Source: a virus | Virus record (IMG/VR): IMGVR_UViG_3300042090_003221 | Location: 51,812-115,811 of that record | DNA: 64,000 bases | Strand: one strand, 5' to 3' | Shown: positions 1 through 64,000 of the stretch, one piece after another | How the letters are laid out: every line of letters starts with the position of its first letter | Position numbering within the stretch: position 1 is the first letter of the stretch | Position numbers and translations under genes: made by a program | The notes under the pieces: generated by a model | The model's database searches: none | What the model was told of the DNA's origin: nothing | Seen by the model: the letters and a program-made list of their open reading frames with translations, nothing else

Positions 1-1
1 C

Positions 2-487
2 CGGAGCCCCGAGGGCTTCCACGAGGAGAATTCGCACGCCGGTTCGCTGACATGGAGCCAAGTGGATGAGGCTTGGCTGACCTCGCGCGATGACGGCTAT
101 GGCGGCCGGTGCTGGCGGATCCGGATGGCGCCCGAGGGGCAGTTTGAGCCGCCCTTCGACGTGGTGTTGCTGCGCGGCCCGTGGAACGGCGACTATCCCG
201 CGGACTGCGACGCGGTCGCCTACTTCGACATGCGGAAGCGCTACGGGCGCGCCGACAGCCGGCCGCGCCCTTGGCACAAGGAAACGTTCACCGGCGGTGT
301 CTACATGACGCACGACCTCATCGTGCGCTTGCTCGCGCGGTTTCAGCCGCATCTGCGCATCGCGCGCGTCGAGCATCACGGCCGCGTCAGGATCGAGCCG
401 GTGAAGCCCGAATGGGACGCTCCGAAGTTCGTCATCATCGAGCGCGAGCGGCAGGAGTATCTGGCGAAGCGCCAAGCCGCGGAGTGA
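2..487 (+). CDS. Hypothetical protein, 5' end outside window
   Basis: The frame is open from base 2 to a TGA at 485-487, and the residues before the internal GTG at 62 read like protein, so I treat the gene as truncated by the window edge. About 161 residues are visible. It is charged and aromatic-rich, with a patch DMRKRYGRADSRPRPWHKE in the middle and a C-terminal helix-like stretch. No membrane segment or known motif is recognised. It is followed by a promoter, so it belongs to a different transcript from the HD/HTH genes downstream. Confidence 0.6.
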   Translation, partial: RSPEGFHEENSHAGSLTWSQVDEAWLTSRDDGYGGRCWRIRMAPEGQFEPPFDVVLLRGPWNGDYPADCDAVAYFDMRKRYGRADSRPRPWHKETFTGGVYMTHDLIVRLLARFQPHLRIARVEHHGRVRIEPVKPEWDAPKFVIIERERQEYLAKRQAAE

Positions 488-499
488 GGCGGGCGAAAA

Positions 500-541
500 T
501 TGACAAACAGGACAAAAAGTCCTAACATTCCCCGTACGGGG
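500..541 (+). promoter_or_regulatory. Strong sigma-70-type promoter with two operator-like palindromes
   Basis: TTGACA (500-505), a 17-base spacer and TAACAT (523-528) form a near-consensus promoter. The spacer carries the inverted repeat AGGAC-AAAAA-GTCCT (509-523), and directly downstream of the -10 lies the perfect 12-bp palindrome CCCCGTACGGGG (530-541). Both are well placed for a repressor to block transcription of the genes starting at 565. The HTH protein at 1002-1310 is an obvious candidate autoregulator (inference). Confidence 0.7.
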
Positions 542-564
542 TTTTACGCAAAAGGACGGAACCG

Positions 565-1011
565 GTGACCCCAACCCTGATCGAGACCGAAGCCTTTGTC
601 CGCCGCCTGTTCTTCGGCGTCGTCGACAAGGCCGGGGAGCCTTACGTCGAGCATTGCGTCCGCGTCATGGAGGGTCTGCCCGCGGCCGCGACGGACGACG
701 AGCGCCACGCCGCGCTCTTGCATGATGTCCTCGAGGACACGGACCTGACCGCGCGCGACCTGCACTTGAGCGGCTACAGCGAGCGGACGGTCTGGCTTGT
801 CCAGCGCTTGACGAAGTGGAAAGGCGCCGACTATGGCGCCTACGTCGCCGCGATCACAGCCTCGCGCGACGCCGGCCTGATCGCCATCAAGCGCGCCGAC
901 CTAAAGGATAATTCCGACCCGGCGAGGCTCGCGTTGCTGCCGGCGCGCGAGCGCGAGCGGCTCGCGGCGAAATATGCGTCGGCGCGGGAGATCTTGGAGG
1001 CATGGAAGTGA
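565..1011 (+). CDS. HD-domain phosphohydrolase, small alarmone hydrolase-like
   Basis: A 148-residue protein made almost entirely of an HD domain. Visible motifs are H30 in VEHCVRVM, HDVLEDT at 53-59, and KRADLKDN at 109-116, which matches the K-x-A-D-x-x-x-N signature of RelA/SpoT-type hydrolase domains. The likely reaction is removal of the 3' pyrophosphate from (p)ppGpp or a related nucleotide. The GTG start follows AAAAGGACGG, and the end overlaps the next gene by 10 bases. It converges on a gene whose C terminus looks like an alarmone synthetase (1568-5194), so an antitoxin or immunity role is possible, but this is inference. It could also be a generic MESH1-like or nucleotide hydrolase. 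Confidence 0.75.
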   Translation: MTPTLIETEAFVRRLFFGVVDKAGEPYVEHCVRVMEGLPAAATDDERHAALLHDVLEDTDLTARDLHLSGYSERTVWLVQRLTKWKGADYGAYVAAITASRDAGLIAIKRADLKDNSDPARLALLPARERERLAAKYASAREILEAWK

Positions 1012-1310
1012 AAACCTCGCACCCGGTAGACGGGCGGACGCTGAGGCGCACGCGCCCGCTGCCTCATGACCCCGCGCTGCGCAAGAGGGCGAGAAAGTTC
1101 TCGGCTCTCCTCAAGGTGCTCGATATGTCCCAGACGCAAGTCGGGCGGTTCCTCGACTTGGACGGGCGCACGGTGCGCCGCTGGGCGTCCGGCGACAGGC
1201 CGATTCCGATCGCCGTCGAGATCGTCCTGACCTACATGGCGAGGAATGGCCTGACGCCGAAGGAGATCCTCGCCGCCTGCAAGATCAAGCGACAGCTGGA
1301 CGTGAGATGA
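1002..1310 (+). CDS. Small helix-turn-helix protein
   Basis: A 102-residue protein with a Cro/C1-like HTH: SALLKVLDMSQTQVGRFLDL followed by GRTVRRWASGDRPIP, the typical recognition helix and turn of XRE-like regulators. The ATG lies inside the end of the HD gene, so the two are translationally coupled. It probably binds DNA, and the palindromes at 509-541 in its own promoter are the natural target. There is no effector domain. Confidence 0.7.
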   Translation: MEVKTSHPVDGRTLRRTRPLPHDPALRKRARKFSALLKVLDMSQTQVGRFLDLDGRTVRRWASGDRPIPIAVEIVLTYMARNGLTPKEILAACKIKRQLDVR

Positions 1311-1341
1311 GCAGGTTCCTACCGAAGAAAAGGAGACTGAA

Positions 1342-1566
1342 ATGCAATTCAAGATCACGAACTACTGCGACCTCGACGGGGTGCCCGCCGTAGTCGCGAC
1401 GCTGGACACGCCGAAGGGACTCGGAACCTACTGCTTCGAATACGTCGAGGGCCGGTGGCGGGAGCCGGAAGACAACGGCGCCGACGTCATGAGCAAGTCC
1501 CGGGTCGTGACCCAGGACGTCTTCGAGCGCATGTTCCCTGACGTCGGCCTCCCGACGGCGCCGTAA
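1342..1566 (+). CDS. Hypothetical protein, 74 aa
   Basis: Third gene of the short rightward operon, with a clear ribosome site (AAAAGGAGA) before the ATG. It is small, acidic and beta-rich in appearance, with one Cys pair separated by 26 residues and no recognised motif. It ends one base before the stop of the convergent gene at 1568, so the two transcripts meet tail to tail. Confidence 0.6.
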   Translation: MQFKITNYCDLDGVPAVVATLDTPKGLGTYCFEYVEGRWREPEDNGADVMSKSRVVTQDVFERMFPDVGLPTAP

Positions 1567-1567
1567 A

Positions 1568-4500
1568 TCAGGCGACGTTCGGTCGGAAGATCGAATGCCA
1601 AGCCGGATCGAGCTTGTCCTGAACGCCCTTGTAAAGCGCGCTCATCTTGTTGGACAGCTCGGTCCGGGCGACCGGATCCTTTGACTTCTGCCATTCCTGA
1701 TACATATCGTGGCCGCCTTGCTTTTCCTTGGCGTCGAGCATGCCGGGCGCCCACATTTGGACCTCGCCGATCTGGCCGCTCTTGAAGCGCACCATCACCT
1801 TGCGGTCGAAATAGCCCTCTGGCGTCTTCGTCCAGCCCTCGTCGGCGACTTCGAAGTGACGCGCGAGCTGGCGCACCACCTTGTCGCTCTGGTCGGGCAT
1901 CGGGGTGTCGAAGCCGCCGCGCACCGCGTCGTTGACCTCCTGAACGGTCTTGCCGCGCTCGAGCTTCTCCATGATGCGATCGGTCTTCTTGACGCCCGGA
2001 TCCTTCCACTTGAGCCCGATGTCCTGGGCGGCCGCGGCGCAGACGTCGGCGAGCGCCTTCTGATTTTCGGGCGACATCGCGATGAGCTTGTTGACGTCCG
2101 ACGGCGCGGACTTGCGCCAGAGGTTCTTGCGCTCCGACGCCCATTCGGGGCCGTGCGCCTTCAGGCCGGGGCGGTAGGGGCGCGCCTCGGCGACCGCGGG
2201 CGCCGCAGGAGCCGCAGGAGCTGCAGGAGCTGCAGCGGGTTTTGCGGCCGCTGGCGCGGCGGGCTTGGCCGCCTGGGCGGGGGCGGGCTTTGCCGCGGCC
2301 GTTGGCGTCGGCTTCGCGGCGGGGCCGCCAGCGGGCTTCCCTACGGCTTTGGACACGTCAGCCTTCGAGGGCATGGGCTGGTAGCCGGAATGGCCGGTGA
2401 AAATCATGGGGCGGCCCTTGGCGTCTTTCGGCGGCGTGATGGCCTTTTCGCCGCCCTTGGCCTTCGACGCGGGCTTGGCCTCCGACTTGCCGCCCTTGGC
2501 CGGCTTCGCTTTCGCGCCGCCGCCGCCGGATCCGAACTGCCCGGCGTTGCCCGGCTGGCCGCGCTTGTGCTTGCCTTCGTCCCATTTGCCGGCATCGAGC
2601 GCGAGGGCGCGCAGGCCGCGGCGGAGCGGGTCGGCGTCCATCGCCGGCGCCGGGCAGTCGCGCGCAGGCGCACGCGAGGGCTTGGCGGCCGCGGCGAGCT
2701 TGCGCAGGCCGGCGGCGATAGGGCAGGCGTCCATAGCGGCGTCCTTGGCTTTGGGGCGGGCTGCAGGCTTATTTTCTATCGGCGAGACGTTGTATTCAGC
2801 GCCGCCGCGGGCGAATCCTTGCTTCTCGCGCTCGGTCGGGACGTAGGGCTTGCCGGTGCTCGCGTCGATCGGGCCTCCGCCAGATTTAGGGGAGGCCGCT
2901 CCGAATTTAGCCAGTGTTCCCTCGATCTGGCGCTGCAGGTCCGGGCTCTTGCCGTGAACGTGGCCGAGCGCTTGCTGAAGCGCGTCAATGGTCGCCTTGC
3001 GGTCGCCCTTGGCGTTAAACTCGCGCGCCGCGTTGATCGCTGTGTGAGCCGCGACCTCGTGCTGCGGCAAAGGCTTGTCGAGATCGCTCTCGGCGGGCTT
3101 GGCGGGGGAGGGGGAGGCCGCAGCGAGCTTTTCCGGATCGCCACGGCTAAGCCGATCAACAATACCGTGCATGCCGGCGTTCTTCAGCGCCTCAATCGAG
3201 CCGTGCTGCTTCAGGGCCTCGTAGTCTTTGTCGGTCGGCGCTGGCAAATTCGGCGCGCCGGTGATTTGCTGGCGGCCGAGCGACCCCTCCTTGTTCTGCA
3301 TGCGTTGGATATCGGCCCACTCGTGCCCGAAGATCTTCCCGCCGTCGTGGTGATCTTTCGGCGGCGTAGCCGGCTTACGCGCTGTGGCGGGAGCCTTGAA
3401 CTCGGCGGGCTTGGCGGCGGTGCTGCGGTTCGCGCGCGACCACTCTTGTACCGCGTCAACTTGGCTGCGGCCCTTGGCGCGTTCCTGACGGACGTAGTCT
3501 TGCACGCTCATGGACGTCGGCGAACCGCCCGCGGTAGCCTCGGGCTTGGCCGCAGGTTCCTTGGGGTCCTGCGACCCGACCGCCTGCGTCTTGCGCAGCT
3601 GGTGACCGCGCTCGCCGCCGGCGCCCTCCGGGGCGGCTTCGAAGGTGTGCTCGCCGTTCGACCACTGCGGCAACCGGCTGTGTTCGACCGGGTTGAAGCC
3701 GTTTGCCTTCATGTGCGCGTCGAGCTTGGCGAAATGGTCCTTGTCGGAGAAGGAGGCTTGCGACTTGTGGCTCTCGATCGCGCCGCCTTCGCCCGCGACC
3801 CTGCGGTAGCCGAGGCCGCCGAGCTTCAGGCCGGCGCCCTTGCCCTCAGCCGGCTTGCCCTTGGCCGACTGTGAGAACTTCGCGGCCCAGGCGACGTCTG
3901 GATTTCCGGCCGGTTCTTGAGCCGGGGCGGCGTTGCCGGACGCGCCGGCCGCCTCCTTCGGCGGGTCGACCTTCTGGACCTCCCACTTGCCGCTGCCCGA
4001 TCGCTTGTCCGCGTCGCGCTCGGCCGCGGCTTTGTTCACGCTCCAGCCGACGACGTGACCCGCCGGCTGCTCGCCACCTTGGCTGACGACGGCGTAAAGC
4101 GGCTGAGGCTTCGCGCCGCGCTCGGCTTGGCCTGCCCAGAACTTGCGCATCAGGTCGTTGGGTTTAGCCGGCACGCCAGTGCTGGCGCTGGCGGGCTTGG
4201 CGGCTTTGGCGGCGCCCTTGGCCAGGGCGGGGTCGTCGCTGCCGCGCATCTGCTCGTCGAGCAAGGCCTTCTTGTTCTTCAGCGTGGCGTAGCTCTCGCC
4301 GCCGAGCTTTTCGATCTCGGCGTTGGCCTTCGCGTAGTCGCTGAAGTGCTTGTCGCCCTTCGCGCGCGCGGCCCGCGTCGGGCTTCTGATCGCGGCCTCA
4401 TAGGCGCTGTAGGCCTCATGGGCACGGCGCGTTGCGTTTGCGAGATCCTTATCCACGTTGCGCCCGCCCGCGCGCATGGCCTCTTTCTCGGCGTTGCGGG

Positions 4501-5194
4501 CGGCGACGAACTCCTGTTCCAGGGCCTTCATTTCCGGCCCGTTCATCTTCTCGTCGTGGCGCTTGCCGTTCGCGCGCATCGCCTCTTCGTGCATCTTCTC
4601 GGCGGCGGCGACGTCTTTCGTCCGCGTCATGTGCTCGTGCGCTTTGGCGTAAGCCGCCTTGTCGGCCTCGTCGCGCTCCTTGAAGTGCTTGGCGGAGAGC
4701 TCGGAGATCGCGTTCTTGATCTCGTGCGAGGGGCGGGGCGCCTTCGGCTTCGGCTTGTCGCTCAGATGCTCGGAGCCCGGGCCGGAGAACGCGGCGTGCG
4801 CGCTCGTGCGCGAGTTCGCGCGGCCCTTGCCGGCGCCGCGCGCCTCGCCGATCGGCTTCCCGTTGAACTTGCCGCCCATGCCGCCCTTGATCTCGCCGTT
4901 CTCGCCGATCAGGACCGGTGTCCCGGGGCCGTTCGCGTTCGGGTGGACGGTGATCCACTTGTCGGCATCCATCGCGAGCCGCGCGAGGCCGCGCCGCACC
5001 GCTGTATCAAGCGCCATCGTTCCGTCGCCCGCCATCTCTTCCCCCGCGTCATCGTTGTCCGGATAATCGTCCCAGCCGCCGGTCGCGGTGAGCATCTTGT
5101 CGGTGTCGCCGGCGTCCGGGTTGCTGAACTCTTCCTCGGAGATCTCCGGCAGCTCGTAATTCGGGTCTTTCGGGACCGGCATGAGCTTACGCAT
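1568..5194 (-). CDS. Large multidomain phage protein with RelA/SpoT-like C-terminal domain
   Basis: 1208 residues. I start at MRKLMPVPKD because AAGGGGC precedes that ATG. Residues 73-117 carry the module MDADKWITVHPN...GGMGGKFNGK, which is also at the start of the next two genes. A long Lys/Ala/Glu-rich, probably coiled and disordered middle follows, then a KWDEGKHKRGQPGNAGQFG segment and an Ala/Pro linker. The last ~160 residues resemble a RelA/SpoT synthetase fold: VKKTDRIMEKLERG, VNDAVRGGFDTP, EGYFDRKVMV, GEVQMWAPGM, GGHDMYQEW. The conserved Asp (NDAVR) and the Glu of GEVQM, which would be metal ligands, are both present. It may make an alarmone or modify an RNA. Position after the MuF gene suggests a head-carried effector (inference). 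Confidence 0.72.
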   Translation of the reverse strand: MRKLMPVPKDPNYELPEISEEEFSNPDAGDTDKMLTATGGWDDYPDNDDAGEEMAGDGTMALDTAVRRGLARLAMDADKWITVHPNANGPGTPVLIGENGEIKGGMGGKFNGKPIGEARGAGKGRANSRTSAHAAFSGPGSEHLSDKPKPKAPRPSHEIKNAISELSAKHFKERDEADKAAYAKAHEHMTRTKDVAAAEKMHEEAMRANGKRHDEKMNGPEMKALEQEFVAARNAEKEAMRAGGRNVDKDLANATRRAHEAYSAYEAAIRSPTRAARAKGDKHFSDYAKANAEIEKLGGESYATLKNKKALLDEQMRGSDDPALAKGAAKAAKPASASTGVPAKPNDLMRKFWAGQAERGAKPQPLYAVVSQGGEQPAGHVVGWSVNKAAAERDADKRSGSGKWEVQKVDPPKEAAGASGNAAPAQEPAGNPDVAWAAKFSQSAKGKPAEGKGAGLKLGGLGYRRVAGEGGAIESHKSQASFSDKDHFAKLDAHMKANGFNPVEHSRLPQWSNGEHTFEAAPEGAGGERGHQLRKTQAVGSQDPKEPAAKPEATAGGSPTSMSVQDYVRQERAKGRSQVDAVQEWSRANRSTAAKPAEFKAPATARKPATPPKDHHDGGKIFGHEWADIQRMQNKEGSLGRQQITGAPNLPAPTDKDYEALKQHGSIEALKNAGMHGIVDRLSRGDPEKLAAASPSPAKPAESDLDKPLPQHEVAAHTAINAAREFNAKGDRKATIDALQQALGHVHGKSPDLQRQIEGTLAKFGAASPKSGGGPIDASTGKPYVPTEREKQGFARGGAEYNVSPIENKPAARPKAKDAAMDACPIAAGLRKLAAAAKPSRAPARDCPAPAMDADPLRRGLRALALDAGKWDEGKHKRGQPGNAGQFGSGGGGAKAKPAKGGKSEAKPASKAKGGEKAITPPKDAKGRPMIFTGHSGYQPMPSKADVSKAVGKPAGGPAAKPTPTAAAKPAPAQAAKPAAPAAAKPAAAPAAPAAPAAPAVAEARPYRPGLKAHGPEWASERKNLWRKSAPSDVNKLIAMSPENQKALADVCAAAAQDIGLKWKDPGVKKTDRIMEKLERGKTVQEVNDAVRGGFDTPMPDQSDKVVRQLARHFEVADEGWTKTPEGYFDRKVMVRFKSGQIGEVQMWAPGMLDAKEKQGGHDMYQEWQKSKDPVARTELSNKMSALYKGVQDKLDPAWHSIFRPNVA

Positions 5195-6800
5195 GGTCGC
5201 GCCCCTTGTGATCGAACAGCCAGTCGACATGATCTTCGAGCTCTTTCGGCAACGTGCCGCGCTTGTATTCCGGCGACGTTACCAGCGCGGCGAGCTCCGC
5301 GTCGGTTTCTTTGATGTTCGTCGTCGCGTATTCACTGATATTCTCGCGGATCCACTTCTGCCGCGTCGTGTAGTCGATATTCAGCTTTTGCAGCACGCCC
5401 ATAAGCCGGTCGGCTGACCGAACGCTCGATCGTAGGCCAAGGGCGTGCGCGAGTTCATGAACAATAGTCGCGCGCGCTTGGTCTTTGCTCGATGCGCTGA
5501 CGGACCAATTCGCCTTTCCCGCAGCGATGCGCGCGTCGTTGGCTTCGGCTTGCCCTTGATTGAATTCGCCCCGCTTCGACGGGCTGATCGAAAAATACCC
5601 GACATCACCCTTGCCGGGCTCATTCCTGTACCATGCATGGCCGCAGGACTTGCCCGTCGAGCCCGCCGCCAAGACGACATGAGCCTTCGACAGCGCCTTC
5701 TTGACGTCGAAGCCGTCGGCTTCCAACTTCGTCAGCGCGTCATTCACTTGCGAGACGATCTCCCGCATGCCCTTCGCCGAGGCGCCGGACTGCGTGATAT
5801 CGATCGGGGTGTGCCCCTTTATGCGGTAGCCCGGGTCGCTTCGCTTGGCCTCAATGATCTTATTGTATTGCTCACGCTTGGCCTTGCCATCTTCGCCGTC
5901 CTTATCCGGGTGTTTATACCACTCGGAGAACGCCTTCTTGTCGTCGCCGTGCTTAACGCCGTTGATGAAACCGAGGCCGAAGCGCTCTTTCATGTAGTCG
6001 TGAATTTCTTTTGGCGTATCTTTGGCAAACGATTTTCCGCCCGTCGATTCAGCCTTTTTCTTAGTCTTGGGCTGATCCTTTTTGGCTTCTTTTTCGAGGC
6101 GCTTAATTTCGCTTTTGTGTTTATTGTAACCAAAAGCGTGGTTGTTCATTTCATTTCGGCGGGTCTTCGCCCAATCCTTCCACGACAAATAAGCCGCATG
6201 GTGCGCGGCCATCGCCTTGCGGTGTTCGTCGAGCGTTTTGGCGTTCTCGCTGAGTTTGTTGGCCTCATCCGACAGATGGGCCTTCTTGACCCTCTCGAAC
6301 TCGTACGCTTCCTTGCTGCCGTAGGGGTGCGGGTTCTTGGCGCGCGGATCGAACGGCGGCGCTTCCGGCGGCTTCGGCGCTTCGGCGGGCTTCGGAAGCG
6401 CGAGCCGCTTCTCCGGTCCAGGGCCGAGCCAAATCGCCGGCGAGTGCTGGCTGGTCGAGCCGGACTTCGCCGCGCTCTTGCTGCTCGGATTGACGAACTT
6501 GCCGTTGAGCTTGCCGCCGGCGCCGCCGATGATCTGCCCTGCGCCGTTGATCAGCGCGGGCTGACCCTTGTTGTCGGGGCCGTTGGGATGGATCGTGATC
6601 CAGTGCTCGGCGTCCATCGCGAGCCCGCGCCAGCCCGCGGCGTCGTGCGCCGCGCCGCCGAAGCCCGTGAGATCGACGATCTCGGACGTCCCGCGGAAGA
6701 CGACGCCGGCGGCGATCTTCGGCGCGGCGTCGGCGGCAAGGCGCGGCTTTCCCAGCGTAGCGGCGAAAGATCGCCAACCGCTTGCGGATGCGTCGGTCAT
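5187..6800 (-). CDS. Phage protein with shared N-terminal module and HELAH zinc-metalloprotease domain
   Basis: 537 residues, starting at MTDASASGWRSF with AGGGGAAGC upstream; the start is confirmed by alignment with the next gene (MPDALASGWRSF). The shared module covers 61-102 (AMDAEHWITIHPN...GGAGGKLNGK). A Lys-rich, coiled-coil-like middle (160-330) leads to a C-terminal domain with VHELAHAL (HELAH at 448-452) and a downstream Glu-rich NISEYATTNIKETDAELAAL, which could supply the third zinc ligand, as in lethal-factor-type zincins. The DNA for 230-330 is noticeably AT-richer than its neighbours, which suggests domain exchange. It overlaps the downstream gene by 8 bases. Confidence 0.72.
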   Translation of the reverse strand: MTDASASGWRSFAATLGKPRLAADAAPKIAAGVVFRGTSEIVDLTGFGGAAHDAAGWRGLAMDAEHWITIHPNGPDNKGQPALINGAGQIIGGAGGKLNGKFVNPSSKSAAKSGSTSQHSPAIWLGPGPEKRLALPKPAEAPKPPEAPPFDPRAKNPHPYGSKEAYEFERVKKAHLSDEANKLSENAKTLDEHRKAMAAHHAAYLSWKDWAKTRRNEMNNHAFGYNKHKSEIKRLEKEAKKDQPKTKKKAESTGGKSFAKDTPKEIHDYMKERFGLGFINGVKHGDDKKAFSEWYKHPDKDGEDGKAKREQYNKIIEAKRSDPGYRIKGHTPIDITQSGASAKGMREIVSQVNDALTKLEADGFDVKKALSKAHVVLAAGSTGKSCGHAWYRNEPGKGDVGYFSISPSKRGEFNQGQAEANDARIAAGKANWSVSASSKDQARATIVHELAHALGLRSSVRSADRLMGVLQKLNIDYTTRQKWIRENISEYATTNIKETDAELAALVTSPEYKRGTLPKELEDHVDWLFDHKGRDHA

Positions 6801-6918
6801 GTGTTGAGCTTCCCCTCGAATGATCAAAACTTCGGCCGATGCGTGGCAGAGGCGAAAAACGCCTTTGACTGCCGAGAGTCTGTGTGTGATGCTCCAATCA
6901 ACCAGGGAGCGTTATGTG

Positions 6919-7137
6919 ATGAAATATACCAAACAAGAATTGGACGAAGCAGCTATCTACGACTTAGCGATCGATGCCCGCACTTCGCGGGAGCAGGCAG
7001 AGAACGGCCCGTATTTTCCAGAAATCGGCATTACCCGCGAAAGCTGCATTGCCTACGCTGAAAAGTGCGAGCGCTCCATTGAGAGATACAAAGACGGTGG
7101 GGCGCACGCGTTTGTCTTGGGCAAAGAATCGCTTTAG
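6919..7137 (+). CDS. Small protein on the opposite strand between two effector-like genes
   Basis: 72 residues (MKYTKQELDEAAIYDLAIDA start), with AGGGAG about 10 bases before the ATG. The DNA is much less GC-rich than the phage average. It is acidic and helical, with no known motif. It lies between two module-bearing genes on the other strand, divergent from 5187-6800, and its last 4 bases overlap the end of 7134-7904. A small, AT-rich, oppositely oriented gene fits an immunity gene or moron, but nothing in the sequence proves it. Confidence 0.6.
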   Translation: MKYTKQELDEAAIYDLAIDARTSREQAENGPYFPEIGITRESCIAYAEKCERSIERYKDGGAHAFVLGKESL

Positions 7138-7904
7138 GTCTTCCGGGCCGTCTTAATCAGGTCCGACCACATGGCGTCAGCTAATTTCTGCGCGTGGTCG
7201 GAAAACATGCCGGCAGAGGATTTCTTGGTTTCATACGCGACGAAGCTTTCGGCCATGAACTCGAAAATGTTCTCCGCGCCATACGCTGAGGTCTGATTGT
7301 TAACAATGTTCAACGGACCTTTCCCACTATAACCCAGGTGCCCGTAGACGATTTTCCAGAATTTCTTGAAGCCTATCTTGTCTTCTAGTTTCGACGCGAG
7401 CAGGTGCCCGAATTCATGCGTCATGACGCCGCCGACGGAAGGGTCATTCATCATTCCGTCCCATTCCTTGGCGTATTTTTCTAGGCCTTCTTTTGTCCAT
7501 GCTTTAGGACTCAGATTTATGTTGTTTCCGGAGCGATAAGCCAGCGCTCCCTCGCGTTCGTTTTCTTCTACCTTCGGTGACCCCGCCTCCGGATATTTTT
7601 TCGAAAGCTCGGCGACCCTGGAGTGCGCGACGGTCTTATGGTCATTCTTTCCCCGGACCTCGGAAATGTTTTTGCCCGTAAATTTTCCGCCTAGACCGCC
7701 TTTGACTTCGCCGTTAGCGCCGAGCAATACAGGGGATCCGGGGCCTTCTTTGTTGCCGTGAACTGTGATCCACTTCTCGCCAGCATCCATTGCCAGGGCG
7801 CGCCATCCTGCCCGCGCCGCCCTCACCTTGCCGTCCTGCGCAAGGCGCGGCTTCGCTACAGCGGCGGCAAAGCTTCGCCAACCGCTCGCAAGTGCGTCGG
7901 GCAT
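7134..7904 (-). CDS. Phage protein with shared N-terminal module and HEFGH zinc-metalloprotease domain
   Basis: 256 residues and the shortest member of the three-gene set. The N terminus MPDALASGWRSFAAAVAKPRLA aligns with the 5187-6800 product, followed by the shared module AMDAGEKWITVHGN...GGLGGKFTGK (38-79). The C-terminal domain has THEFGHLLA (HEFGH at 163-167) and, 40-odd residues later, SAYGAENIFEFMAESFVAY, the usual S-x-Y...E-x-x-A-E pattern of phage and lethal-factor-like zincins in which a Glu completes the zinc site. The C-terminal part is AT-rich. It is probably a protease packaged with or injected by the virion; substrate unknown. Confidence 0.74.
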   Translation of the reverse strand: MPDALASGWRSFAAAVAKPRLAQDGKVRAARAGWRALAMDAGEKWITVHGNKEGPGSPVLLGANGEVKGGLGGKFTGKNISEVRGKNDHKTVAHSRVAELSKKYPEAGSPKVEENEREGALAYRSGNNINLSPKAWTKEGLEKYAKEWDGMMNDPSVGGVMTHEFGHLLASKLEDKIGFKKFWKIVYGHLGYSGKGPLNIVNNQTSAYGAENIFEFMAESFVAYETKKSSAGMFSDHAQKLADAMWSDLIKTARKT

Positions 7905-7939
7905 GGTGTAGAGGTTCCCTGTTTCAGGAGGCGGGTCTG

Positions 7940-8293
7940 ATGATCGACGCGGCGACGCTTGCCGAGGCGCTCCAAATTCCGGAGCGGTTCTTGACGGCGA
8001 CGGATTCGGCGCTTGGCGATTTTGTCGAGGCGCTCAATCTCGCTTCAGAGGCCGTGACTGTGGACACGGGGCGCGGCGCGCGCGCAATACTCCGTCCCGA
8101 CGGGAGCCCTGCCGAAGCCGGCGACTTCCGTCAAGGGGAGCGCATTGAGCTCCGCGAATATCAAGTAGGGAATATGGTCGCGAGCTCGACCGCCGGCCCG
8201 GTCTTCTGGAACGACGGCAGCTTCTTTATCGACGGCGGCGGCAACCGGAAACAGCGCCGGGCGGCGCGGTCTTCGCGCGCTGGTACGCGATGA
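7940..8293 (+). CDS. Hypothetical protein on the opposite strand
   Basis: 117 residues; I choose ATG 7940, which follows CAGGAGGCGG. It is divergent from the zincin gene at 7134-7904 and convergent with the small gene at 8331-8558. The N-terminal half looks helical (AATLAEALQIPERFLTA) and the end is basic (NRKQRRAARSSRAGTR). No known family. It is the second small rightward gene inserted in this leftward operon, hence a candidate immunity or moron gene. Confidence 0.6.
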   Translation: MIDAATLAEALQIPERFLTATDSALGDFVEALNLASEAVTVDTGRGARAILRPDGSPAEAGDFRQGERIELREYQVGNMVASSTAGPVFWNDGSFFIDGGGNRKQRRAARSSRAGTR

Positions 8294-8330
8294 CCGACTC
8301 CGCGAGGGGGCCGTTCAGAGGCGCCGCGGC

Positions 8331-8558
8331 TTAGTTGACCGTGGGCGCCGGCGTGGCGGGCGGCGACACCGGCGCCGCGGGATCGCGCGGGACAGCCGGG
8401 ACGTTGACCCAGAACTCGCCGTCCTGACCCTGCCATTTCTGTTTCAGGCTGCCGTCGGGGCCGAAGCACAGATAGGCCGTCGGGGTCGGATAGGCGCCAA
8501 CCGCGGCGTTGACCGCGGCCTCAGTCGCCTCGATGCTCTCGCGCATTGCATCAACCAT
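8331..8558 (-). CDS. Small head-operon protein, 75 aa
   Basis: Starts MVDAMRESIEATEAAVNAAV after AAGGAGAAG. The N-terminal half is an amphipathic helix; the C-terminal half is proline-rich (VPRDPAAPVSPPATPAP). It sits directly downstream of the MuF-type gene. Size and position fit a small virion or head-assembly accessory protein, but no family is recognised. Confidence 0.6.
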   Translation of the reverse strand: MVDAMRESIEATEAAVNAAVGAYPTPTAYLCFGPDGSLKQKWQGQDGEFWVNVPAVPRDPAAPVSPPATPAPTVN

Positions 8559-8573
8559 AGTCTCTTCTCCTTG

Positions 8574-9347
8574 TTAAAACGGGATAATCGGCTCTCCGAC
8601 GCATCGGCAATTGAAGATCTGGCCGGGCAGGGAGTGATGGTCCGGGGGATCGCAGAGCGGCGGGTTGAGGTATTCAAACGCTTTGCCGTTCAGCCTGCGG
8701 TGACCGGGGCGGACATCGGAGTCGCCGATCGTGCGCCAGATGAAGTGGGTGCATCCGATCGACTGCGCCCGGGTCTGCGTCAGCACGCTCCCGGTGCGGG
8801 CAACCTCGGTGCGCGCGATCAGCGTCGCCCTCGAGCGCGAGACCTCGCCGGTGCGCATGATCTCGGCGATGTAGGCCGCGGGTCGCTTCCCCTCGGTGAT
8901 GCCGGCGAGCGTGACCTTGCGGACGCGCTCCGCGGCCTCGCGCGGAATCGAGGTGATGAGCGAGGTCTGCTCGTTGAGCAGCGCCTGCATGACGCCGCCG
9001 ACGGGGGTGTCGTCGATCTCGCGCCGCAGGTTGCGGCCGATGCGCGCCGCGGCCTCCTTCCAGCCCTGGAGGTCGCGCGAAGACATCTCGGTGATCATGC
9101 GCGTCGTCACGGAGCGCGCCCAGGGATCAAGGATCTTGGCGTATTGCTCGAGCTGGATCTGGACCGCCTCATAGACCGCGGGGTCGGTGAGGTCGAACCC
9201 CGCGATGAGGTCTTGAACGACCTGCGCCACCTTGCGGAGCTGGCGCGCGTACTTGCCCTCGACAACGCGGGCGCGCTTGTACGCCTTGCCGGCCGGAGTG
9301 TCTCCGGCGCGGTCGAAGGCGTGGTCGAGGCGGACGAGGGCGTTCAC
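8574..9347 (-). CDS. MuF/SPP1 gp7-type minor head (head morphogenesis) protein
   Basis: 257 residues from GTG 9347 (VNALVRLDHAF), which overlaps the preceding stop as GTGA. The C-terminal third has the family hallmarks: RSRATLIARTEVARTGS, then FIWRTIGDSDVRPGHRRLNG, and the Cys/His-containing end HHSLPGQIFNCRCVGEPI. Proteins of this family sit inside the head near the portal and are often fused to toxin domains. Here the MuF protein ends without a fusion, and the effector-like domains are in the separate genes immediately downstream. Confidence 0.88.
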   Translation of the reverse strand: MNALVRLDHAFDRAGDTPAGKAYKRARVVEGKYARQLRKVAQVVQDLIAGFDLTDPAVYEAVQIQLEQYAKILDPWARSVTTRMITEMSSRDLQGWKEAAARIGRNLRREIDDTPVGGVMQALLNEQTSLITSIPREAAERVRKVTLAGITEGKRPAAYIAEIMRTGEVSRSRATLIARTEVARTGSVLTQTRAQSIGCTHFIWRTIGDSDVRPGHRRLNGKAFEYLNPPLCDPPDHHSLPGQIFNCRCVGEPIIPF

Positions 9348-9538
9348 GAGACGGCCCGCATCCGCAGCTCGCGCCGGCGTCTTGCGATGGCAGCCTTGAC
9401 CTCCTCGACGCCGAGAACCGACGGAAAGCGAGCGCTCATGCAATGACCCGTCACGTCGTCGAGATACGTTGCTGTCGTGCCGTATTGATCGCCGTAGACG
9501 TAGGGACGAACGATAATCATTGAAATAAAGTCGTTCAT
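9344..9538 (-). CDS. Hypothetical protein, 64 aa
   Basis: Small protein (MNDFISMIIVRPYVYGDQYG...), overlapping the MuF start by 4 bases and so probably coupled to it. The C terminus is strongly basic (IARRRRELRMR). No motif recognised. Its ATG has only a weak ribosome site. Confidence 0.55.
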   Translation of the reverse strand: MNDFISMIIVRPYVYGDQYGTTATYLDDVTGHCMSARFPSVLGVEEVKAAIARRRRELRMRAVS

Positions 9539-9616
9539 GGTCCTACCCGTTCAAAACGCGCCTTACGAGGGCGCCGTGGATCCAGTCGACGTTGAGCCAC
9601 CACGCCATTGCCCCGC

Positions 9617-10030
9617 TCAACCGAAAGGATACCCCGCCCCCGCCATGAGCGGAGAGACGTGCATGCCGGTGAACATGGCGAGCGACTGCCCCGGCCCGAG
9701 CGCGAGGACGAATGTCTCGCGCGGTTCCCCCGCTGCGGCGCCGTCCCTGTCCGCGCCGAGGATTAGCAGAGGGGAGGCCTCAAGATCAGCGCTGCGGGTC
9801 GCTGCGCTGACCGTCAACCAGAAGCCCGGCAGATAGGCGTGTACGGTGACGGTCTGGCTGTTGCCGAACTCGTCCGTCGCCGTGGAGGTTGTGTCGCCCG
9901 CATCAGACCAGACCTGCAGGCCAAGATTGACGACGTCGAGTCTCCAGCCCTCAGCGGTGACGTAGGCGGCGAGTGCCGGGTCGGCGATGGCGTCGGCCGG
10001 CGTCAGAGCGCAGAAGAGGTAGTCGATCAT
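9617..10030 (-). CDS. Hypothetical head-operon protein, 137 aa
   Basis: Starts MIDYLFCALTPADAIADPAL nine bases after the stop of the structural gene at 10040. No signal peptide. The composition is that of a soluble beta-rich protein. The position between a fibre-like protein and the MuF gene suggests a virion accessory protein, but the family is not recognised. Confidence 0.6.
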   Translation of the reverse strand: MIDYLFCALTPADAIADPALAAYVTAEGWRLDVVNLGLQVWSDAGDTTSTATDEFGNSQTVTVHAYLPGFWLTVSAATRSADLEASPLLILGADRDGAAAGEPRETFVLALGPGQSLAMFTGMHVSPLMAGAGYPFG

Positions 10031-10039
10031 CTCATCGCC

Positions 10040-11824
10040 TCAATTGTTCAAGAGATTGGGACCGCAAGATAAGGCCACGCGAGAAATTAGGCCATTGTAG
10101 GGGTTGTTGCCCTGTGCGTTGCCGATTGTGATTGGCGAAGCAAATGCGGGGAGGGCCGCTGCAACGGGAGCTGATAAGACACCATTGAAGCGGGACGTGA
10201 GCGTCGTTGTCGTGATGGAAGACGCAAACCTGCCAGAAACTCCCACGGACTGCGCCGCTTGCACTGTAGTGGCAAGGGTTGTCCCATTGTAGGACCACGC
10301 CGAGGGAATGCCGATAGTTCCATAACGTCGGTGCAGATAGTAACCAGAGCCAGCGGGCCAGTATAGCGCGACTTGATCCTGTGCGGTGCTGCCGGTGATT
10401 GGTTCATAGGGCGTCGAAACCGTCAGCATCGAACGCGAGGTAGACGCGCCGCAATTCGGGGCCGGGAGGTTGATTATCGTAAGCGCCCGTGTCACTGCGC
10501 CTGAACTCGTCAGTATCGGACCCGTGGCGAAACCCAGCGCCGAGTTGTCGGTTGGCGTCAGGTTGACGGTCGGGTTCGTCGTGAATAGCGCGCCTGTTAT
10601 CCCAATCGAGCCGACGTTCTGCGAGTTGTTGACAGTCCAACTAAGTCCGCTGCCGCCAGTGATGACGGTTCCGGCCGAAATTCCAGTACCAGTTAGTGTC
10701 TGCCCGATGACGATTGAGCCCAGTGAAACCGACGAGACGGTAAGCGTAGTTCCGGAAATGGCGCCTTGGAAATATGAGTCAAACAGGTACGCGCCAGCGG
10801 GGGGCAGGGAAGAGTAAGAACCTCCAACCGGGACAGAATTGACGCTTGCGACGCCGCCAGAAATGCTGACGTTGACCTGGGCGGTTGTAGTGCTCGTACC
10901 GAACGCAACGTACATATTTCTCGGCGTTGTGCCCGTTCCGCCAGCGCCGCCACTCGCAATCGCCGCGCTCGCGACGGTGGCGGGCAGGTTGGGGTTAAGC
11001 TCGATCTGCGGTTGCCAGAAACGTACCGTGACATCGACTGTAGCGGTCGATGAGTTTAAATTCACAACGAAAGCTGGATAAACAAAAGCCGTCGCGGACA
11101 GCAAGGGAGTCGCTGAAACGACCATCAATTGTCTATTAGCAAGAGCGGCTACCGACGTCGAAGACGTCTTGTTAGAGACAAACGATCCACCACTGTTGAC
11201 GAAGTCAACATTGTAACCTATTGAATTTATATTTGCGACATTCGGTGATGCGATAATCTGCGCATAAACGGACTGACTCCAAGTCTGTCCGTAACTCGCA
11301 GTGATCTGCGTTGACGCCTCGAATGATAAGCCAGGAAACTGATACGACGCCGTGCCGTAGAAGCGCACGTCGACGTAGTTCATGCCATAGCTGACGCCGG
11401 TCGAGACGATCTGCGTCGATAATCCCGGGGCGTAGAGAGACCAATACTGCGGCGGCGTACCCGGGGTTCCAACAACCGCACCCTGCATTGTTGAATTGCG
11501 AATCCCGTTCGTCCGCGCCTCCCACGCCCACAAGCCACAGCCCAGCGTGATCGCGGGAGTATTGGCGGGGAACGGGCCGTAGAGTTGGGCGTTGCAGACT
11601 TCATATTCCTGCGAGGCGCGCGAGACGTTAAGCTGGCTGGGCGTCAGGCCCCAATAGCGGGAGTGAGCGAAGTCCATGTCCGGGTTCGCGGCGGGCAAGA
11701 TCCAGCCGGGCGGATTCCCGATCACCGGGAAGATATTTTTCGAGACCGCGGCCGCGGAGCCGGCGCTGAGCAGCGCGCAAACCGCCGCGAATAGGCTGAG
11801 AGCCCTGATCAAACGCGAGGTCAT
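10040..11824 (-). CDS. Secreted-looking structural protein, fibre/decoration type
   Basis: 594 residues from ATG 11824; the start gives a clean Sec signal peptide (MTSRLIRALSLFAAVCALLS, Ala-rich cleavage region). The body is Ser/Thr/Gly/Asn-rich and beta-structured. It contains a motif common in phage structural proteins (GAISGTTLTVSSVSLG...TGTGISAGTVITGGSG). The C-terminal part (PAFASPITIGNAQGNNPYNG) resembles a concanavalin/LamG-like fibre domain. A signal peptide on a virion component is unusual: the protein may be exported and added late, or act as a surface factor in lysogens. Confidence 0.68.
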   Translation of the reverse strand: MTSRLIRALSLFAAVCALLSAGSAAAVSKNIFPVIGNPPGWILPAANPDMDFAHSRYWGLTPSQLNVSRASQEYEVCNAQLYGPFPANTPAITLGCGLWAWEARTNGIRNSTMQGAVVGTPGTPPQYWSLYAPGLSTQIVSTGVSYGMNYVDVRFYGTASYQFPGLSFEASTQITASYGQTWSQSVYAQIIASPNVANINSIGYNVDFVNSGGSFVSNKTSSTSVAALANRQLMVVSATPLLSATAFVYPAFVVNLNSSTATVDVTVRFWQPQIELNPNLPATVASAAIASGGAGGTGTTPRNMYVAFGTSTTTAQVNVSISGGVASVNSVPVGGSYSSLPPAGAYLFDSYFQGAISGTTLTVSSVSLGSIVIGQTLTGTGISAGTVITGGSGLSWTVNNSQNVGSIGITGALFTTNPTVNLTPTDNSALGFATGPILTSSGAVTRALTIINLPAPNCGASTSRSMLTVSTPYEPITGSTAQDQVALYWPAGSGYYLHRRYGTIGIPSAWSYNGTTLATTVQAAQSVGVSGRFASSITTTTLTSRFNGVLSAPVAAALPAFASPITIGNAQGNNPYNGLISRVALSCGPNLLNN

Positions 11825-11832
11825 GCTCGATC

Positions 11833-12423
11833 TCAGTTCTGCGGGCCGGATAGCGACAAGGACAGCGTCGCGGAGGCGCCGGGAACGTCGGCGGCGACAG
11901 TTTGCAGGCAGGCGTAGAGGTTCTGCGTCGACGTGCCGTCCGCGTTCTTGTAGTCCCACGACAGATTCGTGAGGGGCGCGTAGGTTTTGGCGTCGCCGGT
12001 TGTGATCTGGGGGGCGGCAAACGAAATCGAGACCGGGCCAGCGCCGATGAGATAGGCGTCGTCGGTTGTGCTCGACGCGAAAGCTGCGTTGTCGGCGCAG
12101 GTCGTGTTGGTTGGGTTTTTGTTCCACACCCGCACGACATAGGTCTGCGTCGAGCCCCAAGAGGTCCAGGCGAGCAGCGACGTGATTATGCCTGAGCCTC
12201 CGTTGCTCCGCCCGAGCGGAATGGTGATCAGTCCGCCGACGGACACGCCCGCGGCGTGCGACGCCGCGGCAGGAGAGGTCGTCGTATGCTGTGGGCCGCT
12301 ATCATAGCCGCCCACCGCTCCGAGGCTGAGCCCAGGCAGCTGCGGCGGGTCAGCATACGCCGGGATGGTGGCAAGCATAGACGCCGCCAACAAGGCCGTC
12401 GACGCGAGGAAAAGCCTGTTCAT
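11833..12423 (-). CDS. Exported protein, 196 aa
   Basis: Starts with a Sec signal peptide (MNRLFLASTALLAASMLATI, then PAYA-D cleavage). The mature part is Gly/Ser/Thr-rich and looks like a beta-sandwich, with two Cys in the second half (NTTCADNAAF and LYACLQTV) that could form a disulphide. It lies 8 bases upstream of a second signal-peptide gene, so the two are probably made together. Function unknown. Confidence 0.62.
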   Translation of the reverse strand: MNRLFLASTALLAASMLATIPAYADPPQLPGLSLGAVGGYDSGPQHTTTSPAAASHAAGVSVGGLITIPLGRSNGGSGIITSLLAWTSWGSTQTYVVRVWNKNPTNTTCADNAAFASSTTDDAYLIGAGPVSISFAAPQITTGDAKTYAPLTNLSWDYKNADGTSTQNLYACLQTVAADVPGASATLSLSLSGPQN

Positions 12424-12460
12424 ACGTAGATCTCCATGAGAGTTGAAGGGTCAGCGCCCG

Positions 12461-14467
12461 CTACGTGGAGGGCTTGAGCGGCTTGGTCACTTCGGGCGAT
12501 GCCGGCGGCGAGCCCTTGGCTGCAGGCTTCGGCGCCGGCTTCGGCAGCTTCGGCGGCTTCAGCGCGGCGAGCTGGTGCGCATGAGGCGCGGGGGCCGCCG
12601 GCTTCGGGGCCGCAGGAGCTGCGGGAGCACCGCCCTCGGCCGGGAGGTCACCACCCAGATCGCCCGGCTTTCCGGGGGATCCGCCTGGATTTGCGCCACC
12701 CAGAGCACCGCCCTGTTCCGTCCCGCCCGGGGCGCCGGGAGCGCCCGGCGGGCCGCCCATACCCGGCGGCATGCCCGGGGGACCGTCGCCCTGCGGCTCC
12801 GGCGGATCCTCGTCGGCCTTCGCGATGTCGTCGTCGGTTATCTCGATTCCGACGCCGGTGACCGCGGACGAGGTCCGGATCATCTGCAGCGCCTTCTTCG
12901 GCCCGATCAACTGCGCGTCGAGCATCTTGGTCACGGCGTCGACGACCGTGCCCGCCATCGTCGCCTTTTCAGCATGCGTCATCGGGTAGGGGACGCTCGC
13001 GTCGGAGTTAAGCGCGGCATAGGGGCCGTCGGTGTCGGCGGTGACGCGGTTGCGCTCCTCTTGACCCGAGATCGCGCGCGACTCCACCAGCGTCTTGCCT
13101 GTGTCCGCGTCGGCCTTGCGCAGGTCCGCCTTCTCCTGTTCGGTAAGCTCGATCAGGGGCACGAACTTGAAGATGATGTCCTCGTCGACGTCCCCGAACT
13201 CGTCGAGCTGGATCACGCGAACGACGGTCTCAAGATTCGGCCGCAGGGTCGCTTCCTGATAGGAGAGAACACGATCCTCCCAGCAACGCATTTCCTGATC
13301 GCCCGACGCGTTGAGGCCGCTCGGCGAAATGCCCGTGAGCTTGACCAGCGGGATCTGCGTGATCGACGCCATGTGCTCTTGCGCCTGGGACTGGATGCCC
13401 TCGAGGCCGGAAATGGGCGCGGAGACGTTGGCGAACGCCTCCTTGTCCTTGTCGATCGCCAAAACGCCGCTGTTCGTTTTCGTGGCGTTGAAGACGTCGA
13501 CGCGGTTGAAGAAGGCCTCGCCGCCGCCGCCCGCGAGGATATCGGCCATGTTCGTGGAGAGCACGAACGTCGAGAACGCCTTGACGATCGAGGTGACGCC
13601 CTGACGGACGTCCAGCCAGTTGTCGACGTAGGGGCGCGCCATCTGCGTGGCGCTGAGGCCCGCGAACGCATAGGCGGGCTTCAGAATGTCGGGGACCTCG
13701 CGCGCCACAAAGGTCAGGAACCGGCTCGCATGCACTTGCTGGCCGAGCACGAACCACTGCGAGGGCTTATAGAAGTCGGCCGCCAGCGGGTTGCTGGAAT
13801 TGTAGCTCTGGGGGAAACACCAGACGGGCTCCACGACCCTGATATCGCGCAGCGTGCCCTGTACGATCTTGGCTTTGGACACGTCGGAGTTGCCGCGGCC
13901 GATGTCCTCGATGAGCTCCGGCCCTTGGACGTCGCCGAAATCCATGAACCAGTGACCGCGGCCGAAGAGGCAGTCGTGCTCGAGAACCTCGCGCGCCTTG
14001 GACTGCAGGTTGAGGCGTGTGATCCTCTCCTCGATTTTCTTGATCCGCTCCTTCTTGTCCTTCCCACCGGCGCTTGAGAATTCGATCCAGTTGCGGCTCG
14101 CTTCGGTCGCGACCGTTTCGGCGATGAGGCGGTACTCGCCGCGCTGCGCGAGGATCGAAAGCAGCGGGAACCCCAGGAACTGCTGCCCTTCCTCGGAGCC
14201 CCAGCCGCCGCTATAGGCCCAGGACTCGACCTCTTGAGCGCTCGCCGCGTCGTCGAGCGCCATCTCGGGCGTCCCGGCCGGCACGACGCCGGGGCGGGGC
14301 TTGTAGGCCTCGAACACCCTGCCTCGCGCCGCGGACGCGCCGCGCCTGCTCTTGGCTCGCGCCGCCGTCGCTGCGGAGACAGCGAACTTCTCCGGCGCCG
14401 GCATCAGGGCAAGCGCGGCCTTCGCCGTCTTGCCGCCCGAGCGCTTGACTTTGGTCTTTTTACCCAC
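12461..14467 (-). CDS. Phage portal protein, DUF1073 type
   Basis: 668 residues, GTG start overlapping the terminase end by 8 bases. Characteristic blocks: QQFLGFPLLSILAQRGEYR, VATEASRNWIEF, EPVWCFPQSYNSSNPLAADF, LTFVAREVPDILKPAYAFAG, YVDNWLDVRQGV. These match the DUF1073 portal family. It forms the dodecameric ring at the head vertex. The last ~110 residues are a Pro/Gly/Ala-rich tail (about 560-668), probably disordered. Confidence 0.9.
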   Translation of the reverse strand: MGKKTKVKRSGGKTAKAALALMPAPEKFAVSAATAARAKSRRGASAARGRVFEAYKPRPGVVPAGTPEMALDDAASAQEVESWAYSGGWGSEEGQQFLGFPLLSILAQRGEYRLIAETVATEASRNWIEFSSAGGKDKKERIKKIEERITRLNLQSKAREVLEHDCLFGRGHWFMDFGDVQGPELIEDIGRGNSDVSKAKIVQGTLRDIRVVEPVWCFPQSYNSSNPLAADFYKPSQWFVLGQQVHASRFLTFVAREVPDILKPAYAFAGLSATQMARPYVDNWLDVRQGVTSIVKAFSTFVLSTNMADILAGGGGEAFFNRVDVFNATKTNSGVLAIDKDKEAFANVSAPISGLEGIQSQAQEHMASITQIPLVKLTGISPSGLNASGDQEMRCWEDRVLSYQEATLRPNLETVVRVIQLDEFGDVDEDIIFKFVPLIELTEQEKADLRKADADTGKTLVESRAISGQEERNRVTADTDGPYAALNSDASVPYPMTHAEKATMAGTVVDAVTKMLDAQLIGPKKALQMIRTSSAVTGVGIEITDDDIAKADEDPPEPQGDGPPGMPPGMGGPPGAPGAPGGTEQGGALGGANPGGSPGKPGDLGGDLPAEGGAPAAPAAPKPAAPAPHAHQLAALKPPKLPKPAPKPAAKGSPPASPEVTKPLKPST

Positions 14468-16091
14468 GTCGCATCCCTCGCGGCGGCACGCCGGCCCGGC
14501 GCATTGCCTCTTGACTGATAATCATTGGTCGATTGACGCCTGACATTCGGATCATCACGGCGTCGGCAAGGTTCGGCGACTTTGTGCCGTCAGGCGCCTT
14601 GTTGATGACGATCTTGCCGACGGTGTTTGTTTTGAACGTCGGTTGCGATAGCTCGGCGACGAGCTTGGCACGGTGCTTGAGCCCTAACGGAATCGAGATC
14701 AGCTCATCAGGGCTGGCCTTGACGCCCTCAGTCACGGCGCGGAATGTTTTCTGAAAGCGGGTCCGCAAGGACCACCACTTTTGCGCCTTGAGGTTCAGGA
14801 AGTAGTCTTCGTTTTTGCGGCCCCTGACGTCCTCGGACGATGGCTCATCGACGCCAGCGGAGCCGCGGAACATTTGCACGCTGATGGTGCGAGCGTTGCG
14901 CTTAGCCCGCTCTTCATTGATCACGCGTGCGTCGCCGCGCACCCCAGCGCCTAGACCGTCGCCGTCGTAGGTGAAGCCGTCGTAGCCGTGCTCCTCGCAG
15001 AAGCCAAATACCTTGATGACGGTCCCGAATATGTCGTCGCCCTTGCCGGACCACTCCTCGAGCGCCTCGAGCACGACGCCGTGCGCGCCGCAGTACGCGT
15101 TGAGATCCTTGCCCTCGTCGGCGACATCGAGCGCGCCGTAGCGCGAACCGGTCGGCTTGAAGTCGAGCACGACATGGGCGTCGATCGCGGCCTGGACCCA
15201 GGCGGAGGGAATGAGGACGCCTGCGACCGAAGACGCGAAATCGATGTCGATTTCCTGCGCGATCGTGACGGGATCGAGGTCGACGAGCTGCTTCTGATAC
15301 CAGACCTCGTCTTTGCGAGGATCGTCACGCCAGTGGAAGCGGAAGACCCTCTCCTCGGGCCATTCGACGACCTTGCGGTGGAACGGGTTCCCGAGGCCGT
15401 TCGCGGTGCTGATATCGATGCGGCATGTCGTGGTTTGCGATAGCGCGGCGTCGACGGTTTCGGGCCGCTCGAGGTACGCGGCCTCGTCAACGAAATAGAT
15501 CGAGGCGCGGTCGCCGCGGCCGATGTTGTCGCCGGCCTCGCCGGTCATGATCGACTCGGTGTCGCGGAACATGATCCGCATGTACGGAGCGTCGTTCTTG
15601 GGGTCGAAGTTGCCGCGGAACTCCGGCGGCAGGAGCTCGACGAACTTTCGCGCCTTCCAGAACAGGGACTTCGGGGCGCCGAGCTTGTCGACGTATTCCT
15701 CTTTGCGTGACCCCCAGCCGATCGCGACGCCCTCGTTGAACAGGCAGAGCGTGCAGGACAGCGCGATGGCGACCCAGGACGCGCCGGACTCACGCGACTT
15801 CGGCGACACCCCGGGCTCGCAGGCGCGCCAGCGCGCTAGGATCCAGTTCACGAGCTCGCGCTGGCGCGGGAACAAAATAAAAGGAACGATCGGCGGGAGC
15901 CCAAGCGCGATGTTGCGCGGGTCGAAAGTGCAGCCCCAATCCGAGATGAAGTCGGCGGGGTTATCTTTGTAGTGCGCCCTCAGCGCCGGGAGGAGCTCAG
16001 GTTTGGCGCGGATCTCTCTATAAGTCTTGGTTCTTTGTGCGAAAACCCGGGGGTAGTCCGGATTCTTGTGGTCGAACCAATCAAGGTGCAT
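14460..16091 (-). CDS. terL: Terminase large subunit
   Basis: 543 residues. The ATPase half has a Walker A-like SPKSRESGASW and a Walker B IYFVDEAAYLE. The RNase H-like nuclease half has acidic residues in ALDVADEGKD, TYDGDGLGAG and SPNLADAVMI. It packages DNA into the prohead and cuts concatemers. It is followed directly by the portal gene and preceded by a terminator hairpin that separates it from the early operon. The small subunit is not adjacent; the best candidate is at 18954-19559. Confidence 0.93.
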   Translation of the reverse strand: MHLDWFDHKNPDYPRVFAQRTKTYREIRAKPELLPALRAHYKDNPADFISDWGCTFDPRNIALGLPPIVPFILFPRQRELVNWILARWRACEPGVSPKSRESGASWVAIALSCTLCLFNEGVAIGWGSRKEEYVDKLGAPKSLFWKARKFVELLPPEFRGNFDPKNDAPYMRIMFRDTESIMTGEAGDNIGRGDRASIYFVDEAAYLERPETVDAALSQTTTCRIDISTANGLGNPFHRKVVEWPEERVFRFHWRDDPRKDEVWYQKQLVDLDPVTIAQEIDIDFASSVAGVLIPSAWVQAAIDAHVVLDFKPTGSRYGALDVADEGKDLNAYCGAHGVVLEALEEWSGKGDDIFGTVIKVFGFCEEHGYDGFTYDGDGLGAGVRGDARVINEERAKRNARTISVQMFRGSAGVDEPSSEDVRGRKNEDYFLNLKAQKWWSLRTRFQKTFRAVTEGVKASPDELISIPLGLKHRAKLVAELSQPTFKTNTVGKIVINKAPDGTKSPNLADAVMIRMSGVNRPMIISQEAMRRAGVPPRGMRRG

Positions 16092-16128
16092 TTGCGGCTT
16101 ACGGCTCTATCTATGAGGCCAAAACGAA

Positions 16129-16159
16129 GCGGCCCGGCTCATTGTGAGAACCGGGCCGC
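16129..16159 (-). terminator. Hairpin terminator upstream of terL
   Basis: GCGGCCCGG (16129-16137) pairs with CCGGGCCGC (16151-16159), and the loop itself pairs (CTCA-TTG-TGAG), giving a 13-bp stem with a 2-base bulge. On the minus strand it is followed by TTCGTTTTGG. It probably ends leftward early transcripts before the late head operon and may be the target of an antitermination control. The rest of 16092-16274 contains no gene that I can see. Confidence 0.55.
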
Positions 16160-16274
16160 AGGCGTCGATCCGCGTCGACGCTCGCCTACTCGAACCGTCC
16201 GTCGCCACAGTCTGGGGCGCTCGGGTTGCCTTTGGTTCTTTCGCTAGTATTTCAGAACGGCAGTAGCCAGCGGG

Positions 16275-16601
16275 TTACGCGGCGTCGGGCGTGCCCTTGA
16301 TCGCCATGCCCGGAATCCATCCGAGCTCGCGGTTCCAGGCGCTCCGGACAGCCGCAAGCGCCTCGTCGGCGGTCAGGCTATCGATGATGAGGAAATCCAC
16401 GTTGATCTTGTCTTTGGCGAACGTCTTGCGGAGATAGACCTCGGTCGGCGTCACCTCGGCGATGACGGCGTCTGCAAGCCAGCTGACGCAAGCCATCCGC
16501 CTCTCGGGCGCCGTGACGAACGTGGCGCGCTCGTTGATCCAGAGCCGGTCGCCGTCGCGGGAACCGCCGACGCACGGGAGCGAGATATGATCATGCGGCA
16601 T
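16275..16601 (-). CDS. Hypothetical protein, 108 aa
   Basis: I take ATG 16601 (MPHDHISLPCVGGSRDGDRL). It is a soluble alpha/beta-looking protein with no recognised motif; the end reads WNRELGWIPGMAIKGTPDAA. It is the last gene of the early leftward run before the terminator. Confidence 0.55.
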   Translation of the reverse strand: MPHDHISLPCVGGSRDGDRLWINERATFVTAPERRMACVSWLADAVIAEVTPTEVYLRKTFAKDKINVDFLIIDSLTADEALAAVRSAWNRELGWIPGMAIKGTPDAA

Positions 16602-16641
16602 CAGGCGCGTTCCGCAGCGCCGCGGCGCTCGCGGGGGACGG

Positions 16642-16866
16642 TCACCACGCCACCGACTGGACGCCATGCACGATCTGCCCGCGGTCATCGAAGCACGGCT
16701 TCTGCAACAGCCAGCGCTTCGCCTCTGCCTCGGCCATCACGCCGGAGCCGGAGCGGGCGCATGACGCGACGCCGTTGAGGTCGTATCGGATCTCGGTCCC
16801 GCATCCGTGCGTGGTGGAGTAGTGGCGGACTCGGACGTTCGAGATCACCCGCTTCAGCGCAGTCAT
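16642..16866 (-). CDS. Small hypothetical protein, 74 aa
   Basis: ATG 16866 overlaps the upstream stop (ATGA). It contains two Cys in the first half (THGCGTEI and GVASCARSG), but no clear metal motif. Function unknown; the overlap supports it as a real gene. Confidence 0.5.
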   Translation of the reverse strand: MTALKRVISNVRVRHYSTTHGCGTEIRYDLNGVASCARSGSGVMAEAEAKRWLLQKPCFDDRGQIVHGVQSVAW

Positions 16867-17588
16867 CGCGCGCATCCGTCCGCCGCGGCGTTCAGGTCGC
16901 CGGCGATCCGGCGAGCTTCGTCTCGCGAGATCATCCATCCGCCGAGAAACTCTCCGTCGGCGGTGAGCTCGAACGCAACCTTGCCGGTCGCCCGGGTATG
17001 AGGCGTGCTGAAGACGCGAAGACCATCGGTCAGCGCCGGCGCGGGCTTTTGCTTTGCAAGCTCGGCGGTAGCCCAGCGGGTGAAGGCGTCGGACGGCGGC
17101 GGGGCGGCAATCGACCAATGCCTGGGCAGATCTAGGCAAGCCCGCTTGTCTTTGGCGTAGAAATCGCGAAGGGCGGCGTTCGGCGGGAACGCGACGGCGA
17201 GCACGCGGGCGCGGAAATCGGCGTCCGTCTCGTCGCGTTGGCGAGGCGCCCGGTAGGGGTAGTCGTCGGGCAGCGCGCCGAAACCGAACTCCTCGGAGGC
17301 GCGGTCGAGATCGGCGCCAGTCGCGGTCATGATGCCGGCCGGCTGAATGGACTCCGGCTCATATACGCGAGCGGGCGCGTCTATAGTGTCGCGCCAGAGC
17401 AAACGAACGTTGTCGGGTTGCATGCTGACGACGAGACGCTTTTCCGTGTCGGGAACGCGGCCGGTGACGGTGACGACGCCGGGCATGCCGTGATGCGCGT
17501 AACCAACGTCGACGTGCTCGGCGAGTTTGTCGTCGATCAGCGCGCGCAGCACTTGGTCGAATGAGGCCGCCTTCGGGTCATGTTCCAT
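16863..17588 (-). CDS. Hypothetical protein, 241 aa
   Basis: Starts MEHDPKAASFDQVLRALIDD. Soluble, mixed alpha/beta, with an acidic central part and a C-terminal helix EARRIAGDLNAAADG. It overlaps both neighbours by a few bases, as expected for an operon gene. No family recognised. Confidence 0.55.
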   Translation of the reverse strand: MEHDPKAASFDQVLRALIDDKLAEHVDVGYAHHGMPGVVTVTGRVPDTEKRLVVSMQPDNVRLLWRDTIDAPARVYEPESIQPAGIMTATGADLDRASEEFGFGALPDDYPYRAPRQRDETDADFRARVLAVAFPPNAALRDFYAKDKRACLDLPRHWSIAAPPPSDAFTRWATAELAKQKPAPALTDGLRVFSTPHTRATGKVAFELTADGEFLGGWMISRDEARRIAGDLNAAADGCAR

Positions 17589-17802
17589 CGGGTGCCTTCC
17601 GGGTCAGGGTGTAGACGCGCTCGCGGTAACCGCCGGGTGCGCCGATCTCAGGAACAGATACGGTCTTGATGCCGCGCGCGGCGAGCTGCAGCCACTTCGC
17701 GCCGGCGAGCGCCTCGGCCTCGGTCGCAAACCCGTCGAGCGCGGCGACGTCAGTTTCGATCCGCCAGCCTTTGGCGGCCTTGATGGCGCGAGGTTCGGTC
17801 AC
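17578..17802 (-). CDS. Small hypothetical protein, 74 aa
   Basis: MTEPRAIKAAKGWRIETDVA start; the segment FATEAEALAGAKWLQLAARG looks like a helix pair. Overlaps the downstream gene start by 11 bases. Unknown function. Confidence 0.5.
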   Translation of the reverse strand: MTEPRAIKAAKGWRIETDVAALDGFATEAEALAGAKWLQLAARGIKTVSVPEIGAPGGYRERVYTLTRKAPDGT

Positions 17803-17809
17803 GCGTTTC

Positions 17810-18007
17810 TCATGTTGATTTGCTTTGCCCGGCGACCTTCCCAGCCTTGCGCATGCGGTCGAAGGCGACGGTGAGATTGCCCTCGTCGAAGGCGCGGCGG
17901 GCGCGCTCGAGATGCGCCTGCGGCCGTCTGCGCACGATCTCGGCGAGCGTCAGATACGGCGTAGACGGCGCGACGCCGTCGCCCCAGGATTCGATGCGGG
18001 CGCTCAC
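17810..18007 (-). CDS. Small hypothetical protein, 65 aa
   Basis: MSARIESWGDGVAPSTPYLT start overlaps the upstream stop (ATGA-type junction at 18004). Basic, helical second half (LERARRAFDEGNLTVAFDRM). Unknown function. Confidence 0.5.
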   Translation of the reverse strand: MSARIESWGDGVAPSTPYLTLAEIVRRRPQAHLERARRAFDEGNLTVAFDRMRKAGKVAGQSKST

Positions 18008-18642
18008 GCCGCGGCGCCCTCGTATTTGGCCTTGAGCGCGGCGAGCGTATGCCGCTCCATTGCCTCCTGATGCGCGACGGCGCGCTTTAGCTGGACGGCG
18101 CGGTCTTCCGCCATGAGCTTCTCGCGCTTGGCCTCGACACTCTTCACGAGATGACCGAACGCGGTGTCATCGAGGTCGAAGATCTTCAGGTCGGAGACCG
18201 GAGCGGTGTGGACCTCGACCTCGCCGTCATGGTCGCCTCTAGACCAGCGCAGCCAGACAGTGTCGTCTCTGGCTTCGAGCCAGACCAGCGCATCTTCGTC
18301 GGGGGCATGAAATCCAGCCGCTTGCGCCAGCGGAACCGCGCGCTTGAGGGTCAAGCGATTGAGCTCGTCGATCAAGGCGATGACTTTGGGCGTGCTCTCG
18401 ACCGGCGCGAAATCCTCGCCGTCATGCCACCCCAGCTTCGGCTCCGCCGGCGCGCTCGCCTTCTCCGCGCCGCGCACCTCGACGCTCACCGTGACGACGG
18501 TTCCGGGCTCGACACTCTGCAGCGCGGTGCGGACCGGGGAATATTCGTCCCCGAACATGGCCTCCAGCCAGCTCGGGCAGCCGTCTATGTAGTTCCCGCG
18601 CGCCCCGCCATCGCGGAAGTTGTAGGTGAGCTCGACCTTCAT
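18004..18642 (-). CDS. Hypothetical protein, 212 aa
   Basis: MKVELTYNFRDGGARGNYID start. N-terminal half is beta-like, the C-terminal 50 residues form a long charged helix (VEAKREKLMAEDRAVQLKRA), possibly a coiled coil. No family recognised. Part of the unbroken leftward run. Confidence 0.55.
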   Translation of the reverse strand: MKVELTYNFRDGGARGNYIDGCPSWLEAMFGDEYSPVRTALQSVEPGTVVTVSVEVRGAEKASAPAEPKLGWHDGEDFAPVESTPKVIALIDELNRLTLKRAVPLAQAAGFHAPDEDALVWLEARDDTVWLRWSRGDHDGEVEVHTAPVSDLKIFDLDDTAFGHLVKSVEAKREKLMAEDRAVQLKRAVAHQEAMERHTLAALKAKYEGAAA

Positions 18643-18696
18643 TTACCGCTCCAGCGCCTTGCGTTCAGCTTCGCTGGCGATACCAAAGTCGTCGGC

Positions 18697-18957
18697 CTAT
18701 GCAGTTACCTTGAAGCTGCTCTCATCGAACTCGATCAGACGCCCCTCGATCTTGGCGGCGTGAAGCAGGATCAGATAGGCGAGCTGGCGCGCGAACGCCG
18801 CGGTGCAGCGCAGGGTTGCCGGGGAGCCCGTCGCGAAGTCGTTCAGGGCGAGCACGACCCGCTCCTCCTCCTCGCAATAGGTGACCTCGACGCCCTGCGG
18901 GTTCGCGACGGGGCGGCCGCGAGCAGGGGAGGGGATGGTCCGCGTCGACGCGGTCAC
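18697..18957 (-). CDS. Hypothetical protein, 86 aa
   Basis: GTG 18957 overlaps the upstream stop as GTGA. The core reads VVLALNDFATGSPATLRCTA, then a hydrophobic helix. Soluble; function unknown. The position next to the terminase-small-like gene suggests a packaging or late-regulation accessory at most. Confidence 0.5.
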   Translation of the reverse strand: MTASTRTIPSPARGRPVANPQGVEVTYCEEEERVVLALNDFATGSPATLRCTAAFARQLAYLILLHAAKIEGRLIEFDESSFKVTA

Positions 18958-19559
18958 GCCGCGCCGCCTCTCATGAGCGCCTGATAGACCCTCGCCGCTT
19001 CGACGGGGTCGATGGGGGGCGGGGCCGTTCCCGGCGCCGCTCCGGCTCCCGGCGGCGGCGCCACGGCATCGAGGTTGAACGCCTGACGCTCCAGGGGGAT
19101 CAGCCGGGCGGTGACGCGCGAGAGCTTCTCGAGCAGGTCGCCCGGGCTCTCCTTCTCGCCCATGAAGTTCTCGACCCCGGAGCTGCCCCCATTGAGCTTG
19201 GCGGCGAGCGCGTCGGCGAGGACGCGCTTGATGCCGTGGAGCTGGCTGATATCGCGCCGGTGCGTCAGCGTGACATCGAGCCCGCGGAGCGATGCAGCCT
19301 CGACGATCTCGGCGTTGCTCGCCCGTGGGGACTGCGTACCGTCCTGCGTACCATCGACGCGTACCAGCTTCTCGCGTACCGCCTCGCGTACCTTGTCGGC
19401 GAGGGCGCGGGTCCATTGGTCCCTCTTGGCCCTCTTACGGATCGCGCCTTCGGTGACGCCGGATATATCTGCGATCTGGCGGATGGAGAGCTGGCCGGCG
19501 CGGAACTCGCGCTCGATCATCTCCCAATCGGCACGGGGCTTCTCGGGCTTGTCGGTCAC
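18954..19559 (-). CDS. HTH protein, candidate terminase small subunit
   Basis: 201 residues from GTG 19559. The N terminus carries a homeodomain-like HTH: IEREFRAGQLSIRQIADISG then VTEGAIRKRAKRDQWTR, the arrangement of many TerS and phage-terminase-associated proteins. The middle is an amphipathic helix (SPGDLLEKLSRVTARLIPLE) that could oligomerise, and the end is proline-rich. It would bind the packaging site and deliver DNA to TerL. It lies 2.9 kb upstream of terL with six small genes and a terminator between them, so the assignment is tentative. Confidence 0.55.
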   Translation of the reverse strand: MTDKPEKPRADWEMIEREFRAGQLSIRQIADISGVTEGAIRKRAKRDQWTRALADKVREAVREKLVRVDGTQDGTQSPRASNAEIVEAASLRGLDVTLTHRRDISQLHGIKRVLADALAAKLNGGSSGVENFMGEKESPGDLLEKLSRVTARLIPLERQAFNLDAVAPPPGAGAAPGTAPPPIDPVEAARVYQALMRGGAA

Positions 19560-19876
19560 GGCTTGAGTGTCTGGGTTAGGGTGGCGGGGTTCGTGACGAG
19601 GGAGGGCGCGGCCGCGGCGGCGCCCGCGTAGGGGGCCGAAGGGGCTGAGGGGGCACGGCGAGGGCAGAGCGCGCCCTTGCACGTCGCCTCGCTACCGGGC
19701 GGGCAGACGCAGCCATGGGGAGAGGGCGGGACGGGATGCACGGGCACGAACCAGCCCGGGTCGCGCGGCGGCATAGGCAAGCCAATCGGCGGATAGGGTG
19801 CGTAGGGCGCGCCCCCAAGCCCGGTCGGGCACCGGTAAGGAGGAACCCGGCAGGCTCCCGTACACGCGCACATCAT
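19556..19876 (-). CDS. Cysteine- and proline-rich protein, 106 aa
   Basis: Start MMCACTGACRVPPYRCP overlaps the preceding stop. There are nine or so Cys in two clusters (CACTGAC...C and CVCPPGSEATCKGALC), a pattern suggesting metal binding or disulphides, with Pro/Tyr/Gly between them (PYAPYPPIGLPMPP). Family not recognised. The Ala-rich C terminus looks disordered. Confidence 0.5.
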   Translation of the reverse strand: MMCACTGACRVPPYRCPTGLGGAPYAPYPPIGLPMPPRDPGWFVPVHPVPPSPHGCVCPPGSEATCKGALCPRRAPSAPSAPYAGAAAAAPSLVTNPATLTQTLKP

Positions 19877-20061
19877 CGCTTCGGCTTCCGTTTTGGTTTC
19901 GGTGGCTTCGGAGGCCTGGGGGCGGCGAGGGCCTCCCGGGCGGCGACGAGGCGAGCGCCCTTGTCGCGGGTCGGGCCGACGAAGACGGTCTTGGCGGTCG
20001 ACTTCGCGGGGTCCTTGGGGATGGCAAGCGGGGCGCGGGGCGCGTCGACGAAGCGGATCAC
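19873..20061 (-). CDS. Small basic protein, 62 aa
   Basis: Overlaps both neighbours by 4 bases. Highly basic C terminus (RPPKPPKPKRKPKR) suggests nucleic-acid or membrane-surface contact. No known family. Confidence 0.45.
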   Translation of the reverse strand: MIRFVDAPRAPLAIPKDPAKSTAKTVFVGPTRDKGARLVAAREALAAPRPPKPPKPKRKPKR

Positions 20062-20363
20062 AGCCCGAGCTCATCCGCGGCGAGGTCGTCGGACAGCTTG
20101 AGGACCATCCTTCGGAACTGGTTGAGGCGCTTGTTGAGGCGGCTGAGCTTCGCGTCGACGTCGAGCGCGCGCGGGCGCTCGACCTTGTCGACGAAGTCGG
20201 CGATGGCGTCCCGGGCGCGCCCCAGGAGCACCACGGCGTCGGTGAGGCGCGGGTCGGCGCCGAGGCTCTCGACGAGGCGCATGGCCTCGAGGATGGCGTG
20301 CTCGACCGTGGTCTGGCGGAGCTCGTCGCAGCGGCGGAGCGGGTCGAAGGCGGGCGAGGACAT
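20058..20363 (-). CDS. Hypothetical helical protein, 101 aa
   Basis: MSSPAFDPLRRCDELRQTTV start. Predicted by eye as mostly helical, with heptad-like Leu spacing in KLSRLNKRLNQFRRMVLKLS. Two bases upstream of the methyltransferase gene. Function unknown. Confidence 0.5.
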   Translation of the reverse strand: MSSPAFDPLRRCDELRQTTVEHAILEAMRLVESLGADPRLTDAVVLLGRARDAIADFVDKVERPRALDVDAKLSRLNKRLNQFRRMVLKLSDDLAADELGL

Positions 20364-20365
20364 GG

Positions 20366-21130
20366 TCAGGCTGCCTTTCGGATGGCGAGCGCTTCGCTGA
20401 GGCGCCGGCGGGCGGCGTCGAAATATCCCGGGTCGATCTCGACCCCTATGAACTTGCGGCCGGACTCGACGGCAGCGACTCCGGTCGTGCCGGAGCCCAT
20501 CGCGAAATCGAGAACAGCCTCGCCCTCGTTGCTGTAGGTCCGGACCAAGTAGCTCATCAGGTCGACGGGCTTCTGGGTCGGATGGACCCGCTCCGGAGAG
20601 TCGTTGTTCAGGATGGCGAACTTCTGGACCGACCGCGGATAGCGAACAGTTTGGCCGCCGTAGGGATCTGACTCTCGCTGCGCGCCATAGTTGGGCGTGA
20701 ACGTCGTCCGCTTGGCGTAGTTGCCGGGCTTGTGGCCCACGGTCATCTGCGGGTTGTAGGTCATCGACCCGGAGCTGAAAACGAGCACGCTCTCGTGGTA
20801 GCGCATCGGCGACTTCTTGCAGTTCAGATGCCCCGTTCCCTTATTTTTCTCCCAGACCCACTCGTGGCGGAACCACTTCGGCCGGCTGCATACGAGCGCT
20901 GAGGCGAAGGGCTGGATGGCCGTCAGAACCACAGCGCCGCGGCACATACGGCCGATCTCTGCCCACAACGGGTCAAGCGGGATGACGGAGTCCCACGAGT
21001 TCTGCGTCGTGCCGTAGGGCGGGTCCCCGATGACGCAATCGACGCCTTCGATCAGCGGCAGGACCTCACGGCAGTCACCAAGCCAGATCTCGACGCCCTC
21101 AGCGAGGACCTCCTTGCGAGGCGGGCTCAC
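20366..21130 (-). CDS. DNA N6-adenine or N4-cytosine methyltransferase
   Basis: 254 residues. Motif order is catalytic DPPY (36-39, in CVIGDPPYGT) first and the SAM-binding DFAMGSGTTG (208-217) near the C terminus, which makes it a beta-class amino-methyltransferase. The intervening part (VLTAIQPFASALV, VWEKNKGTGHLNCKKSP) is typical of orphan phage enzymes. No restriction partner is adjacent, so it most likely protects phage DNA or regulates. GTG start just after the stop of a small membrane protein. Confidence 0.9.
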   Translation of the reverse strand: MSPPRKEVLAEGVEIWLGDCREVLPLIEGVDCVIGDPPYGTTQNSWDSVIPLDPLWAEIGRMCRGAVVLTAIQPFASALVCSRPKWFRHEWVWEKNKGTGHLNCKKSPMRYHESVLVFSSGSMTYNPQMTVGHKPGNYAKRTTFTPNYGAQRESDPYGGQTVRYPRSVQKFAILNNDSPERVHPTQKPVDLMSYLVRTYSNEGEAVLDFAMGSGTTGVAAVESGRKFIGVEIDPGYFDAARRRLSEALAIRKAA

Positions 21131-21131
21131 G

Positions 21132-21344
21132 TCAGACCCCGAGGCTCAGCGCAACACAGGCGCGCGAGAGCCAGATCAGGAGCGAGACCACGAGGGCGCC
21201 GCCGAAATAAAAGAGGCCCGAGGGATTGGGGAAGAAACCGCCGCCCGGCTCGTTGGCGGACGCCCAGGACGCCCAGCCGAACGCGACCACGGTGACGAGG
21301 ATCGCGATCAGCGTATAGATCGAGACCGAGACGGTGAAGTGCAT
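21132..21344 (-). CDS. Small membrane protein, 70 aa
   Basis: Two hydrophobic segments: SVSIYTLIAILVTVVAFGWA near the N terminus and LFYFGGALVVSLLIWLSR near the C terminus, joined by a Gly/Pro/Asn turn. Together with the next two genes it forms a short run of envelope proteins. It could be a holin or another membrane accessory; there is no lysin next to it. Confidence 0.55.
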   Translation of the reverse strand: MHFTVSVSIYTLIAILVTVVAFGWASWASANEPGGGFFPNPSGLFYFGGALVVSLLIWLSRACVALSLGV

Positions 21345-21347
21345 AGG

Positions 21348-21506
21348 TCAGCTCCGGCTGTGACGGGCAGGGAGGACGCGCCAAGGAGAGAACCGGCGCG
21401 CCGCGCGCCGCGAGGACCGCAAGGCAGAGGAGAAGGCGCCGGCGGCGGCGAGGATGAGGGCCGCGGCGAAGCAGGCCGTGATGAAGAGGATTGCGCGGGA
21501 GACCAC
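21348..21506 (-). CDS. Very small membrane protein, 52 aa
   Basis: GTG start two bases after the stop of the upstream gene. One transmembrane helix (AILFITACFAAALILAAAGA) followed by a strongly basic tail (SRRAARRFSPWRVLPARHSR). The tight spacing and membrane pattern support it as a gene. Topology resembles small holin-associated or antiholin-like proteins, but this is a guess. Confidence 0.45.
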   Translation of the reverse strand: MVSRAILFITACFAAALILAAAGAFSSALRSSRRAARRFSPWRVLPARHSRS

Positions 21507-21508
21507 GG

Positions 21509-21778
21509 TCAGCGTTCCTCGGGCAAGCAGTTGCCCGGCGCGAGATCGAGGAGGGTCTTGCCGTCGACGCCGCGCACCTTCACCGGGCCACAGATTTTGC
21601 CGCCCGGGCCGAACTCGACCACGGCCGCGGGGATTGGGATCGAGCGTACGCCGTGAGCCGGAACCGTGGCCCCGACGAGGCCGGGGCGATCGTCGGCGTG
21701 CGCCGAGAGCGTCGCGCCTATGACGGCGAGCGCGATGACATACGCGGCGTAAATCGGAAGTGACAGCGGGAATTTCAT
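21509..21778 (-). CDS. Exported protein, 89 aa
   Basis: Signal peptide or anchor MKFPLSLPIYAAYVIALAVI followed by ATLSAHA-D. The mature part has two Cys (GKICGPVKV and APGNCLPEE), placed to form a disulphide. First gene of the three-gene envelope run. A spanin-like or periplasmic function is conceivable, but no lipobox is seen. Confidence 0.5.
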   Translation of the reverse strand: MKFPLSLPIYAAYVIALAVIGATLSAHADDRPGLVGATVPAHGVRSIPIPAAVVEFGPGGKICGPVKVRGVDGKTLLDLAPGNCLPEER

Positions 21779-21802
21779 GGCGGCTCCGATGATCTGGGTT
21801 GC

Positions 21803-22126
21803 TCAGACGAAATCGGGCTTCCCGCCGATCAGCGCCTCATCGACCGCGCGGCGCACGCGGGTGACGATGGCGTTGCGCCGCATCTCAACGGGGCCGATCG
21901 TGCCGGTGGAGAAGCGACCACCCTCGTAGCCGCGCGCGAACAGATCTTCGATGTCGCGCGCCACGTCCAAGACGAGAGCGTCGAGCTGAGCTGGATCCCG
22001 CCACTTCTGTGCCAGCCCCAGGAGGCGCTTCGCCTCCTCTGCCTGCAGGTGCAGGTCGGCCGATTCCTCGCCCTTGTCGGCGAGCATCTGCTGGAGCTCG
22101 GCGATTTTATCGGCGTCAGACGACAT
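21803..22126 (-). CDS. Hypothetical protein, 107 aa
   Basis: I start at MSSDADKIAELQQMLADKGE (CGAGGATCC upstream); a longer start at 22156 is possible. The N-terminal 50 residues form a charged amphipathic helix and the rest a small alpha-helical domain (LVLDVARDIEDLFARGYEGG). It lies immediately 3' of the tRNA genes and may share their transcript. Confidence 0.5.
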   Translation of the reverse strand: MSSDADKIAELQQMLADKGEESADLHLQAEEAKRLLGLAQKWRDPAQLDALVLDVARDIEDLFARGYEGGRFSTGTIGPVEMRRNAIVTRVRRAVDEALIGGKPDFV

Positions 22127-22212
22127 GGATCCTCGGGGGTTGGAGTTGACGGCCATTCCCCTCTCGGGACGCTGGCCCATCGCTGCGCGCGCCGGAGCGC
22201 GTTCGTTAGGAC

Positions 22213-22288
22213 TGGTGCCGCCGGGGCGGTCTCGAACCCCCGGCCTGCCGCTTACAAGGCGGCTGCTCTACCCCTGAGCTACGGCGGC
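22213..22288 (-). tRNA. tRNA-Thr (anticodon TGT)
   Basis: Cloverleaf on the minus strand: acceptor GCCGCCG/CGGCGGC, D arm GCTC...GAGC, anticodon stem GCCGC/GCGGC with loop CTTGTAA, T loop TTCGAGA, and CCA encoded at the 3' end. The T stem has one G-G mismatch and one extra C before the acceptor strand, so the gene is slightly aberrant. It would read ACA, a codon that is rare in GC-rich hosts. Confidence 0.75.
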
Positions 22289-22292
22289 GAAT

Positions 22293-22367
22293 TGGCTGAA
22301 GAGGCAGGATTCGAACCTGCAGCCACTCGATTAACAGTCGAGAGCTCTACCGTTGAGCTACTCTCCA
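22293..22367 (-). tRNA. tRNA-Asn (anticodon GTT)
   Basis: Minus-strand cloverleaf with acceptor TGGAGAG/CTCTTCA (one G-T pair), D arm GCTC...GAGC, anticodon stem CTCGA/TCGAG with loop CTGTTAA, T arm GCAGG-TTCGAAT-CCTGC, discriminator G and encoded CCA. The U at position 1 is usual for tRNA-Asn. It sits 4 bases from tRNA-Thr and is probably cotranscribed. Confidence 0.88.
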
Positions 22368-22387
22368 AAGACGCCCGATCGGGCGCG

Positions 22388-22633
22388 TCACCAGAAATAT
22401 TTGTGCGGCTTGCGCCACGTCGGCCAGCACGCTGCATCGGCGTCGATGCGATCGAACAGGACGGCGCGCTCAAGGCGCTTGTCGCGCCGGCGCGGCGGGC
22501 GACGGTGAAAGACCAAATCCCACCAAGCAGGCCAGTTGCTCAACCAGCGCCAGTCGTCGACCCGGTCCTTGCGCTCACGCGGCATTTTGCCGCCGCGCGT
22601 GCGTGCGGCCGGCATTTTTCTTCGGAAATGCAT
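22388..22633 (-). CDS. Hypothetical Trp- and Arg-rich protein, 81 aa
   Basis: MHFRRKMPAARTRGGKMPRE start, then DDWRWLSNWPAWWDLVF and a very basic middle. Ten tryptophan or aromatic positions in 80 residues is unusual. It begins the transcript unit that continues into the tRNAs. No family recognised. Confidence 0.5.
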   Translation of the reverse strand: MHFRRKMPAARTRGGKMPRERKDRVDDWRWLSNWPAWWDLVFHRRPPRRRDKRLERAVLFDRIDADAACWPTWRKPHKYFW

Positions 22634-22720
22634 GACGTTGGGCTCCTTGTCCCTATGACGTCATGGCGGCCTCCTATGGTTGTCCGGCGTGGGTTCTCGT
22701 ACGGCGCTTTTGCCCAATTC

Positions 22721-22750
22721 GATCATTTCGGTGACGTCAACGAAATGATC
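22721..22750. promoter_or_regulatory. 30-bp near-perfect palindrome
   Basis: GATCATTTCG (22721-22730) and CGAAATGATC (22741-22750) are exact inverted copies, and the centre GTGACGTCAA is itself palindromic except at its two ends, so 28 of 30 bases are symmetric. It lies 90 bp upstream of the gene starting at 22633, in a 257-bp gap with no gene. There is no T tract, so an operator is more likely than a terminator. Confidence 0.5.
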
Positions 22751-22890
22751 CTCCGGCGGCTGGCGCGCCGATCGGGAATGCTACGTCCACGTTGCGCGCT
22801 CGCTAGGTTGATATGCCAGCGATCCGCCGAAGCTATATCCGGGCTCCCGTTCGTCGGACGGAGGGATAGCCGTGGAGCTTACAGGGTTCG

Positions 22891-23271
22891 TTACGCCGCT
22901 TCGGCGAGGCGGGTCAACGCCTCGTCTTTCCACGCCTCGAGCAGGCCTGCGACCTCGCGGCGGTCGCCTCTGCCGTAGCGCTGAACCAGCTTGGTGACCT
23001 TGTCCCAATCGGGCAGCGAGTACGTCGTCGGCTCGACCTGACGGTAGGAGCGGCCGCGCAAGAAAGCGTAGGCCAAGCATGCCGCGCGCGCCTCGGGGCG
23101 CACCACGCAGAGGCGGTGATTCCGCAACCCGGCGTAGGTCGACTCGAGATCGCGGCGCCGCGCCGGCTTGTCCATGCGCGCCGCGCGGGCGAGACAGACG
23201 ATCTCCTCGCGCTTGATCAACACCGCCTCAGCGGCGAGGCTCAAGACCTTGATTTTCAGATAGGCTTTCAT
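22891..23271 (-). CDS. Hypothetical protein, 126 aa
   Basis: I take ATG 23271 (MKAYLKIKVLSLAAEAVLIK) because CGGAGAA precedes it. A basic helical protein. The middle part (LRNHRLCVVRPEARAACLAY, then AFLRGRSYRQVE) resembles no family I can name. It separates the tRNA-like sequence at 23410 from the palindrome at 22721. Confidence 0.5.
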   Translation of the reverse strand: MKAYLKIKVLSLAAEAVLIKREEIVCLARAARMDKPARRRDLESTYAGLRNHRLCVVRPEARAACLAYAFLRGRSYRQVEPTTYSLPDWDKVTKLVQRYGRGDRREVAGLLEAWKDEALTRLAEAA

Positions 23272-23409
23272 CAATTTTCTCCGATGGTTGGTGAAGTTCT
23301 TGCCGTCCATCGGGCGGCGGGGGACCGCGGATCGATCTACAACATGACCAGCCTCATAGTTGGCGCTCGCACGGCGCTGGGATACCCGTCTCGTGGGCTA
23401 GACGATCTT

Positions 23410-23480
23410 TGGCGCCCGCACGCGGGTTCGAACCGCGACGCCGTAGGAGTAGAAGCCCTGACGTGAGCCAGTCTGCGGGC
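23410..23480 (-). tRNA. tRNA-like sequence, possible tRNA-Arg (TCT), shortened
   Basis: On the minus strand GCCCGCA (23480-23474) pairs perfectly with TGCGGGC (23420-23414), the T arm is a perfect CGCGG-TTCGAAC-CCGCG, and discriminator G plus CCA follow. The remaining 36 bases are about five short of a normal tRNA: a D-like stem CTGG/TCAG or GAC/GTC and an anticodon-like hairpin AGGG-CTTCTAC-TCCT, whose loop would give anticodon TCT. It may be a degenerate or minimal tRNA. Confidence 0.45.
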
Positions 23481-23492
23481 AAAAGGTCGGAG

Positions 23493-23711
23493 TCATGCGC
23501 CCTGGTCGAACGCTACCCAGGCAGCCGAAGAGGATGCCCCGGACGTCGCCGCGACCGGCTCGATACGGCGGGGAACGGACGACTCCGGAAGCTGCAGGCT
23601 CGCCAGCGGCGCGGCGTCGCGGCGGAGATCGGCGAGGAAAGCCGCCTCCTCGCGCTCGTCGTAACGGACCTCGTCGTCTGAGACGATCTTGCGAGAGCGG
23701 CCGCGACTCAT
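23493..23711 (-). CDS. Small acidic protein, 72 aa
   Basis: MSRGRSRKIVSDDEVRYDER start overlaps the upstream stop. The N terminus is basic, followed by a strongly acidic helix (EREEAAFLADLRRDAAPLAS). Unknown function. It lies just upstream of the tRNA-like sequence in the same direction. Confidence 0.5.
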   Translation of the reverse strand: MSRGRSRKIVSDDEVRYDEREEAAFLADLRRDAAPLASLQLPESSVPRRIEPVAATSGASSSAAWVAFDQGA

Positions 23712-24055
23712 GCCGGCGCTTGCTGTTTCGCAGCGCGCGCCCAGCGTGCTGCGGTGTCGTCGTCAAGGTAGCGGGCGATGGCGCGATAGACGCGCTTGTG
23801 ATCAGGCCTCTTGACCCAGGCAGGGACCGGCAACTTGTGGGGGACGTAGTCCTCAACCACGTGCCAGATCAAGCCGGGCCGGCCGGGCGGACGGTCGCCG
23901 CCCACGGGTTTCGTGGACGCGACAGCGCCGAGCTCACGCATCTGGACGAGCTGCTCGTAGACGCTTTTCGGTTTCAGGTTGGTCGCCTTGATAATCTGAC
24001 CCGAGGTCCGGGCTCCCCGGCGCATCGCGTCGAGGATCTGATCGCGATGCGTCAC
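23708..24055 (-). CDS. Winged-helix DNA-binding protein, 115 aa
   Basis: GTG 24055 overlaps the previous stop as GTGA. The N-terminal half is a winged HTH: HRDQILDAMRRGARTSGQII then KATNLKPKSVYEQLVQMREL and a wing with GRPGLIWHV. It resembles MarR/ArsR-like or IclR-type small wHTH folds used by phages as regulators. The C-terminal part is basic and helical. Confidence 0.6.
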   Translation of the reverse strand: MTHRDQILDAMRRGARTSGQIIKATNLKPKSVYEQLVQMRELGAVASTKPVGGDRPPGRPGLIWHVVEDYVPHKLPVPAWVKRPDHKRVYRAIARYLDDDTAARWARAAKQQAPA

Positions 24056-24930
24056 GGGCGCGCCACGCTTGCGTTGCGTTGGTCGAGTGCGGAGCGGCCG
24101 GGCGGCGGAGTGCCCGCGATTTCGCAAAGACCGGTCACGCGATGGTCGATGATGCGCGGCGCCAGCGCGGAGCCGCGTACTGTCTTGGCGGCGCGCATCG
24201 CTATCGCGGCGCTGGCGAGGGCGGCGGCGGCCGGCGAGGGTGTCAGGCGCGGCGTCGGTGCAGCGATCGGGGCACTGCTAGGAGCCTTTGGCGGGTTACT
24301 GAGAGCTTTCGGCGGCTTCACGAGAGCCTTCGGCGGCGAGGGCTCGACGTCGCGCATGACGGCGTCGTAAGCGCGCTGGATTTCCTTCGGTGGGTGCGTG
24401 AAGACGACCTCGACAGGCTCTCGCGCGGGCGCGGGCACGAGGGCGGTAGCGACGCGCTGCGCGATCTTGCTCAGCGGGCGGGTGACGACGGCGGGGGCGT
24501 CGAGCTTAGGCTCGACAGGGGTCGTCGGCGGTGGCGCGGCTGCTGCTCCCGGCAGGAGCTCGGTCCAGTCACGGCCGCAATAGGTCAGGGCGGCGTCGAT
24601 CGCCGCGGCCGCCGTCATCGCCGTCCAGTTGCAGGCGCCGCGAACGTCGTTGAGGCGGCCGAGATCGAACCACTTCAGCGAGCCGCTCTTGAGGCCGGCG
24701 CGATAGCTCGCGAGGCAGCCGGCTTGACCTATACGGGAGCCGAGCGTGAGGCGCGGCGCCGTCGGGTACTCGTGTGCCAGAGCGAGGCCGGCATAAAGGC
24801 GCGCGCGCGACCCATGCATGCCCTGGAGGACATCGATCGGGTCCTCGCCCTCACGCGCGGCCGCGGCGCGCACGGCGCACAAGATTTCGTCCGCAGTCGG
24901 CCAAACGACCGCGATGTCGGCAGGGGACAC
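24052..24930 (-). CDS. Hypothetical protein with Pro/Ala-rich centre, 292 aa
   Basis: The N-terminal ~125 residues are a folded helical domain (VWPTADEILCAVRAAAAREG start) that resembles HTH-containing alphaproteobacterial regulators, though I cannot name the family. Residues 130-260 are Pro/Ala/Lys-rich with repeats of the PPKA type (PPKALVKPPKALSNPPKAP). A short C-terminal end (VTGLCEIAGTPPPGRSALDQ) resumes order. Possibly a DNA-binding adaptor. Confidence 0.5.
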   Translation of the reverse strand: MSPADIAVVWPTADEILCAVRAAAAREGEDPIDVLQGMHGSRARLYAGLALAHEYPTAPRLTLGSRIGQAGCLASYRAGLKSGSLKWFDLGRLNDVRGACNWTAMTAAAAIDAALTYCGRDWTELLPGAAAAPPPTTPVEPKLDAPAVVTRPLSKIAQRVATALVPAPAREPVEVVFTHPPKEIQRAYDAVMRDVEPSPPKALVKPPKALSNPPKAPSSAPIAAPTPRLTPSPAAAALASAAIAMRAAKTVRGSALAPRIIDHRVTGLCEIAGTPPPGRSALDQRNASVARP

Positions 24931-24964
24931 GTTGAACTCCAGAAGAAGCGAGGTTAGGCGCCGT

Positions 24965-25276
24965 TCAGCCCTTGCCGAAGACGTGCCGCACCAGTTCGTC
25001 GAACGCGCTGGCGTTGGCCTCGCGCCGCTCCTCGCGCTCGATGCGGTGGATCAGGACCCAGGCTGAGAAGCCGGCGGCGTCGATCGTGAAGGCCTCGGCC
25101 GGGACCAACAACGAGCGCTCATCGTCGTCGAGCCAATGTAGCCGGAGACCGAGATCGCAGCGCGTCAGCCAGCGGGATTCCGCGGCCGACGGGCCAAGCT
25201 CTCCCATGCCCCGGGCGAACGCCACGGCGCGAGACAGCAAGGCCTCATAGGCGGCGAAGATCTCGTCGGGCGCCAT
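24965..25276 (-). CDS. Hypothetical protein, 103 aa
   Basis: MAPDEIFAAYEALLSRAVAF start chosen; an upstream in-frame ATG at 25423 would add 49 residues and overlap the neighbour by 31 bases. Helical, with a Trp-containing middle (ESRWLTRCDLGLRLHWLDDD). No family recognised. Confidence 0.45.
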   Translation of the reverse strand: MAPDEIFAAYEALLSRAVAFARGMGELGPSAAESRWLTRCDLGLRLHWLDDDERSLLVPAEAFTIDAAGFSAWVLIHRIEREERREANASAFDELVRHVFGKG

Positions 25277-25392
25277 CGGACGCCCGTCATAGCGCGAGAC
25301 AGCCCAGAAACGCAAAACGCGCCAGCGAATGTCGCGGCGCGTTGTAGGCAAAGAGGTCCCGCAAAGGCGATTACGCGATTTGCGGGCAGGCG

Positions 25393-25698
25393 TCAACCCG
25401 ATTGAGACGCTCGCTTCGGCCATCGCGCACTGACGACGCCGAGGGGTAACCCGTATTTTCCCCGAACCCTCTGAATCGTCTTCTGCGAGCACCCGAGGAT
25501 CGAGGCCGCCTCCTTGTATGTTCGTCCCGGCAGGGTCTCGCGGATCTTATCAACCCATTCTGCCGTGTAATAATGTTCAAAAAGCGGGCGGCAAATATCA
25601 CCACTCATGTTGCGCAGGTCACGGCGATAGTGCGTGTCGCACATTCCGCGCGCGTGACCGGTTTTGTTGCAGTTGGGAACCGAGCAGACGAAAGACAT
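25393..25698 (-). CDS. Zinc-motif plus HTH protein, 101 aa
   Basis: MSFVCSVPNCNKTGHARGMC is the start (GGGAGCGG upstream). The N terminus has C-x4-C...C-x2-H followed by YRR, the same small zinc motif as in the HNH protein at 42736. The second half is an HTH (RTYKEAASILGCSQKTIQRV). It looks like the DNA-binding part of a homing-type endonuclease without the HNH core, or a small regulator. Confidence 0.55.
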   Translation of the reverse strand: MSFVCSVPNCNKTGHARGMCDTHYRRDLRNMSGDICRPLFEHYYTAEWVDKIRETLPGRTYKEAASILGCSQKTIQRVRGKYGLPLGVVSARWPKRASQSG

Positions 25699-25709
25699 GG
25701 CCGCTCCCA

Positions 25710-26426
25710 TCACGCCGAGTGCCGGCCGCGGTCCCAGACGCCGTAGCGCATGGCGAGCAGGTAGAGGCCGTGCTTGAGCATATCGACGTCATGGGCCAGC
25801 GGCTCCGTGTAGTCGTAGCAAAGCCGGACCATAGCCGAGGGACAGCGCGGCATAACGGAGCGGAGCTCCGCGTCGGCGCCGGCGAGCGCGAGCTCGGCGG
25901 CCTGGATGAAGGCGCGGTCCTCTTCGATCTGCTCTTTCGTCGGGTCGCCGCCGGCCCCGTCGCCGTGCGGGATCCCGGCGTCGCAGTCCTCGACATTGAA
26001 GCCGCGCGCGACCTTCACGGCGCGGATCTCCCCGGCATAATGCTCGCCGGCGGCATGCATCGAGTCGGCGAAGCGGCGGTCGCGCGGCCAGTTCTTGGCG
26101 CAGAAGCGACCCAGCGGAAACGCGAGGCGCGGATCGTCCGGCGATATCTCGCCGACGCGGTGCGGCTGCGCCAGCGCCACCGACATCGCGGAAGCGCGCG
26201 CCGCCGCCGCCTTGCGCTCGTCGGCGGGGCGGCGGTCGTTCTCGGCCGTCGGAATCTCGGGCGTCGCCTTCGGCTTCGACAGGGCCGTCGAGGTCGTGAC
26301 GGGAATCGAGCTCACCACCGGCGCGCGAGCAACGACGTCCTTCGCGCGCTTGCCCGTCGGGCATAGCGTCACTCCCGGGTCGGACACCGGGGCGAAGTCG
26401 GAAACGGTCATCTCAATCATTGCCAC
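25710..26426 (-). CDS. Hypothetical protein, 238 aa
   Basis: GTG 26426 has an AGGAGA site 8 bases upstream; an ATG two codons later is the alternative. The first 100 residues are low-complexity (Ala/Pro/Lys), then a folded region (HRVGEISPDDPRLAFPLGRF to the end) with WPRDRRFADSMHAAGEHYAG. The end is a helical domain (VRLCYDYTEPLAHDVDMLKH). Not recognised; widespread-looking phage early protein. Confidence 0.5.
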   Translation of the reverse strand: MAMIEMTVSDFAPVSDPGVTLCPTGKRAKDVVARAPVVSSIPVTTSTALSKPKATPEIPTAENDRRPADERKAAAARASAMSVALAQPHRVGEISPDDPRLAFPLGRFCAKNWPRDRRFADSMHAAGEHYAGEIRAVKVARGFNVEDCDAGIPHGDGAGGDPTKEQIEEDRAFIQAAELALAGADAELRSVMPRCPSAMVRLCYDYTEPLAHDVDMLKHGLYLLAMRYGVWDRGRHSA

Positions 26427-26498
26427 GGGCGGTCTCTCCTGGGGATAGGCGAGACGGTCCGAGGCATTCTCGGGGCGCAAAGTTGCCTTGCCTGAGAC

Positions 26499-26524
26499 GG
26501 CTCGGGGTTGCAAGCCCCCGAGCC
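26499..26524. terminator. Stable intergenic hairpin
   Basis: GGCTCGGGG (26499-26507) pairs with CCCCGAGCC (26516-26524) around an 8-base loop, in the 124-bp gap between the HNH gene and the gene at 25710-26426. There is no T tract on either strand, so it may act as a processing or attenuation site rather than a classic terminator. Confidence 0.35.
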
Positions 26525-26550
26525 GCTGCGGGCCTGTGGATTCCCCAGCC

Positions 26551-26904
26551 TTACGCGCGAGTGCGCACAAGAGGGGCGAAATCATAGGTCTGCCTGAGAT
26601 AGGAGCCGAGCCGCGTGCAGCCGTCAGCGTCCCCTGGAAGCTCGCCGCCGCGCTCGGCGATCCAGACTTCCGGCGCCCGGTCGTCGCGCTTCCCGTTGCA
26701 CTCCAAGCAGGCCATTGCGAGGTTTTGGATCCCGTCCTTGCCGCCTTCGGCCTTGCGCTTCAGGTGCTCACGCGTCGCCATACGTCGTGGATCTCGGGGC
26801 GATGTCCAAGGGAGCCAGCACAGCTCATCGCAGTAAAAGCAAAGACCCTCCTGCTCCTTGAATAGGCGACGGAGGCGGTTGCGCTTGGTGTTGCCGCTCG
26901 CCAT
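26551..26904 (-). CDS. HNH endonuclease
   Basis: 117 residues, ATG 26904 preceded by GGAGGG. A zinc-type HNH core: CFYCDE (first CxxC), MATREHLKRKAEGG (catalytic His region), GIQNLAMACLECNGKR (Asn and second CxxC). Small free-standing HNH proteins in phages are either homing nucleases or packaging-associated nicking enzymes; far from terL, homing or recombination is more likely here. Confidence 0.82.
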   Translation of the reverse strand: MASGNTKRNRLRRLFKEQEGLCFYCDELCWLPWTSPRDPRRMATREHLKRKAEGGKDGIQNLAMACLECNGKRDDRAPEVWIAERGGELPGDADGCTRLGSYLRQTYDFAPLVRTRA

Positions 26905-27022
26905 TTTTTCCACCCTCCAAGCGTGACGACGAGGACGGTCTTCCAGCCCTTGCCTTTGATTTTCATGAGGCGGCGCTCGGTGCGCGCGCGCCGCCAGATC
27001 GGACGACGACTCGCGGAACCCA

Positions 27023-27763
27023 TCACACGCCGAGCGCTTTGTGGATGCGGTCGACGTTCTTGCCGACGCGGTCCGCGGCGCCTTTCAGGGACTTGATCGC
27101 CTCCGTGAGATCGGATTGGCGCTTGAGCGAGGCCTCAGCCTCCGTCTGCAACTTCTCCGCCTTCTCGAGCACGAGCTGGACGTCGGCGAGAACCGCGCGC
27201 GCCTCCGTGAGTTGGGTGCGGATTTCCTCGTTGGCGGCCTCGGGTCCGAAATTCTCGTCGCGGATCCCGCTGACCCATGCGCGCGGGACGCTGAGGTCGT
27301 CAGCGATGCGCTGATCTGTCCAGCCGGCGGAATAGCCCGCGGTCTCATTCAGATAGACGTCGTTCAGTTTCGCGAAGATGATTCGCTTGTCGTCGCGCGT
27401 CATCGCCGGCGGCGGCTCCACTAGGACTGCCTGGATCGCTTGAACCGGCTCAACCAGCGCCGGCGGCGCAGTCGGGACAACGCTGAGAGTCACCTTCGTC
27501 ATGTCCTTTTCCTTTTCCTTTTTCTTATTCGCAGGGTTGCATTCCGGGCACAGGTCACGGCCCCGGCGCCCGTCGCTACAGTCCCATCCGCGCGCTTCGA
27601 ATTTCCGCGCCGTGATGTCCGGAGGAAACCGGCCTCGTGTCCCCAGAGAGATTTGCTCGAACTCGCCGCACGTCCCGCAACGGGCGATCATGACTCCGGC
27701 AGATCCGCCGCCGGCGACGGTAATGCCCGCTTTCTCAAATTCTTCGTTTCGTTGATGTTTCAT
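27023..27763 (-). CDS. Zinc-ribbon and coiled-coil protein, 246 aa
   Basis: ATG 27763 follows AAGGGGAAA. Residues 25-80 hold a zinc-ribbon-like pair (RCGTCGEF ... DLCPECNP). The middle has an HTH-like segment (GWTDQRIADDLSVPRAWVSG) and the C-terminal ~90 residues are a continuous coiled coil (TEARAVLADVQLVLEKAEKL to the end). It may be a DNA-binding oligomeric regulator. No family name is claimed. Confidence 0.55.
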   Translation of the reverse strand: MKHQRNEEFEKAGITVAGGGSAGVMIARCGTCGEFEQISLGTRGRFPPDITARKFEARGWDCSDGRRGRDLCPECNPANKKKEKEKDMTKVTLSVVPTAPPALVEPVQAIQAVLVEPPPAMTRDDKRIIFAKLNDVYLNETAGYSAGWTDQRIADDLSVPRAWVSGIRDENFGPEAANEEIRTQLTEARAVLADVQLVLEKAEKLQTEAEASLKRQSDLTEAIKSLKGAADRVGKNVDRIHKALGV

Positions 27764-27788
27764 GGATTTCCCCTTCCCTCTCTCGATG

Positions 27789-28013
27789 TCATCGGCGTCC
27801 ATGCCGTTCTGCGTAGCGTTGCGCGTCCTGCCTCGCCGCCTGCGGGTATTGCCGGGCGTCCTCTTGCTGGAGAAACTTGAGGTCCTCTGCGCTCAGCGTC
27901 ATTCCGCGCTCTCGCGCGAAGCGGCGCCACCAGTCGCCGAGCGTTTCGCGATGCAGCCACGCAACGAGGCGCGTCCCGTCGCCGGCATCAGGCTTCTCGT
28001 CATCGACGGTCAC
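27789..28013 (-). CDS. Small hypothetical protein, 74 aa
   Basis: GTG 28013 overlaps the methyltransferase stop as GTGA. Contains WLHRETLGDWWRRFARERGM and a helical Gln/Arg-rich tail (QQEDARQYPQAARQDAQRYA). No known motif; translationally coupled to the methyltransferase. Confidence 0.5.
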   Translation of the reverse strand: MTVDDEKPDAGDGTRLVAWLHRETLGDWWRRFARERGMTLSAEDLKFLQQEDARQYPQAARQDAQRYAERHGRR

Positions 28014-29899
28014 TCCGCGGCGATCGGGGCGGCGCGGCGGCGCGCGAGCTCGACCAGCGCGGCGCGCCCGATGTGCTCCGCGTAGGCCGGAGGAATCGCC
28101 TCGCTCATCTCCGCGAGAGTCATCCAGTCGATCCCGAGAGCCTCGCTGGCCGCGGCCTTGTGGCCGCCAACCCAGACGTCGCGCGTCCCGCGGCCGCCGG
28201 CGCGCGCCGACCGGCGTCGGGCGTGGCCGCCGTAGACCCCGATCACGGGGCGCGGGTCGCGCGCGCAGACGCATTCGGGTTGCGGGATTGAGAAGCTGGC
28301 CTCGAACAGGCGACGCCGCTGCAGCCGGCAGCCCTGGGCACCGAGGCCGAACATGCAGCCGCAGAGGGTGACCGGGCTCCGCATGCTCCAAGCGGCTTCC
28401 TCGACGTTTTCAATGACCCAGAGGGCTCCGGTGGCCTGGAGCCGTTCGCGCATCGCGTCGATCAGCAAGGGGGCGCCGACAGCGCCCGGCGCGTGGCGCA
28501 TTGCTGAATATCCTTGGCAGTTGTGTACGACGATACCGTCGGCGCAGTAGGTTTCATCCTCATCAACCGAAAGGTTGAAAACCCGCTGCGCAACCGGAGA
28601 CGAAACAACGGATCGAACAAGGCCCCATCCGTGCTGGTCGTCAAACCGAAACGACCTCGCGGTTTTGGAAAACCTTACCTGGAAGTGGGGGCGCTCGCGC
28701 ACGGTTCGCCCCTCGATTTCAGTCGTGCCTATTCCCCCCGGGCGCCTCGGCTCGCTCTTAGTGATCGTCGCGCTAAGCCCGGATTGGTTCAAGAGCATGC
28801 GCACCCCAACGGCGAGGGCGCGGGAAACCGTCGTGAAGCCCGTTACGGCGCCGCCCGTGTAGCGCGGGTCGTTTTTCACGTACCCGTCGGCGAGTTGATA
28901 ACCGTCCAGAAAGGACTGGCGGTATTCGCGGCTCGCGCCGTGAAGCCAAGACGGAATCTTTTTGTTGGCGGCGCCGATGCCGAAATGCTCCTTAAGCCAA
29001 GCACATAGACGCCTTGACCCTGACCTCGCCTTGGCGGAGGTTCGCTCGATTGAAACGCTGCAACGCAAACCTGCCTCAGCCATTAGGGAGCGCAACAATT
29101 CGGCGTCTTGCTGAGCGCCGCAGATCAGCACGTCGTCGCGCGTGACCCATCCGTCTCCAACCCAATAACCGAGGAATTTGGCGAACCCCAGCGTGGCCGC
29201 GTCGGCCGCGGGCGCGCCCCTGACATCAATCATGCCGTCGGAGATTGCGTAGGCGCGCGCCGACGACGCCTCGGCCTCGGTGTCGTAAGAGCCGATGTAG
29301 ACCGTGCGGCTCCCTTTCGAGCCATACGCGCGGTAGCGTTTGACCTTTTCGTCAAAGACGTAGCCGGCCGAGCTTGGCGGAATTGGCGGGACGCTGGCTT
29401 CCGGGACTAAGGCGACGGTCGCCCACCTTTGCCCCTCCATAGCGCCGGCGTCTGTCCACTCAGCCGCGTCGGACAAGCTGACATAACCGTCCGGCGCTCG
29501 CCGGCTCGTTTTCGAGTAGAACGGGTGCTCTGCGGTCGTCGTGAGGCCCCAGTGGCCCTGCCCCTTCAGGGTTACGGTCGGCGACCACGCCGATCCAATT
29601 TGCGTCACCCTTCGCCAGCGCGCGTTGTGCGTGAGGACAAGGTCACCAACCACTACCTGCTCGATCGGCACTTGCCCGCGCGCCGTGAAAATTAGGGTTC
29701 CGGCGGGGAAGCAGGGCGGCGACGCCCACACGAGGTCAAAACCGGAGAAATCGAACTTCAGCGCGTCGGCCTGGACGAACGCGAACGGATAGCGCTTGCG
29801 TGCTTTGATATCGACGCCGACGACGCTGAACCCGGCGCGGTGGAGACCCATTCCGGCGCCGCCGGCACAGGAAAAGAGATCGAGCGCGCGGGGCTTCAC
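28010..29899 (-). CDS. DNA C5-cytosine methyltransferase interrupted by an intein
   Basis: 629 codons; GTG 29899 overlaps the upstream stop. Without residues 63-460 the protein is a compact 231-residue C5-methyltransferase: motif I ALDLFSCAGGAGMGLHRAG, motif IV WASPP|CQGYS, motif VI VIENVEEA, motif VIII LQRRRLFEA, and a C-terminal AIPPAYAEHIG. The intein lies exactly before the catalytic Cys, which is its +1 residue, so splicing is required to form an active site. The target site cannot be read from sequence. It is followed by a small coupled gene and preceded by a dCMP deaminase cluster. The function is probably self-protection against host restriction. Confidence 0.9.
   Translation of the reverse strand: MKPRALDLFSCAGGAGMGLHRAGFSVVGVDIKARKRYPFAFVQADALKFDFSGFDLVWASPPCFPAGTLIFTARGQVPIEQVVVGDLVLTHNARWRRVTQIGSAWSPTVTLKGQGHWGLTTTAEHPFYSKTSRRAPDGYVSLSDAAEWTDAGAMEGQRWATVALVPEASVPPIPPSSAGYVFDEKVKRYRAYGSKGSRTVYIGSYDTEAEASSARAYAISDGMIDVRGAPAADAATLGFAKFLGYWVGDGWVTRDDVLICGAQQDAELLRSLMAEAGLRCSVSIERTSAKARSGSRRLCAWLKEHFGIGAANKKIPSWLHGASREYRQSFLDGYQLADGYVKNDPRYTGGAVTGFTTVSRALAVGVRMLLNQSGLSATITKSEPRRPGGIGTTEIEGRTVRERPHFQVRFSKTARSFRFDDQHGWGLVRSVVSSPVAQRVFNLSVDEDETYCADGIVVHNCQGYSAMRHAPGAVGAPLLIDAMRERLQATGALWVIENVEEAAWSMRSPVTLCGCMFGLGAQGCRLQRRRLFEASFSIPQPECVCARDPRPVIGVYGGHARRRSARAGGRGTRDVWVGGHKAAASEALGIDWMTLAEMSEAIPPAYAEHIGRAALVELARRRAAPIAAE
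28520..29713 (-). mobile_element. Intein with LAGLIDADG homing endonuclease and AP2-like insertion
   Basis: 398 residues, in frame in the methyltransferase. The N-terminal splice block is CFPAGTLIFT (Cys1), block B is TTTAEHPFY, and the end is DGIVVHN followed by Cys+1. The endonuclease blocks are FLGYWVGDGWV and SFLDGYQLADGYV. Between the splicing and nuclease parts, residues ~117-160 (VFDEKVKRYRAYG...VYIGSYDTEAEASSARAYA) look like an AP2-type DNA-binding domain. The catalytic aspartates of both LAGLIDADG blocks are present, so the nuclease may be active. Confidence 0.9.
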
Positions 29900-30168
29900 A
29901 GCGCGCCCCCGAACAGGTCGGGACCTCGCGGCGCCCCCTTGGTCACGACGTTGATGGCGTCCTCGATGACGCCGCGGAAGGCCTCCGGATAGACGGCGAA
30001 GCAATGGGAGCCCCGGCCGCTGGCCTTCGCGCGCAGCTCCTTGGCGGGGAGGCGGCCGTAGCGGTCGACGAAGCGGTCGCGCACCGCGGCGCCGACCGCC
30101 CATGTCAATTTCGGCTCGGGCTCAAGCCCCTTTGCCTTGAAGACGTCAATCACGGTGATGCGGGTCAC
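29896..30168 (-). CDS. Hypothetical protein, 90 aa
   Basis: GTG 30168 overlaps the deaminase stop. Begins VTRITVIDVFKAKGLEPEPK and ends GAPRGPDLFGGAL; basic middle. The region KLTWAVGAAVRDRFVDRYGR is similar in style to helix-loop DNA-contacting phage proteins, but no family is recognised. Confidence 0.5.
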   Translation of the reverse strand: MTRITVIDVFKAKGLEPEPKLTWAVGAAVRDRFVDRYGRLPAKELRAKASGRGSHCFAVYPEAFRGVIEDAINVVTKGAPRGPDLFGGAL

Positions 30169-30632
30169 GCGCGCTCCAATGCGGTTGAGGGATAGAGGAC
30201 GAGCTCGACGCCGGCTTCGGCGAACATCGTGGCGCCGTGCGCGAACGTGTCGTTCCAACGCGGATTGTTGCTCGTGAGGGAAACGACGCGCTTAATGCCC
30301 GCCTGGATGATCAGGCCGGAGCAGTTGTTGCCGCCATCGGCGCCGCTGCAGGGCTGAAACGGCCAGGAATAGAGGGTGTAGCCGTGGAGCGACTCCCGCG
30401 CGGTGACGATCGCGTTCGCCTCAGCGTGGACGGTACGCGCGTACTTGGTCGCGCGCTCATCGTAGAGGTGAGAGTCGTCACAGCAACCCCGGGCAAATCC
30501 ATTGTACCCGACGCTCGCGACCGTGCGGTTCGGCCGCACGATGACGGCGCCGACCTGGGTTGAGGGGTCCTTCGAAGCTTCGGCCATGTATTTGGCGAGC
30601 CCGATGAAGAACGCATCCCACTCCGCGCTCAT
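30165..30632 (-). CDS. dCMP deaminase-family protein
   Basis: 155 residues. Zinc site residues are His69-Ala-Glu71 (VHAEANAI) with Cys95 (FQPCSG) and Cys104 (NNCSG). The N terminus (KYMAEASKDPSTQVGAVIV, then GYNGFARGC) is the classic start of deoxycytidylate deaminases. It converts dCMP to dUMP for dTTP supply during phage replication. The insertion between the two zinc Cys is longer than in the shortest family members. Confidence 0.9.
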   Translation of the reverse strand: MSAEWDAFFIGLAKYMAEASKDPSTQVGAVIVRPNRTVASVGYNGFARGCCDDSHLYDERATKYARTVHAEANAIVTARESLHGYTLYSWPFQPCSGADGGNNCSGLIIQAGIKRVVSLTSNNPRWNDTFAHGATMFAEAGVELVLYPSTALERA

Positions 30633-30874
30633 GCCGCGACTCCGCGCTTGCGGAGCTCGTCGGACCCGACCGGGCGCCAGCCGTACAAGCCCGACATCGC
30701 GAACTCGCGCTCATCGCCGCTCTCGACGCAGTAGGCTTTGAAGAGGTATTGCGGGTCAGTGTGCCAGTCGTTCGCCCCGAACCGGAAGCTGCCCTCGATC
30801 ACGCGAACGATGCGTTTGCGGCGCTCCCCGCGCCAGTTCAGATAATCGATTTCGACATAGTCGCGGATATGCAT
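30629..30874 (-). CDS. Stand-alone WYL-like domain protein, 81 aa
   Basis: MHIRDYVEIDYLNWRGERRK start. The layout VEIDYLNWRGERRKRIVRVI ... LFKAYCVESGDEREFAMSGL follows the WYL-domain pattern (beta strand, conserved Arg, Y-C, R-x-F) but has no attached HTH. WYL domains bind nucleic acids or ligands in many bacterial defence and phage regulators. The match is by eye and moderate. Confidence 0.5.
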   Translation of the reverse strand: MHIRDYVEIDYLNWRGERRKRIVRVIEGSFRFGANDWHTDPQYLFKAYCVESGDEREFAMSGLYGWRPVGSDELRKRGVAA

Positions 30875-31146
30875 CAGGCGTTCCCTTCGCCGGTCTTGAG
30901 CCAATGGATTTCCAGGGCGTCGAGCAGGCGCTCGATGCGGTTGAGTTCGGCCAGCGCCTCGTCTTGCTCGTCGAGCAGAAGCGAGGCCTTTCCCTTGGAC
31001 AGCGCGACCTCGAGGTCGGTGCGGCGCGTTTTCAGCGACGCCACCGCGCCGCTCGGGACTCTCGGGATCCGACCCGCGGCTAGGGCGTCCAAGCCGTCAT
31101 CGAGCGCCAGCTTGACGGCATAGTGCATCGGGGACGGGAACCTCAT
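30874..31146 (-). CDS. Hypothetical helical protein, 90 aa
   Basis: MRFPSPMHYAVKLALDDGLD start, then two long charged helices (LLLDEQDEALAELNRIERLL). It shares the layout 'short helix, RIPRVPSGAVASLKTRR, helical pair' with the protein at 31406-31981 (EVIPATALAALQARRQALTA), suggesting a small paralogous family. Confidence 0.5.
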   Translation of the reverse strand: MRFPSPMHYAVKLALDDGLDALAAGRIPRVPSGAVASLKTRRTDLEVALSKGKASLLLDEQDEALAELNRIERLLDALEIHWLKTGEGNA

Positions 31147-31409
31147 TGGACGGCCTCGCGATCGTCGTGATGGTCGGGCTCGGCGGGCTCCGGCGCCGGC
31201 GGCGGGAGCGGCGGGAGACCAATGACCGGGCTCGCCAGAGCGCGGTTGCTGAGGCGCATAGGCGTCGCCTTCGACCGAACGGTGAACGCCACGATCTGCT
31301 CCTCAAGCGCGTCGTCGACGATCACGGCGCGCAAATCGTTCATCGCCGTTCTGCGGGCAGCCAGATTGTCAATCGAGCGCCGCACCTCATCACGGAAGGA
31401 ATTGCTCAT
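31143..31409 (-). CDS. Hypothetical protein, 88 aa
   Basis: MSNSFRDEVRRSIDNLAARR start; overlaps both neighbours by 4 bases. Helical first half, then a Pro/Glu/His-rich acidic tail (PPLPPPAPEPAEPDHHDDRE). Unknown function. Confidence 0.5.
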   Translation of the reverse strand: MSNSFRDEVRRSIDNLAARRTAMNDLRAVIVDDALEEQIVAFTVRSKATPMRLSNRALASPVIGLPPLPPPAPEPAEPDHHDDREAVQ

Positions 31410-31981
31410 GCGCCGATTCCTCTGATCAGGGCCTTCAGCTCAGCGAACTTCGCCGGCGAGATCGGCACAGGCTTGGGCTTGGTCAGCGCCGGGGCATCGA
31501 GCAGCTGGCCGATGCGGCACAGCTCGCCGCGGGGCTCGACTTCGAGCTCACGCGCCCGCACGTACAGGTCGCCCGCGGACGGCCGCCACCGGCCATGTTT
31601 GCCCTGCCGGTACTCCCTCGCGGCCGCCTGGAGCGACGCCAGCGTGAGCCCGTCGAGGTCCTCGAGATCCTGACGCACCAGCGCCAGCGCCTCGTCGGGG
31701 TTCGTCACGGTCTGCGACGGCATGCCCCCCAAGGTCGCCAGCACGACCGCAATCTCCTTGCGCGACGCCGGGTAGAGCGCGGCCGTAAGAGCCTGTCGGC
31801 GGGCCTGCAGCGCCGCGAGCGCGGTGGCGGGGATAACCTCGCGGTGCAGCGAACCGTCAGCGAGCGCCGACAACCCAGCCGTCAACGCAGCCCGAACCTC
31901 CAGCGGCATGATCGCGGGGAGGGTCGGAGTCGCCGCTGGCCGCACCGTCGTCTTCACTTTGGTCAGTTGGTTCGTCGTCAT
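31406..31981 (-). CDS. Putative replication accessory protein, 191 aa
   Basis: Its 5' end overlaps the end of the DUF1376 gene by 125 bases; an internal ATG at 31909 would shorten this to 53. The central domain (VIPATALAALQARRQALTAA...SRKEIAVVLATLGGMPS) leads to AAREYRQGKHGRWRPSAGDL, a segment resembling helicase-loader or primosomal phage proteins. The C terminus is Lys/Pro-rich then helical. Position after a DUF1376 protein supports a replication role (inference). Confidence 0.5.
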   Translation of the reverse strand: MTTNQLTKVKTTVRPAATPTLPAIMPLEVRAALTAGLSALADGSLHREVIPATALAALQARRQALTAALYPASRKEIAVVLATLGGMPSQTVTNPDEALALVRQDLEDLDGLTLASLQAAAREYRQGKHGRWRPSAGDLYVRARELEVEPRGELCRIGQLLDAPALTKPKPVPISPAKFAELKALIRGIGA

Positions 31982-32738
31982 CGGAGGCGGCTTCCATCAG
32001 GGCTTGCATGCGGGGCGAGAGGGGGGCGTCGCGTGGCGGCGGCCGGGCGGACGGGGGCGGGATCCGCAGCGGCCCCGTGCTCGCCGGTGCGTCCTCCCAG
32101 CGACGCTGGTTGAGGAACGTCGCCGGGTTAAGCCAAGGTCGATCGGGGGGCTTGTCGCGGACGTAGGCGGCGACGCCGGTCATGATCGCGTCGATCTCGT
32201 CGGCGTGCCGGGAGAACGCGCGCTCCGCTACCGGACGCCCGACCTTGTTCGGCCACGCTTTCCAGAACCGAGAGAACGCGAGGCGCGCTTGCGCGATTTT
32301 CTCTGATACTACGCTAGTAGTATCTAGCCCTTGAGAAGATGGCAGAGGTTCGCTTGGTTTTTGCTGATGCTCTTGCTTTGGCGGATCGTTAGCTTTTGCT
32401 AGAAGCGCCTCTTTTGTTTTCAGAGCTTTAGCGTTACCACCACGCGAACCACACTCGGCTCTTGCCTCCGCCTTCGAGAGGGCCTTAGCCCTCTCCATTT
32501 CGAGACGAGAATTGACCCAATCCGCGGTGAAGAACTCCTGCAGAACGGGCTTCGACGCGCTCCACTGCCGGTCCGTCATGCGGGCGATGCGGGCGAGAAA
32601 ACGGTCCTCTTTCGGCAGGCTCCCCTTCTGCCAATAGTGCATGAGAAGGTGCAGATACGCGCCGCTCTCGGCCGCGTTCAGGTGCGTGGTCGCCGAGAGG
32701 TAGTCGGCGACGTACAGGGGCATATACGGCGGGCTCAT
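31857..32738 (-). CDS. DUF1376 (YdaU-like) replication protein
   Basis: 293 residues. ATG 32738 overlaps the upstream stop as ATGA. The N terminus PPYMPLYVADYLSATTHLNA and GAYLHLLMHYWQKGSLP are the signature of DUF1376, a winged-helix-like domain of phage replication initiators. A Lys/Gln/Ser-rich linker leads to a second domain (LAFSRFWKAWPNKVGRPVAE ... WLNPATFLNQRRWED) typical of DnaT/DnaD-like C-terminal regions. It probably recruits helicase to the phage origin. Confidence 0.82.
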   Translation of the reverse strand: MSPPYMPLYVADYLSATTHLNAAESGAYLHLLMHYWQKGSLPKEDRFLARIARMTDRQWSASKPVLQEFFTADWVNSRLEMERAKALSKAEARAECGSRGGNAKALKTKEALLAKANDPPKQEHQQKPSEPLPSSQGLDTTSVVSEKIAQARLAFSRFWKAWPNKVGRPVAERAFSRHADEIDAIMTGVAAYVRDKPPDRPWLNPATFLNQRRWEDAPASTGPLRIPPPSARPPPRDAPLSPRMQALMEAASDDDEPTDQSEDDGAASGDSDPPRDHAAGGSGCVDGWVVGAR

Positions 32739-33175
32739 GCGAGTGTCGCCTCTATGCCGAATTCCGCGCCGACGGCGTCTAGAGCCCAATCTTCGGGTTT
32801 GCCGGCGGCGATAAAATATTGAACCGCCTCGCGCGGCGACATGCACCAGACTTCAACAGCCTCGATGCATACGATTCCCTCAGCTTCGCATGAGAGGCCA
32901 ATTGGGTCGGCGAAGAACCACTCTCCGCAGACACGGAAGCGGTCGAGCTCGGTGTGGAGCGTCCGCTCTAATCCTGCAGCAAGCGCGCGCGACGGCGCGG
33001 CCCAAGCCTCGTTGAGTTGAAGTCGATAAGGGCTTGCCGTCTGCAGGGTGGCGAGCCGAGATTTCACATTCGCGCTCACGCCAATCTTGAACATGCGCGC
33101 GCTGGAATTGAGGTCGATCGGCGCGCCCGGCGGCGCCGGCGCGTCTGACTCGATCAGGTAGACGTAGCAGCTCAT
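32735..33175 (-). CDS. GIY-YIG-like / T5orf172-type nuclease domain protein
   Basis: 146 residues, MSCYVYLIESDAPAPPGAPI start. The first strand YVYLIES, then FKIGVSANVKSRLATLQTAS and the ERTLHTELDRFRVCGEWFFA block are the T5orf172 variant of the GIY-YIG fold (Y, R and E positions present). Possible nicking or DNA-processing enzyme. C-terminal 40 residues are not conserved in that family. Confidence 0.7.
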   Translation of the reverse strand: MSCYVYLIESDAPAPPGAPIDLNSSARMFKIGVSANVKSRLATLQTASPYRLQLNEAWAAPSRALAAGLERTLHTELDRFRVCGEWFFADPIGLSCEAEGIVCIEAVEVWCMSPREAVQYFIAAGKPEDWALDAVGAEFGIEATLA

Positions 33176-33798
33176 GGCTTCTCGCCTCCTAGGACCGCGC
33201 CCATGATCGTCTCGACCTCGGCGAGCAGCTCGGCGTCGACCTTGATCGCCGCCTCGATCCGGCGGAATCCATGTAAGATCGTTGTGTGATCGCGATCTCC
33301 GAAGGCCCACCCTATCGTCGGTAGCGAGTGGGTCGTGAGGCGTCGGGCTAGATACATCGCGACATGACGAGGGCGAATGATTTTCAAGGTTCTGCGCTGG
33401 CCAATCAGGTCGGTGCGGGAGACGTAATAGAAGCTGCAGCAAGCCCTGATGATGAACGCGATTGACGGCTCGCCCAGATGCGATAGCGGGGCGCGCACCA
33501 TCACCTCCAGGCGCTCGATCGGCGTCAGGATCGACGGCGGCAAAGCGGTGGACTTGGCGATCGGCAGATCAGCCGTGGGCGCACGCACGGGCGTGGGCGA
33601 CCTGCGCGGCCATACGCGAGCCTCTGGCGGGACGTCGTCACGCTCCCTGCGCGCCACGGTCATCGCGACGCGGTAGACGCCAGCGGCCCGCGCGGCCTTA
33701 CGGTAGGCCGCCCACTCGGCTAAGCTGGCGCCGGCGCGCGGCGGAGCGATCACGCAGGGCGGGTTGACCTCTGAGGGGTCGATATACAGCGCGAGCAT
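33172..33798 (-). CDS. DnaA domain IV-like origin-binding protein
   Basis: 208 residues from ATG 33798. The last ~95 residues match the DNA-binding domain IV of DnaA: IIRPRHVAMYLARRLTTHSL then IGWAFGDRDHTTILHGFRRI, including the signature helix with DHTT. There is no AAA+ part. It may bind DnaA boxes in the phage or host origin, to direct or block initiation. The N-terminal ~110 residues are not recognised. Confidence 0.85.
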   Translation of the reverse strand: MLALYIDPSEVNPPCVIAPPRAGASLAEWAAYRKAARAAGVYRVAMTVARRERDDVPPEARVWPRRSPTPVRAPTADLPIAKSTALPPSILTPIERLEVMVRAPLSHLGEPSIAFIIRACCSFYYVSRTDLIGQRRTLKIIRPRHVAMYLARRLTTHSLPTIGWAFGDRDHTTILHGFRRIEAAIKVDAELLAEVETIMGAVLGGEKP

Positions 33799-33802
33799 GG
33801 CG

Positions 33803-34150
33803 TCACGCCTCGCCGATCGAGATTTGGCGGCGCCGCTTCGCGCTGACTGGCGCTGGGCGGTCCTCGCCGGCGACGAATTGGCTGCAGGCCTTGGCGTGAT
33901 GCGGGACCGCGCGGCCGGCGATGCCTTGGGCGAGGCTCGTGCGCCTGTGGCAGCGCTTGGGCTCCAGCTCGCCGCCGGCGACCGCGGGCTCATAGCCAAA
34001 ATTGCCGCGCCCCCAATGCGAGCACTCGCGGCACGTATGCGGCGAGCCCGGAATCGCGAACGACGCCTGTCCGGCAAATGTCGCTTTGAGCCACGCGTTG
34101 ACCTCCGGCGCATGGGCGTGGGTCAGGCCCTCCGTGAGGAGCTCCTTCAT
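33803..34150 (-). CDS. Hypothetical Cys/His protein, 115 aa
   Basis: MKELLTEGLTHAHAPEVNAW start overlaps the methyltransferase stop. A likely zinc site is formed by HTCRECSHWGRGNFG and the later KRCHRR and KACSQF Cys. Similar short Cys motifs occur in phage proteins of unknown role. Basic C terminus. Confidence 0.5.
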   Translation of the reverse strand: MKELLTEGLTHAHAPEVNAWLKATFAGQASFAIPGSPHTCRECSHWGRGNFGYEPAVAGGELEPKRCHRRTSLAQGIAGRAVPHHAKACSQFVAGEDRPAPVSAKRRRQISIGEA

Positions 34151-34755
34151 TTCCCGACCCCTATTAGCCAGCGAAGCTGCGTGCATCCCGGCGGCGGAGG
34201 CGGCGCGAGCTTGTCCCAGACCAGCCACAACCAATCCGCGGATCCGCCTTCGGCCTTGTTGCCGGCGAGCAGGTATTCGCCGGGAGGGCACGAAATGCGC
34301 GGCGTCACGATCCAGGCGCGGTGCGGCGTGAGCTCGGAATAGAGCCCGCCGGCGCGGTCTGCGCCGGCCAGGAACCGGATATCGAGGAACATCGCGATCT
34401 TGCCGGCTGCGAGCTTGTGCGCCTGACGGATGAAGGCCTCGGCGCCCTTGGCGCGATAGAAAGGCGGGTTGCAGACGATATTCGGGGCGAGCTCGGCGCC
34501 GTCGGCGAGAAAGTCTCGCTCGCCGACGAACCACGGCTCGTTGGTGCGGCGCTTGATGTCGGTTCCGACGACGTCGTAGCCGGCGCGCGTCGCGGCTTCC
34601 ATGATGTTTCCGCCGCCGCAAGAAGGATCCCAGATAGCTCCGGAGAAGCGCTCGACTGCGAACAGGGCGTCGCTGGCGCATTGCCCCTCGACATACCAAT
34701 CTAAGGGGTCGCGCTCGAAAACCTTCGCATTGAGATCGCGGGTCGGCGCGTTCAT
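34147..34755 (-). CDS. DNA N6-adenine methyltransferase-like protein
   Basis: 202 residues. SAM-binding motif IWDPSCGGGNIMEAA (41-55), acidic VVGTDI (62-67), and catalytic NPPF at 96-99. Motif order is gamma or Dam-type with the SAM motif first. Short and without a specificity domain, like phage enzymes that modify DNA against host restriction. Third methyltransferase of the window. Confidence 0.82.
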   Translation of the reverse strand: MNAPTRDLNAKVFERDPLDWYVEGQCASDALFAVERFSGAIWDPSCGGGNIMEAATRAGYDVVGTDIKRRTNEPWFVGERDFLADGAELAPNIVCNPPFYRAKGAEAFIRQAHKLAAGKIAMFLDIRFLAGADRAGGLYSELTPHRAWIVTPRISCPPGEYLLAGNKAEGGSADWLWLVWDKLAPPPPPGCTQLRWLIGVGK

Positions 34756-35114
34756 TTCGGCGCTCCAACCACGCGCCAGACCACTTCCAGGGCGCCCCGG
34801 CCCGGGCCTGATCTCCAGGCGTGGAATTCGACATCGCCGCGCTCGCGAAGCCTGTGCAGCATGCGCCGCGCCCCATGAGCCTTGATCCCGAGCAGGGGCG
34901 CGAGATCGCTCGCGGTTTGCGGGCAGGACCGGAGCGCGTCGATGGCCTTCACCTCGCGGCAAACGTGCGGCGGGACAATGGAGATGCTGTACATGCGCAG
35001 CAGCTTGCGATGGACACTGCCGGGGCGGACGCCCAGGATTGGCGCGAGAGCGACATAGCTCGCTCCGTTAGCGAGCATTTCGCTGATGCTTTCAGGCAAC
35101 GTTTGCGTGGACAT
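34752..35114 (-). CDS. Two-HTH regulatory protein, 120 aa
   Basis: Start MSTQTLPESISEMLANGASY. First HTH: YVALAPILGVRPGSVHRKLL; second winged HTH: IDALRSCPQTASDLAPLLGI then GARRMLHRLRERGDVEF. ATGA overlap with the methyltransferase. Probably DNA-binding, maybe controlling the early operon. Confidence 0.58.
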   Translation of the reverse strand: MSTQTLPESISEMLANGASYVALAPILGVRPGSVHRKLLRMYSISIVPPHVCREVKAIDALRSCPQTASDLAPLLGIKAHGARRMLHRLRERGDVEFHAWRSGPGRGALEVVWRVVGAPK

Positions 35115-35135
35115 AGCTCACCGGGTCTCTTGTGA

Positions 35136-35495
35136 TTAGTGGGCGGCCGTCGACGAGCTCGCGTCCGAGGCCTCAACCAGCTTGCGGCGCTCGTCGCCCG
35201 TTAGCCTGACGAGCGTGGCCGATGCAGCGGTCGCGTATTCAATCAAAGACCTGAGCCGCTCCCCTCGGGGCGCCCGCTCTCCGCCGCTTACGACGGAAAT
35301 CATTCGCTCCACGGCGAGCGGCTCGAGCGCGCGGGTGCGGTCGGCGTACTGCCTTGCGAGCGTGTTCGCGGCGGCTCTGGCCTGCGTGAGCAGGAAATCT
35401 AGCTGCGCACCCTTGGGAGCGTGCTTGTCTCCTCCGGACACGATCGAGATCATGGATTTCACGGCGGAGGCTTGGCTGGACAGGGACGTCGTCAC
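35136..35495 (-). CDS. Protein with internal duplication, 119 aa
   Basis: Two copies of a ~50-residue unit: MISIVSGGDKHAPKGAQLDF...AAANTLA and MISVVSGGERAPRGERLRSL...SATLV. Each unit is a short strand and a loop with S-G-G followed by an amphipathic helix. No family recognised. It overlaps the DUF1064 gene by 4 bases. Confidence 0.52.
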   Translation of the reverse strand: MTTSLSSQASAVKSMISIVSGGDKHAPKGAQLDFLLTQARAAANTLARQYADRTRALEPLAVERMISVVSGGERAPRGERLRSLIEYATAASATLVRLTGDERRKLVEASDASSSTAAH

Positions 35496-35866
35496 AACAC
35501 GATCTCCTCGATTTTTACGCCGTGGTAGAGCTCGATCGCCTTGCGCCGGAGCTTGTAATAGGGGTCCTTCGCCGTCCCGTCGGACTTGACCTCTTCGAGG
35601 ACGTAGCGCGCCTTGGCGTGATCGAAATATTTGAAGTCGACCGTGAGCGAGCAGAGCAGCGCGGTTCCAATAAACGCTTTCAGCTCATGCTGCGGCTCCA
35701 GCTCGGAGATCTCGCCGATGCGCTGGCGAAGCTTCAGCGTTGCAAAGACGGACGCCTCCATGGCGCTATCAAAGACGATCCCGTCGACGGTGCGCGCCTC
35801 AACCTTGGCGACGCCGTAGCGGCCGCGCTTGGGTTTGTCTGACGGGAGGCGGACGGGGATAGCCAT
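35492..35866 (-). CDS. DUF1064-type PD-(D/E)XK nuclease-like protein
   Basis: 124 residues. VDGIVFDSAMEASVFATLKL, ELEPQHELKAF, LTVDFKYFD and YVLEEVKSD follow the DUF1064 pattern, a compact PD-(D/E)XK fold (E37, D77 and E-x-K near residue 91). Enzymes of this family replace RusA-like Holliday-junction or flap nucleases in some phages. Likely involved in replication-linked recombination. Confidence 0.78.
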   Translation of the reverse strand: MAIPVRLPSDKPKRGRYGVAKVEARTVDGIVFDSAMEASVFATLKLRQRIGEISELEPQHELKAFIGTALLCSLTVDFKYFDHAKARYVLEEVKSDGTAKDPYYKLRRKAIELYHGVKIEEIVL

Positions 35867-35869
35867 GAC

Positions 35870-36628
35870 TTAGCCCGCAGCCAAGAGAGGCGACTTCACC
35901 CAATCCCACTTTGCGCGATCGGCCTTGATCTGCGCATAGTTGGTCGGGTGCTGCGCCGCGAAGTCAGGCATGTGCGGGCCAGCGACGTAGCCTTCCGGCG
36001 TCTTCGTCAGCCAGCCGAGACGCGCCTCTGTCCAGCGGCCCGGGTCGACGCCGGCGGAGCGAAAATCAGATCGCGTAATCGGCCGCGTCTCTAGCAGGAC
36101 CGCCAGCTTGATCGCCTGGATCTTCCAGTGCGTGAGTTGGACCGGGGCCGAGGCGCCGGCGGCGACGTCGGGGACATAGTCCGGCAGAACGTGACGCTTC
36201 ACCGGCGCCCATTCGTGCCAATCGTAGAACGGGCCGTTCCTGTCGCCGGGGAGCGATGGGCTGAAGAAAAACGGAAAGCGGGAGTTCCTGTCGCGACGCA
36301 GTGAGATCACCGTGATCCCAAGCGCGTGGCAGATCGGCGCGAGATCATTTTCGCACGCATAGCCCGGGACGAGCACGGCACGAAAATCGGGGCCGACGAC
36401 CCCATGGGAGTAGCGCTCCGGCAGCGCCTGCGCGACAACCTTGTTGTTGAGGCGGAGCTTGGCCTCGATGCCGACCTGCGCGCCGTCAGCGCGGACGGCA
36501 AGAATGTCCCACCCAGCGGTTTCCGCGAAGAAGCGCCAGCCCGAATACCGGTCACGCTTCGCGGCCTCAATGAAGGCGGCGCAGAGCTCGGACTCGAGCT
36601 CGAACCGCGGCTCCTTGTCGGCCATCAC
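35870..36628 (-). CDS. PD-(D/E)XK-like nuclease with C-terminal wHTH
   Basis: 252 residues. The sequence [20 protein letters not shown] holds the D...E-x-K triad of a restriction-type nuclease fold, with a preceding conserved Glu ([10 protein letters not shown]). The C-terminal part is a winged helix ([20 protein letters not shown] ... [17 protein letters not shown]). The double GTG-ATG start is compatible with coupling to the GapR-like gene. Function in phage biology unclear; may be a recombination or host-takeover nuclease. Confidence 0.62.
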
Positions 36629-36933
36629 GAGGAACCCAGCGCCGCCAAGTAGAGATCGATCAGGGTCTCTTCCTCGGTCCGCTCGGACGGGTCCTTCGCC
36701 CGGATGCGGACGACCGCCTTGAGGATTTTGGGATCGAAGCCGTTGCCTTTGGCCTCGGCGTAGACCTCTTTGATGTCCTCGCCGAGCGCCTTGCGCTCTT
36801 CGTGCAAGCGCTCAATCCGCTCGACGTATGAGCGGAGGTGACCGGAGTTGATCTCATCGGTCGCTTCGGGCGCTTCGGGCGCCTGCACCCGTGCGCGTTG
36901 CATGTCGTGTGCCATCTCGACGTGTGTCATCAC
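36625..36933 (-). CDS. GapR/DUF2312-family nucleoid protein
   Basis: 102 residues. [40 protein letters not shown] and [10 protein letters not shown] are the hallmarks of GapR, an alphaproteobacterial protein that clamps around overtwisted DNA ahead of forks. It has an N-terminal extension of about 30 residues before the conserved part. A phage copy could assist replication or perturb the host nucleoid. It is a strong lineage marker. Confidence 0.92.
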
Positions 36934-37043
36934 CTTGACCCGTAAGCGGAAGGAATGGACGGGTCGGCAGCCGTAGCCACCAACCCGCCGCGCGCCCCGT
37001 CGAATGCTCTCGCACCGCCGGTAACTTTGATCTCAAAGGTCAT
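36930..37043 (-). CDS. Very small protein, 37 aa
   Basis: ATG 37043 overlaps the upstream stop (ATGA) and its stop overlaps the GapR start (GTGA). Sequence begins [20 protein letters not shown] and ends with a polar tail. The double overlap is the main support. Function unknown. Confidence 0.5.
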
Positions 37044-37465
37044 TCGCTAGCTCTTTCTCCAGCGCGGCCTGAAGCGTCGCCTGCGCTGTCGATCGCATCC
37101 GCTCCGCTTTCGAGCGCAGCGGCGACAGCGCCGAGAGCCTTATCGAGCGCACCCGCCGTGCCATCCATCGCATCAGCCAAGACAAGTACGATCTTGGCGA
37201 TGGCGGTGCGTGGGGTGATTTCGACGGGCATTCTGCCGGCTTTTTTTTGTTTGCCATAAGCCAATCCGAGTTTCACAAAGTCGGCTGTGTCGACTTTTTT
37301 TGGTGGGTTGTAGTTGAGGGCCTTCAGGGTAGCGAAGCTGACCCCAAACTTGCGGGACACGCGGCGCATGGCGTTCCCGTAGTCGCCAGCCCGCACCATG
37401 TCGCCAAGCGTCAGCGCCTTGGCGAAGTCTGATGCATCGTCCACATATGCGCTTGCGCCAGTCAT
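37040..37465 (-). CDS. HTH protein of the early operon, 141 aa
   Basis: I take MTGASAYVDDASDFAKALTL; an ATG at 37498 is the alternative. It has an HTH, GNAMRRVSRKFGVSFATLKA followed by LNYNPPKKVDTADF, as in phage and Rhizobiales proteins that bind DNA with a small recognition helix. The C-terminal 70 residues are Ala/Asp-rich and helical (LVLADAMDGTAGALDKALGA). Confidence 0.58.
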   Translation of the reverse strand: MTGASAYVDDASDFAKALTLGDMVRAGDYGNAMRRVSRKFGVSFATLKALNYNPPKKVDTADFVKLGLAYGKQKKAGRMPVEITPRTAIAKIVLVLADAMDGTAGALDKALGAVAAALESGADAIDSAGDASGRAGERASE

Positions 37466-37651
37466 AGGTTCATGACTCCGGTTAATTTTTTCCTGCATTA
37501 GGAATTGCCCTCATGCCAAACAACCAATATGAGGGAACAGGATGACGCAGACCAAGACTTGAGCTTCACCCGACTGTGTTACTGGACCTGGGCCGTCGTG
37601 AAGAAATCCAACGCCGCCCGTCGCGCGCCAACGCGTCAGGCCGCAACTCAA

Positions 37652-37819
37652 TCAGTCAAACCTAGCGTGATCGCTGCGAATTTCGCCAAACAGAACATCG
37701 CAGGACCAGCCGATAACCGCGCCAACGGTCTCGGAAATCCTGACGGAAAACAGACAGCCGAGAAAGAGGGCTGCGTTGCCGACGAGCCAGCCGGCCGCCA
37801 TGTCGATTAGCGTGTTCAT
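37652..37819 (-). CDS. Small membrane protein, 55 aa
   Basis: MNTLIDMAAGWLVGNAALFL start with AGGGTCTCCC before it. One clear hydrophobic helix in the first 30 residues (AAGWLVGNAALFLGCLFSV) and a second, weaker one (ETVGAVIGWSCDVLF). Region 37466-37651 upstream of the HTH gene holds no other gene that I can support and may contain a promoter. Confidence 0.5.
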   Translation of the reverse strand: MNTLIDMAAGWLVGNAALFLGCLFSVRISETVGAVIGWSCDVLFGEIRSDHARFD

Positions 37820-37907
37820 GGGAGACCCTGATGATGAGGAAAGAGGCGGCGCTGATGAGAGCAGCGCCGCCAGTGAACGCGGGCCTGGGAGGCATGGCTC
37901 GCGTTGT

Positions 37908-38198
37908 TCATGCCCGCGCCCCATCGGGGATTAGGCGGGCTTCAATGCGTAGGAGGGCGTGGCCGGCGATAGCCCGCAGCCGTGCGCGATCTGGGCCGTC
38001 CGTCGGGAGGCCAGCCACTGCGAAATCGATGCGGCCCGCCTCGGGATTGGGAAACACGGCGACTGCCGACAAGCCAGTCACGTTGCGCAGGAACTGCTGA
38101 TATTCAGCGTCGGACGGAGAGGATGACGGGCTCATGCCCCCGTGAGAGATGGCGTAATCGCGGATGAAGGTCAGCGCGGCGTGCTGGCGCGGAGTCAT
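37908..38198 (-). CDS. LexA-like N-terminal DNA-binding protein, 96 aa
   Basis: MTPRQHAALTFIRDYAISHG then GMSPSSSPSDAEYQQFL has the opening of LexA wHTH domains (TPRQ...L-x-F-I...G-x-SPS), but the S24 peptidase part is missing. The rest is an unrelated 40-residue helical end. It could bind SOS-type boxes without being cleavable. Two bases downstream of the Cro-like gene. Confidence 0.5.
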   Translation of the reverse strand: MTPRQHAALTFIRDYAISHGGMSPSSSPSDAEYQQFLRNVTGLSAVAVFPNPEAGRIDFAVAGLPTDGPDRARLRAIAGHALLRIEARLIPDGARA

Positions 38199-38200
38199 GG

Positions 38201-38437
38201 TCAGGCGGCCTTGCCGCTATTAGCGCGCTCGGCGAACCTTGCCGAGTGCATCCGCACAAGGGCGTCGTATGCTCCAAACACGGAGCCGCGCCGATCACCC
38301 TCAGCGGCAATGGCCTGCCAGTATTTCGGCGGGATCGAGTCCCGCGCCTTCATCGTGCGAACATGGCTGCCGGGGATCGACAGAATTTTCGCGAGCGGCT
38401 CAATGCCGATTTCGTCAATGACGTCTTTGAAGGTCAT
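38201..38437 (-). CDS. Cro-like (YdaS-type) regulator
   Basis: 78 residues. MTFKDVIDEIGIEPLAKILS and HVRTMKARDSIPPKYWQAIA follow the YdaS/Cro pattern of a short HTH with K-x-R...IP-x-x-W. First gene of the leftward early operon, with its start codon almost at the predicted transcription start, so it may be leaderless. It probably competes with the repressor for the operators at 38444-38499 and 39958-39980. Confidence 0.75.
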   Translation of the reverse strand: MTFKDVIDEIGIEPLAKILSIPGSHVRTMKARDSIPPKYWQAIAAEGDRRGSVFGAYDALVRMHSARFAERANSGKAA

Positions 38438-38443
38438 TTTGCA

Positions 38444-38472
38444 TCGCTACAACGGGTAGCGACAGAAGTCAA
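38444..38472 (-). promoter_or_regulatory. Leftward early promoter with embedded operator
   Basis: On the minus strand TTGACT (38472-38467), a 17-base spacer and TAGCGA (38449-38444). The spacer and -10 contain the inverted repeat CGCTAC-N5-GTAGCG (38445-38461), so repressor binding would cover the -10. Transcription would start near 38437, the first base of the Cro-like gene. The rightward promoter at 39950 has the same layout. Confidence 0.72.
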
Positions 38473-38480
38473 CACGGCAC

Positions 38481-38499
38481 GTAGCGATTTTGACGCTAC
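38481..38499. promoter_or_regulatory. Second operator in the switch region
   Basis: GTAGCG (38481-38486), 7 bases, CGCTAC (38494-38499). Same half-sites as the two promoter operators but with a longer spacer and in the opposite (outside-in) order. It lies 10 bp before the repressor start, so it is placed for autoregulation. An extra half-site GGTAGC sits at 38504-38509. Confidence 0.6.
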
Positions 38500-38509
38500 A
38501 CTAGGTAGC

Positions 38510-39037
38510 ATGGATGCGGGCGGGAAATTGCGAAGAGAGCAGGGCGCACGGCTTCGTCTGGCGCGCGAGGCAGCGGGCTTTAAGTCGGCGCGCGCCGCGG
38601 CTATGGCAAACGATTGGGCGGAAAGCTCATATCGAGCGCACGAGTCCGGCACGCGCACAATAGGACAGGACGACGCCGAAGCCTATGCCCGAAGGTTTAG
38701 AGCGAGCGGCGCGGATGTCTCGGCAAGCGAGATTTTGTTCGGTGGGCGCGGCACATCGCAAGTCCGGCGCGGCGCCCCCGCCACGGGGGGCGCTGGCAAT
38801 AGCGATGACGCCGACCAGTTGACGCCCGATCACATCGAGATGGCCGTGAACCTTTCGGCGTACATGCTGGAGACGCAGGTGAGTGCGAAGATTGCTGAGG
38901 CATGGCGCGAGCTTGTTCGAGAAGCAGCTCGCAACAGAGAAAGCAATCAACGTCTACAAGATCAATTGGCCCATCAGAAAGAATCCGCCGCAAAGCGCGA
39001 TCCTGCAAAATCAGCGTTGCGTTCCAAAGGTCGATAA
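38510..39037 (+). CDS. XRE-family phage repressor (C1-like)
   Basis: 175 residues from ATG 38510. The N-terminal part is an XRE HTH: RLRLAREAAGFKSARAAAMA then SSYRAHESGTRTIGQDDAEA and YARRF, the classic Cro/C1 layout. The rest is not an S24 peptidase: a Gly/Ala/Asp-rich linker and a helical C terminus (AYMLETQVSAKIAEAWRELV). Thus induction by RecA-stimulated self-cleavage is unlikely. Likely binding sites are the TCGCTAC-N5-GTAGCGA operators on both sides. Confidence 0.78.
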   Translation: MDAGGKLRREQGARLRLAREAAGFKSARAAAMANDWAESSYRAHESGTRTIGQDDAEAYARRFRASGADVSASEILFGGRGTSQVRRGAPATGGAGNSDDADQLTPDHIEMAVNLSAYMLETQVSAKIAEAWRELVREAARNRESNQRLQDQLAHQKESAAKRDPAKSALRSKGR

Positions 39038-39043
39038 CTTTCA

Positions 39044-39057
39044 CCCCCCCCCCCCCC
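39044..39057. repeat. Homopolymer run of 14 C
   Basis: A single tract of 14 C, seven bases after the repressor stop. It lies in a 316-bp gap with no supported gene, so length changes would not shift a reading frame, but it may reflect sequencing uncertainty or slippage. Confidence 0.8.
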
Positions 39058-39214
39058 GCACACACAAATCACGCCTCCGATGCAATGTTGATATGGCGAT
39101 TACGTAGTGGCCTCACGCTAATGTCGTCAATGTCCTAGAACATAGGCGGGATTGCCCGCTTTCTGTGGCCTGCGCTTCAAGCCTATGTTTTCACAGCAAT
39201 ATGCGTAGATGGGG

Positions 39215-39230
39215 TTCGATTATAATCGAA
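39215..39230. promoter_or_regulatory. 16-bp perfect palindrome in AT-rich gap
   Basis: TTCGATTATAATCGAA reads the same on both strands and contains the -10-like TATAAT. It is about 125 bp upstream of the gene at 39354 in AT-rich DNA and looks like an operator over a promoter. Nothing else is recognised between 39058 and 39353. Confidence 0.5.
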
Positions 39231-39353
39231 ACACGGTTTGACCGAAGCGGTTAACATAACAAGCAAATAGTCAGTAAAAGATTGGCGGCTTTCAAGATGG
39301 GCGAGGAAAAGCCGGCCTCGCATGTGGCAAAACCGCGCATCAAGTGGTAAAAA

Positions 39354-39617
39354 ATGAGGAAATCGCCCATGCGGAGCGACGAGGGGTTTTTGGCAAAGCA
39401 TTGGACAAGGATTGGCGTCTTCGAAATAACTGATGTTTACCTAGCTGGGACGAGGTGTTACCGTCTTTATATAGACGAGACTTTGCTTGGAAACTATTTT
39501 GAATGGGCTGATGCCGTAAAAAGCATATCCCTGGGCGAGCGCGACGCTAAATTGGCGGAGCCGGGGAGGTCGCTAAACGTCCCGGCTCACTGGGGCGACT
39601 GGAACGACCTCAGATAG
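39354..39617 (+). CDS. Hypothetical protein, 87 aa
   Basis: MRKSPMRSDEGFLAKHWTRI start; AT-richer than its neighbours, aromatic (VYLAGTRCYRLYIDETLLGN). Lies in the immunity region downstream of the repressor and upstream of a terminator, the usual place for lysogenic-conversion genes. No family recognised. The end overlaps a convergent gene by 45 bases. Confidence 0.55.
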   Translation: MRKSPMRSDEGFLAKHWTRIGVFEITDVYLAGTRCYRLYIDETLLGNYFEWADAVKSISLGERDAKLAEPGRSLNVPAHWGDWNDLR

Positions 39618-39827
39618 CACGCTGAGCGCGCCCGCAATCATTGCTGCGCTCGATGTCGTCAGCGAGACCTCGAAATCCTCGCCGCCAGCGCGGAATCCGA
39701 TAGTGACGCCTTCGGGGCAATCCCCCCAGACGGCGAACACCGAAGCGTCCAGGAATCTACCCGGCCGGAACGGCGCTGTGGCGAGCCCTGCAAGGCCCCC
39801 TGGGATGATCCTGCGGCGAGTTCTCAT
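39573..39827 (-). CDS. Hypothetical protein, 84 aa
   Basis: MRTRRRIIPGGLAGLATAPF start with AAGGGGTG eight bases upstream. Beta-rich middle (FAVWGDCPEGVTIGFRAGGE) and hydrophobic helix near the end (TSSAAMIAGALSVL). Convergent with the gene at 39354. Unknown function. Confidence 0.5.
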   Translation of the reverse strand: MRTRRRIIPGGLAGLATAPFRPGRFLDASVFAVWGDCPEGVTIGFRAGGEDFEVSLTTSSAAMIAGALSVLSEVVPVAPVSRDV

Positions 39828-39848
39828 TCACACCCCTTGAAGCGTTGC

Positions 39849-39872
39849 AAGCGGCCTCCGGGCCGCTTTTTT
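39849..39872 (+). terminator. Rho-independent terminator
   Basis: AAGCGGCC-TCCG-GGCCGCTT followed by TTTT: an 8-bp perfect stem, UUCG-family-like tetraloop (TCCG) and a six-T run. It terminates rightward transcripts from the repressor and the gene at 39354 and insulates the rightward early promoter that follows. Confidence 0.82.
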
Positions 39873-39923
39873 GTTGCGGCCACGCCTCCCCTATAGCGGG
39901 TGAGCGGGGGAGGGGGAAGAAAA

Positions 39924-39980
39924 ATCGCTACACGGCGTGCTGAAACCGCTTGACCGGTATCGCTACCGCATGTAGCGATA
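39924..39980 (+). promoter_or_regulatory. Rightward early promoter with operator and extra half-site
   Basis: TTGACC (39950-39955), 17 bases and TAGCGA (39973-39978). The perfect 9-bp inverted repeat TATCGCTAC-CGCAT-GTAGCGATA (39958-39980) spans the spacer and the -10. A half-site ATCGCTAC is at 39924-39931. Same design as the leftward promoter, so one repressor can silence both. It drives the recombination/integration operon beginning at 40009. Confidence 0.75.
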
Positions 39981-40008
39981 AGCCATCGACGCAGCCGAGA
40001 GCAAGCAG

Positions 40009-40200
40009 ATGGCGACCGAAACCCACGCAGACCTAGACGCCTTCCTCGACGCCGAGGATTTCGCGCTCGACCAGCGCCGGGCCGCCGTTCGCGCCGCCTC
40101 TCCCGCGATCACCTACGCCGATGATGAGGATGACGAAGAGGCCGAGGCGTGGTCGCGGCAACTGCTTTCCACGCGTGCCTGCGCGCAAAGCAAGCTTTGA
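40009..40200 (+). CDS. Small acidic protein, 63 aa
   Basis: First gene of the rightward operon. MATETHADLDAFLDAEDFAL start and a DDEDDEEAEAW patch give a strongly acidic helical protein, of the kind that often mimics DNA or inhibits host nucleases. No known motif, so this is only a suggestion. Confidence 0.55.
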   Translation: MATETHADLDAFLDAEDFALDQRRAAVRAASPAITYADDEDDEEAEAWSRQLLSTRACAQSKL

Positions 40201-40214
40201 CTGGAGTAACAACC

Positions 40215-40445
40215 ATGACCGACTTCGCAACCTACCACGCCGCTACCTCTCTCGCTTCCGATCTCCACGCCAAGCTTGATGCCATCCGTGCCGATGCGGC
40301 CAAGCGCGGCGGATACTCCACCACAGACATGGAAGACATTCTGATGGCCGAAGTTGGCGTCGAGCGCGTGCTGCGCCGGCTGCTGCGCCTGACGCAGATG
40401 GCCGCGAACGCCGAAGCGCCCGCCCTCAACATCGCTGCGGAGTAG
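40215..40445 (+). CDS. Small helical protein, 76 aa
   Basis: ATG 40215 after GGAGTAA. MTDFATYHAATSLASDLHAK start; heptad-like pattern (LMAEVGVERVLRRLLRLTQM). No family recognised. Short gap to the next gene. Confidence 0.52.
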   Translation: MTDFATYHAATSLASDLHAKLDAIRADAAKRGGYSTTDMEDILMAEVGVERVLRRLLRLTQMAANAEAPALNIAAE

Positions 40446-40450
40446 CAAAC

Positions 40451-40540
40451 ATGCGCCTGACTTATGCTCTCGCCGATCTCGCAATCGACTGCGTCGGAGC
40501 CCTGGGCATCATGGTCGTCCTGATCGTGGTTTTCTCGTGA
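40451..40540 (+). CDS. Very small membrane protein, 29 aa
   Basis: MRLTYALADLAIDCVGALGI followed by MVVLIVVFS: one transmembrane helix and almost nothing else. Its stop overlaps the next GTG start (GTGA). Single-helix phage peptides of this size often act on host membrane proteins, but the role here is unknown. Confidence 0.45.
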   Translation: MRLTYALADLAIDCVGALGIMVVLIVVFS

Positions 40541-40803
40541 ATCCGTTCCAAATCCCGGCAGTCGGCGATATCGAGCCGGTCATGACCGAAGCTGACCGCG
40601 AGGCCGCGGTCGACCGGGTCGTCAAGGCGTGCTGCGGCTCCTACACGATGCATACCGCGCTGACCGTGGCGAGCGGGCTCGGGCTCAAGTTGCTCAAGAT
40701 CGGATATCCTCGGATCCAGCGCGCGCTCAATGACGCCCGCGCCGCGCAAGAGGCCGCGGAGCGCGCCGCGAAGAGTTTCCCCACTGGCTTGGACGCCAAC
40801 TAG
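40537..40803 (+). CDS. Hypothetical protein, 88 aa
   Basis: GTG 40537 overlaps the previous stop. MNPFQIPAVGDIEPVMTEAD start; two adjacent Cys (VVKACCGSY) and an Ala/Glu-rich helix at the end (ARAAQEAAERAAKSF). Unknown. Confidence 0.52.
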   Translation: MNPFQIPAVGDIEPVMTEADREAAVDRVVKACCGSYTMHTALTVASGLGLKLLKIGYPRIQRALNDARAAQEAAERAAKSFPTGLDAN

Positions 40804-40865
40804 CGCGCGGCGGCGGGTTCAATCAACCGCTCCCGGCGGACCCGGGAATTTAAAGGGAAGTCCAA

Positions 40866-41279
40866 ATGAAGCTTACTCTCGCCCTCGCGGCGCTTCTGAT
40901 CGCGGCGCCCGCGTTCGCCCAAGATTATCAGAAGGTCCGAAACGCGCCCAGCCTCGGCGACTACAACGCGAAGCTGGAGGAGGTTCATGTCTCCCCGATC
41001 AACGCTGACGCGCTGCATGGTTCGCCACTGGTCGCTGTCATCAACAAGACCCATTCCGCGATCCGCGAGATCTCCTGCGACGGCCATCTCTGGGGCACGC
41101 TGGCTATCGCGGTCCCGGGCGGCCGTATCCCCTCGGGCGGCATCGGCATCGTCAACTTCGACAAGGGCAACTGCAACAAGGGCCTCCACGTCAAGACCGG
41201 CGACGGCCAACTCCACGACGTCCCGGGTCAGGACGTCAGCGCCCTGACCATCCTGACGATCGAATCCGAGGAGTGGTGA
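40866..41279 (+). CDS. Exported protein, 137 aa
   Basis: Clear Sec signal peptide MKLTLALAALLIAAPAFA-Q. The mature part is beta-rich with two Cys (REISCDGHLW and KGNCNKGLHV). It is 5' coupled to the next gene (TGATG). Periplasmic; maybe a superinfection or envelope-modifying factor of the lysogen, but without recognised domain. Confidence 0.6.
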   Translation: MKLTLALAALLIAAPAFAQDYQKVRNAPSLGDYNAKLEEVHVSPINADALHGSPLVAVINKTHSAIREISCDGHLWGTLAIAVPGGRIPSGGIGIVNFDKGNCNKGLHVKTGDGQLHDVPGQDVSALTILTIESEEW

Positions 41280-41476
41280 TGAGCCGGAGCGACGACAAGG
41301 CGTCGACGGCCGGAGAGGCCGTCGGCAAGGCCGTCGACGCCGCGGCTAGCGTCGTCACCGGCGGCGTCGACCTCGCGAAAGGCGCTATTGCGGATCCCGC
41401 GGGAACCGCGCGCGGACTGCTCGGAAAGGCGGGCAGATTCTTGTCCGGCTTAGCCGAGAAGCCGAAGGACAAGTAA
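41279..41476 (+). CDS. Small protein, 65 aa
   Basis: MSRSDDKASTAGEAVGKAVD start overlapping the previous stop by one base. Amphipathic Ala/Gly-rich helices (AASVVTGGVDLAKGAIADPA), lysine-rich end. Followed by a hairpin. Possibly membrane-surface associated; unknown. Confidence 0.52.
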   Translation: MSRSDDKASTAGEAVGKAVDAAASVVTGGVDLAKGAIADPAGTARGLLGKAGRFLSGLAEKPKDK

Positions 41477-41482
41477 CCGCCC

Positions 41483-41507
41483 GGCCCCGAGCGGAATTTT
41501 CGGGGCC
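41483..41507 (+). terminator. Hairpin with short T run
   Basis: GGCCCCGA (41483-41490) and TCGGGGCC (41500-41507) form an 8-bp stem; AACCCTTTT follows. A moderate rho-independent terminator or partial attenuator inside the rightward operon. Confidence 0.5.
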
Positions 41508-41538
41508 AACCCTTTTAGGACATTTTCAGGAGGTCGAG

Positions 41539-41730
41539 TTGGTCAGGCTTAAATCGTTTTCGTTCTGGAACATGCTCGCTGCGATTGCTGCGACGCTGCT
41601 CGGCGTCACGGCGTTTTCTGTGGTGTCGGTCTTGATCGCGCTCATCGCCGTCACACTCATCGTCCTGCTTTGGTTGATCTCCTGGGTTGAGGGACAGCGC
41701 AGCGCCATCGCATATGGAGTTGCGAAATGA
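41539..41730 (+). CDS. Small two-helix membrane protein, 63 aa
   Basis: TTG start preceded by a strong AGGAGGT. Two hydrophobic helices: SFWNMLAAIAATLLGVTAFS and ALIAVTLIVLLWLISW. Ends four bases inside the next gene. Topology of a holin or of a small inner-membrane exclusion protein. Confidence 0.55.
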   Translation: MVRLKSFSFWNMLAAIAATLLGVTAFSVVSVLIALIAVTLIVLLWLISWVEGQRSAIAYGVAK

Positions 41731-42734
41731 ACGCGCACACGCAGGCCCCTGTCGATCCGTGGTCGCACTGGCGCGACGCTATCGCGGCTCGCAAGCAGGT
41801 CGATATGCCGGTCAACGAGGTCGCGCTCGGCTACTATCGCGCCCGTGATGGTGAGTGCGTTGCGTTCCTGCCTGATGGCGCCGGTCATATCTACGTCTGG
41901 CGCACGAGCGATTGGCCGCCGCCGAAGCATTGGGACGCCGTCGTCGAGCTGTTCGCGAAGGTCTGCCTCCGCCCGGTCAGCCATGAGGACGCGACACATT
42001 ACGGCGAGCACGGCCGCTGGCCGGAGGAGGTCGCGCCCGTCGAGGTCGACGCCTCGCTGCCGCCGCACGAACAGGCGGACGCCAAGATCACTGCGCAGCG
42101 CGCGGCTATGGTGGCGTGGCTCAAGGAAACCGGCGAGATCAAGACGCAGGAGCAAGCGGACAAGTGCGGCAACTTCGCCGACACCTTCCACAAGATCTGG
42201 CAGGAGGCAGAAGCCGCCCGCAAGGCTGAGAAAAAGCCGCACGATGAAGCGGGGGCCGCGGTCCAGAAGAAGTGGGTTCCCGTCGTTGACCGCGCGAATG
42301 AGCTGAAGGTCTACGCGAAGAAGGCCACGGAACCGTTCCTGATCGCCGAGAAGGCGCGCATCGCCGCGGAGGAGAAAGCCGCCGCCGAAGCCCGCGCCAA
42401 GGCCGCGCGCGAGGCCAAGGAGGCCGCCGACGCCGCCGCGATAGCTGCCGCGAGCGCTGCCGCCGCCGCGGGCGAGCCGGCGCCCCTTCCTGTAGCCGCT
42501 CCCGCGCCGGTGTTCGCGCCGCCGCCGCAGAAAGCCAAGGCCGGACGGGTGCATCTGCGCACGCGCACGGTCCATGAGATCACCGATATGCGCAAGTTTC
42601 TCGCGCATCTCGCCGACATGAACGAGATCCCGCGCGAAATCACTGACGCATTCCAGCTGATCGTCAACCGCTGGCGCTTCGCCGGCGTCGAAGTCCCGGG
42701 CGTCGAAGCCAAGACCGTCGAGGGGGCCGCGTAA
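41727..42734 (+). CDS. Coiled-coil protein preceding RecT-type annealase, 335 aa
   Basis: N-terminal ~90 residues form a folded domain (VALGYYRARDGECVAFLPDG), then a long Ala/Glu/Lys coiled coil (about 130-250, including AEEKAAAEARAKAAREAKEA) and a short C-terminal domain (MRKFLAHLADMNEIPREITD ... IVNRWRFAGVEVPG). Position and build fit an accessory of the Bet protein or a replacement for its partner exonuclease, but no nuclease motif is visible. Confidence 0.55.
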   Translation: MNAHTQAPVDPWSHWRDAIAARKQVDMPVNEVALGYYRARDGECVAFLPDGAGHIYVWRTSDWPPPKHWDAVVELFAKVCLRPVSHEDATHYGEHGRWPEEVAPVEVDASLPPHEQADAKITAQRAAMVAWLKETGEIKTQEQADKCGNFADTFHKIWQEAEAARKAEKKPHDEAGAAVQKKWVPVVDRANELKVYAKKATEPFLIAEKARIAAEEKAAAEARAKAAREAKEAADAAAIAAASAAAAAGEPAPLPVAAPAPVFAPPPQKAKAGRVHLRTRTVHEITDMRKFLAHLADMNEIPREITDAFQLIVNRWRFAGVEVPGVEAKTVEGAA

Positions 42735-42735
42735 G

Positions 42736-43308
42736 GTGAATTCGATCTGCGCTGTCACTAACTGCCAAGGCGTCGTGACGGCGAAGGGCTATTGCGATCG
42801 GCATTACCGACGCTTTCGCGTTCATGGAGACCCGCTCGGTGGCCGAACAGTTCCGGGTGAGCTGACCGCGTTCGTCGAAATGGCGGCGAAGTGCAAAGAC
42901 GAAGAATGCCTCATGTGGCCATTCGGCCGGAATAGCGGCGGATACGGCGTGGTCAAATATCAAGGCAAACAAGACGGGGCGCACAGGGTGATTTGCAAGA
43001 TCGTCAACGGAGCGCCACCGACTCCTGAGCATCAGGCCGCGCATTCTTGCGGGAAGGGCAAAAGCGGCTGTGTAAACGGATCACACCTTCGCTGGGCAAC
43101 TCCGCAAGAAAATTCTGACGACAAGGCTGTTCATCAGACCGTGTCCAGGGGGGAGTCTGTGTTTGGCGCAAAACTCACAGAAACAGACGTCAGGGCAATT
43201 CGATCGACGCCGGGGATAAATCAAAGTGAGATGGCTAAGAAGCTAGGCGTCACAGTGTCTGCGGTGAACTTTGTTGTAACAGGCAAAACATGGAGGCACG
43301 TTCAATGA
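42736..43308 (+). CDS. HNH homing-type endonuclease
   Basis: 190 residues from GTG 42736. N-terminal zinc motif CAVTNC...GYCDRHYRR, then the HNH core QDGAHRVICKIVNGAPPTPE and HQAAHSCGKGKSGCVNGSHL (His, Asn and His). The C-terminal 50 residues are an HTH (INQSEMAKKLGVTVSAVNFV). Wedged between the coiled-coil gene and bet, as expected of a free-standing homing nuclease. AT-richer than the flanks, consistent with transfer. Confidence 0.85.
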   Translation: MNSICAVTNCQGVVTAKGYCDRHYRRFRVHGDPLGGRTVPGELTAFVEMAAKCKDEECLMWPFGRNSGGYGVVKYQGKQDGAHRVICKIVNGAPPTPEHQAAHSCGKGKSGCVNGSHLRWATPQENSDDKAVHQTVSRGESVFGAKLTETDVRAIRSTPGINQSEMAKKLGVTVSAVNFVVTGKTWRHVQ

Positions 43309-44450
43309 GTAACATCACTACGCTACCCGCCGCACGCAAGGACATTGTGACGAGCGTCTCTTTCAACGATCTGCGCTTGCCGTATCACGAAGCATTCGCC
43401 GATGGGTTCGGAATCGACAACATTCGTTGGAAGGTTTTGATCGACACGGTTTTCCCGACAGCGAAGACGGTCGATTCGATCGCGATGGCTCTTTCCTATT
43501 GCAAACAGCGAAGCCTCGATCCTTTCAAAAAACCGATTCATATCGTGCCGATGTATTCCACCGCTAAGCGTGAATACGTCGAGACGGTCTGGCCCGGGAT
43601 CTCCGAGCTGCGCACCACAGCAACGCGGACGGGCGAATATGCGGGATGCGACGCCGCCGTGTTCGGCCCGACGATCAAGCGCGAGTTCAAAGGCATCGGC
43701 GAGGTCTGGGAAAACCGCCAGAAGGTTGAACGCGAAGTCAGCGTCACCGTCGAATATCCGGAGTGGTGTCAGGTCACCATTCATCGCGCGATCCGCGGGC
43801 AGCGCGTCGCTTTCGTTGGCCCGAAAGTCTTCTGGACTGAGTCCTACGCGCGCCGCGGCAAAGCCGACATTCCGAATGAAATGTGGTGCAAGCGTCCGTT
43901 CGGTCAGATCGAAAAATGCGCCGAGGCCGCCGCGCTGCGCCGCGCCTTTCCCGAGGAAATCGGCAACGAGTACACCGCCGACGAGATGGAAGGGCAGATC
44001 CTGTTCAGCGCGCCCGCGGCCGCTGAGCAGCCGGCGAAGTCGAAGCTCCCCCCGACGCCCCCGCCGCCGGCTTTGGAAAAGCCCCGTCCCGAGACCGACG
44101 AGCGCGCCGAGACGCGCTCGCCTGATGTCGGCGCCGGGAAACCCAAGGTCCCGCCCGGCCCTCCGCCTGTCGTCAGTAGCGGCAGAACGCCTCCGCCTCC
44201 GCCTCCGCCTCCGCCGCCCAGCGCCGGCGCGCCGAAGTCCGACGCGAATCCGGCCGCGCCCTTCAGCTTCGACGCCTACCTGGGCAAGTTCCGCAAGGCT
44301 ATCGTCGCCTCGAATACGCAGGATGAGGCGAACGCCACCTACGACCGCATGGTCCTGAAGGGCGCGTACAAGTTCAGCGACGACGAGACGACCGAATTCG
44401 ACAGCATCCTCTCCGAGGAATGCGAGCGGTTCTGGACGCCGGAGAGCTGA
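43305..44450 (+). CDS. bet: Phage recombination protein Bet (RecT/Red-beta family)
   Basis: 381 residues, ATG 43305. Core blocks: YCKQRSLDPFKKPIHIVPMY, RTGEYAGCDAAVFGP and MWCKRPFGQIEKCAEAAALR, which define Bet-type single-strand annealing proteins. Residues ~250-310 are a proline-rich linker and the end is a small helical domain (FDAYLGKFRKAIVASNTQDE). It anneals complementary strands during phage recombination. The matching exonuclease is not obvious beside it. Confidence 0.92.
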   Translation: MSNITTLPAARKDIVTSVSFNDLRLPYHEAFADGFGIDNIRWKVLIDTVFPTAKTVDSIAMALSYCKQRSLDPFKKPIHIVPMYSTAKREYVETVWPGISELRTTATRTGEYAGCDAAVFGPTIKREFKGIGEVWENRQKVEREVSVTVEYPEWCQVTIHRAIRGQRVAFVGPKVFWTESYARRGKADIPNEMWCKRPFGQIEKCAEAAALRRAFPEEIGNEYTADEMEGQILFSAPAAAEQPAKSKLPPTPPPPALEKPRPETDERAETRSPDVGAGKPKVPPGPPPVVSSGRTPPPPPPPPPPSAGAPKSDANPAAPFSFDAYLGKFRKAIVASNTQDEANATYDRMVLKGAYKFSDDETTEFDSILSEECERFWTPES

Positions 44451-44454
44451 CGCG

Positions 44455-44664
44455 ATGGGGACCACGAGCAAGGAAACGCTCCAAGTCGTGCTGCACAAGC
44501 GGACCGAGAAAGCCGTGCTCGTGAGCACGGACGGCAAGGAGCCGTCCGCGGTCTGGCTCCCGCTGGGCCAGATCGAAATCGAGGACGGAGCGGCAGCCGG
44601 TGACGGAGTCTTTTACGACGTCATTGCGCCTGTCTGGCTTCTCGAAAACAGGGGGCTTATCTGA
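44455..44664 (+). CDS. Small hypothetical protein, 69 aa
   Basis: MGTTSKETLQVVLHKRTEKA start. Beta-rich, with KAVLVSTDGKEPSAVWLPLG typical of small OB- or SH3-like folds. Coupled to ninB by one base. Unknown. Confidence 0.55.
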   Translation: MGTTSKETLQVVLHKRTEKAVLVSTDGKEPSAVWLPLGQIEIEDGAAAGDGVFYDVIAPVWLLENRGLI

Positions 44665-45089
44665 TGGCGCGCGCCCTGCTCATCCTCGCAAGCGACACCC
44701 AACGCGCCACCGCGCGCCGTTGGCTCGAACAGGCGCCGCCGGGAAGCCGAATCGAGTTCAAAGGTCCGGTACGCACGCTCCCTCAGAGCGCGAAAATGTG
44801 GGCGATGCTCACCGACGTCGCGACGCAGAAAGAGCACTGCGGCCGCAGGTATGTCGCCGACGACTGGAAGATCCTGTTCATGCACGCGCTTGGGCGCGAG
44901 GCTCGCTTCATCCCAGCCCTCGACGGACACGGCTTCATTCCGATCGGCCAAAGCTCGTCGGACCTTTCGAAGGAAGAGATGAGCGACCTGATCGAATTTA
45001 TGACCGCGTGGGGCGCCGAGAAGGGCGTTGAATGGACGGATCCGGCGCTGCCGCCCGGCCTGGAATGCAACCCGAGGGACGCAGCATGA
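44664..45089 (+). CDS. ninB: NinB-family recombination protein
   Basis: 141 residues. RTLPQSAKMWAMLTDVATQK, DDWKILFMHALG, DGHGFIPIGQSSSDLSKEEM and DLIEFMTAWGAEKGVEW match NinB (Orf/Ninb) of lambdoid phages, which loads or assists annealases on SSB-coated DNA. It sits right after bet, completing a two-component recombination module. Confidence 0.9.
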   Translation: MARALLILASDTQRATARRWLEQAPPGSRIEFKGPVRTLPQSAKMWAMLTDVATQKEHCGRRYVADDWKILFMHALGREARFIPALDGHGFIPIGQSSSDLSKEEMSDLIEFMTAWGAEKGVEWTDPALPPGLECNPRDAA

Positions 45090-45967
45090 ACATGAGAGAG
45101 ACCGTGATGTCGGCTGCGATGAAGGTCGCCTGCGTCGACACCGACGAGGCGCTCTTGCGCTCGATCGCCGTGGCCGAGCTTCAGCGCACCGACGTCAACG
45201 TTTATGCCGCGCTGACGCGCTTCACCAACGAAGTGCGCGGCGCCGGCGGCGTCTTGGCGAAGCTCATCCCCTACGGGGTGACGCGCGACCATGCGCGCGA
45301 ATATCTCAACCGCGTCGCGGCGGACATGCGCGGCGAGGGTGTGGTTCCTGCGAAAGCAGGCGACGGGGTCCGTGAAGGCTATGATAGCCATGGCGTCTTT
45401 GGCCCCGTCGATAATTCGGAAGGTGGAGGGTCCGCCGTCGTCGTGCGAGGCCAGAATACCTATGGCCCTTCGCCTTCCGATTCAGTTCCGGCGCAAGCCG
45501 GCGGGGGAGTCCTGATCGCCGATGAAAGCCACAAGCATTTTGGCTCCCCCGAACAAAGAGAAGACAAAGGGTCCGTTGGCTGTGTGGAAGTCCGGCACGG
45601 GTTTGGCCCCTCGTCTTCTCCCCCCAACAGGAACGGCGCGGTCCACCGCTCGAGTGACAACCGCCAGATGACCTCTGGCCGCGCCGTTCCTGTCCCCAAG
45701 CCTGCGCGCGGTCTGTCCGCGATGAAAGACTACGCTGCGGCGCGAACCTTGTTCGACACCTATCAAACCCGGCAAGGTCCGATTGGCGATCTTGTTTGGT
45801 CCGCGATCCCACGGATCATGTCCGAGAACACGCGTGAGGCCGCGCTGTTGAAGCTGATCTATCAGCACGCGAGGCCGGGCTACGCGAACGCCCGAGTCCG
45901 CGACGTGATCAAAGAAACCGATTTGCAGCGCATGATCAAGAAAGCGGCGGAGATCTCCAATGGTTAA
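45086..45967 (+). CDS. Unknown protein carrying five palindromic elements in frame
   Basis: 293 residues. Residues 1-85 look like an ordinary folded helical domain (LLRSIAVAELQRTDVNVYAA, then VTRDHAREYLNRVAADMRG). Residues ~86-205 are encoded by five tandem hairpin elements (45347-45693) and look low-complexity (Gly/Ser/Pro). The last ~85 residues are again folded (YAAARTLFDTYQTRQGPIGD ... TREAALLKLIYQHARPGYAN). Thus the elements seem to have been inserted into a linker. Not a known family. Confidence 0.6.
   Translation: MNMRETVMSAAMKVACVDTDEALLRSIAVAELQRTDVNVYAALTRFTNEVRGAGGVLAKLIPYGVTRDHAREYLNRVAADMRGEGVVPAKAGDGVREGYDSHGVFGPVDNSEGGGSAVVVRGQNTYGPSPSDSVPAQAGGGVLIADESHKHFGSPEQREDKGSVGCVEVRHGFGPSSSPPNRNGAVHRSSDNRQMTSGRAVPVPKPARGLSAMKDYAAARTLFDTYQTRQGPIGDLVWSAIPRIMSENTREAALLKLIYQHARPGYANARVRDVIKETDLQRMIKKAAEISNG
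45347..45693 (+). repeat. Five tandem structured palindromic elements (E1-E5) with two GNRA hairpins
   Basis: E1 45361-45410, E2 45417-45479, E3 45502-45551, E4 45558-45620, E5 45627-45693. Each is a stem of 8-15 bp with different sequence, closed around a 34-37-base loop that starts TCC and ends TGG, with a GA-rich GCC box inside. E2 is a 14-bp stem using two G-T pairs. E5 has 14 perfect pairs. Small tetraloop hairpins CCTGC-GAAA-GCAGG (45347-45360) and CCGGC-GCAA-GCCGG (45488-45501) precede E1 and E3, so a GNRA-plus-two-hairpin unit is duplicated every 141 bases. Confidence 0.85.
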
Positions 45968-47198
45968 GCGCGCAGCAAAGAATTCTAGCGACGGGTCCGT
46001 GCTTATGCTGGCTTCACGTAAGCCTAGGATGCTGTTGGCCCGCTCGCTGGAAACCAAAACCGATAGCGGCGGGTCCGTTTCGAGAGCGATGGCCGTGAAA
46101 CCCATGGCCTGTCCACTATCGGCTCCCAAATCCAAGAAAACCGCCGACAGCGGGTCCGTAGGTGGCATGCCTCCCGCGAAGGATATGGCCCGCTCGTCGG
46201 CGGCTCCAAAATCCAAGAAAAGCGTCAGCGGCGGGTCCGGAATGTGTTTGAAGGCCAATGATCGTCTGGCCCGTCCGCTGACGCCTCCCGAACTCGACGT
46301 GATATGCACTCAAATCCAAGAGGCCCAAGTAGACCGGAAATACTCGATCCAGACCCAGGCCGGGATTATGCAGCGCCTATCCGCCCTCGCCGTCAGGGCG
46401 TGCGATCTCTCTCACGACGCCAACGAGGCGCAGCGCAAAGCCGCCTGGACGCGAGCGGAGCGCATTGTGAGCCGTGGGCTCAAGGGCGAAGTGCAAGATG
46501 ACGACGATGTCGAAATTGGCGCGACGCTCACCAAGTACTTCAAGATGGCGGCCGCCTCACTGAAGCCGGTCGCCGAATTCCGCAAAGAGATTGAACGGTT
46601 CATGAAGGCGAAGGCGGCACAGCTCCCCGGCTTCGCCATGACCGAGCGTGTCCCCAGCTTCAAGCCACTCGGATTGGCCGTCATCGTTGGCGAAGCCGGG
46701 AACCTCTCGAACTACGCGACCGAGCGCAAGCTCTGGCGGCGCCTTGGCTTCGGCATGGCGCCCGGCCACGAGGAGCATGCCTATTCGACGTGGAGGATGA
46801 TCAAGGGGTTGACAAGCGAGGATTGGACGGCCGCTGGCTACTCGCCAAAGCGCCTCGGCCAGATCTACGGCGTCGTCACGGTCCCGCTCGTCATGCACAA
46901 GGCCAAGAGCAAATATGGCGAGGTCTACGCCAAGCGCCGAGCGCGAACGCTGGAAACGCATCCGGAATGGTATCTCGACAAGAACGGCAAGCCGAAATTC
47001 GACAAGGACGGCAACCCGCGCAGCGCTCACGCGAGCATGGATGCGGCGCGCATCATGACGAAGGAATTGATTTCCGACCTGTGGTCGGAATGGAGGGGGT
47101 CCGTTTATCAGCTGGCGGAAACGCCCGCTTACCTTGTGGCCCCCTCCAAATCCATCCCCGCTGAAACGCGCCGCGTCGAAGAGGAGGAGCTGGTCTGA
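45960..47198 (+). CDS. Phage protein with IS110-like segment and five palindromic elements
   Basis: 412 residues. The first ~105 residues are encoded by four palindromic elements and are Ser/Gly/Lys/Pro-rich (repeats such as GSVGGMPPAKDMARS). Residues 110-230 are helical. Then comes SFKPLGLAVIVGEAGNLSNY followed by ERKLWRRLGF, which resembles the helix-hairpin-helix Transposase_20 region of IS110 transposases; the DEDD catalytic part is not present. A fifth element lies near the C terminus. Role unknown; a DNA-binding function is plausible. Confidence 0.55.
   Translation: MVKRAAKNSSDGSVLMLASRKPRMLLARSLETKTDSGGSVSRAMAVKPMACPLSAPKSKKTADSGSVGGMPPAKDMARSSAAPKSKKSVSGGSGMCLKANDRLARPLTPPELDVICTQIQEAQVDRKYSIQTQAGIMQRLSALAVRACDLSHDANEAQRKAAWTRAERIVSRGLKGEVQDDDDVEIGATLTKYFKMAAASLKPVAEFRKEIERFMKAKAAQLPGFAMTERVPSFKPLGLAVIVGEAGNLSNYATERKLWRRLGFGMAPGHEEHAYSTWRMIKGLTSEDWTAAGYSPKRLGQIYGVVTVPLVMHKAKSKYGEVYAKRRARTLETHPEWYLDKNGKPKFDKDGNPRSAHASMDAARIMTKELISDLWSEWRGSVYQLAETPAYLVAPSKSIPAETRRVEEEELV
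45985..46284 (+). repeat. Four tandem structured palindromic elements (E6-E9)
   Basis: E6 45985-46050, E7 46060-46122, E8 46141-46203, E9 46222-46284. Stems again differ in sequence but pair fully: E8 has 14 bp plus one bulge, E9 14 bp plus one bulge at the equivalent place, E6 10 bp with a bulge, E7 13 bp with G-T pairs. Loops are 34 bases (43 in E6), starting TCCG and ending TGG. E7 and E8 are followed by nearly identical spacers (GGCTCCCAAATCCAAGAAAA and GGCTCCAAAATCCAAGAAAA). Confidence 0.87.
47091..47148 (+). repeat. Isolated palindromic element E10
   Basis: TGGAGGGGG (47091-47099) pairs with CCCCCTCCA (47140-47148) around a 40-base loop that begins TCCG and ends GTGG. It lies near the 3' end of the same gene as E6-E9 but about 800 bases away, and is followed by AAATCCA, the same box as after E7 and E8. 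This shows the element can occur singly. Confidence 0.8.
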
Positions 47199-47491
47199 TG
47201 ACCGCCCTCACGAGAGTCGTCTGGCGCGAGTGGTTCAACGCGCCGGCCGTCGCCCGAATGACCGAGATGCGCACGCTTCCGCGCGAGGAAGTCGAGCTGA
47301 ACCTCGCGCTCATCCGCGACGGCGCCGATCTCGCCGAGGCTATCGCGGAGGATGCGACGCAGGACGGGTCGGAGCTTTTCCGCTCCGAGACGGAGATCGT
47401 CATTCTCGAGCCGGCTGAATTCGCCGGCACGTACCGGGTCTGCGTCGACTACGAGCCAACCTATACGGCTTTTGCGGCGGATCTGGACTGA
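47198..47491 (+). CDS. Hypothetical protein, 97 aa
   Basis: ATG 47198 overlaps the previous stop. Helical first half and a beta-like acidic end (ETEIVILEPAEFAGTYRVCV). No family recognised. Coupled to the HNH gene that follows. Confidence 0.52.
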   Translation: MTALTRVVWREWFNAPAVARMTEMRTLPREEVELNLALIRDGADLAEAIAEDATQDGSELFRSETEIVILEPAEFAGTYRVCVDYEPTYTAFAADLD

Positions 47492-47889
47492 TGGCTCGCC
47501 AAGAATTCCGTCAGTCGGTCAAGATCGAGATCCGGTTGCGGGCGACGCGCGACAACGTCGTCTACTGCGAGATATGCGGACTCCCGGCGAAGAAGTGGCA
47601 TATCGACCATATCAAAGCGACCGCGCTCGAGGTCGACAAGAGCAAGCCACTGACTGCCGCTGACGGGCAACTCCTTTGCGCCGGCTCGCGCTTCAGTTGC
47701 CACGGGATCAAGACCGCCGAAGAAGACGTCCCGGCCATCGCGGAAGCAAAGCGCCGTCAGGCGCTACACCTGGGCGTCGAGCCGAAGACACAGAACCCGA
47801 TCAAACAGCGCCCCAAGGCGGAGAAGACGCCGCCGCGCCCGGCCGCTGCAGGCATGAGTGAAATCGCCAGAAGGTTTGGACTGCAATGA
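47491..47889 (+). CDS. HNH endonuclease-like protein
   Basis: 132 residues. VVYCEICGLPAKKWHIDHIK provides CxxC and the His-rich core, ADGQLLC and SRFSCHGIKT the second Cys pair; spacing fits an HNH/Rap-like fold in phage recombination regions. The C-terminal tail is Lys/Pro-rich. Possibly a junction or branch nuclease partner of bet/ninB. Confidence 0.72.
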   Translation: MARQEFRQSVKIEIRLRATRDNVVYCEICGLPAKKWHIDHIKATALEVDKSKPLTAADGQLLCAGSRFSCHGIKTAEEDVPAIAEAKRRQALHLGVEPKTQNPIKQRPKAEKTPPRPAAAGMSEIARRFGLQ

Positions 47890-48164
47890 CGCGCCGTCGC
47901 CCGGTCCATGACGCCCAGCAAGCCGCGGCGATGGTTGATCAGATCCTACGCCTGGGCTACTTCGTGCAAGAATTCTCGGAATATCACGTCCGGATCCAAG
48001 ACGCCGTCGACTTCTGGCCGACGGCCGGGAAATGGCGCGCCCCCAAGGGCTACAAATTTGATCGCGAGGGCGCCGGGCTCTCATCGCTCAAGGACTATCT
48101 CGCGAGATATCACCCGCTTACGGAGACAAACGATGCCCCAAAAGATCAGCCTGACGGAATGTGA
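47886..48164 (+). CDS. Hypothetical protein, 92 aa
   Basis: ATGA overlap with the HNH gene. MTRRRPVHDAQQAAAMVDQI start; aromatic middle (FVQEFSEYHVRIQDAVDFWP), resembling small phage proteins of the recombination arm. Unknown function. Confidence 0.5.
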   Translation: MTRRRPVHDAQQAAAMVDQILRLGYFVQEFSEYHVRIQDAVDFWPTAGKWRAPKGYKFDREGAGLSSLKDYLARYHPLTETNDAPKDQPDGM

Positions 48165-48342
48165 GGCCGTGCTTTTGCGCCGGCTTGCTGGTGGCGGAGA
48201 TCCGCTGAAAACAACCTCGAATTCGGTCGCCGTGGCTGCCCTCTACAACCTCGGACTGATCGATATCCGGTCCGTCTACACAATCAACGAACGCGGCGCC
48301 GCCGCGCTGCGTGCGCTGCAAACCGAAGGAGCAAAAGCATGA
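48133..48342 (+). CDS. Small winged-helix-like protein, 69 aa
   Basis: ATG 48133 lies inside the end of the previous gene in another frame. LTECEAVLLRRLAGGGDPLK then AVAALYNLGLIDIRSVYTIN resembles a mini wHTH (helix, helix, wing with ERGAAALRAL). Possibly DNA-binding. Confidence 0.5.
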   Translation: MPQKISLTECEAVLLRRLAGGGDPLKTTSNSVAVAALYNLGLIDIRSVYTINERGAAALRALQTEGAKA

Positions 48343-48605
48343 TCAACTTGGTTGCGATTTCCGTCCTATTGCCTGAGATTGACGAGGAAGAGCTCGCGGT
48401 GCGGCTGATTGAGAGCCAAATCGGCTACAAGCGCCCGCCCGACCTCGATGCGAAGCAGCTCATCGCGAAAACACGCGAGGCCTGGGAGTCTGTCGACGCC
48501 GGCCCGTATCCGTTCTTGGATCTGGCGAAGGTCGCCATCGCTTACTGCGGCGAATGCCTGACGAAGGCCAGCCCCGCCGTAGTCGGCGGCGAGGCGGTGC
48601 AATAG
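48339..48605 (+). CDS. Hypothetical protein, 88 aa
   Basis: MINLVAISVLLPEIDEEELA start overlapping the previous stop (ATGA). Mixed alpha/beta with two Cys near the end (AIAYCGECLTKA). Unknown. Confidence 0.5.
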   Translation: MINLVAISVLLPEIDEEELAVRLIESQIGYKRPPDLDAKQLIAKTREAWESVDAGPYPFLDLAKVAIAYCGECLTKASPAVVGGEAVQ

Positions 48606-48848
48606 TGGCTTACGCCCTCGGCCTGACCGCCCTGGAGGCGGAAGCGAAGCGGCGCTGGGATGATCTGCGGGCTATGCCGCTCGCGTGGATAGATATCGAC
48701 CCGCAAGTGCGGATGCGAAAGATGCAGAGCGTGCTCGACGACGCGCTTCGCGCCGCACCGAAAGGACGATCCCTACGTGATCGAGGCCATGCGGGGCTTG
48801 CCGGCGGTCATCTTTGTCCTGCGCGACAGGAGCAACACGCCGAAATGA
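48605..48848 (+). pseudogene. Small gene with apparent frameshift
   Basis: GTG 48605 opens a good coding frame (AYALGLTALEAEAKRRWDDL ... SVLDDALRAAPK) up to about 48765. The coding look then moves to the next frame: DDPYVIEAMRGLPAVIFVLR and a stop at 48846-48848 that overlaps the next ATG, as operon genes here usually do. One base shift near CCGAAAGGACG would join them. It is a disrupted gene, a sequencing error or a programmed shift. Confidence 0.4.
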
Positions 48849-49294
48849 ACGCCGCGACCAAACCGCAGGCCAGCGCCTGCGTCCGCGAGCGCGGGGGCGG
48901 CCCCTGCCGCCTTGCGATGGCAGGGAATCACAAATGCACGTCCGGCCCGGGCCGGAGCTGCGTCGAGACCTCGACCGAAGAGGCGATCGAGCGCTGCGTC
49001 GCCGCGGCACTGGCGGCGCACCGCTGCCGCAAGCAGCCCTGGGGCCTTCCGGAGATCGCGATCCGGCCGGCTTGGCACACCGAGGCCATCCGCTTGTTCG
49101 ATGCTGGGAGCCACACCCAGCGCGCTTTAGCCGCGCTGTTCGGCAAGGCCCGAGGCTCCGTCAGCTACGCGTTATGCCGGTCCTTGGTGGCGCGTGGACG
49201 ACAGGTGACGTCGTCAGCGAGACGCCTTCACCGTTCTCGCGAATACGCGAGGAAGTGCGCGGCGGCGGCCCGAGAGGCGAGCGCAAATGTCTGA
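48845..49294 (+). CDS. Hypothetical protein with HTH-like C-terminal half, 149 aa
   Basis: ATG 48845 overlaps the shifted stop of the previous gene. Early part has several Cys (ASACVRERGGGPCRLAMAG, NHKCTSGPGRSCVET), possibly a zinc motif. The second half reads HTEAIRLFDAGSHTQRALAA, LFGKARGSVSYALCR: a homeodomain-like HTH. Likely DNA-binding; family not named. Confidence 0.5.
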   Translation: MNAATKPQASACVRERGGGPCRLAMAGNHKCTSGPGRSCVETSTEEAIERCVAAALAAHRCRKQPWGLPEIAIRPAWHTEAIRLFDAGSHTQRALAALFGKARGSVSYALCRSLVARGRQVTSSARRLHRSREYARKCAAAAREASANV

Positions 49295-49487
49295 CGCCGC
49301 AAGGAAGATCGCGGCGACGCGGGTCACCGAAGCTGCCGAAGACAAGATCCAGCGCGTCCTGCTCGATCTCGACGAGGAGATCGGGCCTCTCGGATTCTGC
49401 ATCGGTTTCGTCGAGGTCGATACGCGCCGATGGAGCCAAATAAAGCCTGAAATCGCGCTCAGCGAGAAGCCAGAAGGAAGCAAATGA
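49287..49487 (+). CDS. Small hypothetical protein, 66 aa
   Basis: MSDAARKIAATRVTEAAEDK start, overlapping the previous end by 8 bases. An N-terminal amphipathic helix and a beta-like end (CIGFVEVDTRRWSQIKPEIA). Coupled to the ProQ/FinO gene. Confidence 0.52.
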   Translation: MSDAARKIAATRVTEAAEDKIQRVLLDLDEEIGPLGFCIGFVEVDTRRWSQIKPEIALSEKPEGSK

Positions 49488-50002
49488 TGACCGCCAGCAA
49501 ACCCAAGAAAGCCGCCGCCAGAAAGCGCGCCATCGAGCTCACGCGCACCATGCTGGTCGCCGCGTTTCCGAAGTGCTTCTCGCCGAAGCGCGCCGCGAAG
49601 GTCCCACTCGCGCTTTGTCTCCACAACGAGATCCTCGCCGCGCTGCCGGAGATCGGTTTTCGCCGCCTGATGGAAGCGCTCGGCGACTACACCTCCGGCC
49701 CGACATATCTGCGCAACGTCCTTGAAGGCACGCCGCGCGTTGGCCTCCAGGGGGACTTCAAAGGCAAAGTCACCGCCGCCGAGGCCGCGCACGCCGCGGG
49801 CCGCCTTGCCGCGTTCAGCGCCTGGGCGGACGCGAGCAAACCGAAGGGCGCCGAGGAGGCGCGCGACGAGCGTCTTCACGCCGAGCTTGTCGAGCTCGAC
49901 GAGATCGCAAGCGGCGCATGGGGCGACGGTCCCGCAAAGCGCGGCGCCGCTCGAGATCGCGCGGCGGATCTGCGCAAGGGAACCGAGCAATGTTCAGGAT
50001 GA
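49484..50002 (+). CDS. ProQ/FinO-family RNA-binding protein
   Basis: 172 residues. TMLVAAFPKCFSPKRAAKVP, LALCLHNEILAALPEIGFRR and LMEALGDYTSGPTYLRNVLE with GTPRVGLQGD make up the FinO domain, a fold that binds RNA hairpins with 3' single-strand tails. The rest is a basic-acidic helical tail. In phages such proteins are rare. It lies in the same operon as the palindromic elements, which would be RNA hairpins when transcribed. Confidence 0.85.
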   Translation: MMTASKPKKAAARKRAIELTRTMLVAAFPKCFSPKRAAKVPLALCLHNEILAALPEIGFRRLMEALGDYTSGPTYLRNVLEGTPRVGLQGDFKGKVTAAEAAHAAGRLAAFSAWADASKPKGAEEARDERLHAELVELDEIASGAWGDGPAKRGAARDRAADLRKGTEQCSG

Positions 50003-50217
50003 CGACGGAGATGGCGACCGCCATGGGCTACGACGAGGCCGGAAACTGCGCGAAGTTGCTTGCTCGCGTCGACGCTGAGGCGCTTGAGGCGGGCGACTTC
50101 CGGCGCGTCGCCGGCGAGGCGCGGTGTCCGCGCTGCGGCAGCGCCTACCGGCTGCATCCGCCCGTTCAGGGCGCGCTATGGCTCACGCGCGGCTGCGACG
50201 GGCTGGTGAAGCTGTGA
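49990..50217 (+). CDS. Small zinc-motif protein, 75 aa
   Basis: ATG 49990 lies just inside the end of the ProQ/FinO gene. C-terminal half has EARCPRCGSAYRLHPPVQGA and a later Cys (TRGCDGLVKL), like a small zinc ribbon. N-terminal helix MTTEMATAMGYDEAGNCAKL. Confidence 0.52.
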   Translation: MFRMTTEMATAMGYDEAGNCAKLLARVDAEALEAGDFRRVAGEARCPRCGSAYRLHPPVQGALWLTRGCDGLVKL

Positions 50218-50549
50218 CAGTCGCCCCTGTCCGCGTCTACGAAGTCCGCGTCGACGACTTCCCGCCATCTCGCTACAGCGCGCGCTCGCGGTCGAAGGCC
50301 CGGTATCAGGCTTGGCTCGACTTCAGCGACACTTGGGGCGGGTCGTTCAAGGACTTCGCCCGCATGACGCGGGTCAGGCTTTCCGCCGACCCGACGCCGC
50401 CACGGCGCGCGTTGATCGCCGGCCGCCCGGGGACAATCGCCGAGGGCTCAAACCGCCATCGCGTCCAGTTCATTTATGACGGCTCCGACGCCGTGAACTA
50501 CACGCACCCGTCCGAGGTCAAACCGCTCGTCGACGAGGCCCAGGCATGA
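50214..50549 (+). CDS. Hypothetical protein, 111 aa
   Basis: GTG 50214 overlaps the previous stop as GTGA. Beta-rich (VRVYEVRVDDFPPSRYSARS, TRVRLSADPTPPRRALIAGR); GTIAEGSNRHRVQFIYDGSD might be a small binding loop. Unknown. Confidence 0.5.
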   Translation: MTVAPVRVYEVRVDDFPPSRYSARSRSKARYQAWLDFSDTWGGSFKDFARMTRVRLSADPTPPRRALIAGRPGTIAEGSNRHRVQFIYDGSDAVNYTHPSEVKPLVDEAQA

Positions 50550-50962
50550 CCCGCCCCGAAGGCGCGCCGCCAGCCTTCGTCGACGACGAGGGCTTGCACG
50601 CCTTCATTGCGCCGCACATGACGCACGCAGCGTTTCTGCGCGCCATAGCTGAGCTCGAGCACAGAGGCTTTCCTAAGCCAAACCCGACCTTCAAGGGCCG
50701 CTACATGCCCGCCGTGCGGCGATGGCTGGACGGTCACGCCGGTTTAGGTGCAACTCGGCCGCCCAGCCTAGCGGCAGCGGACGGACAAGAGACGTGGGGA
50801 GACACAAGCGATGCGGTCACAGGCTCCGGGGCTGAAAAGGCGCCGGCGAAAGGACGGGGAGGCGCTCTATTGGAGCGCGGCGGCATTGTCCCCGAAAGAC
50901 GCGAAGCGTTACCCCGACGCCTGGATCCGTTTACCGCAAAACGCCACGCCCGCGGAGATTGA
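50546..50962 (+). CDS. Excisionase-like or integrase-associated DNA-binding protein
   Basis: 138 residues; overlaps the integrase gene by 152 bases in another frame. N-terminal half: HAAFLRAIAELEHRGFPKPN then PTFKGRYMPAVRRWLDGHAG, the pattern of small winged proteins that accompany tyrosine integrases in Rhizobiales phages. The C-terminal part, inside the int gene, is low-complexity and may be dispensable. Likely directionality factor. Confidence 0.6.
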   Translation: MTRPEGAPPAFVDDEGLHAFIAPHMTHAAFLRAIAELEHRGFPKPNPTFKGRYMPAVRRWLDGHAGLGATRPPSLAAADGQETWGDTSDAVTGSGAEKAPAKGRGGALLERGGIVPERREALPRRLDPFTAKRHARGD

Positions 50963-51986
50963 AGACCTATGTCAGGTCTACGCCGAGCGGTTCGATGCTT
51001 GGCGCGCCATGGGTGACCGACCGCGCTATCTCTACGACGGAACCGTCGGGAGCCTATGCGACGCATTCGAGCGGCACGACGAGAGCCCGATGCGAGACGT
51101 CAAGGCGTCGACCGCGGGCTCTTACAGCGATTCTCTGAAGGTGATCCGCGGGACCGTCGCGGCGCGCGCCGTGCGCGCCGTCACGCCAATCGACGTCAAA
51201 ACATGGTTCCGGAAGTGGAAGGAACCGAAGGAGCCGGGCGGCCCGGAGCGGACCAAGCGCGCGCACGACGCAATTTCGATGCTGCGCCAGATCCTCAACT
51301 TCGGTCGTTCGCTCGGCTATGCCGAATGCGGCGAACTGTCCGAAGGCTTGTCGTCAATGCGCTTCGAACGCTCCGGCCGGCGGACAACGGCAATGACGGT
51401 CGATCACGCCCGGACGTTCATTGCCGCCGCCTTGGCGCGCGGGGACAGCCGCGGTCTTTACATGGCGATCGGCGTTGCGGCGCAATTTGAAACGATCTTG
51501 CGCCAGATAGACGTCATCGGAGAATGGGTCGACGAAGGCGCCCACGAGGTCTGGCGCGGATCTTTTACCTGGGAAGCCATCCCGGGCGGCATTCTGCGCC
51601 TGAAGACCAGCAAGACCGGCTCGCCGATCTCGCACAACCTGACCAAGCTCGAATTGCTTTGGCCGCTTATGCAGGCGGTCCCGCAAGCCGAACGTTTTGG
51701 CGCTGTCGTGAAAGGGGAGGGCGGGCTCCCAATTCGGACCCGCTCTTATCGGAAGTGGTTCGCCGAGATCCGCGATGCCGCTGGCCTGCCGAAAGACCTT
51801 TGGGCGATGGACGCGCGCGCCGGCGCGGTGACCGAAGCGCTTGACATGGGCGCCGACCTGACCGACGTCAGCCGGACCGCGACGCACTCGACCGTGACCA
51901 TGACGCGCCGCTACGACCGCGTCGCCGAGGAGTCGGCGGCGCGTGTAGCTGAGGTCCGCAAGCAGGGCCGGAGCCGCAAGCCATGA
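50811..51986 (+). CDS. int: Tyrosine-family site-specific integrase
   Basis: 391 residues. An N-terminal SAM-like core-binding domain (DVKASTAGSYSDSLKVIRGT) precedes the catalytic domain: Arg in FETILRQIDVIGEW, a DARAGAVTEALDMG box where D-x-R replaces the usual H-x-x-R, ATHSTVTMTRRYDR with His and the nucleophile Tyr368. It integrates the phage genome into a host attachment site. A tRNA 3'-end sequence 94 bases downstream of the stop (52080) is the likely att core. Confidence 0.92.
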   Translation: MRSQAPGLKRRRRKDGEALYWSAAALSPKDAKRYPDAWIRLPQNATPAEIEDLCQVYAERFDAWRAMGDRPRYLYDGTVGSLCDAFERHDESPMRDVKASTAGSYSDSLKVIRGTVAARAVRAVTPIDVKTWFRKWKEPKEPGGPERTKRAHDAISMLRQILNFGRSLGYAECGELSEGLSSMRFERSGRRTTAMTVDHARTFIAAALARGDSRGLYMAIGVAAQFETILRQIDVIGEWVDEGAHEVWRGSFTWEAIPGGILRLKTSKTGSPISHNLTKLELLWPLMQAVPQAERFGAVVKGEGGLPIRTRSYRKWFAEIRDAAGLPKDLWAMDARAGAVTEALDMGADLTDVSRTATHSTVTMTRRYDRVAEESAARVAEVRKQGRSRKP

Positions 51987-52079
51987 TCGGAACCGACACC
52001 GTCAATCACGCCTCAAAATTCGCAGCTTTGATTGCTCGGCTAAGAACAGAGGCCAACAAAATCAAAGGCCGGGAGCCGT

Positions 52080-52102
52080 TTCGAATCCTGCTGCCCCGAC
52101 CA
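52080..52102 (+). other. Putative attachment core: 3' end of a tRNA gene
   Basis: TTCGAAT (T loop, 52080-52086), CCTGC (3' T stem), TGCCCCG (3' acceptor strand), A and CCA (52100-52102). The sequence 5' of it (GCCGT) does not make a proper T stem and no 5' tRNA half exists upstream, so only the 3' end is present. That is the form expected of an attP, or of a prophage end, for an integrase that uses a tRNA gene. The acceptor would pair with CGGGGCA, as in some tRNA-Pro. Confidence 0.72.
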
Positions 52103-52174
52103 GATAAATGGCTGAAAAGTTTAGCTCAAACCGCAAGGCTTCGGCAGCCGTGTTGCGGAAAAGCAGAAAAATTC

Positions 52175-52203
52175 TTGACGCTTACGCGGTTTCCGGCGAT
52201 ATT
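52175..52203 (+). promoter_or_regulatory. Possible promoter for the tail operon
   Basis: TTGACG (52175-52180), 17 bases, GATATT (52198-52203). Moderate match, in the 230-bp gap between the att core and the first tail gene. Nothing else is recognised in the gap. Confidence 0.35.
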
Positions 52204-52331
52204 GGCTATGTTGGAACCAGAGCGCCTAGAGCCGCTCGGGGCCTGACTTTCCCCATCGCACGCGTTTGTCTGCCGCCGCTCGTCGGGCGGGGGCCTGCGC
52301 TTTGCGACGACGCTCCCGCGAGGCGCGCCCA

Positions 52332-54788
52332 TTGCCCATTCTCACCGGCGTCCACCTGCTGCCCGCCACGGGCGAATTCACCTATGACACGCAAGCCTAT
52401 CTCGGCCAGCGCGCAACCGAGCCGGCGCTGAGCGCGATCAATACCTACAGCGGCCAGAGCCCGACGACGGACTATTCCGTCAGCATGAACCAACTCGCCA
52501 GCCAGCACCCCGAATGCGCGACGGTTTCGCTCGTGTGCGCCTGGTTTTGCGACGGGACCACGGCGGGCGCCGCCCGCGTCTATCCGACCACGACTTACAT
52601 CGGCGGGACGTTCCAGAAGAGCGGCGGCGGCGCGGACGTCTGGCGCTGCTCAGGTCTGACGCAGGCGAGCGCCGGCCTGATCGCTATGCCGACGGCGAGC
52701 GACGGAAGTTTCATCTATGGCGGCACGCCGAGCGATTCCTCGATCGTGCGCTGCATTCAGGATCTGAAAGCGCGCGGCTTCAGAGTCGTGTTCTACCCAT
52801 TCCTGTTGATGACCGCGCCGGGGCTGCCGTGGCGCGGCGAGATCACATTTTCGCCCGACATGACCGCGGCGGCGACGGGCGCCGTCTCGGCCTTCCTTGG
52901 CGGCGCGGCGCCAGCGCAGTTCACGCGCGACCCGGTCAACCTGACCGTCGGCTATTCCGGCTCGGCGACGGACTGGACCTATCGGCGCATGATCCTGCAC
53001 TACGCCAATCTCTGCGTAGTCGCGGGTGGGGTCGATCTGTTTGTAATCGGCTCCGAGTTGCGCGGGTTGGAGACGATCCGCGGACCGGGCTGGACCAAGG
53101 CCGGGACGACGGACGGCGGCGGTCTTGCGGTCTGGGATTATCCATTCGTGGCGGGATTGACGACGCTGGCCGCCGACGTGCGCAGCGTGTTCGACGGCGC
53201 GGGTCTGACGAAGAACACGACGACGCTGAAGAACCTGATCGCCTATTCGGCCGATTGGTCGGCCTGGATGGGCGTGCAGCATGCGGGCGAGAACGGACAA
53301 TGGCCGCATCTCGACCAGCTCTACGCTTCCAACGCCATCGATCTGGTGGCGTTCGACAATTATCTGCCGCTGTCCGACTGGACGACGGCTTCGGGCGGGC
53401 TCGACGCCGCCAACTGGCAGGCGCCGCCGCCGGCGTCGTGGCCGACGCCGACGCCGGCCGCGCGCGGCTTCGGGCTCTCCGGCGCGCCGACGATCTATTC
53501 CAGCGCCTATCTACAGGCGAATATCGAAGGCGGCGAGAAGTTCGATTGGTATTACTCCGATTCGAACAACCTCGGCGCCGGTGACGACCCCAACGGCTCG
53601 GGACTGATGGTCTCGTTGCCCGAGGGCGACCGGGCGACGCAGACGCGCCAGCCTTACTACGCCGGCCAGCAGATCCTCGCCAACAAACAGCTGCGCTGGT
53701 GGTGGATGAACCCGCATCGCGCGATCTACGATAGCGGCGGCGGTTGGGTCGCGCAGGGGCCGGCGACGGAATGGGTCGCGCAGTCGAAGCCGATCGTGTT
53801 TCTCGAATACGGCGTCCCCAGCGTCGACAAGGCGACCAATCAACCGAACCTGTTCTATGCAACCTCCTCGGTGGAGAGCGGAACGCCGTATTGGTCGATC
53901 TGGACTTCCGCCGCGGGCGACAAGCTCCTGCCGCTGCGCGACGACACGATCTCCGAGATGGCGCTCGACGCAATCTACGCCTACTGGCAGGCCAACAACG
54001 CCAGCGCGTCCGGAGTTTCCATGCTGCAGTGGACGTTCTGCTGCGTGTGGAACTGGGACGCGCGGCCGTTTCCGTGGTTCCCGGCGCTGTCGAGCGTCTG
54101 GGGCGACGCGGCGAACTGGCCTTACGGCGACTGGCAAGGGGCCGGCCGCATGCCGACGCCGCCGGCGCCGGCCGCGGCCGATCCTTTGCCGGGAAGCTAT
54201 CCGTCATTTCCGACGCTCGCGACGCTCTGCTGGTCGACGCAGGCGCGGCCGCGGTTCGAGACGGAGGTCGCCGCGCATGTCTCGGGCCGGGAAAGCCGGC
54301 GGCCGGGGCGGGCGCTGGCGGTCTACGACATCGAACTCAGCTATGACGTCCTGCGCGCCGGAGCGCAGGCCGAGATGCAGGCGATCGCCGGCTTCTACGC
54401 GCAGCGCCAAGGGCAGGACGGGGCGTTCTGGCTGGCTCTGCCGGGGCTCGCGGCGCTGAGCGGACAGGCGCTTGGCGCGGGCGACGGCGTGACGACGCGG
54501 TTTGCGCTGGTGCGCAGCCTCGCCGGCTATGTCGAGCCGGTTGCGGCCACGAGCGGCGTGTCGGCGGTCTATCTCAACGGCGCGCCGCAAGCGACCGGCT
54601 GGAGCGTCTCGTCGGGGTTCTATCCCGCGATCAGCTTCGCCACGGCGCCCGGACCCGGCGTCGCGGTGTCGGCGGATTTCGGCGCGCTGTGGCTCTGCCG
54701 CTTCGCCGAGGACGTCGCCGACGTCGAGAACTTCATGGCGCTGCTCTGGCGCTGGGGATCCGTGAAACTGCAGACGGCGAGGCCCTGA
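52332..54788 (+). CDS. Tail protein: GTA-type TIM-barrel glycoside hydrolase fused to DUF2460-like domain
   Basis: 818 residues from TTG 52332 (MPILTGVHLLPATGEFTYDT); a TTG at 52266 is in frame but the added residues look non-coding. Residues ~1-560 match the GTA_TIM domain of the Rhodobacter gene transfer agent hub: YGGTPSDSSIVRCIQDLKAR, NLIAYSADWSAWMGVQHAGE, IDLVAFDNYLPLSDW, ANIEGGEKFDWYYSD, FLEYGVPSVDKATNQPN. The C-terminal ~190 residues are a DUF2460-like tail domain (RPRFETEVAAHVSGRESRRP ... RFAEDVADVENFMALLWRWG). In the GTA protein a hub domain precedes the TIM barrel; here it is a separate gene (57337). Confidence 0.85.
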   Translation: MPILTGVHLLPATGEFTYDTQAYLGQRATEPALSAINTYSGQSPTTDYSVSMNQLASQHPECATVSLVCAWFCDGTTAGAARVYPTTTYIGGTFQKSGGGADVWRCSGLTQASAGLIAMPTASDGSFIYGGTPSDSSIVRCIQDLKARGFRVVFYPFLLMTAPGLPWRGEITFSPDMTAAATGAVSAFLGGAAPAQFTRDPVNLTVGYSGSATDWTYRRMILHYANLCVVAGGVDLFVIGSELRGLETIRGPGWTKAGTTDGGGLAVWDYPFVAGLTTLAADVRSVFDGAGLTKNTTTLKNLIAYSADWSAWMGVQHAGENGQWPHLDQLYASNAIDLVAFDNYLPLSDWTTASGGLDAANWQAPPPASWPTPTPAARGFGLSGAPTIYSSAYLQANIEGGEKFDWYYSDSNNLGAGDDPNGSGLMVSLPEGDRATQTRQPYYAGQQILANKQLRWWWMNPHRAIYDSGGGWVAQGPATEWVAQSKPIVFLEYGVPSVDKATNQPNLFYATSSVESGTPYWSIWTSAAGDKLLPLRDDTISEMALDAIYAYWQANNASASGVSMLQWTFCCVWNWDARPFPWFPALSSVWGDAANWPYGDWQGAGRMPTPPAPAAADPLPGSYPSFPTLATLCWSTQARPRFETEVAAHVSGRESRRPGRALAVYDIELSYDVLRAGAQAEMQAIAGFYAQRQGQDGAFWLALPGLAALSGQALGAGDGVTTRFALVRSLAGYVEPVAATSGVSAVYLNGAPQATGWSVSSGFYPAISFATAPGPGVAVSADFGALWLCRFAEDVADVENFMALLWRWGSVKLQTARP

Positions 54789-54807
54789 CGATGGGAGTTA
54801 CAATCCA

Positions 54808-55920
54808 ATGACGAGCCCGTCGATCTTTCCCGCGCTGGCGGGCCAGGGCTGGAGCGTGCGCAAGAAGCCGACCTTCGCCACGATGGTGGCGAGCCATGTC
54901 TCCGCCCGCGAAGTCCGCAGCCCGAATTACCTCAATCCTATCTGGCAGTTCGAGCTGAGCTTCGACGGGCTCGACGGCACGGCGGGCGGGCAATACGGCG
55001 GCCTCGGCGCGTCTTCGCTGCAATCGCTGATGGGTCTGTTCCTGCAATGCCAGGGGCAATACGGCGCGTTCCTCTACTACGACCCGACTGATTATCAGGT
55101 CAGCGCGCAGCCGTTCGGCGTCGGCGACGGGACGACGATCAGCTTCCAGCTCGTGCGCTCGCTCGGCGGCTTCTCCGAGCCGGTAACGCAACCTTTCGCG
55201 CCCGCCGCGCCGACGCTGTTTCAGGTCCAGGGCTCGGCGGCGGCCTATGCGCCGAACAATCTCGCCAACCATTCCGGCGACTTCACCAACGGCGTTTGGA
55301 GCAAGACAAACGCGAGTCTGGCGAGCGGCGTCGCCGATCCCTTCGGCGGCGCGGCGGCGCAGACAGTCACGGCGACTGCAGCCAACGCCCTCGTCAGTCA
55401 ATCGGCGACGGCGATCGGCTCCAACTATGTCAGCTCGATCTGGATGCGCCGGAGAACTGGCGCAGGAACCGTTTCTCTATGCACGCCGGCCAACGTCAGC
55501 GCCGCGGTTTCGCTCACCTCCTCTTGGCAGCGTTTCAGCGCGTCCGGGGCGCCGGCCGCCGGCTCCGCCTATTGCGCCGTGCAGTTGGCGACATCGGGCG
55601 ACGCCGTCGACGTCTACGGTCCTCAGCTCGAACAATCCTTGCTCTCGACGCCGGGCCCGTATTTCCAGACGCTCGCCACCGACTATTACGGCGGCCCCTG
55701 GATTGCGGCGAACGGCGCACTCGTCGATCCCTCGGCTTACACCGTCTCGAACGGGCTGGTGAAATTCTCGTCGCCGCCGGCGAACGGCGCGGCGCTCGCC
55801 TGGACCGGATATTTCGGCTTCCTCTGCCGCTTCGACGGCGACGATCTCGATTTCGAGCAATTCATGGCCAACCTCTGGCGCGCCCAGAGCGTGAAATTCC
55901 GATCCTTGAGGGCGCAATGA
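54808..55920 (+). CDS. DUF2460-family tail protein
   Basis: 370 residues, ATG 54808 shortly after the previous stop. FPALAGQGWSVRKKPTFATM, SHVSAREVRSPNYLNPIWQF and FLYYDPTDYQVSAQPFGVGD are the DUF2460 signature; the last part ends FDGDDLDFEQFMANLWRAQS. Residues ~150-280 are an inserted Ser/Ala/Thr-rich, beta-sandwich-like carbohydrate-binding segment. Equivalent to GTA gp12, part of the distal tail. Confidence 0.9.
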   Translation: MTSPSIFPALAGQGWSVRKKPTFATMVASHVSAREVRSPNYLNPIWQFELSFDGLDGTAGGQYGGLGASSLQSLMGLFLQCQGQYGAFLYYDPTDYQVSAQPFGVGDGTTISFQLVRSLGGFSEPVTQPFAPAAPTLFQVQGSAAAYAPNNLANHSGDFTNGVWSKTNASLASGVADPFGGAAAQTVTATAANALVSQSATAIGSNYVSSIWMRRRTGAGTVSLCTPANVSAAVSLTSSWQRFSASGAPAAGSAYCAVQLATSGDAVDVYGPQLEQSLLSTPGPYFQTLATDYYGGPWIAANGALVDPSAYTVSNGLVKFSSPPANGAALAWTGYFGFLCRFDGDDLDFEQFMANLWRAQSVKFRSLRAQ

Positions 55921-56786
55921 AAGCGACATCAGCGCCCGTCCTGGCGGCGATCAACGCGGCGCGCGCCGCGCCCGACGCGCCGCTCGTCTTCGCCGAATGT
56001 TTCACCTTCACGCTGGCGACGGGAACGATTCTCACCTGGACCAACGTCGACATGCCGGTGACCTACAACGGCGCGACGTTTTCGGCGACCGGGCCGCTGG
56101 TGCAGGGCCTCAAGTACAAGGCGAGCGTCGGGCTCGAAGTCGACAAGCAGCAGATCACGATCGCCGCGCGGCCGAGCGACACGATCGGGGGCGCGGCGGC
56201 GCTGATCGCGATAAGGCAGGGCGCGTTCGACGGCGCGACCGTGCAGCGCGACCGGGTATTCCTCACAGCCATCGGCGGGACGGTGATCGGCGGTGTGACG
56301 TTGTTCCACGGCCGCGTCTCGACGGTCGACAGCGTCGGCCGCACGCAGGCTGCGATCACGGTGGCGAGCGATCTGATCGTGCTCGACTACGACATGCCGC
56401 GCAATCTCTATTCGCCCAGCTGTGTGCATACGCTGTACGATTCCGGCTGCGGCGTCATCCGCGGCGCCTATTCGGCGAACGGGACGGCAGGGGCAGGGTC
56501 GACCGCGAGCCTGATCCTGACGAGCGTCGCGCTCGCCGGTCATATTCAGGGTTCGATCTTGTTCACCAGCGGCGTCAACGCGAATGTGCGCACGACGGTG
56601 AAGGGCGTCATCGTCGGGGCGTCGCTGTTGCTGATGTATCCGCTGCCTTCGCTGCCTGCAGCGGGCGACGCGTTCTCCGTCGCCTTCGGCTGCGACCATA
56701 CGCGCGGGACGTGCCAGAGCCGGTTCAACAACCTCGCCAACTTCCGCGGCTTCCCGTTCGTGCCGCCGCCGCAGATCGCTTACTGA
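55917..56786 (+). CDS. DUF2163-family tail assembly protein
   Basis: 289 residues, ATG overlapping the previous stop. LVFAECFTFTLATGTILTWT and NGATFSATGPLVQGLKYKAS open the domain; the C-terminal block has GCGVIRGAY and GCDHTRGTCQSRFNN-LANFRGF, with conserved Cys/His of the DUF2163/phage_BR0599 region. Equivalent to GTA gp13, a baseplate/tail-tip connector. Confidence 0.92.
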   Translation: MKATSAPVLAAINAARAAPDAPLVFAECFTFTLATGTILTWTNVDMPVTYNGATFSATGPLVQGLKYKASVGLEVDKQQITIAARPSDTIGGAAALIAIRQGAFDGATVQRDRVFLTAIGGTVIGGVTLFHGRVSTVDSVGRTQAAITVASDLIVLDYDMPRNLYSPSCVHTLYDSGCGVIRGAYSANGTAGAGSTASLILTSVALAGHIQGSILFTSGVNANVRTTVKGVIVGASLLLMYPLPSLPAAGDAFSVAFGCDHTRGTCQSRFNNLANFRGFPFVPPPQIAY

Positions 56787-56884
56787 AAGGCGGCAGGCGT
56801 GGTTCGCAAACGCCTGCTTGCCAAGCGCGCAGCGGGCGCGTGAGCTGCCTGCGGCCTGACGCCTGCCGCCACAAGGACAATCAG

Positions 56885-57340
56885 ATGAGTGACGTCTCCC
56901 CCGAGCGCGCCCGCGTCGTCGAGGCGGCGCGGGCGTGGCTCGGCACGCCCTATCATCACGCCGCCGACATCAAAGGCGTAGGCGTCGATTGCGCGATGAT
57001 CCTGGTGCGCGTGTTCTGCGATCTCGGTCTCGTCGCGCCGTTTGATCCGCGCCCCTACGTTAAGGATTGGATGCTGCACCGCGGCGAGGAGCGATATCTC
57101 GGTTTCCTGATCGACCACTCGCGCGAGATCGAAGCGCCGGAGCCCGGCGACGTCATGCTGTTTCGCGTCGGGCGCTGCTACGCGCACGGCGGGATCGTCA
57201 CGAAGGCCGATCCGCTGACGATCATTCACGCGTTTGCTCCGGCGGGAAGAGTCGTCGAGGACGAAGTGCGTCGGGCGGCGGATCTCGCCGAACGGCGGCC
57301 CCAAGCGAAATTCTTCAGATTGTGGAGTCTCGACCCTTGA
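56885..57340 (+). CDS. NlpC/P60-family tail-associated peptidase
   Basis: 151 residues. Catalytic Cys36 in GVGVDCAMIL and His101 in CYAHGGIVTK; RAWLGTPYHHAADIKG is typical of phage tail NlpC/P60 proteins. Equivalent to GTA gp14. It cleaves peptidoglycan peptides during entry or trims the hub. A 98-bp gap precedes it. Confidence 0.92.
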   Translation: MSDVSPERARVVEAARAWLGTPYHHAADIKGVGVDCAMILVRVFCDLGLVAPFDPRPYVKDWMLHRGEERYLGFLIDHSREIEAPEPGDVMLFRVGRCYAHGGIVTKADPLTIIHAFAPAGRVVEDEVRRAADLAERRPQAKFFRLWSLDP

Positions 57341-59709
57341 GTTGGTTTCGCTCGCCCTCAAATCAGACCAAGCCGGACTACACCGGCCTGCAACTGCAAA
57401 CATCGGTCTCGACGCTGCCGATTCCGATCTGCTGGGGCCAGACCAAACTCGCGCCGAACATCATCTTCTACAGCAATTTTCAAACGAACGCCGTCAGGAG
57501 CGGCAAGGGCGGCCTGTTCAGCGCGCCGACGACCGGATACACCTACAGCGCCGACATCATCATGGCGCTGTGCGAAGGGCCGATTTCCAACATCGGCTAT
57601 ATCTGGCGCGACCAGTCGACCTACACGCTCGCAAACCTCGGCCTGGCGCTCTACGAAGGCGCGACGCCGCAGACGATGTGGGGCTATCTCGCGAGCACAT
57701 ACCCGACCGAGGCGCTCGCCTATCAGGGCACGGCCTATGTGTGCGCGGCCAACTATCAGCTCGGAGGCGCCGCCGACGTCGGCAACCACAATTTCGAGGT
57801 GATGGGCGCCCTCGCCGGCACCGGAATCAACGGCGTCGACGCCGACCCTGCGCAGGTCGTTTACGATTTCCTCACCAATGCGCAGTACGGCGCGGGCTTC
57901 AATCCCGCTTCGATCAATCTGACGACGCTGTACGGCTCCGGCGGCGACGCCTCGCTGCAAACCTATTGCAAGGCGATGGGCATCGCCTTCTCGCCGCTGT
58001 TGACCAGCCCCGAGCAGGGGTCTTCAGTCCTCGCGCGCTGGCTGCAACTCGTCAATTGCGCGGCGGTCTGGTCGGGCGGGCAGCTCAAGTTCATCCCCTA
58101 TGGCGACCTGCCTATCGCGTCGGGCGATGTCACGACGACGCAGACGGCGCCGATCCCGATCCCTGCGCAGGAGAGCAACGGCAGCTACCCCGCGCCGGCC
58201 ATCGTCATCGCGACGCCGGCCAATTTCGTCGCCGACGGCGGGGTGGTCTACTCTTTCACGGGTCGGGCGCTGACCTATGTCGGGACGAGCGCGCCGGGCG
58301 CCAACGGGCAATACGGAATCTCGCCTGCAGGAACCTATCTGTTCCACTACGGCGACCAGGGTGCGCCGGTGACGATCACGGCGACCGTCGCCGTGCCGGT
58401 CTCCTACGTTCCCAATCTGACGCCGGTCTATTCACTGACCGATCTCGATTTCATCGACGAGAGGGGCGACAAGGACCCGGTCCAGGCGCAGCGAGTCGAT
58501 CCCTACAGCCTCCCGACCATCCAGCGCATCGAATGTCTGTCGCGCGACAATCAATACGCGACGACGCCGGTCGAGGCGCGCGACCAGTCGCAAATCGAGC
58601 TTTTCGGGACGCGGGTGGGGTCGACGATCCAGGCGAACGAGATTTGCGACGAGGTCATGATCGGTCCGATCGTCGCGCAGACGATTCTGCAGCGGCAGCT
58701 TTATGTCCGCACCCACTACACGTTCAAGCTCAGCTTCGAATATTGCCTGCTCGATCCGATGGACGTGGTGACGATCACCGACGCCAACCTCGGCCTTGTC
58801 GCTTATCCCGTCCGCATCGTCAGCATCGACGAGGACGATCGGGGGGTGTTGGCGGTCACGGCGGAGGAGCTCGTTCTCGGCGTCTCCACGCCCAGCGCCA
58901 ATCCTTCGAGCGGCGCCGTTTCGTTCCAGCCCAACCAGGGCGCGGCGGCGGCTTCGATCAATCCGCCGCTCCTTTACGAGCCGCCCCCGGCGCTGACCGG
59001 CAATATCGCGCAGGTCTGGGTCGGCTCGAGCGGCGGCTCCGGCGGCGTCGCCGACCCCAACTGGGGCGGCGCGTTCGTCTGGGCGAGCGTCGACAATGCG
59101 ACCTACTCACAGATCGGCGTGATCACGCAAACATTGCGTCAGGGTGTGCTGACCGCGCCGCTGGCGAGCGCGAGCGGCTGGGATACGACGAACACGTTGA
59201 GCGTGAGCCTCGCGGAAAGCGGAGCGACGCTGTCGGGCACGAGCCTGGCGTCCGCGCAGGCCGCCGCGACGCTGACGCTCGTGGACAGCGAACTGCTCGC
59301 CTATGAGAACGCAGCTCTGTCGGGCGCGAACGCCTACAACCTGACTGGCCTGCAACGGGGCTACGCCGGCACGCCGCCGGCGGCGCACGCCGCGGGGGCG
59401 GCCTTTGCGCGCCTCGATTCGGCGGTAGTCAAATATGATCTGCCGGACACTTGGATCGGCGTGACGCTCTATTTCAAGTTTCAGTCTTTCAACGTCTTCG
59501 GCGCGGGTGCGCAGGATCTGTCGACCTGCGCGGTCTACAGCTATGCGCCGACGGGGGCCTCCTCGATCGGGCCGGTGACGCAGGCGCTGATGATCGGGAC
59601 GAACCTGGATTTCGGGCTCGTCAGCTCGCCGGCCGTCGAATCCGACGATTGGGGAACCGTTGCCGCCGCGGTGTTCGCGAGCGTCGATCTCGGCAACGTG
59701 ACGTCGTAA
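57337..59709 (+). CDS. Tail hub / tip attachment protein
   Basis: 790 residues from TTG 57337, overlapping the NlpC stop (TTGA). QTSVSTLPIPICWGQTKLAP, YSADIIMALCEGPISNIGYI and AYQGTAYVCAANYQLGG are the family blocks of GTA gp15 and lambda J-like hub proteins; the middle has VTITDANLGLVAYPVRIVSI and the C terminus is a fibronectin-like region. It lacks the TIM barrel, which sits in a separate gene at 52332. Confidence 0.85.
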   Translation: MSWFRSPSNQTKPDYTGLQLQTSVSTLPIPICWGQTKLAPNIIFYSNFQTNAVRSGKGGLFSAPTTGYTYSADIIMALCEGPISNIGYIWRDQSTYTLANLGLALYEGATPQTMWGYLASTYPTEALAYQGTAYVCAANYQLGGAADVGNHNFEVMGALAGTGINGVDADPAQVVYDFLTNAQYGAGFNPASINLTTLYGSGGDASLQTYCKAMGIAFSPLLTSPEQGSSVLARWLQLVNCAAVWSGGQLKFIPYGDLPIASGDVTTTQTAPIPIPAQESNGSYPAPAIVIATPANFVADGGVVYSFTGRALTYVGTSAPGANGQYGISPAGTYLFHYGDQGAPVTITATVAVPVSYVPNLTPVYSLTDLDFIDERGDKDPVQAQRVDPYSLPTIQRIECLSRDNQYATTPVEARDQSQIELFGTRVGSTIQANEICDEVMIGPIVAQTILQRQLYVRTHYTFKLSFEYCLLDPMDVVTITDANLGLVAYPVRIVSIDEDDRGVLAVTAEELVLGVSTPSANPSSGAVSFQPNQGAAAASINPPLLYEPPPALTGNIAQVWVGSSGGSGGVADPNWGGAFVWASVDNATYSQIGVITQTLRQGVLTAPLASASGWDTTNTLSVSLAESGATLSGTSLASAQAAATLTLVDSELLAYENAALSGANAYNLTGLQRGYAGTPPAAHAAGAAFARLDSAVVKYDLPDTWIGVTLYFKFQSFNVFGAGAQDLSTCAVYSYAPTGASSIGPVTQALMIGTNLDFGLVSSPAVESDDWGTVAAAVFASVDLGNVTS

Positions 59710-59879
59710 GGCGGGAGAATCGGATCGGCCGCAGCGCGGCCCCAGCCGCTTTGGCGAAGGCGCGGAAAGCGTTGGACGCGAAGCTGTCTCGACGGCGCGA
59801 AGCGGCGAGCGCCGGTCGCGGCGAGATGTGAATCAGTGAAATTGCAGCCGCCACAAAGGCTCAGCGCAAAGAGGTCACC

Positions 59880-61196
59880 ATGAAACAAATTCCTATCGCG
59901 CTGGCGGCGACGCTGGCGGCGATCTCGCTTGCTTCAGCTCAGACTTACATGGACAGCAAGGGAACCGTCGTTCCCGGAGTCGCGCCGCTCGTGGGCTGCT
60001 CGGCAGGCGGCAACTGCGCCGGGCCGGTGTCGGCGACTAACCCGTTGCCTGTCTCCGGCTCCCTCTCGGCGACGCTTAACGGCTTCCAGCCCGGCTCCGC
60101 CTATGCGACGCCGCTCGCCGCGTCGACCACATCGAGCCGCGTCGCGCTGCCGGCGGGCGCGGTCGTCGTCGTCTACAACACGGGCGCCAGCGCAGCCTAT
60201 GTGCAGCTCGGCGGGTCGAGCGTCGCGGCGACAAATGCGAACGATGTCGTCCCAGCGGGCGGCTGGATGGCGTTCACTGTCGGCGCCAACACGTATCTCG
60301 CGGCGATCACGTCGAGCGGGACAACGAGCCTCAACATTTCCGGCGGCTCGGGCTTGCCGACCGGAGTAGGCGGGGGTTCGAGCGGCTCGATCCCGACGGG
60401 GTCGGCCGGGTCGCCCAATGCGAGTGTAGTGAGCGTTCAAGGCGTCGGCGGCGGTTCGGCAGTTCCGGTGTCGGGAACGTTCTGGCAGACGACGCAGCCC
60501 GTCTCGCTCGCTTCTATTCCCGCGTTGACGGCCGGCGCCAACACCATCGGCGCCGTCACACAGGCAAGCGGGCCCTGGTCCGTCAATCACACCCAACTTA
60601 ATGGTGCGGCGCTCGGTTCGCCTACGACCTGGGGAACGGCGCCTACAGGCGCCGCCGTGCAAGGCGTCAACGCCGACGTGCTGGCGCTGCCGAGCCTGCC
60701 GACCGGCGCCAACACCATCGGCGCCGTCACACAGGCAAGCGGGCCCTGGTCTGTCAACCACACCCAACTTAATGGCGCGGCGCTCGGCTCGCCTACGACC
60801 TGGGGAACGGCGCCCACGGGCGCCGCCGTGCAAGGCGTCAACGCCGACGTGCTGGCGCTGCCGAGCCTGCCGACCGGCTCCAACACCATCGGCGCCGTGA
60901 GCGTGAACGGCAATTCCGGCGCGCCGACGCAGACGAGCGTCAGCGTCGCAACTTCGAGCACGACCGTGCTTGCCGCCTCGACGGCGACTTCGTTTCTCAA
61001 GCTGTGCGTTGCGCTCGGCGCGGCAAACGGCGTCTGGGTGCGCTGGGACGGCGCGACGGCGACGCTGGCCGCGCCGGCCGAATACATTCCGCCCGGCCAA
61101 TGCGACGCCTGGGTCAAATCGACCGGCTTCCTTCCGACATCGCAGATCAACGCCATCGCTTCGGCGACGGTCGCGGTCTCGCTGATCTACAATTGA
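59880..61196 (+). CDS. Exported repeat protein, possible tail fibre
   Basis: 438 residues with a signal peptide (MKQIPIALAATLAAISLASA-Q). Ser/Gly/Ala/Thr-rich beta structure; two nearly identical 57-residue units (NTIGAVTQASGPWSVNHTQL ... VNADVLALPSLPTG) lie at 60534-60875. The C-terminal domain (FLKLCVALGAANGVWVRWDG) recurs in phage tail proteins. The signal peptide is odd for a virion fibre. The 170-bp gap before it has no gene. Confidence 0.65.
   Translation: MKQIPIALAATLAAISLASAQTYMDSKGTVVPGVAPLVGCSAGGNCAGPVSATNPLPVSGSLSATLNGFQPGSAYATPLAASTTSSRVALPAGAVVVVYNTGASAAYVQLGGSSVAATNANDVVPAGGWMAFTVGANTYLAAITSSGTTSLNISGGSGLPTGVGGGSSGSIPTGSAGSPNASVVSVQGVGGGSAVPVSGTFWQTTQPVSLASIPALTAGANTIGAVTQASGPWSVNHTQLNGAALGSPTTWGTAPTGAAVQGVNADVLALPSLPTGANTIGAVTQASGPWSVNHTQLNGAALGSPTTWGTAPTGAAVQGVNADVLALPSLPTGSNTIGAVSVNGNSGAPTQTSVSVATSSTTVLAASTATSFLKLCVALGAANGVWVRWDGATATLAAPAEYIPPGQCDAWVKSTGFLPTSQINAIASATVAVSLIYN
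60534..60875 (+). repeat. Tandem 171-bp repeat, two copies plus partial third
   Basis: Copies 60534-60704 and 60705-60875 start GGCGCCAACACCATCGG and differ at only a few positions; a partial third (GGCTCCAACACC) starts at 60876. In frame within the fibre-like gene, encoding 57-residue units. Recent duplication. Confidence 0.85.
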
Positions 61197-61206
61197 GGCC
61201 ATCATC

Positions 61207-62204
<998 letters not shown>

Positions 62205-62205
<1 letters not shown>

Positions 62206-62663
62206 TGCGCACCCGCATCTTCGTCCTCGTCCTCGCGGCGGCCTCGCCGGCATTTGCGTCGCCGCAGCGGTGCGCGCACATCACGGCCGGCGGCGTCGAC
62301 AACGTCGTGATCGCGGACCCCGTCGCGGGGCTGCCGGCCGGCGTCGATTGCTCCAACCCTGTCGCGCAAATCGGCTGGACCTTCGCGGGCGGCGTCTACA
62401 CGCCCGTCACGCCGCCTGTGGTCTATCAGATTAGCGGCCTTTCGTTCCTGCAATTCATGGCCCTGTTCTCGGCCGCCGAGCAGGCGGCGATTGTCACGTC
62501 TGCGGACACGCAGGTGCGCCTGTTCGTGCTGATGGCGGGCGGCGCCGGGTCGATTGATCTGACGAATTCGCAAGTCGTCGCGGGCGTCAACTATCTTGCG
62601 TCAATCAACCTCATCGCTCAGTCGCGCGCGGCCGCGGTCCTGTCCGGCGCGCCGCCGACCTAA
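62205..62663 (+). CDS. Exported protein, tail-fibre-assembly-like, 152 aa
   Basis: ATG overlaps the previous stop by one base (TGATG). Signal peptide MRTRIFVLVLAAASPAFA-S. The domain GVDNVVIADPVAGLPAGVDC, then NPVAQIGWTFAGGVYTPV is like phage fibre-assembly chaperones; the C-terminal helical part (LSFLQFMALFSAAEQAAIVT) too. Third consecutive gene with a signal peptide. Confidence 0.6.
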
Positions 62664-62765
62664 CGTGCTGCGAGCGCCTTTGCATCTTCTCTCCGCCTGA
62701 ATGGGTCGTCGCCGCGGGCGCGCACGTTCGCGCCTCGCGATTTCGCCAGCAATGTGAGGCTGTCC

Positions 62766-63614
62766 ATGGATGTTATCCTGCCGCCTGTCGTGCAGAGGCC
62801 GACGCCGAACTACACGCCGTCGCTCATTCGACATGACCTCGTGGTCGTGCATCGCACCGAAGGCGGGTACGCGGGGGCTGTCGCGTGGTTGTGCGACCCG
62901 CGCGCGTGCGCGTCCGCGCATCTCGTCATGAAGGCGGACGGCTCCGAAGCGACGCAACTTGTCCCGCTGCAATATAAGGCGTGGGCGCAATGCGCGTTCA
63001 ACTCGGCGGGCGTCTCGCTTGAAATAGAGGGCTACACTGCGCAGGGGCTCGCCGACGACACGGCGAAGGCCGCCGCGCGAATCGTAGCTTGGCTATGCCG
63101 CGCCTATGCGATCCCGCCGACTTGGGCGCAGAGCGGGCAGGGGCGCGGAGTTTGCCAGCATCACGACCTCGGCGCCGCCGGCGGCGGTCATGTCGATTGC
63201 TCGGGCGTCGGCAGCGAAACCTGGCTTCGCTTCATGGGCTTCGTCAAGGAGTCGTTCGATGCTTTCGGCCCCGGCGCGCTTCCCGCCTTCGCGCTGCACG
63301 GGCTGCCGCAGCCGCACGAGATTGCGGTGGCGTCCGCAGCCGCGCCGGCGCCCTCGCATGGCGGCGCGGCGCGTTGCGAGCCCGGCGACGCGCCTGCGCA
63401 TCCGACCGCGTCCGGCTATCCCGCCGGCAGCGTCGCTGACCTGCAATGGCGGCTCAACAAGGCCGGCGCGTCGCCGGCGCTGCTTCTGGACGGCTTCATC
63501 GGCGATCGCACCCGCGAGGCGGTGGCCGCTTTCCAGAGCGCGCACGGGCTTTACCGCAATGGCGTCGCCGGGCCGATGACCCTCGCGGCGCTCGACGCTT
63601 TGACCCGGGCATGA
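62766..63614 (+). CDS. N-acetylmuramoyl-L-alanine amidase with peptidoglycan-binding domain
   Basis: 282 residues, ATG 62766 after TGAGG. Amidase_2/PGRP part: LVVVHRTEGGYAGAVAWLCD, ASAHLVMKADGSEATQLVPL, GVSLEIEGY and a C-terminal zinc His/Cys region (CQHHDLGAAGGGHVDC). Residues ~220-280 are a PG_binding_1 repeat (VADLQWRLNKAGASPALLLD and REAVAAFQSAHGLYRNGVAG). The likely phage endolysin: no signal peptide, so a holin would release it. Confidence 0.88.
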   Translation: MDVILPPVVQRPTPNYTPSLIRHDLVVVHRTEGGYAGAVAWLCDPRACASAHLVMKADGSEATQLVPLQYKAWAQCAFNSAGVSLEIEGYTAQGLADDTAKAAARIVAWLCRAYAIPPTWAQSGQGRGVCQHHDLGAAGGGHVDCSGVGSETWLRFMGFVKESFDAFGPGALPAFALHGLPQPHEIAVASAAAPAPSHGGAARCEPGDAPAHPTASGYPAGSVADLQWRLNKAGASPALLLDGFIGDRTREAVAAFQSAHGLYRNGVAGPMTLAALDALTRA

Positions 63615-63676
63615 ACTGACGCGCCCGGCCCCGGGACGCGGCAGCTTTTTTGGGGCGCAATCAAACGAGGTGAAAC

Positions 63677-64000
63677 ATGAGCATCAACTTCTCCGCCATC
63701 GGCTCCACGCTTTCCGGCATTCTCACGTCCGCCGGTCTGACTGGAGCCAACCTGACCTCGACGCTGTCGAGCCTGATCAAGTCGTCCAACCCCAACCAGT
63801 CCGACGAGCTGGCGATCTGCACGCAAATCCTGGTCGCCAGCGGCAACACCGCGTTGCAGCAGGCGCTGGCGACGAAACTTGCGACGGAGGTCGGCATTCC
63901 CGCCGACGCCGCCGCTCTGGCGATGTCGCTCGGCTCGCCCGGCGTCGATATTCCGAACCGCGTGTTGCAGATCGAGTCGCTGATCAGGGCCGGGACCTGA
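63677..64000 (+). CDS. Hypothetical protein, 107 aa
   Basis: MSINFSAIGSTLSGILTSAG start after AACGAGGTG; helical, Ser/Ala/Leu-rich with polar patches (SSNPNQSDELAICTQILVAS). The stop is the last codon of the window. Following the endolysin, it could be a lysis accessory or a structural protein; no family recognised. Confidence 0.6.
   Translation: MSINFSAIGSTLSGILTSAGLTGANLTSTLSSLIKSSNPNQSDELAICTQILVASGNTALQQALATKLATEVGIPADAAALAMSLGSPGVDIPNRVLQIESLIRAGT

Follow-up and report, generated by a model that had tools for sequence, protein, structure and literature searches.

The virus-derived window analysed here (64,000 nucleotides, bases 51,812 to 115,811 of the 115,811-base IMG/VR virus record IMGVR_UViG_3300042090_003221) contains a gene which is read from its sequence as a phage C5 cytosine DNA methyltransferase carrying a full-length class-1-type intein with an intact-looking LAGLIDADG endonuclease, inserted directly before the catalytic cysteine of motif IV and, with high probability, splicing normally. 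The intein is real and correctly placed, and its site is widespread rather than singular. Of chief interest are how widely the site is occupied, the testable alleles of phage P1, the transfer between methyltransferase subfamilies and a probable AP2-like insert.

The precursor gene is known from one assembled virus record. Its GTG start codon at 29899 overlaps the stop codon of the ORF upstream; precursor residues 1-62 together with residues 461-629 make up a small C5 cytosine methyltransferase, and residues 63-460 are the intein. The features are the following, with their basis in brackets:

28013-29899 plus stop codon 28010-28012, minus strand: whole precursor, C5 methyltransferase with an in-frame intein, 629 codons
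29714-29899, minus strand: N-extein, 62 aa, from motif I (DLFSCAGG) to WASPP (alignment with relatives)
28520-29713, minus strand: intein, 398 aa, Cys1 to Asn398, with a His-Asn end (profiles, model, PDB matches)
29414-29713, minus strand: N-terminal splicing (Hint) part, residues ~1-100, with the block B TxxH inside (Hint_2, model, conserved T60 and H63)
29234-29377, minus strand: probable AP2-like insert, residues ~113-160 (Pfam, model, Foldseek)
28739-29191, minus strand: LAGLIDADG homing endonuclease domain, residues ~175-325 (LAGLIDADG_3, model, PDB matches)
29150-29176, minus strand: first LAGLIDADG motif FLGYWVGDG, acid D187 present
28883-28912, minus strand: second LAGLIDADG motif FLDGYQLADG, acid present
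28520-28726, minus strand: C-terminal splicing part, residues ~330-398, end VVHN (TIGR01443, model)
28517-28519, minus strand: +1 Cys codon TGC, the motif IV catalytic Cys (alignment with relatives)
28013-28519, minus strand: C-extein, 169 aa, from CQGYS, with IENV and QRRR inside (alignment with relatives)

The host of the intein is identified by its sequence features as a C5 cytosine DNA methyltransferase. When joined, the exteins match PF00145 with an E-value of 7.8e-6 and 26 bits, over the cut-off of 22, and the DNA methyltransferase family PHROG_363 with 3.1e-32, and motifs I, IV (PCQ) and VI (ENV) are visible; IENV of the C-extein is taken by us to be motif VI and QRRR to be a motif VIII-like element. 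The interrupted precursor reaches an E-value of only 0.29 against PF00145, which illustrates how an unrecognised intein weakens domain searches; gene predictions for such methyltransferases are mis-sized as well. Compared with two intein-free relatives, the extein shows pN of 0.17 and pS of 0.79 (L005) and dN of 0.26 and dS of 1.14 (L006), so nonsynonymous changes per site are far fewer than synonymous ones, as would be expected of a working enzyme.

A class 1 intein has Cys or Ser at position 1, a block B TxxH, a C-terminal His-Asn and Cys, Ser or Thr at position +1. All of these residues are present (Cys1, T60-A-E-H63, His397-Asn398 and Cys+1), and the insertion is in frame and has intein-free homologues. 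The intein matches Hint_2 (4.2e-9) and LAGLIDADG_3 (3e-11) in Pfam, both above the cut-offs, and the NCBIfam profile intein_Cterm TIGR01443 (4.3e-6, also over the cut-off), its score against the Pfam profile PF14890 Intein_splicing being below the cut-off. By sequence, the intein profile matches PI-PkoII and PI-SceI, while PI-PkoII and I-DmoI are among the matches of the LAGLIDADG domain. The AlphaFold model, which was made for the intein alone with 19 aligned inteins, has a mean pLDDT of 90.7, and the first Foldseek matches of this model in the PDB are TliVMA (E-value 3e-20) and PI-SceI (E-value 1.2e-18). According to the model, both share with this intein the architecture of a Hint part and a two-motif LAGLIDADG domain, although their hosts are V-type ATPases and the identity to this intein is 14-18% in structural alignments. 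The predicted LAGLIDADG fold and two motifs with their acids in place suggest an endonuclease that may still be intact, and the whole of 28520-29713 can be described, by its residues, as a complete class-1-type intein.

The sequence-only reading had placed an intein at these positions, directly in front of the motif IV Cys, and had claimed that its removal restores an uninterrupted PPCQ. All this was borne out: the junctions are exact, the profiles, the predicted fold and the empty sites agree, and the alignment with relatives puts the catalytic Cys at position +1. Three intein-free relatives from IMG/VR (L005, L006 and L007, with 77, 73 and 57% identity to this methyltransferase over the best segment) align without a gap across the junction and read SPP/CQ, the slash marking the insertion point. 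There are at least 581 relatives of this methyltransferase in a wider listing, and among the best 80 of them no listed match is longer than 768 bases, leaving no room for a 1.2-kb intein, with the ranking favouring uninterrupted copies and thus not amounting to a census.

Splicing would be expected to proceed by an N-S shift at Cys1, transfer to Cys+1, cyclisation of Asn398 and an S-N shift, giving the free intein and a methyltransferase with the sequence SPPCQGYS. One Cys would thereby play two roles, serving as the splicing nucleophile first and as the methyltransferase nucleophile afterwards. Before splicing the enzyme should therefore be inactive, and the earlier suggestion that methylation depends on splicing is a reasonable one. 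The endonuclease would be expected to cut intein-free motif IV DNA, the intein then being copied in, and the near-invariance of this Cys and the adjoining residues among C5 methyltransferases makes the position favourable for an intein.

Such an intein in motif IV of a C5 methyltransferase had been thought unusual, and this claim does not hold, as the same codon is occupied in 113 other loci, including P1 Dmt in E. coli; rarity of the site was therefore rejected. With the intein alone as a TBLASTN query, 65 phage and 133 plasmid records were matched, whose annotated hosts are not all methyltransferases and also include thymidylate synthase, ribonucleotide reductase and terminase. A profile built from 13 such inteins found 101 relatives in viral contigs, the best 80 of which were used, as well as 27 relatives in genome contigs; together with 15 loci taken from annotated records, this made 122 other loci. 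Nine of them were excluded manually ahead of counting, five (L105, L129-L132) as the sequence after the Cys was unlike a C5 methyltransferase and four (L019, L066, L127, L128) as the intein start was not recovered in frame, which leaves 113 of the 122 with an intein at precisely this codon. All 114 kept loci, this one included, read xP(D)/C...HN/C, the intein being preceded by Pro in 99 and by Pro-Asp in 15; for the contig loci the C-terminal junction is partly so by construction, since the search patterns required HNC[QK], with Cys1, the N-flank and the motif VI-like E[NQ][VTI] lying outside the pattern. The latter is absent from four loci (L008, L058, L060 and L126). The 114 loci comprise 69 inteins at 90% identity and nine extein groups. 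Among phages, the site is occupied in P1 Dmt, EBPR siphovirus 2 gp44, Pseudomonas phage Lana gp71, Propionibacterium phage B22 gp50, Lactobacillus phage Nyseid and Erwinia jumbo phages (Erwinia Y3 among the phages), to name some; it is also occupied in plasmids of Rhizobium and Euzebya and in contigs whose names point to Clostridia, Duganella and an archaeon of the Desulfurococcales.

As to whether closely similar methyltransferase inteins had been catalogued already, the answer is divided: proteins carrying them are in public records, but they are annotated as methyltransferases and in one case (H202) as a LAGLIDADG homing endonuclease.

Several of the occupied loci differ in the state of the intein or its host. 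Two short inteins at the site (L097 with 135 aa and L124 with 238 aa) are too short for a full endonuclease domain. The LAGLIDADG acids look lost in the same-site inteins of the Erwinia phages pEa_SNUABM_5 (L014) and Yoloswag (L020), where VSNG and SRCS replace GDG and ADG, as expected of ageing elements. In a Mannheimia phage (L008) and two IMG/VR contigs (L058 and L060) the intein is intact and the frame after CQ is no longer that of a methyltransferase; the annotation of the Mannheimia phage divides the methyltransferase between two ORFs.

Natural alleles with and without the intein were found for P1 dmt among 5,426 complete E. coli genomes. The gene matches 493 of these genomes, with at least 80% of the query covered in 147, and the P1 dmt intein alone matches 152, every one with at least 99% identity. 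One empty allele is identical to P1 dmt minus the intein at 1998 of 2019 bases and lacks exactly the 1,023-base intein, indicating that the precise absence of the intein is tolerated. One more P1-like dmt (L214) has an empty intein site and contains an additional 246 bases in another part of the gene. The earlier suggestion that loss of the intein is costly consequently stands only for imprecise loss, since precise empty sites are common, both in the family of the methyltransferase described here and in the P1-like dmt with 99% identity. With the site being common and Dmt of the laboratory phage P1 among its hosts, these plus and minus alleles make the cost of an active-site intein directly testable, and they also allow direct tests of homing between phage-plasmids and of the dependence of methylation on splicing.

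The nearest inteins are those of EBPR siphovirus 2 gp44 (JF412297.1, 54% identity), a Chthoniobacterales contig (L106, 53%), a Dokdonella contig (L107, 51%) and an IMG/VR contig (L026, 50%). The gp44 intein resembles this one in occupying the same codon and having the probable AP2-like insert, whereas the gp44 extein, annotated only as 'methylase', belongs to another C5 methyltransferase subfamily. The exteins of the four nearest inteins resemble each other, but BLAST of these exteins against the extein described here gave no match, and the profile comparison of the extein groups is weak (hhalign probability 1.9%, E-value 0.026). Since the inteins are 50-54% identical and their hosts have no BLAST match, a jump between hosts is indicated. 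A tree of 68 inteins unites the five in a single group (100/100), within which this intein is nested (99/89), and a 15-row intein tree agrees, placing it among the other four (91/87); an arrangement with the other four as one clade without this intein was not rejected by the AU test (p 0.087). Transfer of the intein between methyltransferase subfamilies is therefore well supported by these sequence comparisons, and the nesting makes the four other hosts possible donors. With at most 20 of 36 bases shared, the flanking DNA of these loci has little similarity, and the intein probably passed through intermediate hosts.

The insert at residues ~113-160 is present in this intein and its four nearest relatives and was not recognised in the other 109. 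AP2 (PF00847) ranks first in Pfam for three of the five inserts, all below the cut-off, with the best at 22.1 bits against 33.3. The predicted topology is strand-strand-strand-helix, and the best Foldseek matches are plant AP2 domains, first that of TEM1 with a weak E-value of 0.069. The VIA comparison of the insert with AP2 gave Z 5.1 over 47 residues at 2.2 Å, a value tied by an unrelated protein and about equalled by unrelated folds. The insert is probably AP2-like and may serve in DNA targeting.

Hint domains are not confined to inteins, PT-HINT being among the Pfam matches, so with PF14890 under its cut-off one might think of a Hint-type or other domain simply fused into the methyltransferase. 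This is highly improbable, and a Hint fusion other than an intein was rejected as contradicted by the empty alleles: the relatives have exact empty sites, TIGR01443 is over its cut-off, a LAGLIDADG domain is present and the same codon is used in nine extein groups. It is likewise improbable that the intein splices poorly or not at all in a dead or decaying methyltransferase. The Mannheimia phage locus and the two IMG/VR contigs mentioned above, where the C-extein departs from the expected frame soon after CQ, would be precedents for such decay; the present precursor, however, has all the splicing residues and a frame open throughout, and its extein retains motifs I, IV and VI and the VIII-like residues with few nonsynonymous changes.

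The intein could also act as a conditional switch, splicing being held until some signal (redox, metal, temperature or infection stage) and the phage thereby timing the methylation of DNA. In favour of this, the intein parts the active-site Cys from motif I, so the unspliced protein should be inactive, and conditional splicing has been reported for other inteins, such as that of mycobacterial DnaB, in the accessible parts of PMC6195587 and PMC7360933. Nevertheless, alleles lacking the intein are common at this site, and a scattered distribution of this kind is what a mobile element could show with no benefit needed, which makes such a switch unlikely. A broader view is somewhat speculative and rather doubtful as a whole: the catalytic-Cys codon may be a global niche for phage and plasmid inteins moving among unrelated methyltransferase subfamilies, with the AP2-like module of one branch retargeting the endonuclease and the shared Cys acting as a built-in delay of methylation. 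A normally splicing intein of the class 1 type thus remains the preferred reading.

Among known systems, the inteins of P1 Dmt, Lana gp71, B22 gp50, Nyseid and Erwinia Y3 have the same codon, Cys1, HN and +1 Cys as the intein described here, but differ in showing 24-34% identity over the aligned region and no recognised AP2-like insert. P1 Dmt, unlike this protein, has an additional adenine methyltransferase domain. The mycobacteriophage DNMT-1 and DNMT-2 inteins are likewise phage inteins with a LAGLIDADG endonuclease in DNA methylases; in the available part of Kelley 2016 (PMC5050341) these are given as N6_N4 type, which means another family and another site. The intein in the 'DNA methylase' of phage Doug sits in N6_N4_Mtase at MHV/CPLQFD. 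An actinophage methylase with an intein and two other insertions was described by Gosselin 2023 (PMC9957025), the accessible portion of which does not contain the words cytosine, cysteine or catalytic. In the literature searched, no description of an intein in C5 motif IV was found, although the P1 genome paper and the 2016 survey of bacterial inteins may contain one.

The neighbourhood of the methyltransferase gene on the minus strand includes a dCMP deaminase gene upstream (30165-30632) and a small HNH endonuclease gene downstream (26551-26913). On the plus strand, the region 52266-59709 contains gene-transfer-agent-type tail genes (GTA_TIM with 7.2e-97, DUF2460, Phage-tail_3 and Rcc01698_C), which suggest a phage of Alphaproteobacteria. 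There are also a RecT match (5.6e-23, 43290-44450), a phage integrase match below the cut-off (50811-51986) and an amidase with a peptidoglycan-binding domain (62754-63614), all on the plus strand, and with these the phage is possibly temperate.

What the first reader, a model, noticed from the sequence alone, without database searches (positions are those of the whole stretch)
45347..47148. Family of ten structured palindromic elements inside two adjacent phage genes
Seen directly: ten elements (E1-E10) each form a stem of 8-15 bp whose sequence differs from copy to copy but still pairs, with G-T pairs and matched bulges, around a 34-43-base loop. The loop always starts TCC, ends TGG and usually has a GA-N-RGCC box in the middle. 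Varying stems with kept pairing plus a constant loop are what a selected RNA or ssDNA structure looks like. I know of no named family with this consensus; the nearest idea is the in-frame palindromic elements of Rickettsia, but the sequences are unrelated.
Basis: seen in the sequence. Interest (0 to 1): 0.92.

Follow-up and report, generated by a model that had tools for sequence, protein, structure and literature searches.

The report
Guide-RNA hairpins hidden inside phage genes
The ten hairpins are the guide-RNA array of a phage TIGR-Tas (RNA-guided DNA-binding) system, and unlike the published arrays they sit in frame inside the genes for the guide-binding protein and a new partner protein, where the guides change rapidly while the hairpin stems stay the same.

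Summary
All ten elements parse as stem - CCN - 9 nt - YG - loop - CCN - 9 nt - YG - stem: the box C / spacer A / box D ... box C / spacer B / box D plan of a TIGR stem-loop array (Faure et al. 2025, PMC12045711). The gene carrying E6-E10 encodes TasA, a nuclease-free Nop-domain protein: profile match to NCBIfam TIGR_Tas, to solved TasR and TasH, and a confident model (pLDDT 89) whose best fold match is TasH with pre-tigRNA.

Two things go beyond the published description. (1) The units lie inside coding sequences: in the disordered tails of tas and in the linker of a conserved, unnamed partner gene (ORF2). I found the partner in 34 of 55 Tas loci, with units in 30, all before its C-terminal domain. 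Unit spacing within a gene is a multiple of 3 (55/79, p=6e-11), but not in intergenic Rhizobiaceae arrays (14/36). (2) Spacers are replaced in place: four loci with 93-96% identical tas share stems (97%), but both spacers are random (32%).

Best reading: one mRNA is both message and guide precursor. Processing, targets and spacer renewal remain unproven. New variant of a known kind.

The parts
45361..45410 (+). E1: TIGR stem-loop unit (stem CGACGGGG/CCCCGTCG; spacer A TGAAGGCTA, spacer B TGGCGTCTT), inside ORF2
   Evidence: stem kept with a compensatory C-G to T-A change in relative L146
45416..45480 (+). E2: unit, 15-bp stem, spacers CCGTCGTCG / GAATACCTA, inside ORF2
45502..45551 (+). E3: unit, spacers GATCGCCGA / CAAGCATTT, inside ORF2
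   Evidence: stem identical in L146 with different spacers
45558..45620 (+). E4: unit, spacers TTGGCTGTG / GCACGGGTT, inside ORF2
45627..45693 (+). E5: unit, 15-bp perfect stem, spacers CCGCTCGAG / GATGACCTC, inside ORF2
45983..46052 (+). E6: unit, spacers TGCTTATGC / GGATGCTGT (9 or 10 nt), in the N-terminal coding part of tas
46061..46121 (+). E7: unit, spacers TTTCGAGAG / TGAAACCCA; second box D reads CG; in tas
46142..46202 (+). E8: unit, spacers TAGGTGGCA / CGAAGGATA; part of the 81-nt tandem series E7-E9; in tas
46223..46283 (+). E9: unit, spacers GAATGTGTT / ATGATCGTC; in tas
47091..47148 (+). E10: unit at the 3' end of the tas coding sequence, starting in the codons of the last Nop-domain motif (EWR); spacers TTTATCAGC / CTTACCTTG
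   Evidence: same position in L146 and the L152 group
45086..45967 (+). ORF2: partner gene (293 aa); N-terminal domain, linker encoded by E1-E5, C-terminal domain; start overlaps the NinB stop, stop overlaps the tas start
   Evidence: codon usage; homolog in L143; homolog in L146; 34 loci
45960..47198 (+). tas (TasA, 412 aa): tail encoded by E6-E9, Nop domain about residues 156-379, short tail encoded by E10; GGAG 7 nt before the ATG
44664..45089 (+). NinB recombination mediator gene, upstream in the same overlapping operon

Best explanation
The ten elements are ten tigRNA units of a TIGR-TasA system carried by an alphaproteobacterial phage. Each unit would be transcribed and held as a hairpin by its private stem. 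It would be bound by a TasA dimer through its two box C / box D pairs and would present two 9-nt spacers that pair with opposite strands of one DNA target of about 18 bp. TasA has no nuclease, so it most likely blocks or bends the target, for example a competing mobile element or a host gene. The array is written into coding sequence: E1-E5 encode the linker of a conserved partner protein (ORF2), E6-E9 the N-terminal tail of TasA, and E10 its C-terminal tail. The operon mRNA is therefore both message and guide precursor, so cutting units out would consume the tas message (a built-in feedback). Stems and boxes are kept over evolution while both spacers are exchanged in place. Shown here: anatomy, Tas homology, frame-keeping, strand linkage, spacer turnover. 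Inferred: transcription, processing, DNA binding, feedback.
For: Box/spacer parse is exact in all ten but for one box each in E6 and E7. Tas homology: NCBIfam TIGR_Tas 3.8e-12 over the whole domain; profile hits to solved TasR 9mty 2.9e-15 and TasH 21kl 5.7e-5; AlphaFold2 model pLDDT 89.4, pTM 0.83, with best fold match the TasH-pre-tigRNA-dsDNA complex, then IS621 and Nop5. The published stem-loop arrays have the same plan. 55 Tas loci hold 297 units on the tas strand against 8 on the other. In-gene placement: operon overlaps with no intergenic room; ORF2 homologs with units in the same linker in L143, L146 and the L152 group; 30 of 34 partner genes; spacing a multiple of 3 in 55/79 within one CDS against 14/36 in intergenic Rhizobiaceae arrays; N- and C-parts of ORF2 coding in the same frame. 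Spacer turnover: stems 0.97, spacers 0.32, tas 0.93-0.96; window against L146 spacers 1-4 of 9.
Against: No expression, processing or binding data. No DNA target was found. The NCBIfam cut-off (100 bits) is not reached (46.6 bits full length, 48.1 core; close relatives 65-97). Codon usage inside the units themselves is near neutral, so translation through them rests on frame, spacing and flanking domains. Unit spacing not assigned to one CDS is also enriched for multiples of 3 (36/60); I take these to be other, unassigned genes, but did not show it. Downstream of the Nop core the tas frame is not longer than the other frames overall, so C-terminal units are secure only in individual loci.
Confidence: 0.85

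Rival explanations
1. A TIGR stem-loop array, but essentially non-coding: the frames through the units are open by chance in GC-rich DNA, and tas and ORF2 really start or end outside the array.
For: Codon usage within the units is close to neutral; 68% of unit-frames outside genes are open anyway. In Rhizobiaceae relatives most units are intergenic.
Against: Multiple-of-3 spacing within CDSs but not in intergenic arrays; conserved N- and C-terminal domains of ORF2 on either side of the units in one frame in several loci; tas start codons with a Shine-Dalgarno motif upstream of units in L131, L132, L133; overlapping stop/start codons leave no intergenic space.
Confidence: 0.1
2. Mobile in-frame palindromic elements of the Rickettsia RPE kind, which insert into genes and are tolerated in disordered protein regions.
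For: Palindromic, in frame, in disordered protein regions.
Against: No copies outside the tas locus in the record; always on the tas strand and next to tas; exact 9-nt spacing between boxes; the variable part is the loop's two spacers, the opposite of a mobile repeat with a constant body.
Confidence: 0.01
3. The repeats are selected at protein level (repetitive disordered tails), and the palindromes follow from codon choice.
For: Unit-encoded peptides recur (GP-NSEG, GPLPSDSVP and similar) between the window and L146.
Against: Units occur in different frames within ORF2 and also outside genes with the same boxes and stems; arms pair only with their own partner; compensatory changes in stems.
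Confidence: 0.01
4. The spacers vary because the loop is unconstrained, not because guides are replaced: the units are decaying or purely structural hairpins.
For: No targets found; spacers look random in composition.
Against: Spacer length is kept at exactly 9 between boxes in hundreds of units, and boxes at both ends are kept; all four bases change at nearly every spacer site between loci whose stems and tas are 93-97% identical, far faster than the rest of the locus changes; some orthologous units keep their spacers exactly (L138/L141, L140/L142), so change is mostly all-or-nothing.
Confidence: 0.06

Closest known systems
TIGR-Tas stem-loop arrays with TasA (Faure et al. [quoted passage not shown]
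   Same: Solo Nop-domain protein; [quoted passage not shown] variable palindromes in place of edge repeats; linker of variable size in place of the loop repeat; about ten units in sub-arrays.
   Different: Units lie in frame inside tas and a partner gene; the partner family is not described in the paper's main text; spacers are replaced in place while stems are conserved. The paper places arrays upstream and/or downstream of tas.
TIGR dual-repeat arrays (TasR, TasH, TasA)
   Same: 9-nt spacers in pairs, CCA and UG boxes, homologous effector.
   Different: No edge or loop repeats of constant sequence here; no nuclease domain.
IS110-family transposases with bridge RNA (IS621)
   Same: Nop-like RNA-binding C-terminal domain; box C/D-like guide RNA.
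   Different: No DEDD/RuvC domain, no transposon ends; ten guides rather than one bridge RNA.
Box C/D snoRNP (Nop5/Nop56/58)
   Same: Nop fold; hairpin guide with two spacers flanked by boxes C and D.
   Different: No K-turn/L7Ae or fibrillarin; DNA rather than rRNA targets expected.
Rickettsia palindromic elements (RPE), recalled from general knowledge
   Same: Palindromes in frame inside genes.
   Different: Not mobile, not dispersed, sequence plan unrelated.

Membership tests
TIGR-Tas (stem-loop array type) | Nop-domain Tas protein encoded at the array | tested here: met
   profiles; model and fold match to TasH, IS621, Nop5
[quoted passage not shown]
   9+9 nt in all ten; box C CC(A/G), box D TG, with single deviations in E6 and E7
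[quoted passage not shown]
TIGR-Tas (stem-loop array type) | Intervening sequence of variable size in place of the loop repeat | tested here: met
   9-18 nt between the spacers
TIGR-Tas (stem-loop array type) | Array transcribed and processed into Tas-bound RNAs | not testable with these tools
   Needs RNA sequencing
TIGR-Tas (stem-loop array type) | Tandem-spacer recognition of opposite DNA strands | tested here: inconclusive
   No target above control in the record or in 1.56 Mb of held loci; chance-like hits in viral contigs
NCBIfam NF052498 TIGR_Tas_endo (equivalog model of the endonucleases) | Score above the curated cut-off of 100 bits | tested here: not met
   46.6 bits; 48.1 bits, relatives 65-97; the model is for the endonuclease group, so I do not file the protein as that equivalog
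TasR / TasH | RuvC or HNH nuclease domain fused to the Nop domain | tested here: not met
   No nuclease family hit in ORF3; all-helical Nop model; hence TasA
IS110-family transposase | N-terminal DEDD/RuvC-like catalytic domain | tested here: not met
Rickettsia-type palindromic elements | Dispersed copies in unrelated genes | tested here: not met
Rfam RNA families | Match above gathering score | tested here: not met
   only two tRNAs in the window

The most novel reading that the evidence does not exclude
A large group of phages carries guide arrays that are translated: tigRNA hairpins form the coding sequence of the effector's own tails and of a dedicated partner protein, so that making guides destroys the effector's message. 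An unknown process swaps both spacers of a unit in place without touching the stem, i.e. a spacer-renewal mechanism that is not CRISPR adaptation.
Probability: 0.5. Interest if true: 0.92.

Novelty: new variant of a known kind. Interest (0 to 1): 0.8.

Why it matters
How TIGR arrays arise and renew their spacers is stated as an open question in the discovery paper. Closely related loci with identical stems and wholly different spacers give natural experiments on spacer replacement, and the in-gene arrays give a defined test of whether guide processing and effector translation compete for one RNA. The ORF2 family is a new, array-bearing partner protein to study. The strict unit descriptor plus linkage to tas gives a simple way to find such systems in phages.

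Tried and rejected
Rfam: nothing. Blastn of the array against phages and plasmids: nothing beyond short chance matches. First protein-based searches with the tas core or ORF2 N-part alone: no relatives; the profile with the Rhizobium phage homolog opened the family. First AlphaFold2 job with 3 sequences failed (pLDDT 42) and was not used. ORF2 is not detectably related to the partner gene of the Rhizobium loci. Self-targets in the record: fewer than mismatched-spacer controls (53 and 58 against about 75). Targets in 1.56 Mb of held loci: 67 against 67 and 74 in controls. Exact targets of E9 and E10 in viral contigs: 2 and 4 hits in contigs of 34-56% GC (window 65%), taken as chance. A repeat-wide comparison with free end gaps produced false '1.00' tas identities; I used only the four-locus alignment, the hand-matched pairs and the window/L146 comparison. 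Spurious unit-like hits inside the tas core (46816-46887) and at 33867 were set aside as chance. Considered and rejected: attC sites, iterons/lambda-type origin in an O gene, small ribozymes, translational bypass elements.

Full report
WHAT IS THERE. The ten elements exist as described. Written from box to box they all read: private stem, CC(G/A/T), nine variable bases, TG (CG in E7), a linker of 9-18 nt that ends in CC(A/G), nine variable bases, TGG, other arm of the stem. E6 is the only unit whose second box C is unclear (CTA or CCT, so spacer B is 9 or 10). The arms differ between copies but pair with their own partner: outer arms score 14.7 on average for cognate pairs against 4.5 for non-cognate pairs, and none of 20,000 re-pairings does as well. 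A strict descriptor gives 8 hits on the + strand, 0 on the - strand, and 0.02 on average in shuffled windows. No other copies are in the 115,811-bp record.

WHAT IT IS. ORF3 (45960-47198), which carries E6-E10, matches NCBIfam TIGR_Tas over the whole domain (3.8e-12). A profile of its family matches the solved TasR (9mty, 2.9e-15) and TasH (21kl, 5.7e-5) proteins. A model of its 299-residue core built from an alignment of 39 sequences (window and homologs) has pLDDT 89.4 and pTM 0.83; its best match in the PDB is the TasH-pre-tigRNA-dsDNA complex, followed by the IS110-family recombinase IS621 and archaeal Nop5. No nuclease domain was found, so it is a TasA. Faure et al. 2025 (PMC12045711) describe dual-repeat TIGR arrays and, in two Tas clades, stem-loop arrays with two 8-12 nt spacers, box C and box D, and variable palindromes in place of the edge repeats. 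The window's array has exactly that plan.

RELATIVES. Homologs came from a Rhizobium phage (L131), IMG/VR (L132, L146-L194), Rhizobium esperanzae (L133), other Rhizobiaceae genomes (L137-L142) and a genome of the same order (L143). After removing duplicates, 55 Tas loci hold 297 strict units on the tas strand near tas, against 8 on the opposite strand over the whole loci; 45 loci have at least three. In the loci first parsed with 10-nt spacers, the tenth base is C or T before G, so the rule there is again nine bases and a YG box.

THE UNITS LIE INSIDE GENES. In the window the operon NinB - ORF2 - tas - next gene overlaps at each junction (ATGA at 45086, ATGGTTAA at 45960, TGATG at 47196), leaving no intergenic room. 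E1-E5 lie in the middle of ORF2, E6-E9 between the tas start (GGAG 7 nt before ATG) and the Nop domain, and E10 begins in the codons of the last Nop motif and is followed by more in-frame coding sequence. The two ends of ORF2 both have the codon usage of the phage and share one frame; the units themselves are neutral. ORF2 is a real family: L143 has a homolog (2e-15) with two units in the same linker and the same overlap with tas; L146 has a full-length homolog with four units there; an iterated profile finds it in 34 loci, 30 of them with units, in every case before the C-terminal domain. Successive units within one CDS are spaced by multiples of 3 in 55 of 79 cases (p=6e-11), against 14 of 36 in the intergenic Rhizobiaceae arrays. 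Units also lie inside tas after a Shine-Dalgarno-led start in L131, L132 and L133, and in C-terminal tails of up to about 150 residues in L169, L175, L179 and L185. Caveats: defining a CDS by its open frame is partly circular; pairs not assigned to one CDS are also enriched for multiples of 3 (36/60), probably because other genes there were not assigned; and downstream of the Nop core the tas frame is not longer than the others over all loci.

SPACERS CHANGE, STEMS STAY. In four loci with 93-96% identical tas cores (L152, L153, L154, L157; two of them on contigs of one isolate), six orthologous units have 97% identical stems and 32% identical spacers, i.e. about random, with boxes kept. Between the window and L146, stems of E1-E4 and E10 are kept (E4 least well), with compensatory changes in E1 and E10, while 1-4 of 9 spacer bases agree. 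In hand-matched pairs of related loci the result is mostly all-or-nothing: some units keep both spacers, others with equally similar stems have new ones. Within the window E7-E9 share a 90% identical linker and an 81-nt period but not their spacers. Recombination with other phages and an active renewal process both fit; I cannot tell them apart.

HOW IT MOST LIKELY WORKS. From the published system: TasA dimers bind a tigRNA through the two C/D box pairs, and the two spacers pair with opposite DNA strands next to each other. Without a nuclease, target blocking or bending is the likely outcome. From this work: the precursor is the operon mRNA, so releasing a guide removes it from the message for ORF2 and TasA. 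This suggests self-limitation: more Tas leads to more processing and so less message. The unit-encoded tails would be tolerated because they are disordered; the E10-encoded tail is low-confidence in the model. No targets were found in the record, in held loci, or convincingly in viral contigs.

VERDICT. A genuine TIGR stem-loop array (new member), in an arrangement and with an evolutionary behaviour that the main text of the discovery paper does not describe. I could not read its supplementary figures or table S1, so I claim a new variant, not a new kind.

Noticed in passing
window 47491-47889: A stand-alone HNH endonuclease gene two genes downstream of tas. TasH carries an HNH domain fused to Nop; whether this separate HNH works with TasA is unknown.
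   Followed up: no
window 46621-46705: An 18-nt inverted repeat (89% complementary, 49-nt loop) inside the tas core that does not carry the box/spacer plan.
   Followed up: no
L131 4600-5199, L132 5138-5713, L133 2873-3469: The Rhizobium-type loci have a different conserved partner gene of about 195 aa (46-79% identical to L131's copy), flanked by units and not detectably related to ORF2.
   Followed up: partly
L160, L174, L190, L194 around the tas match: The tas matches contain one or two in-frame stops; possibly decayed or frameshifted copies.
   Followed up: no
L131, L133, L139 (stem TTGCTTGT..), L138/L141 (GCAGATGGG): The same stem sequences recur in different loci with different spacers, as if stems were standard slots for guides.
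   Followed up: partly
record G000, C1:1-115811 (window = 51812-115811): The record looks like two phage modules: a long run of genes on the - strand in the left half and, after an integrase, a GTA-like tail module on the + strand at the right end; possibly two adjacent prophages or a joined assembly.
   Followed up: no
L152 and L157: Two contigs of one IMG isolate (2894228515) carry tas loci 95% identical in the core with different spacers in all six shared units: a cultivable starting point.
   Followed up: yes
window 22213-22367: Phage tRNA-Asn and tRNA-Thr genes, - strand.
   Followed up: no
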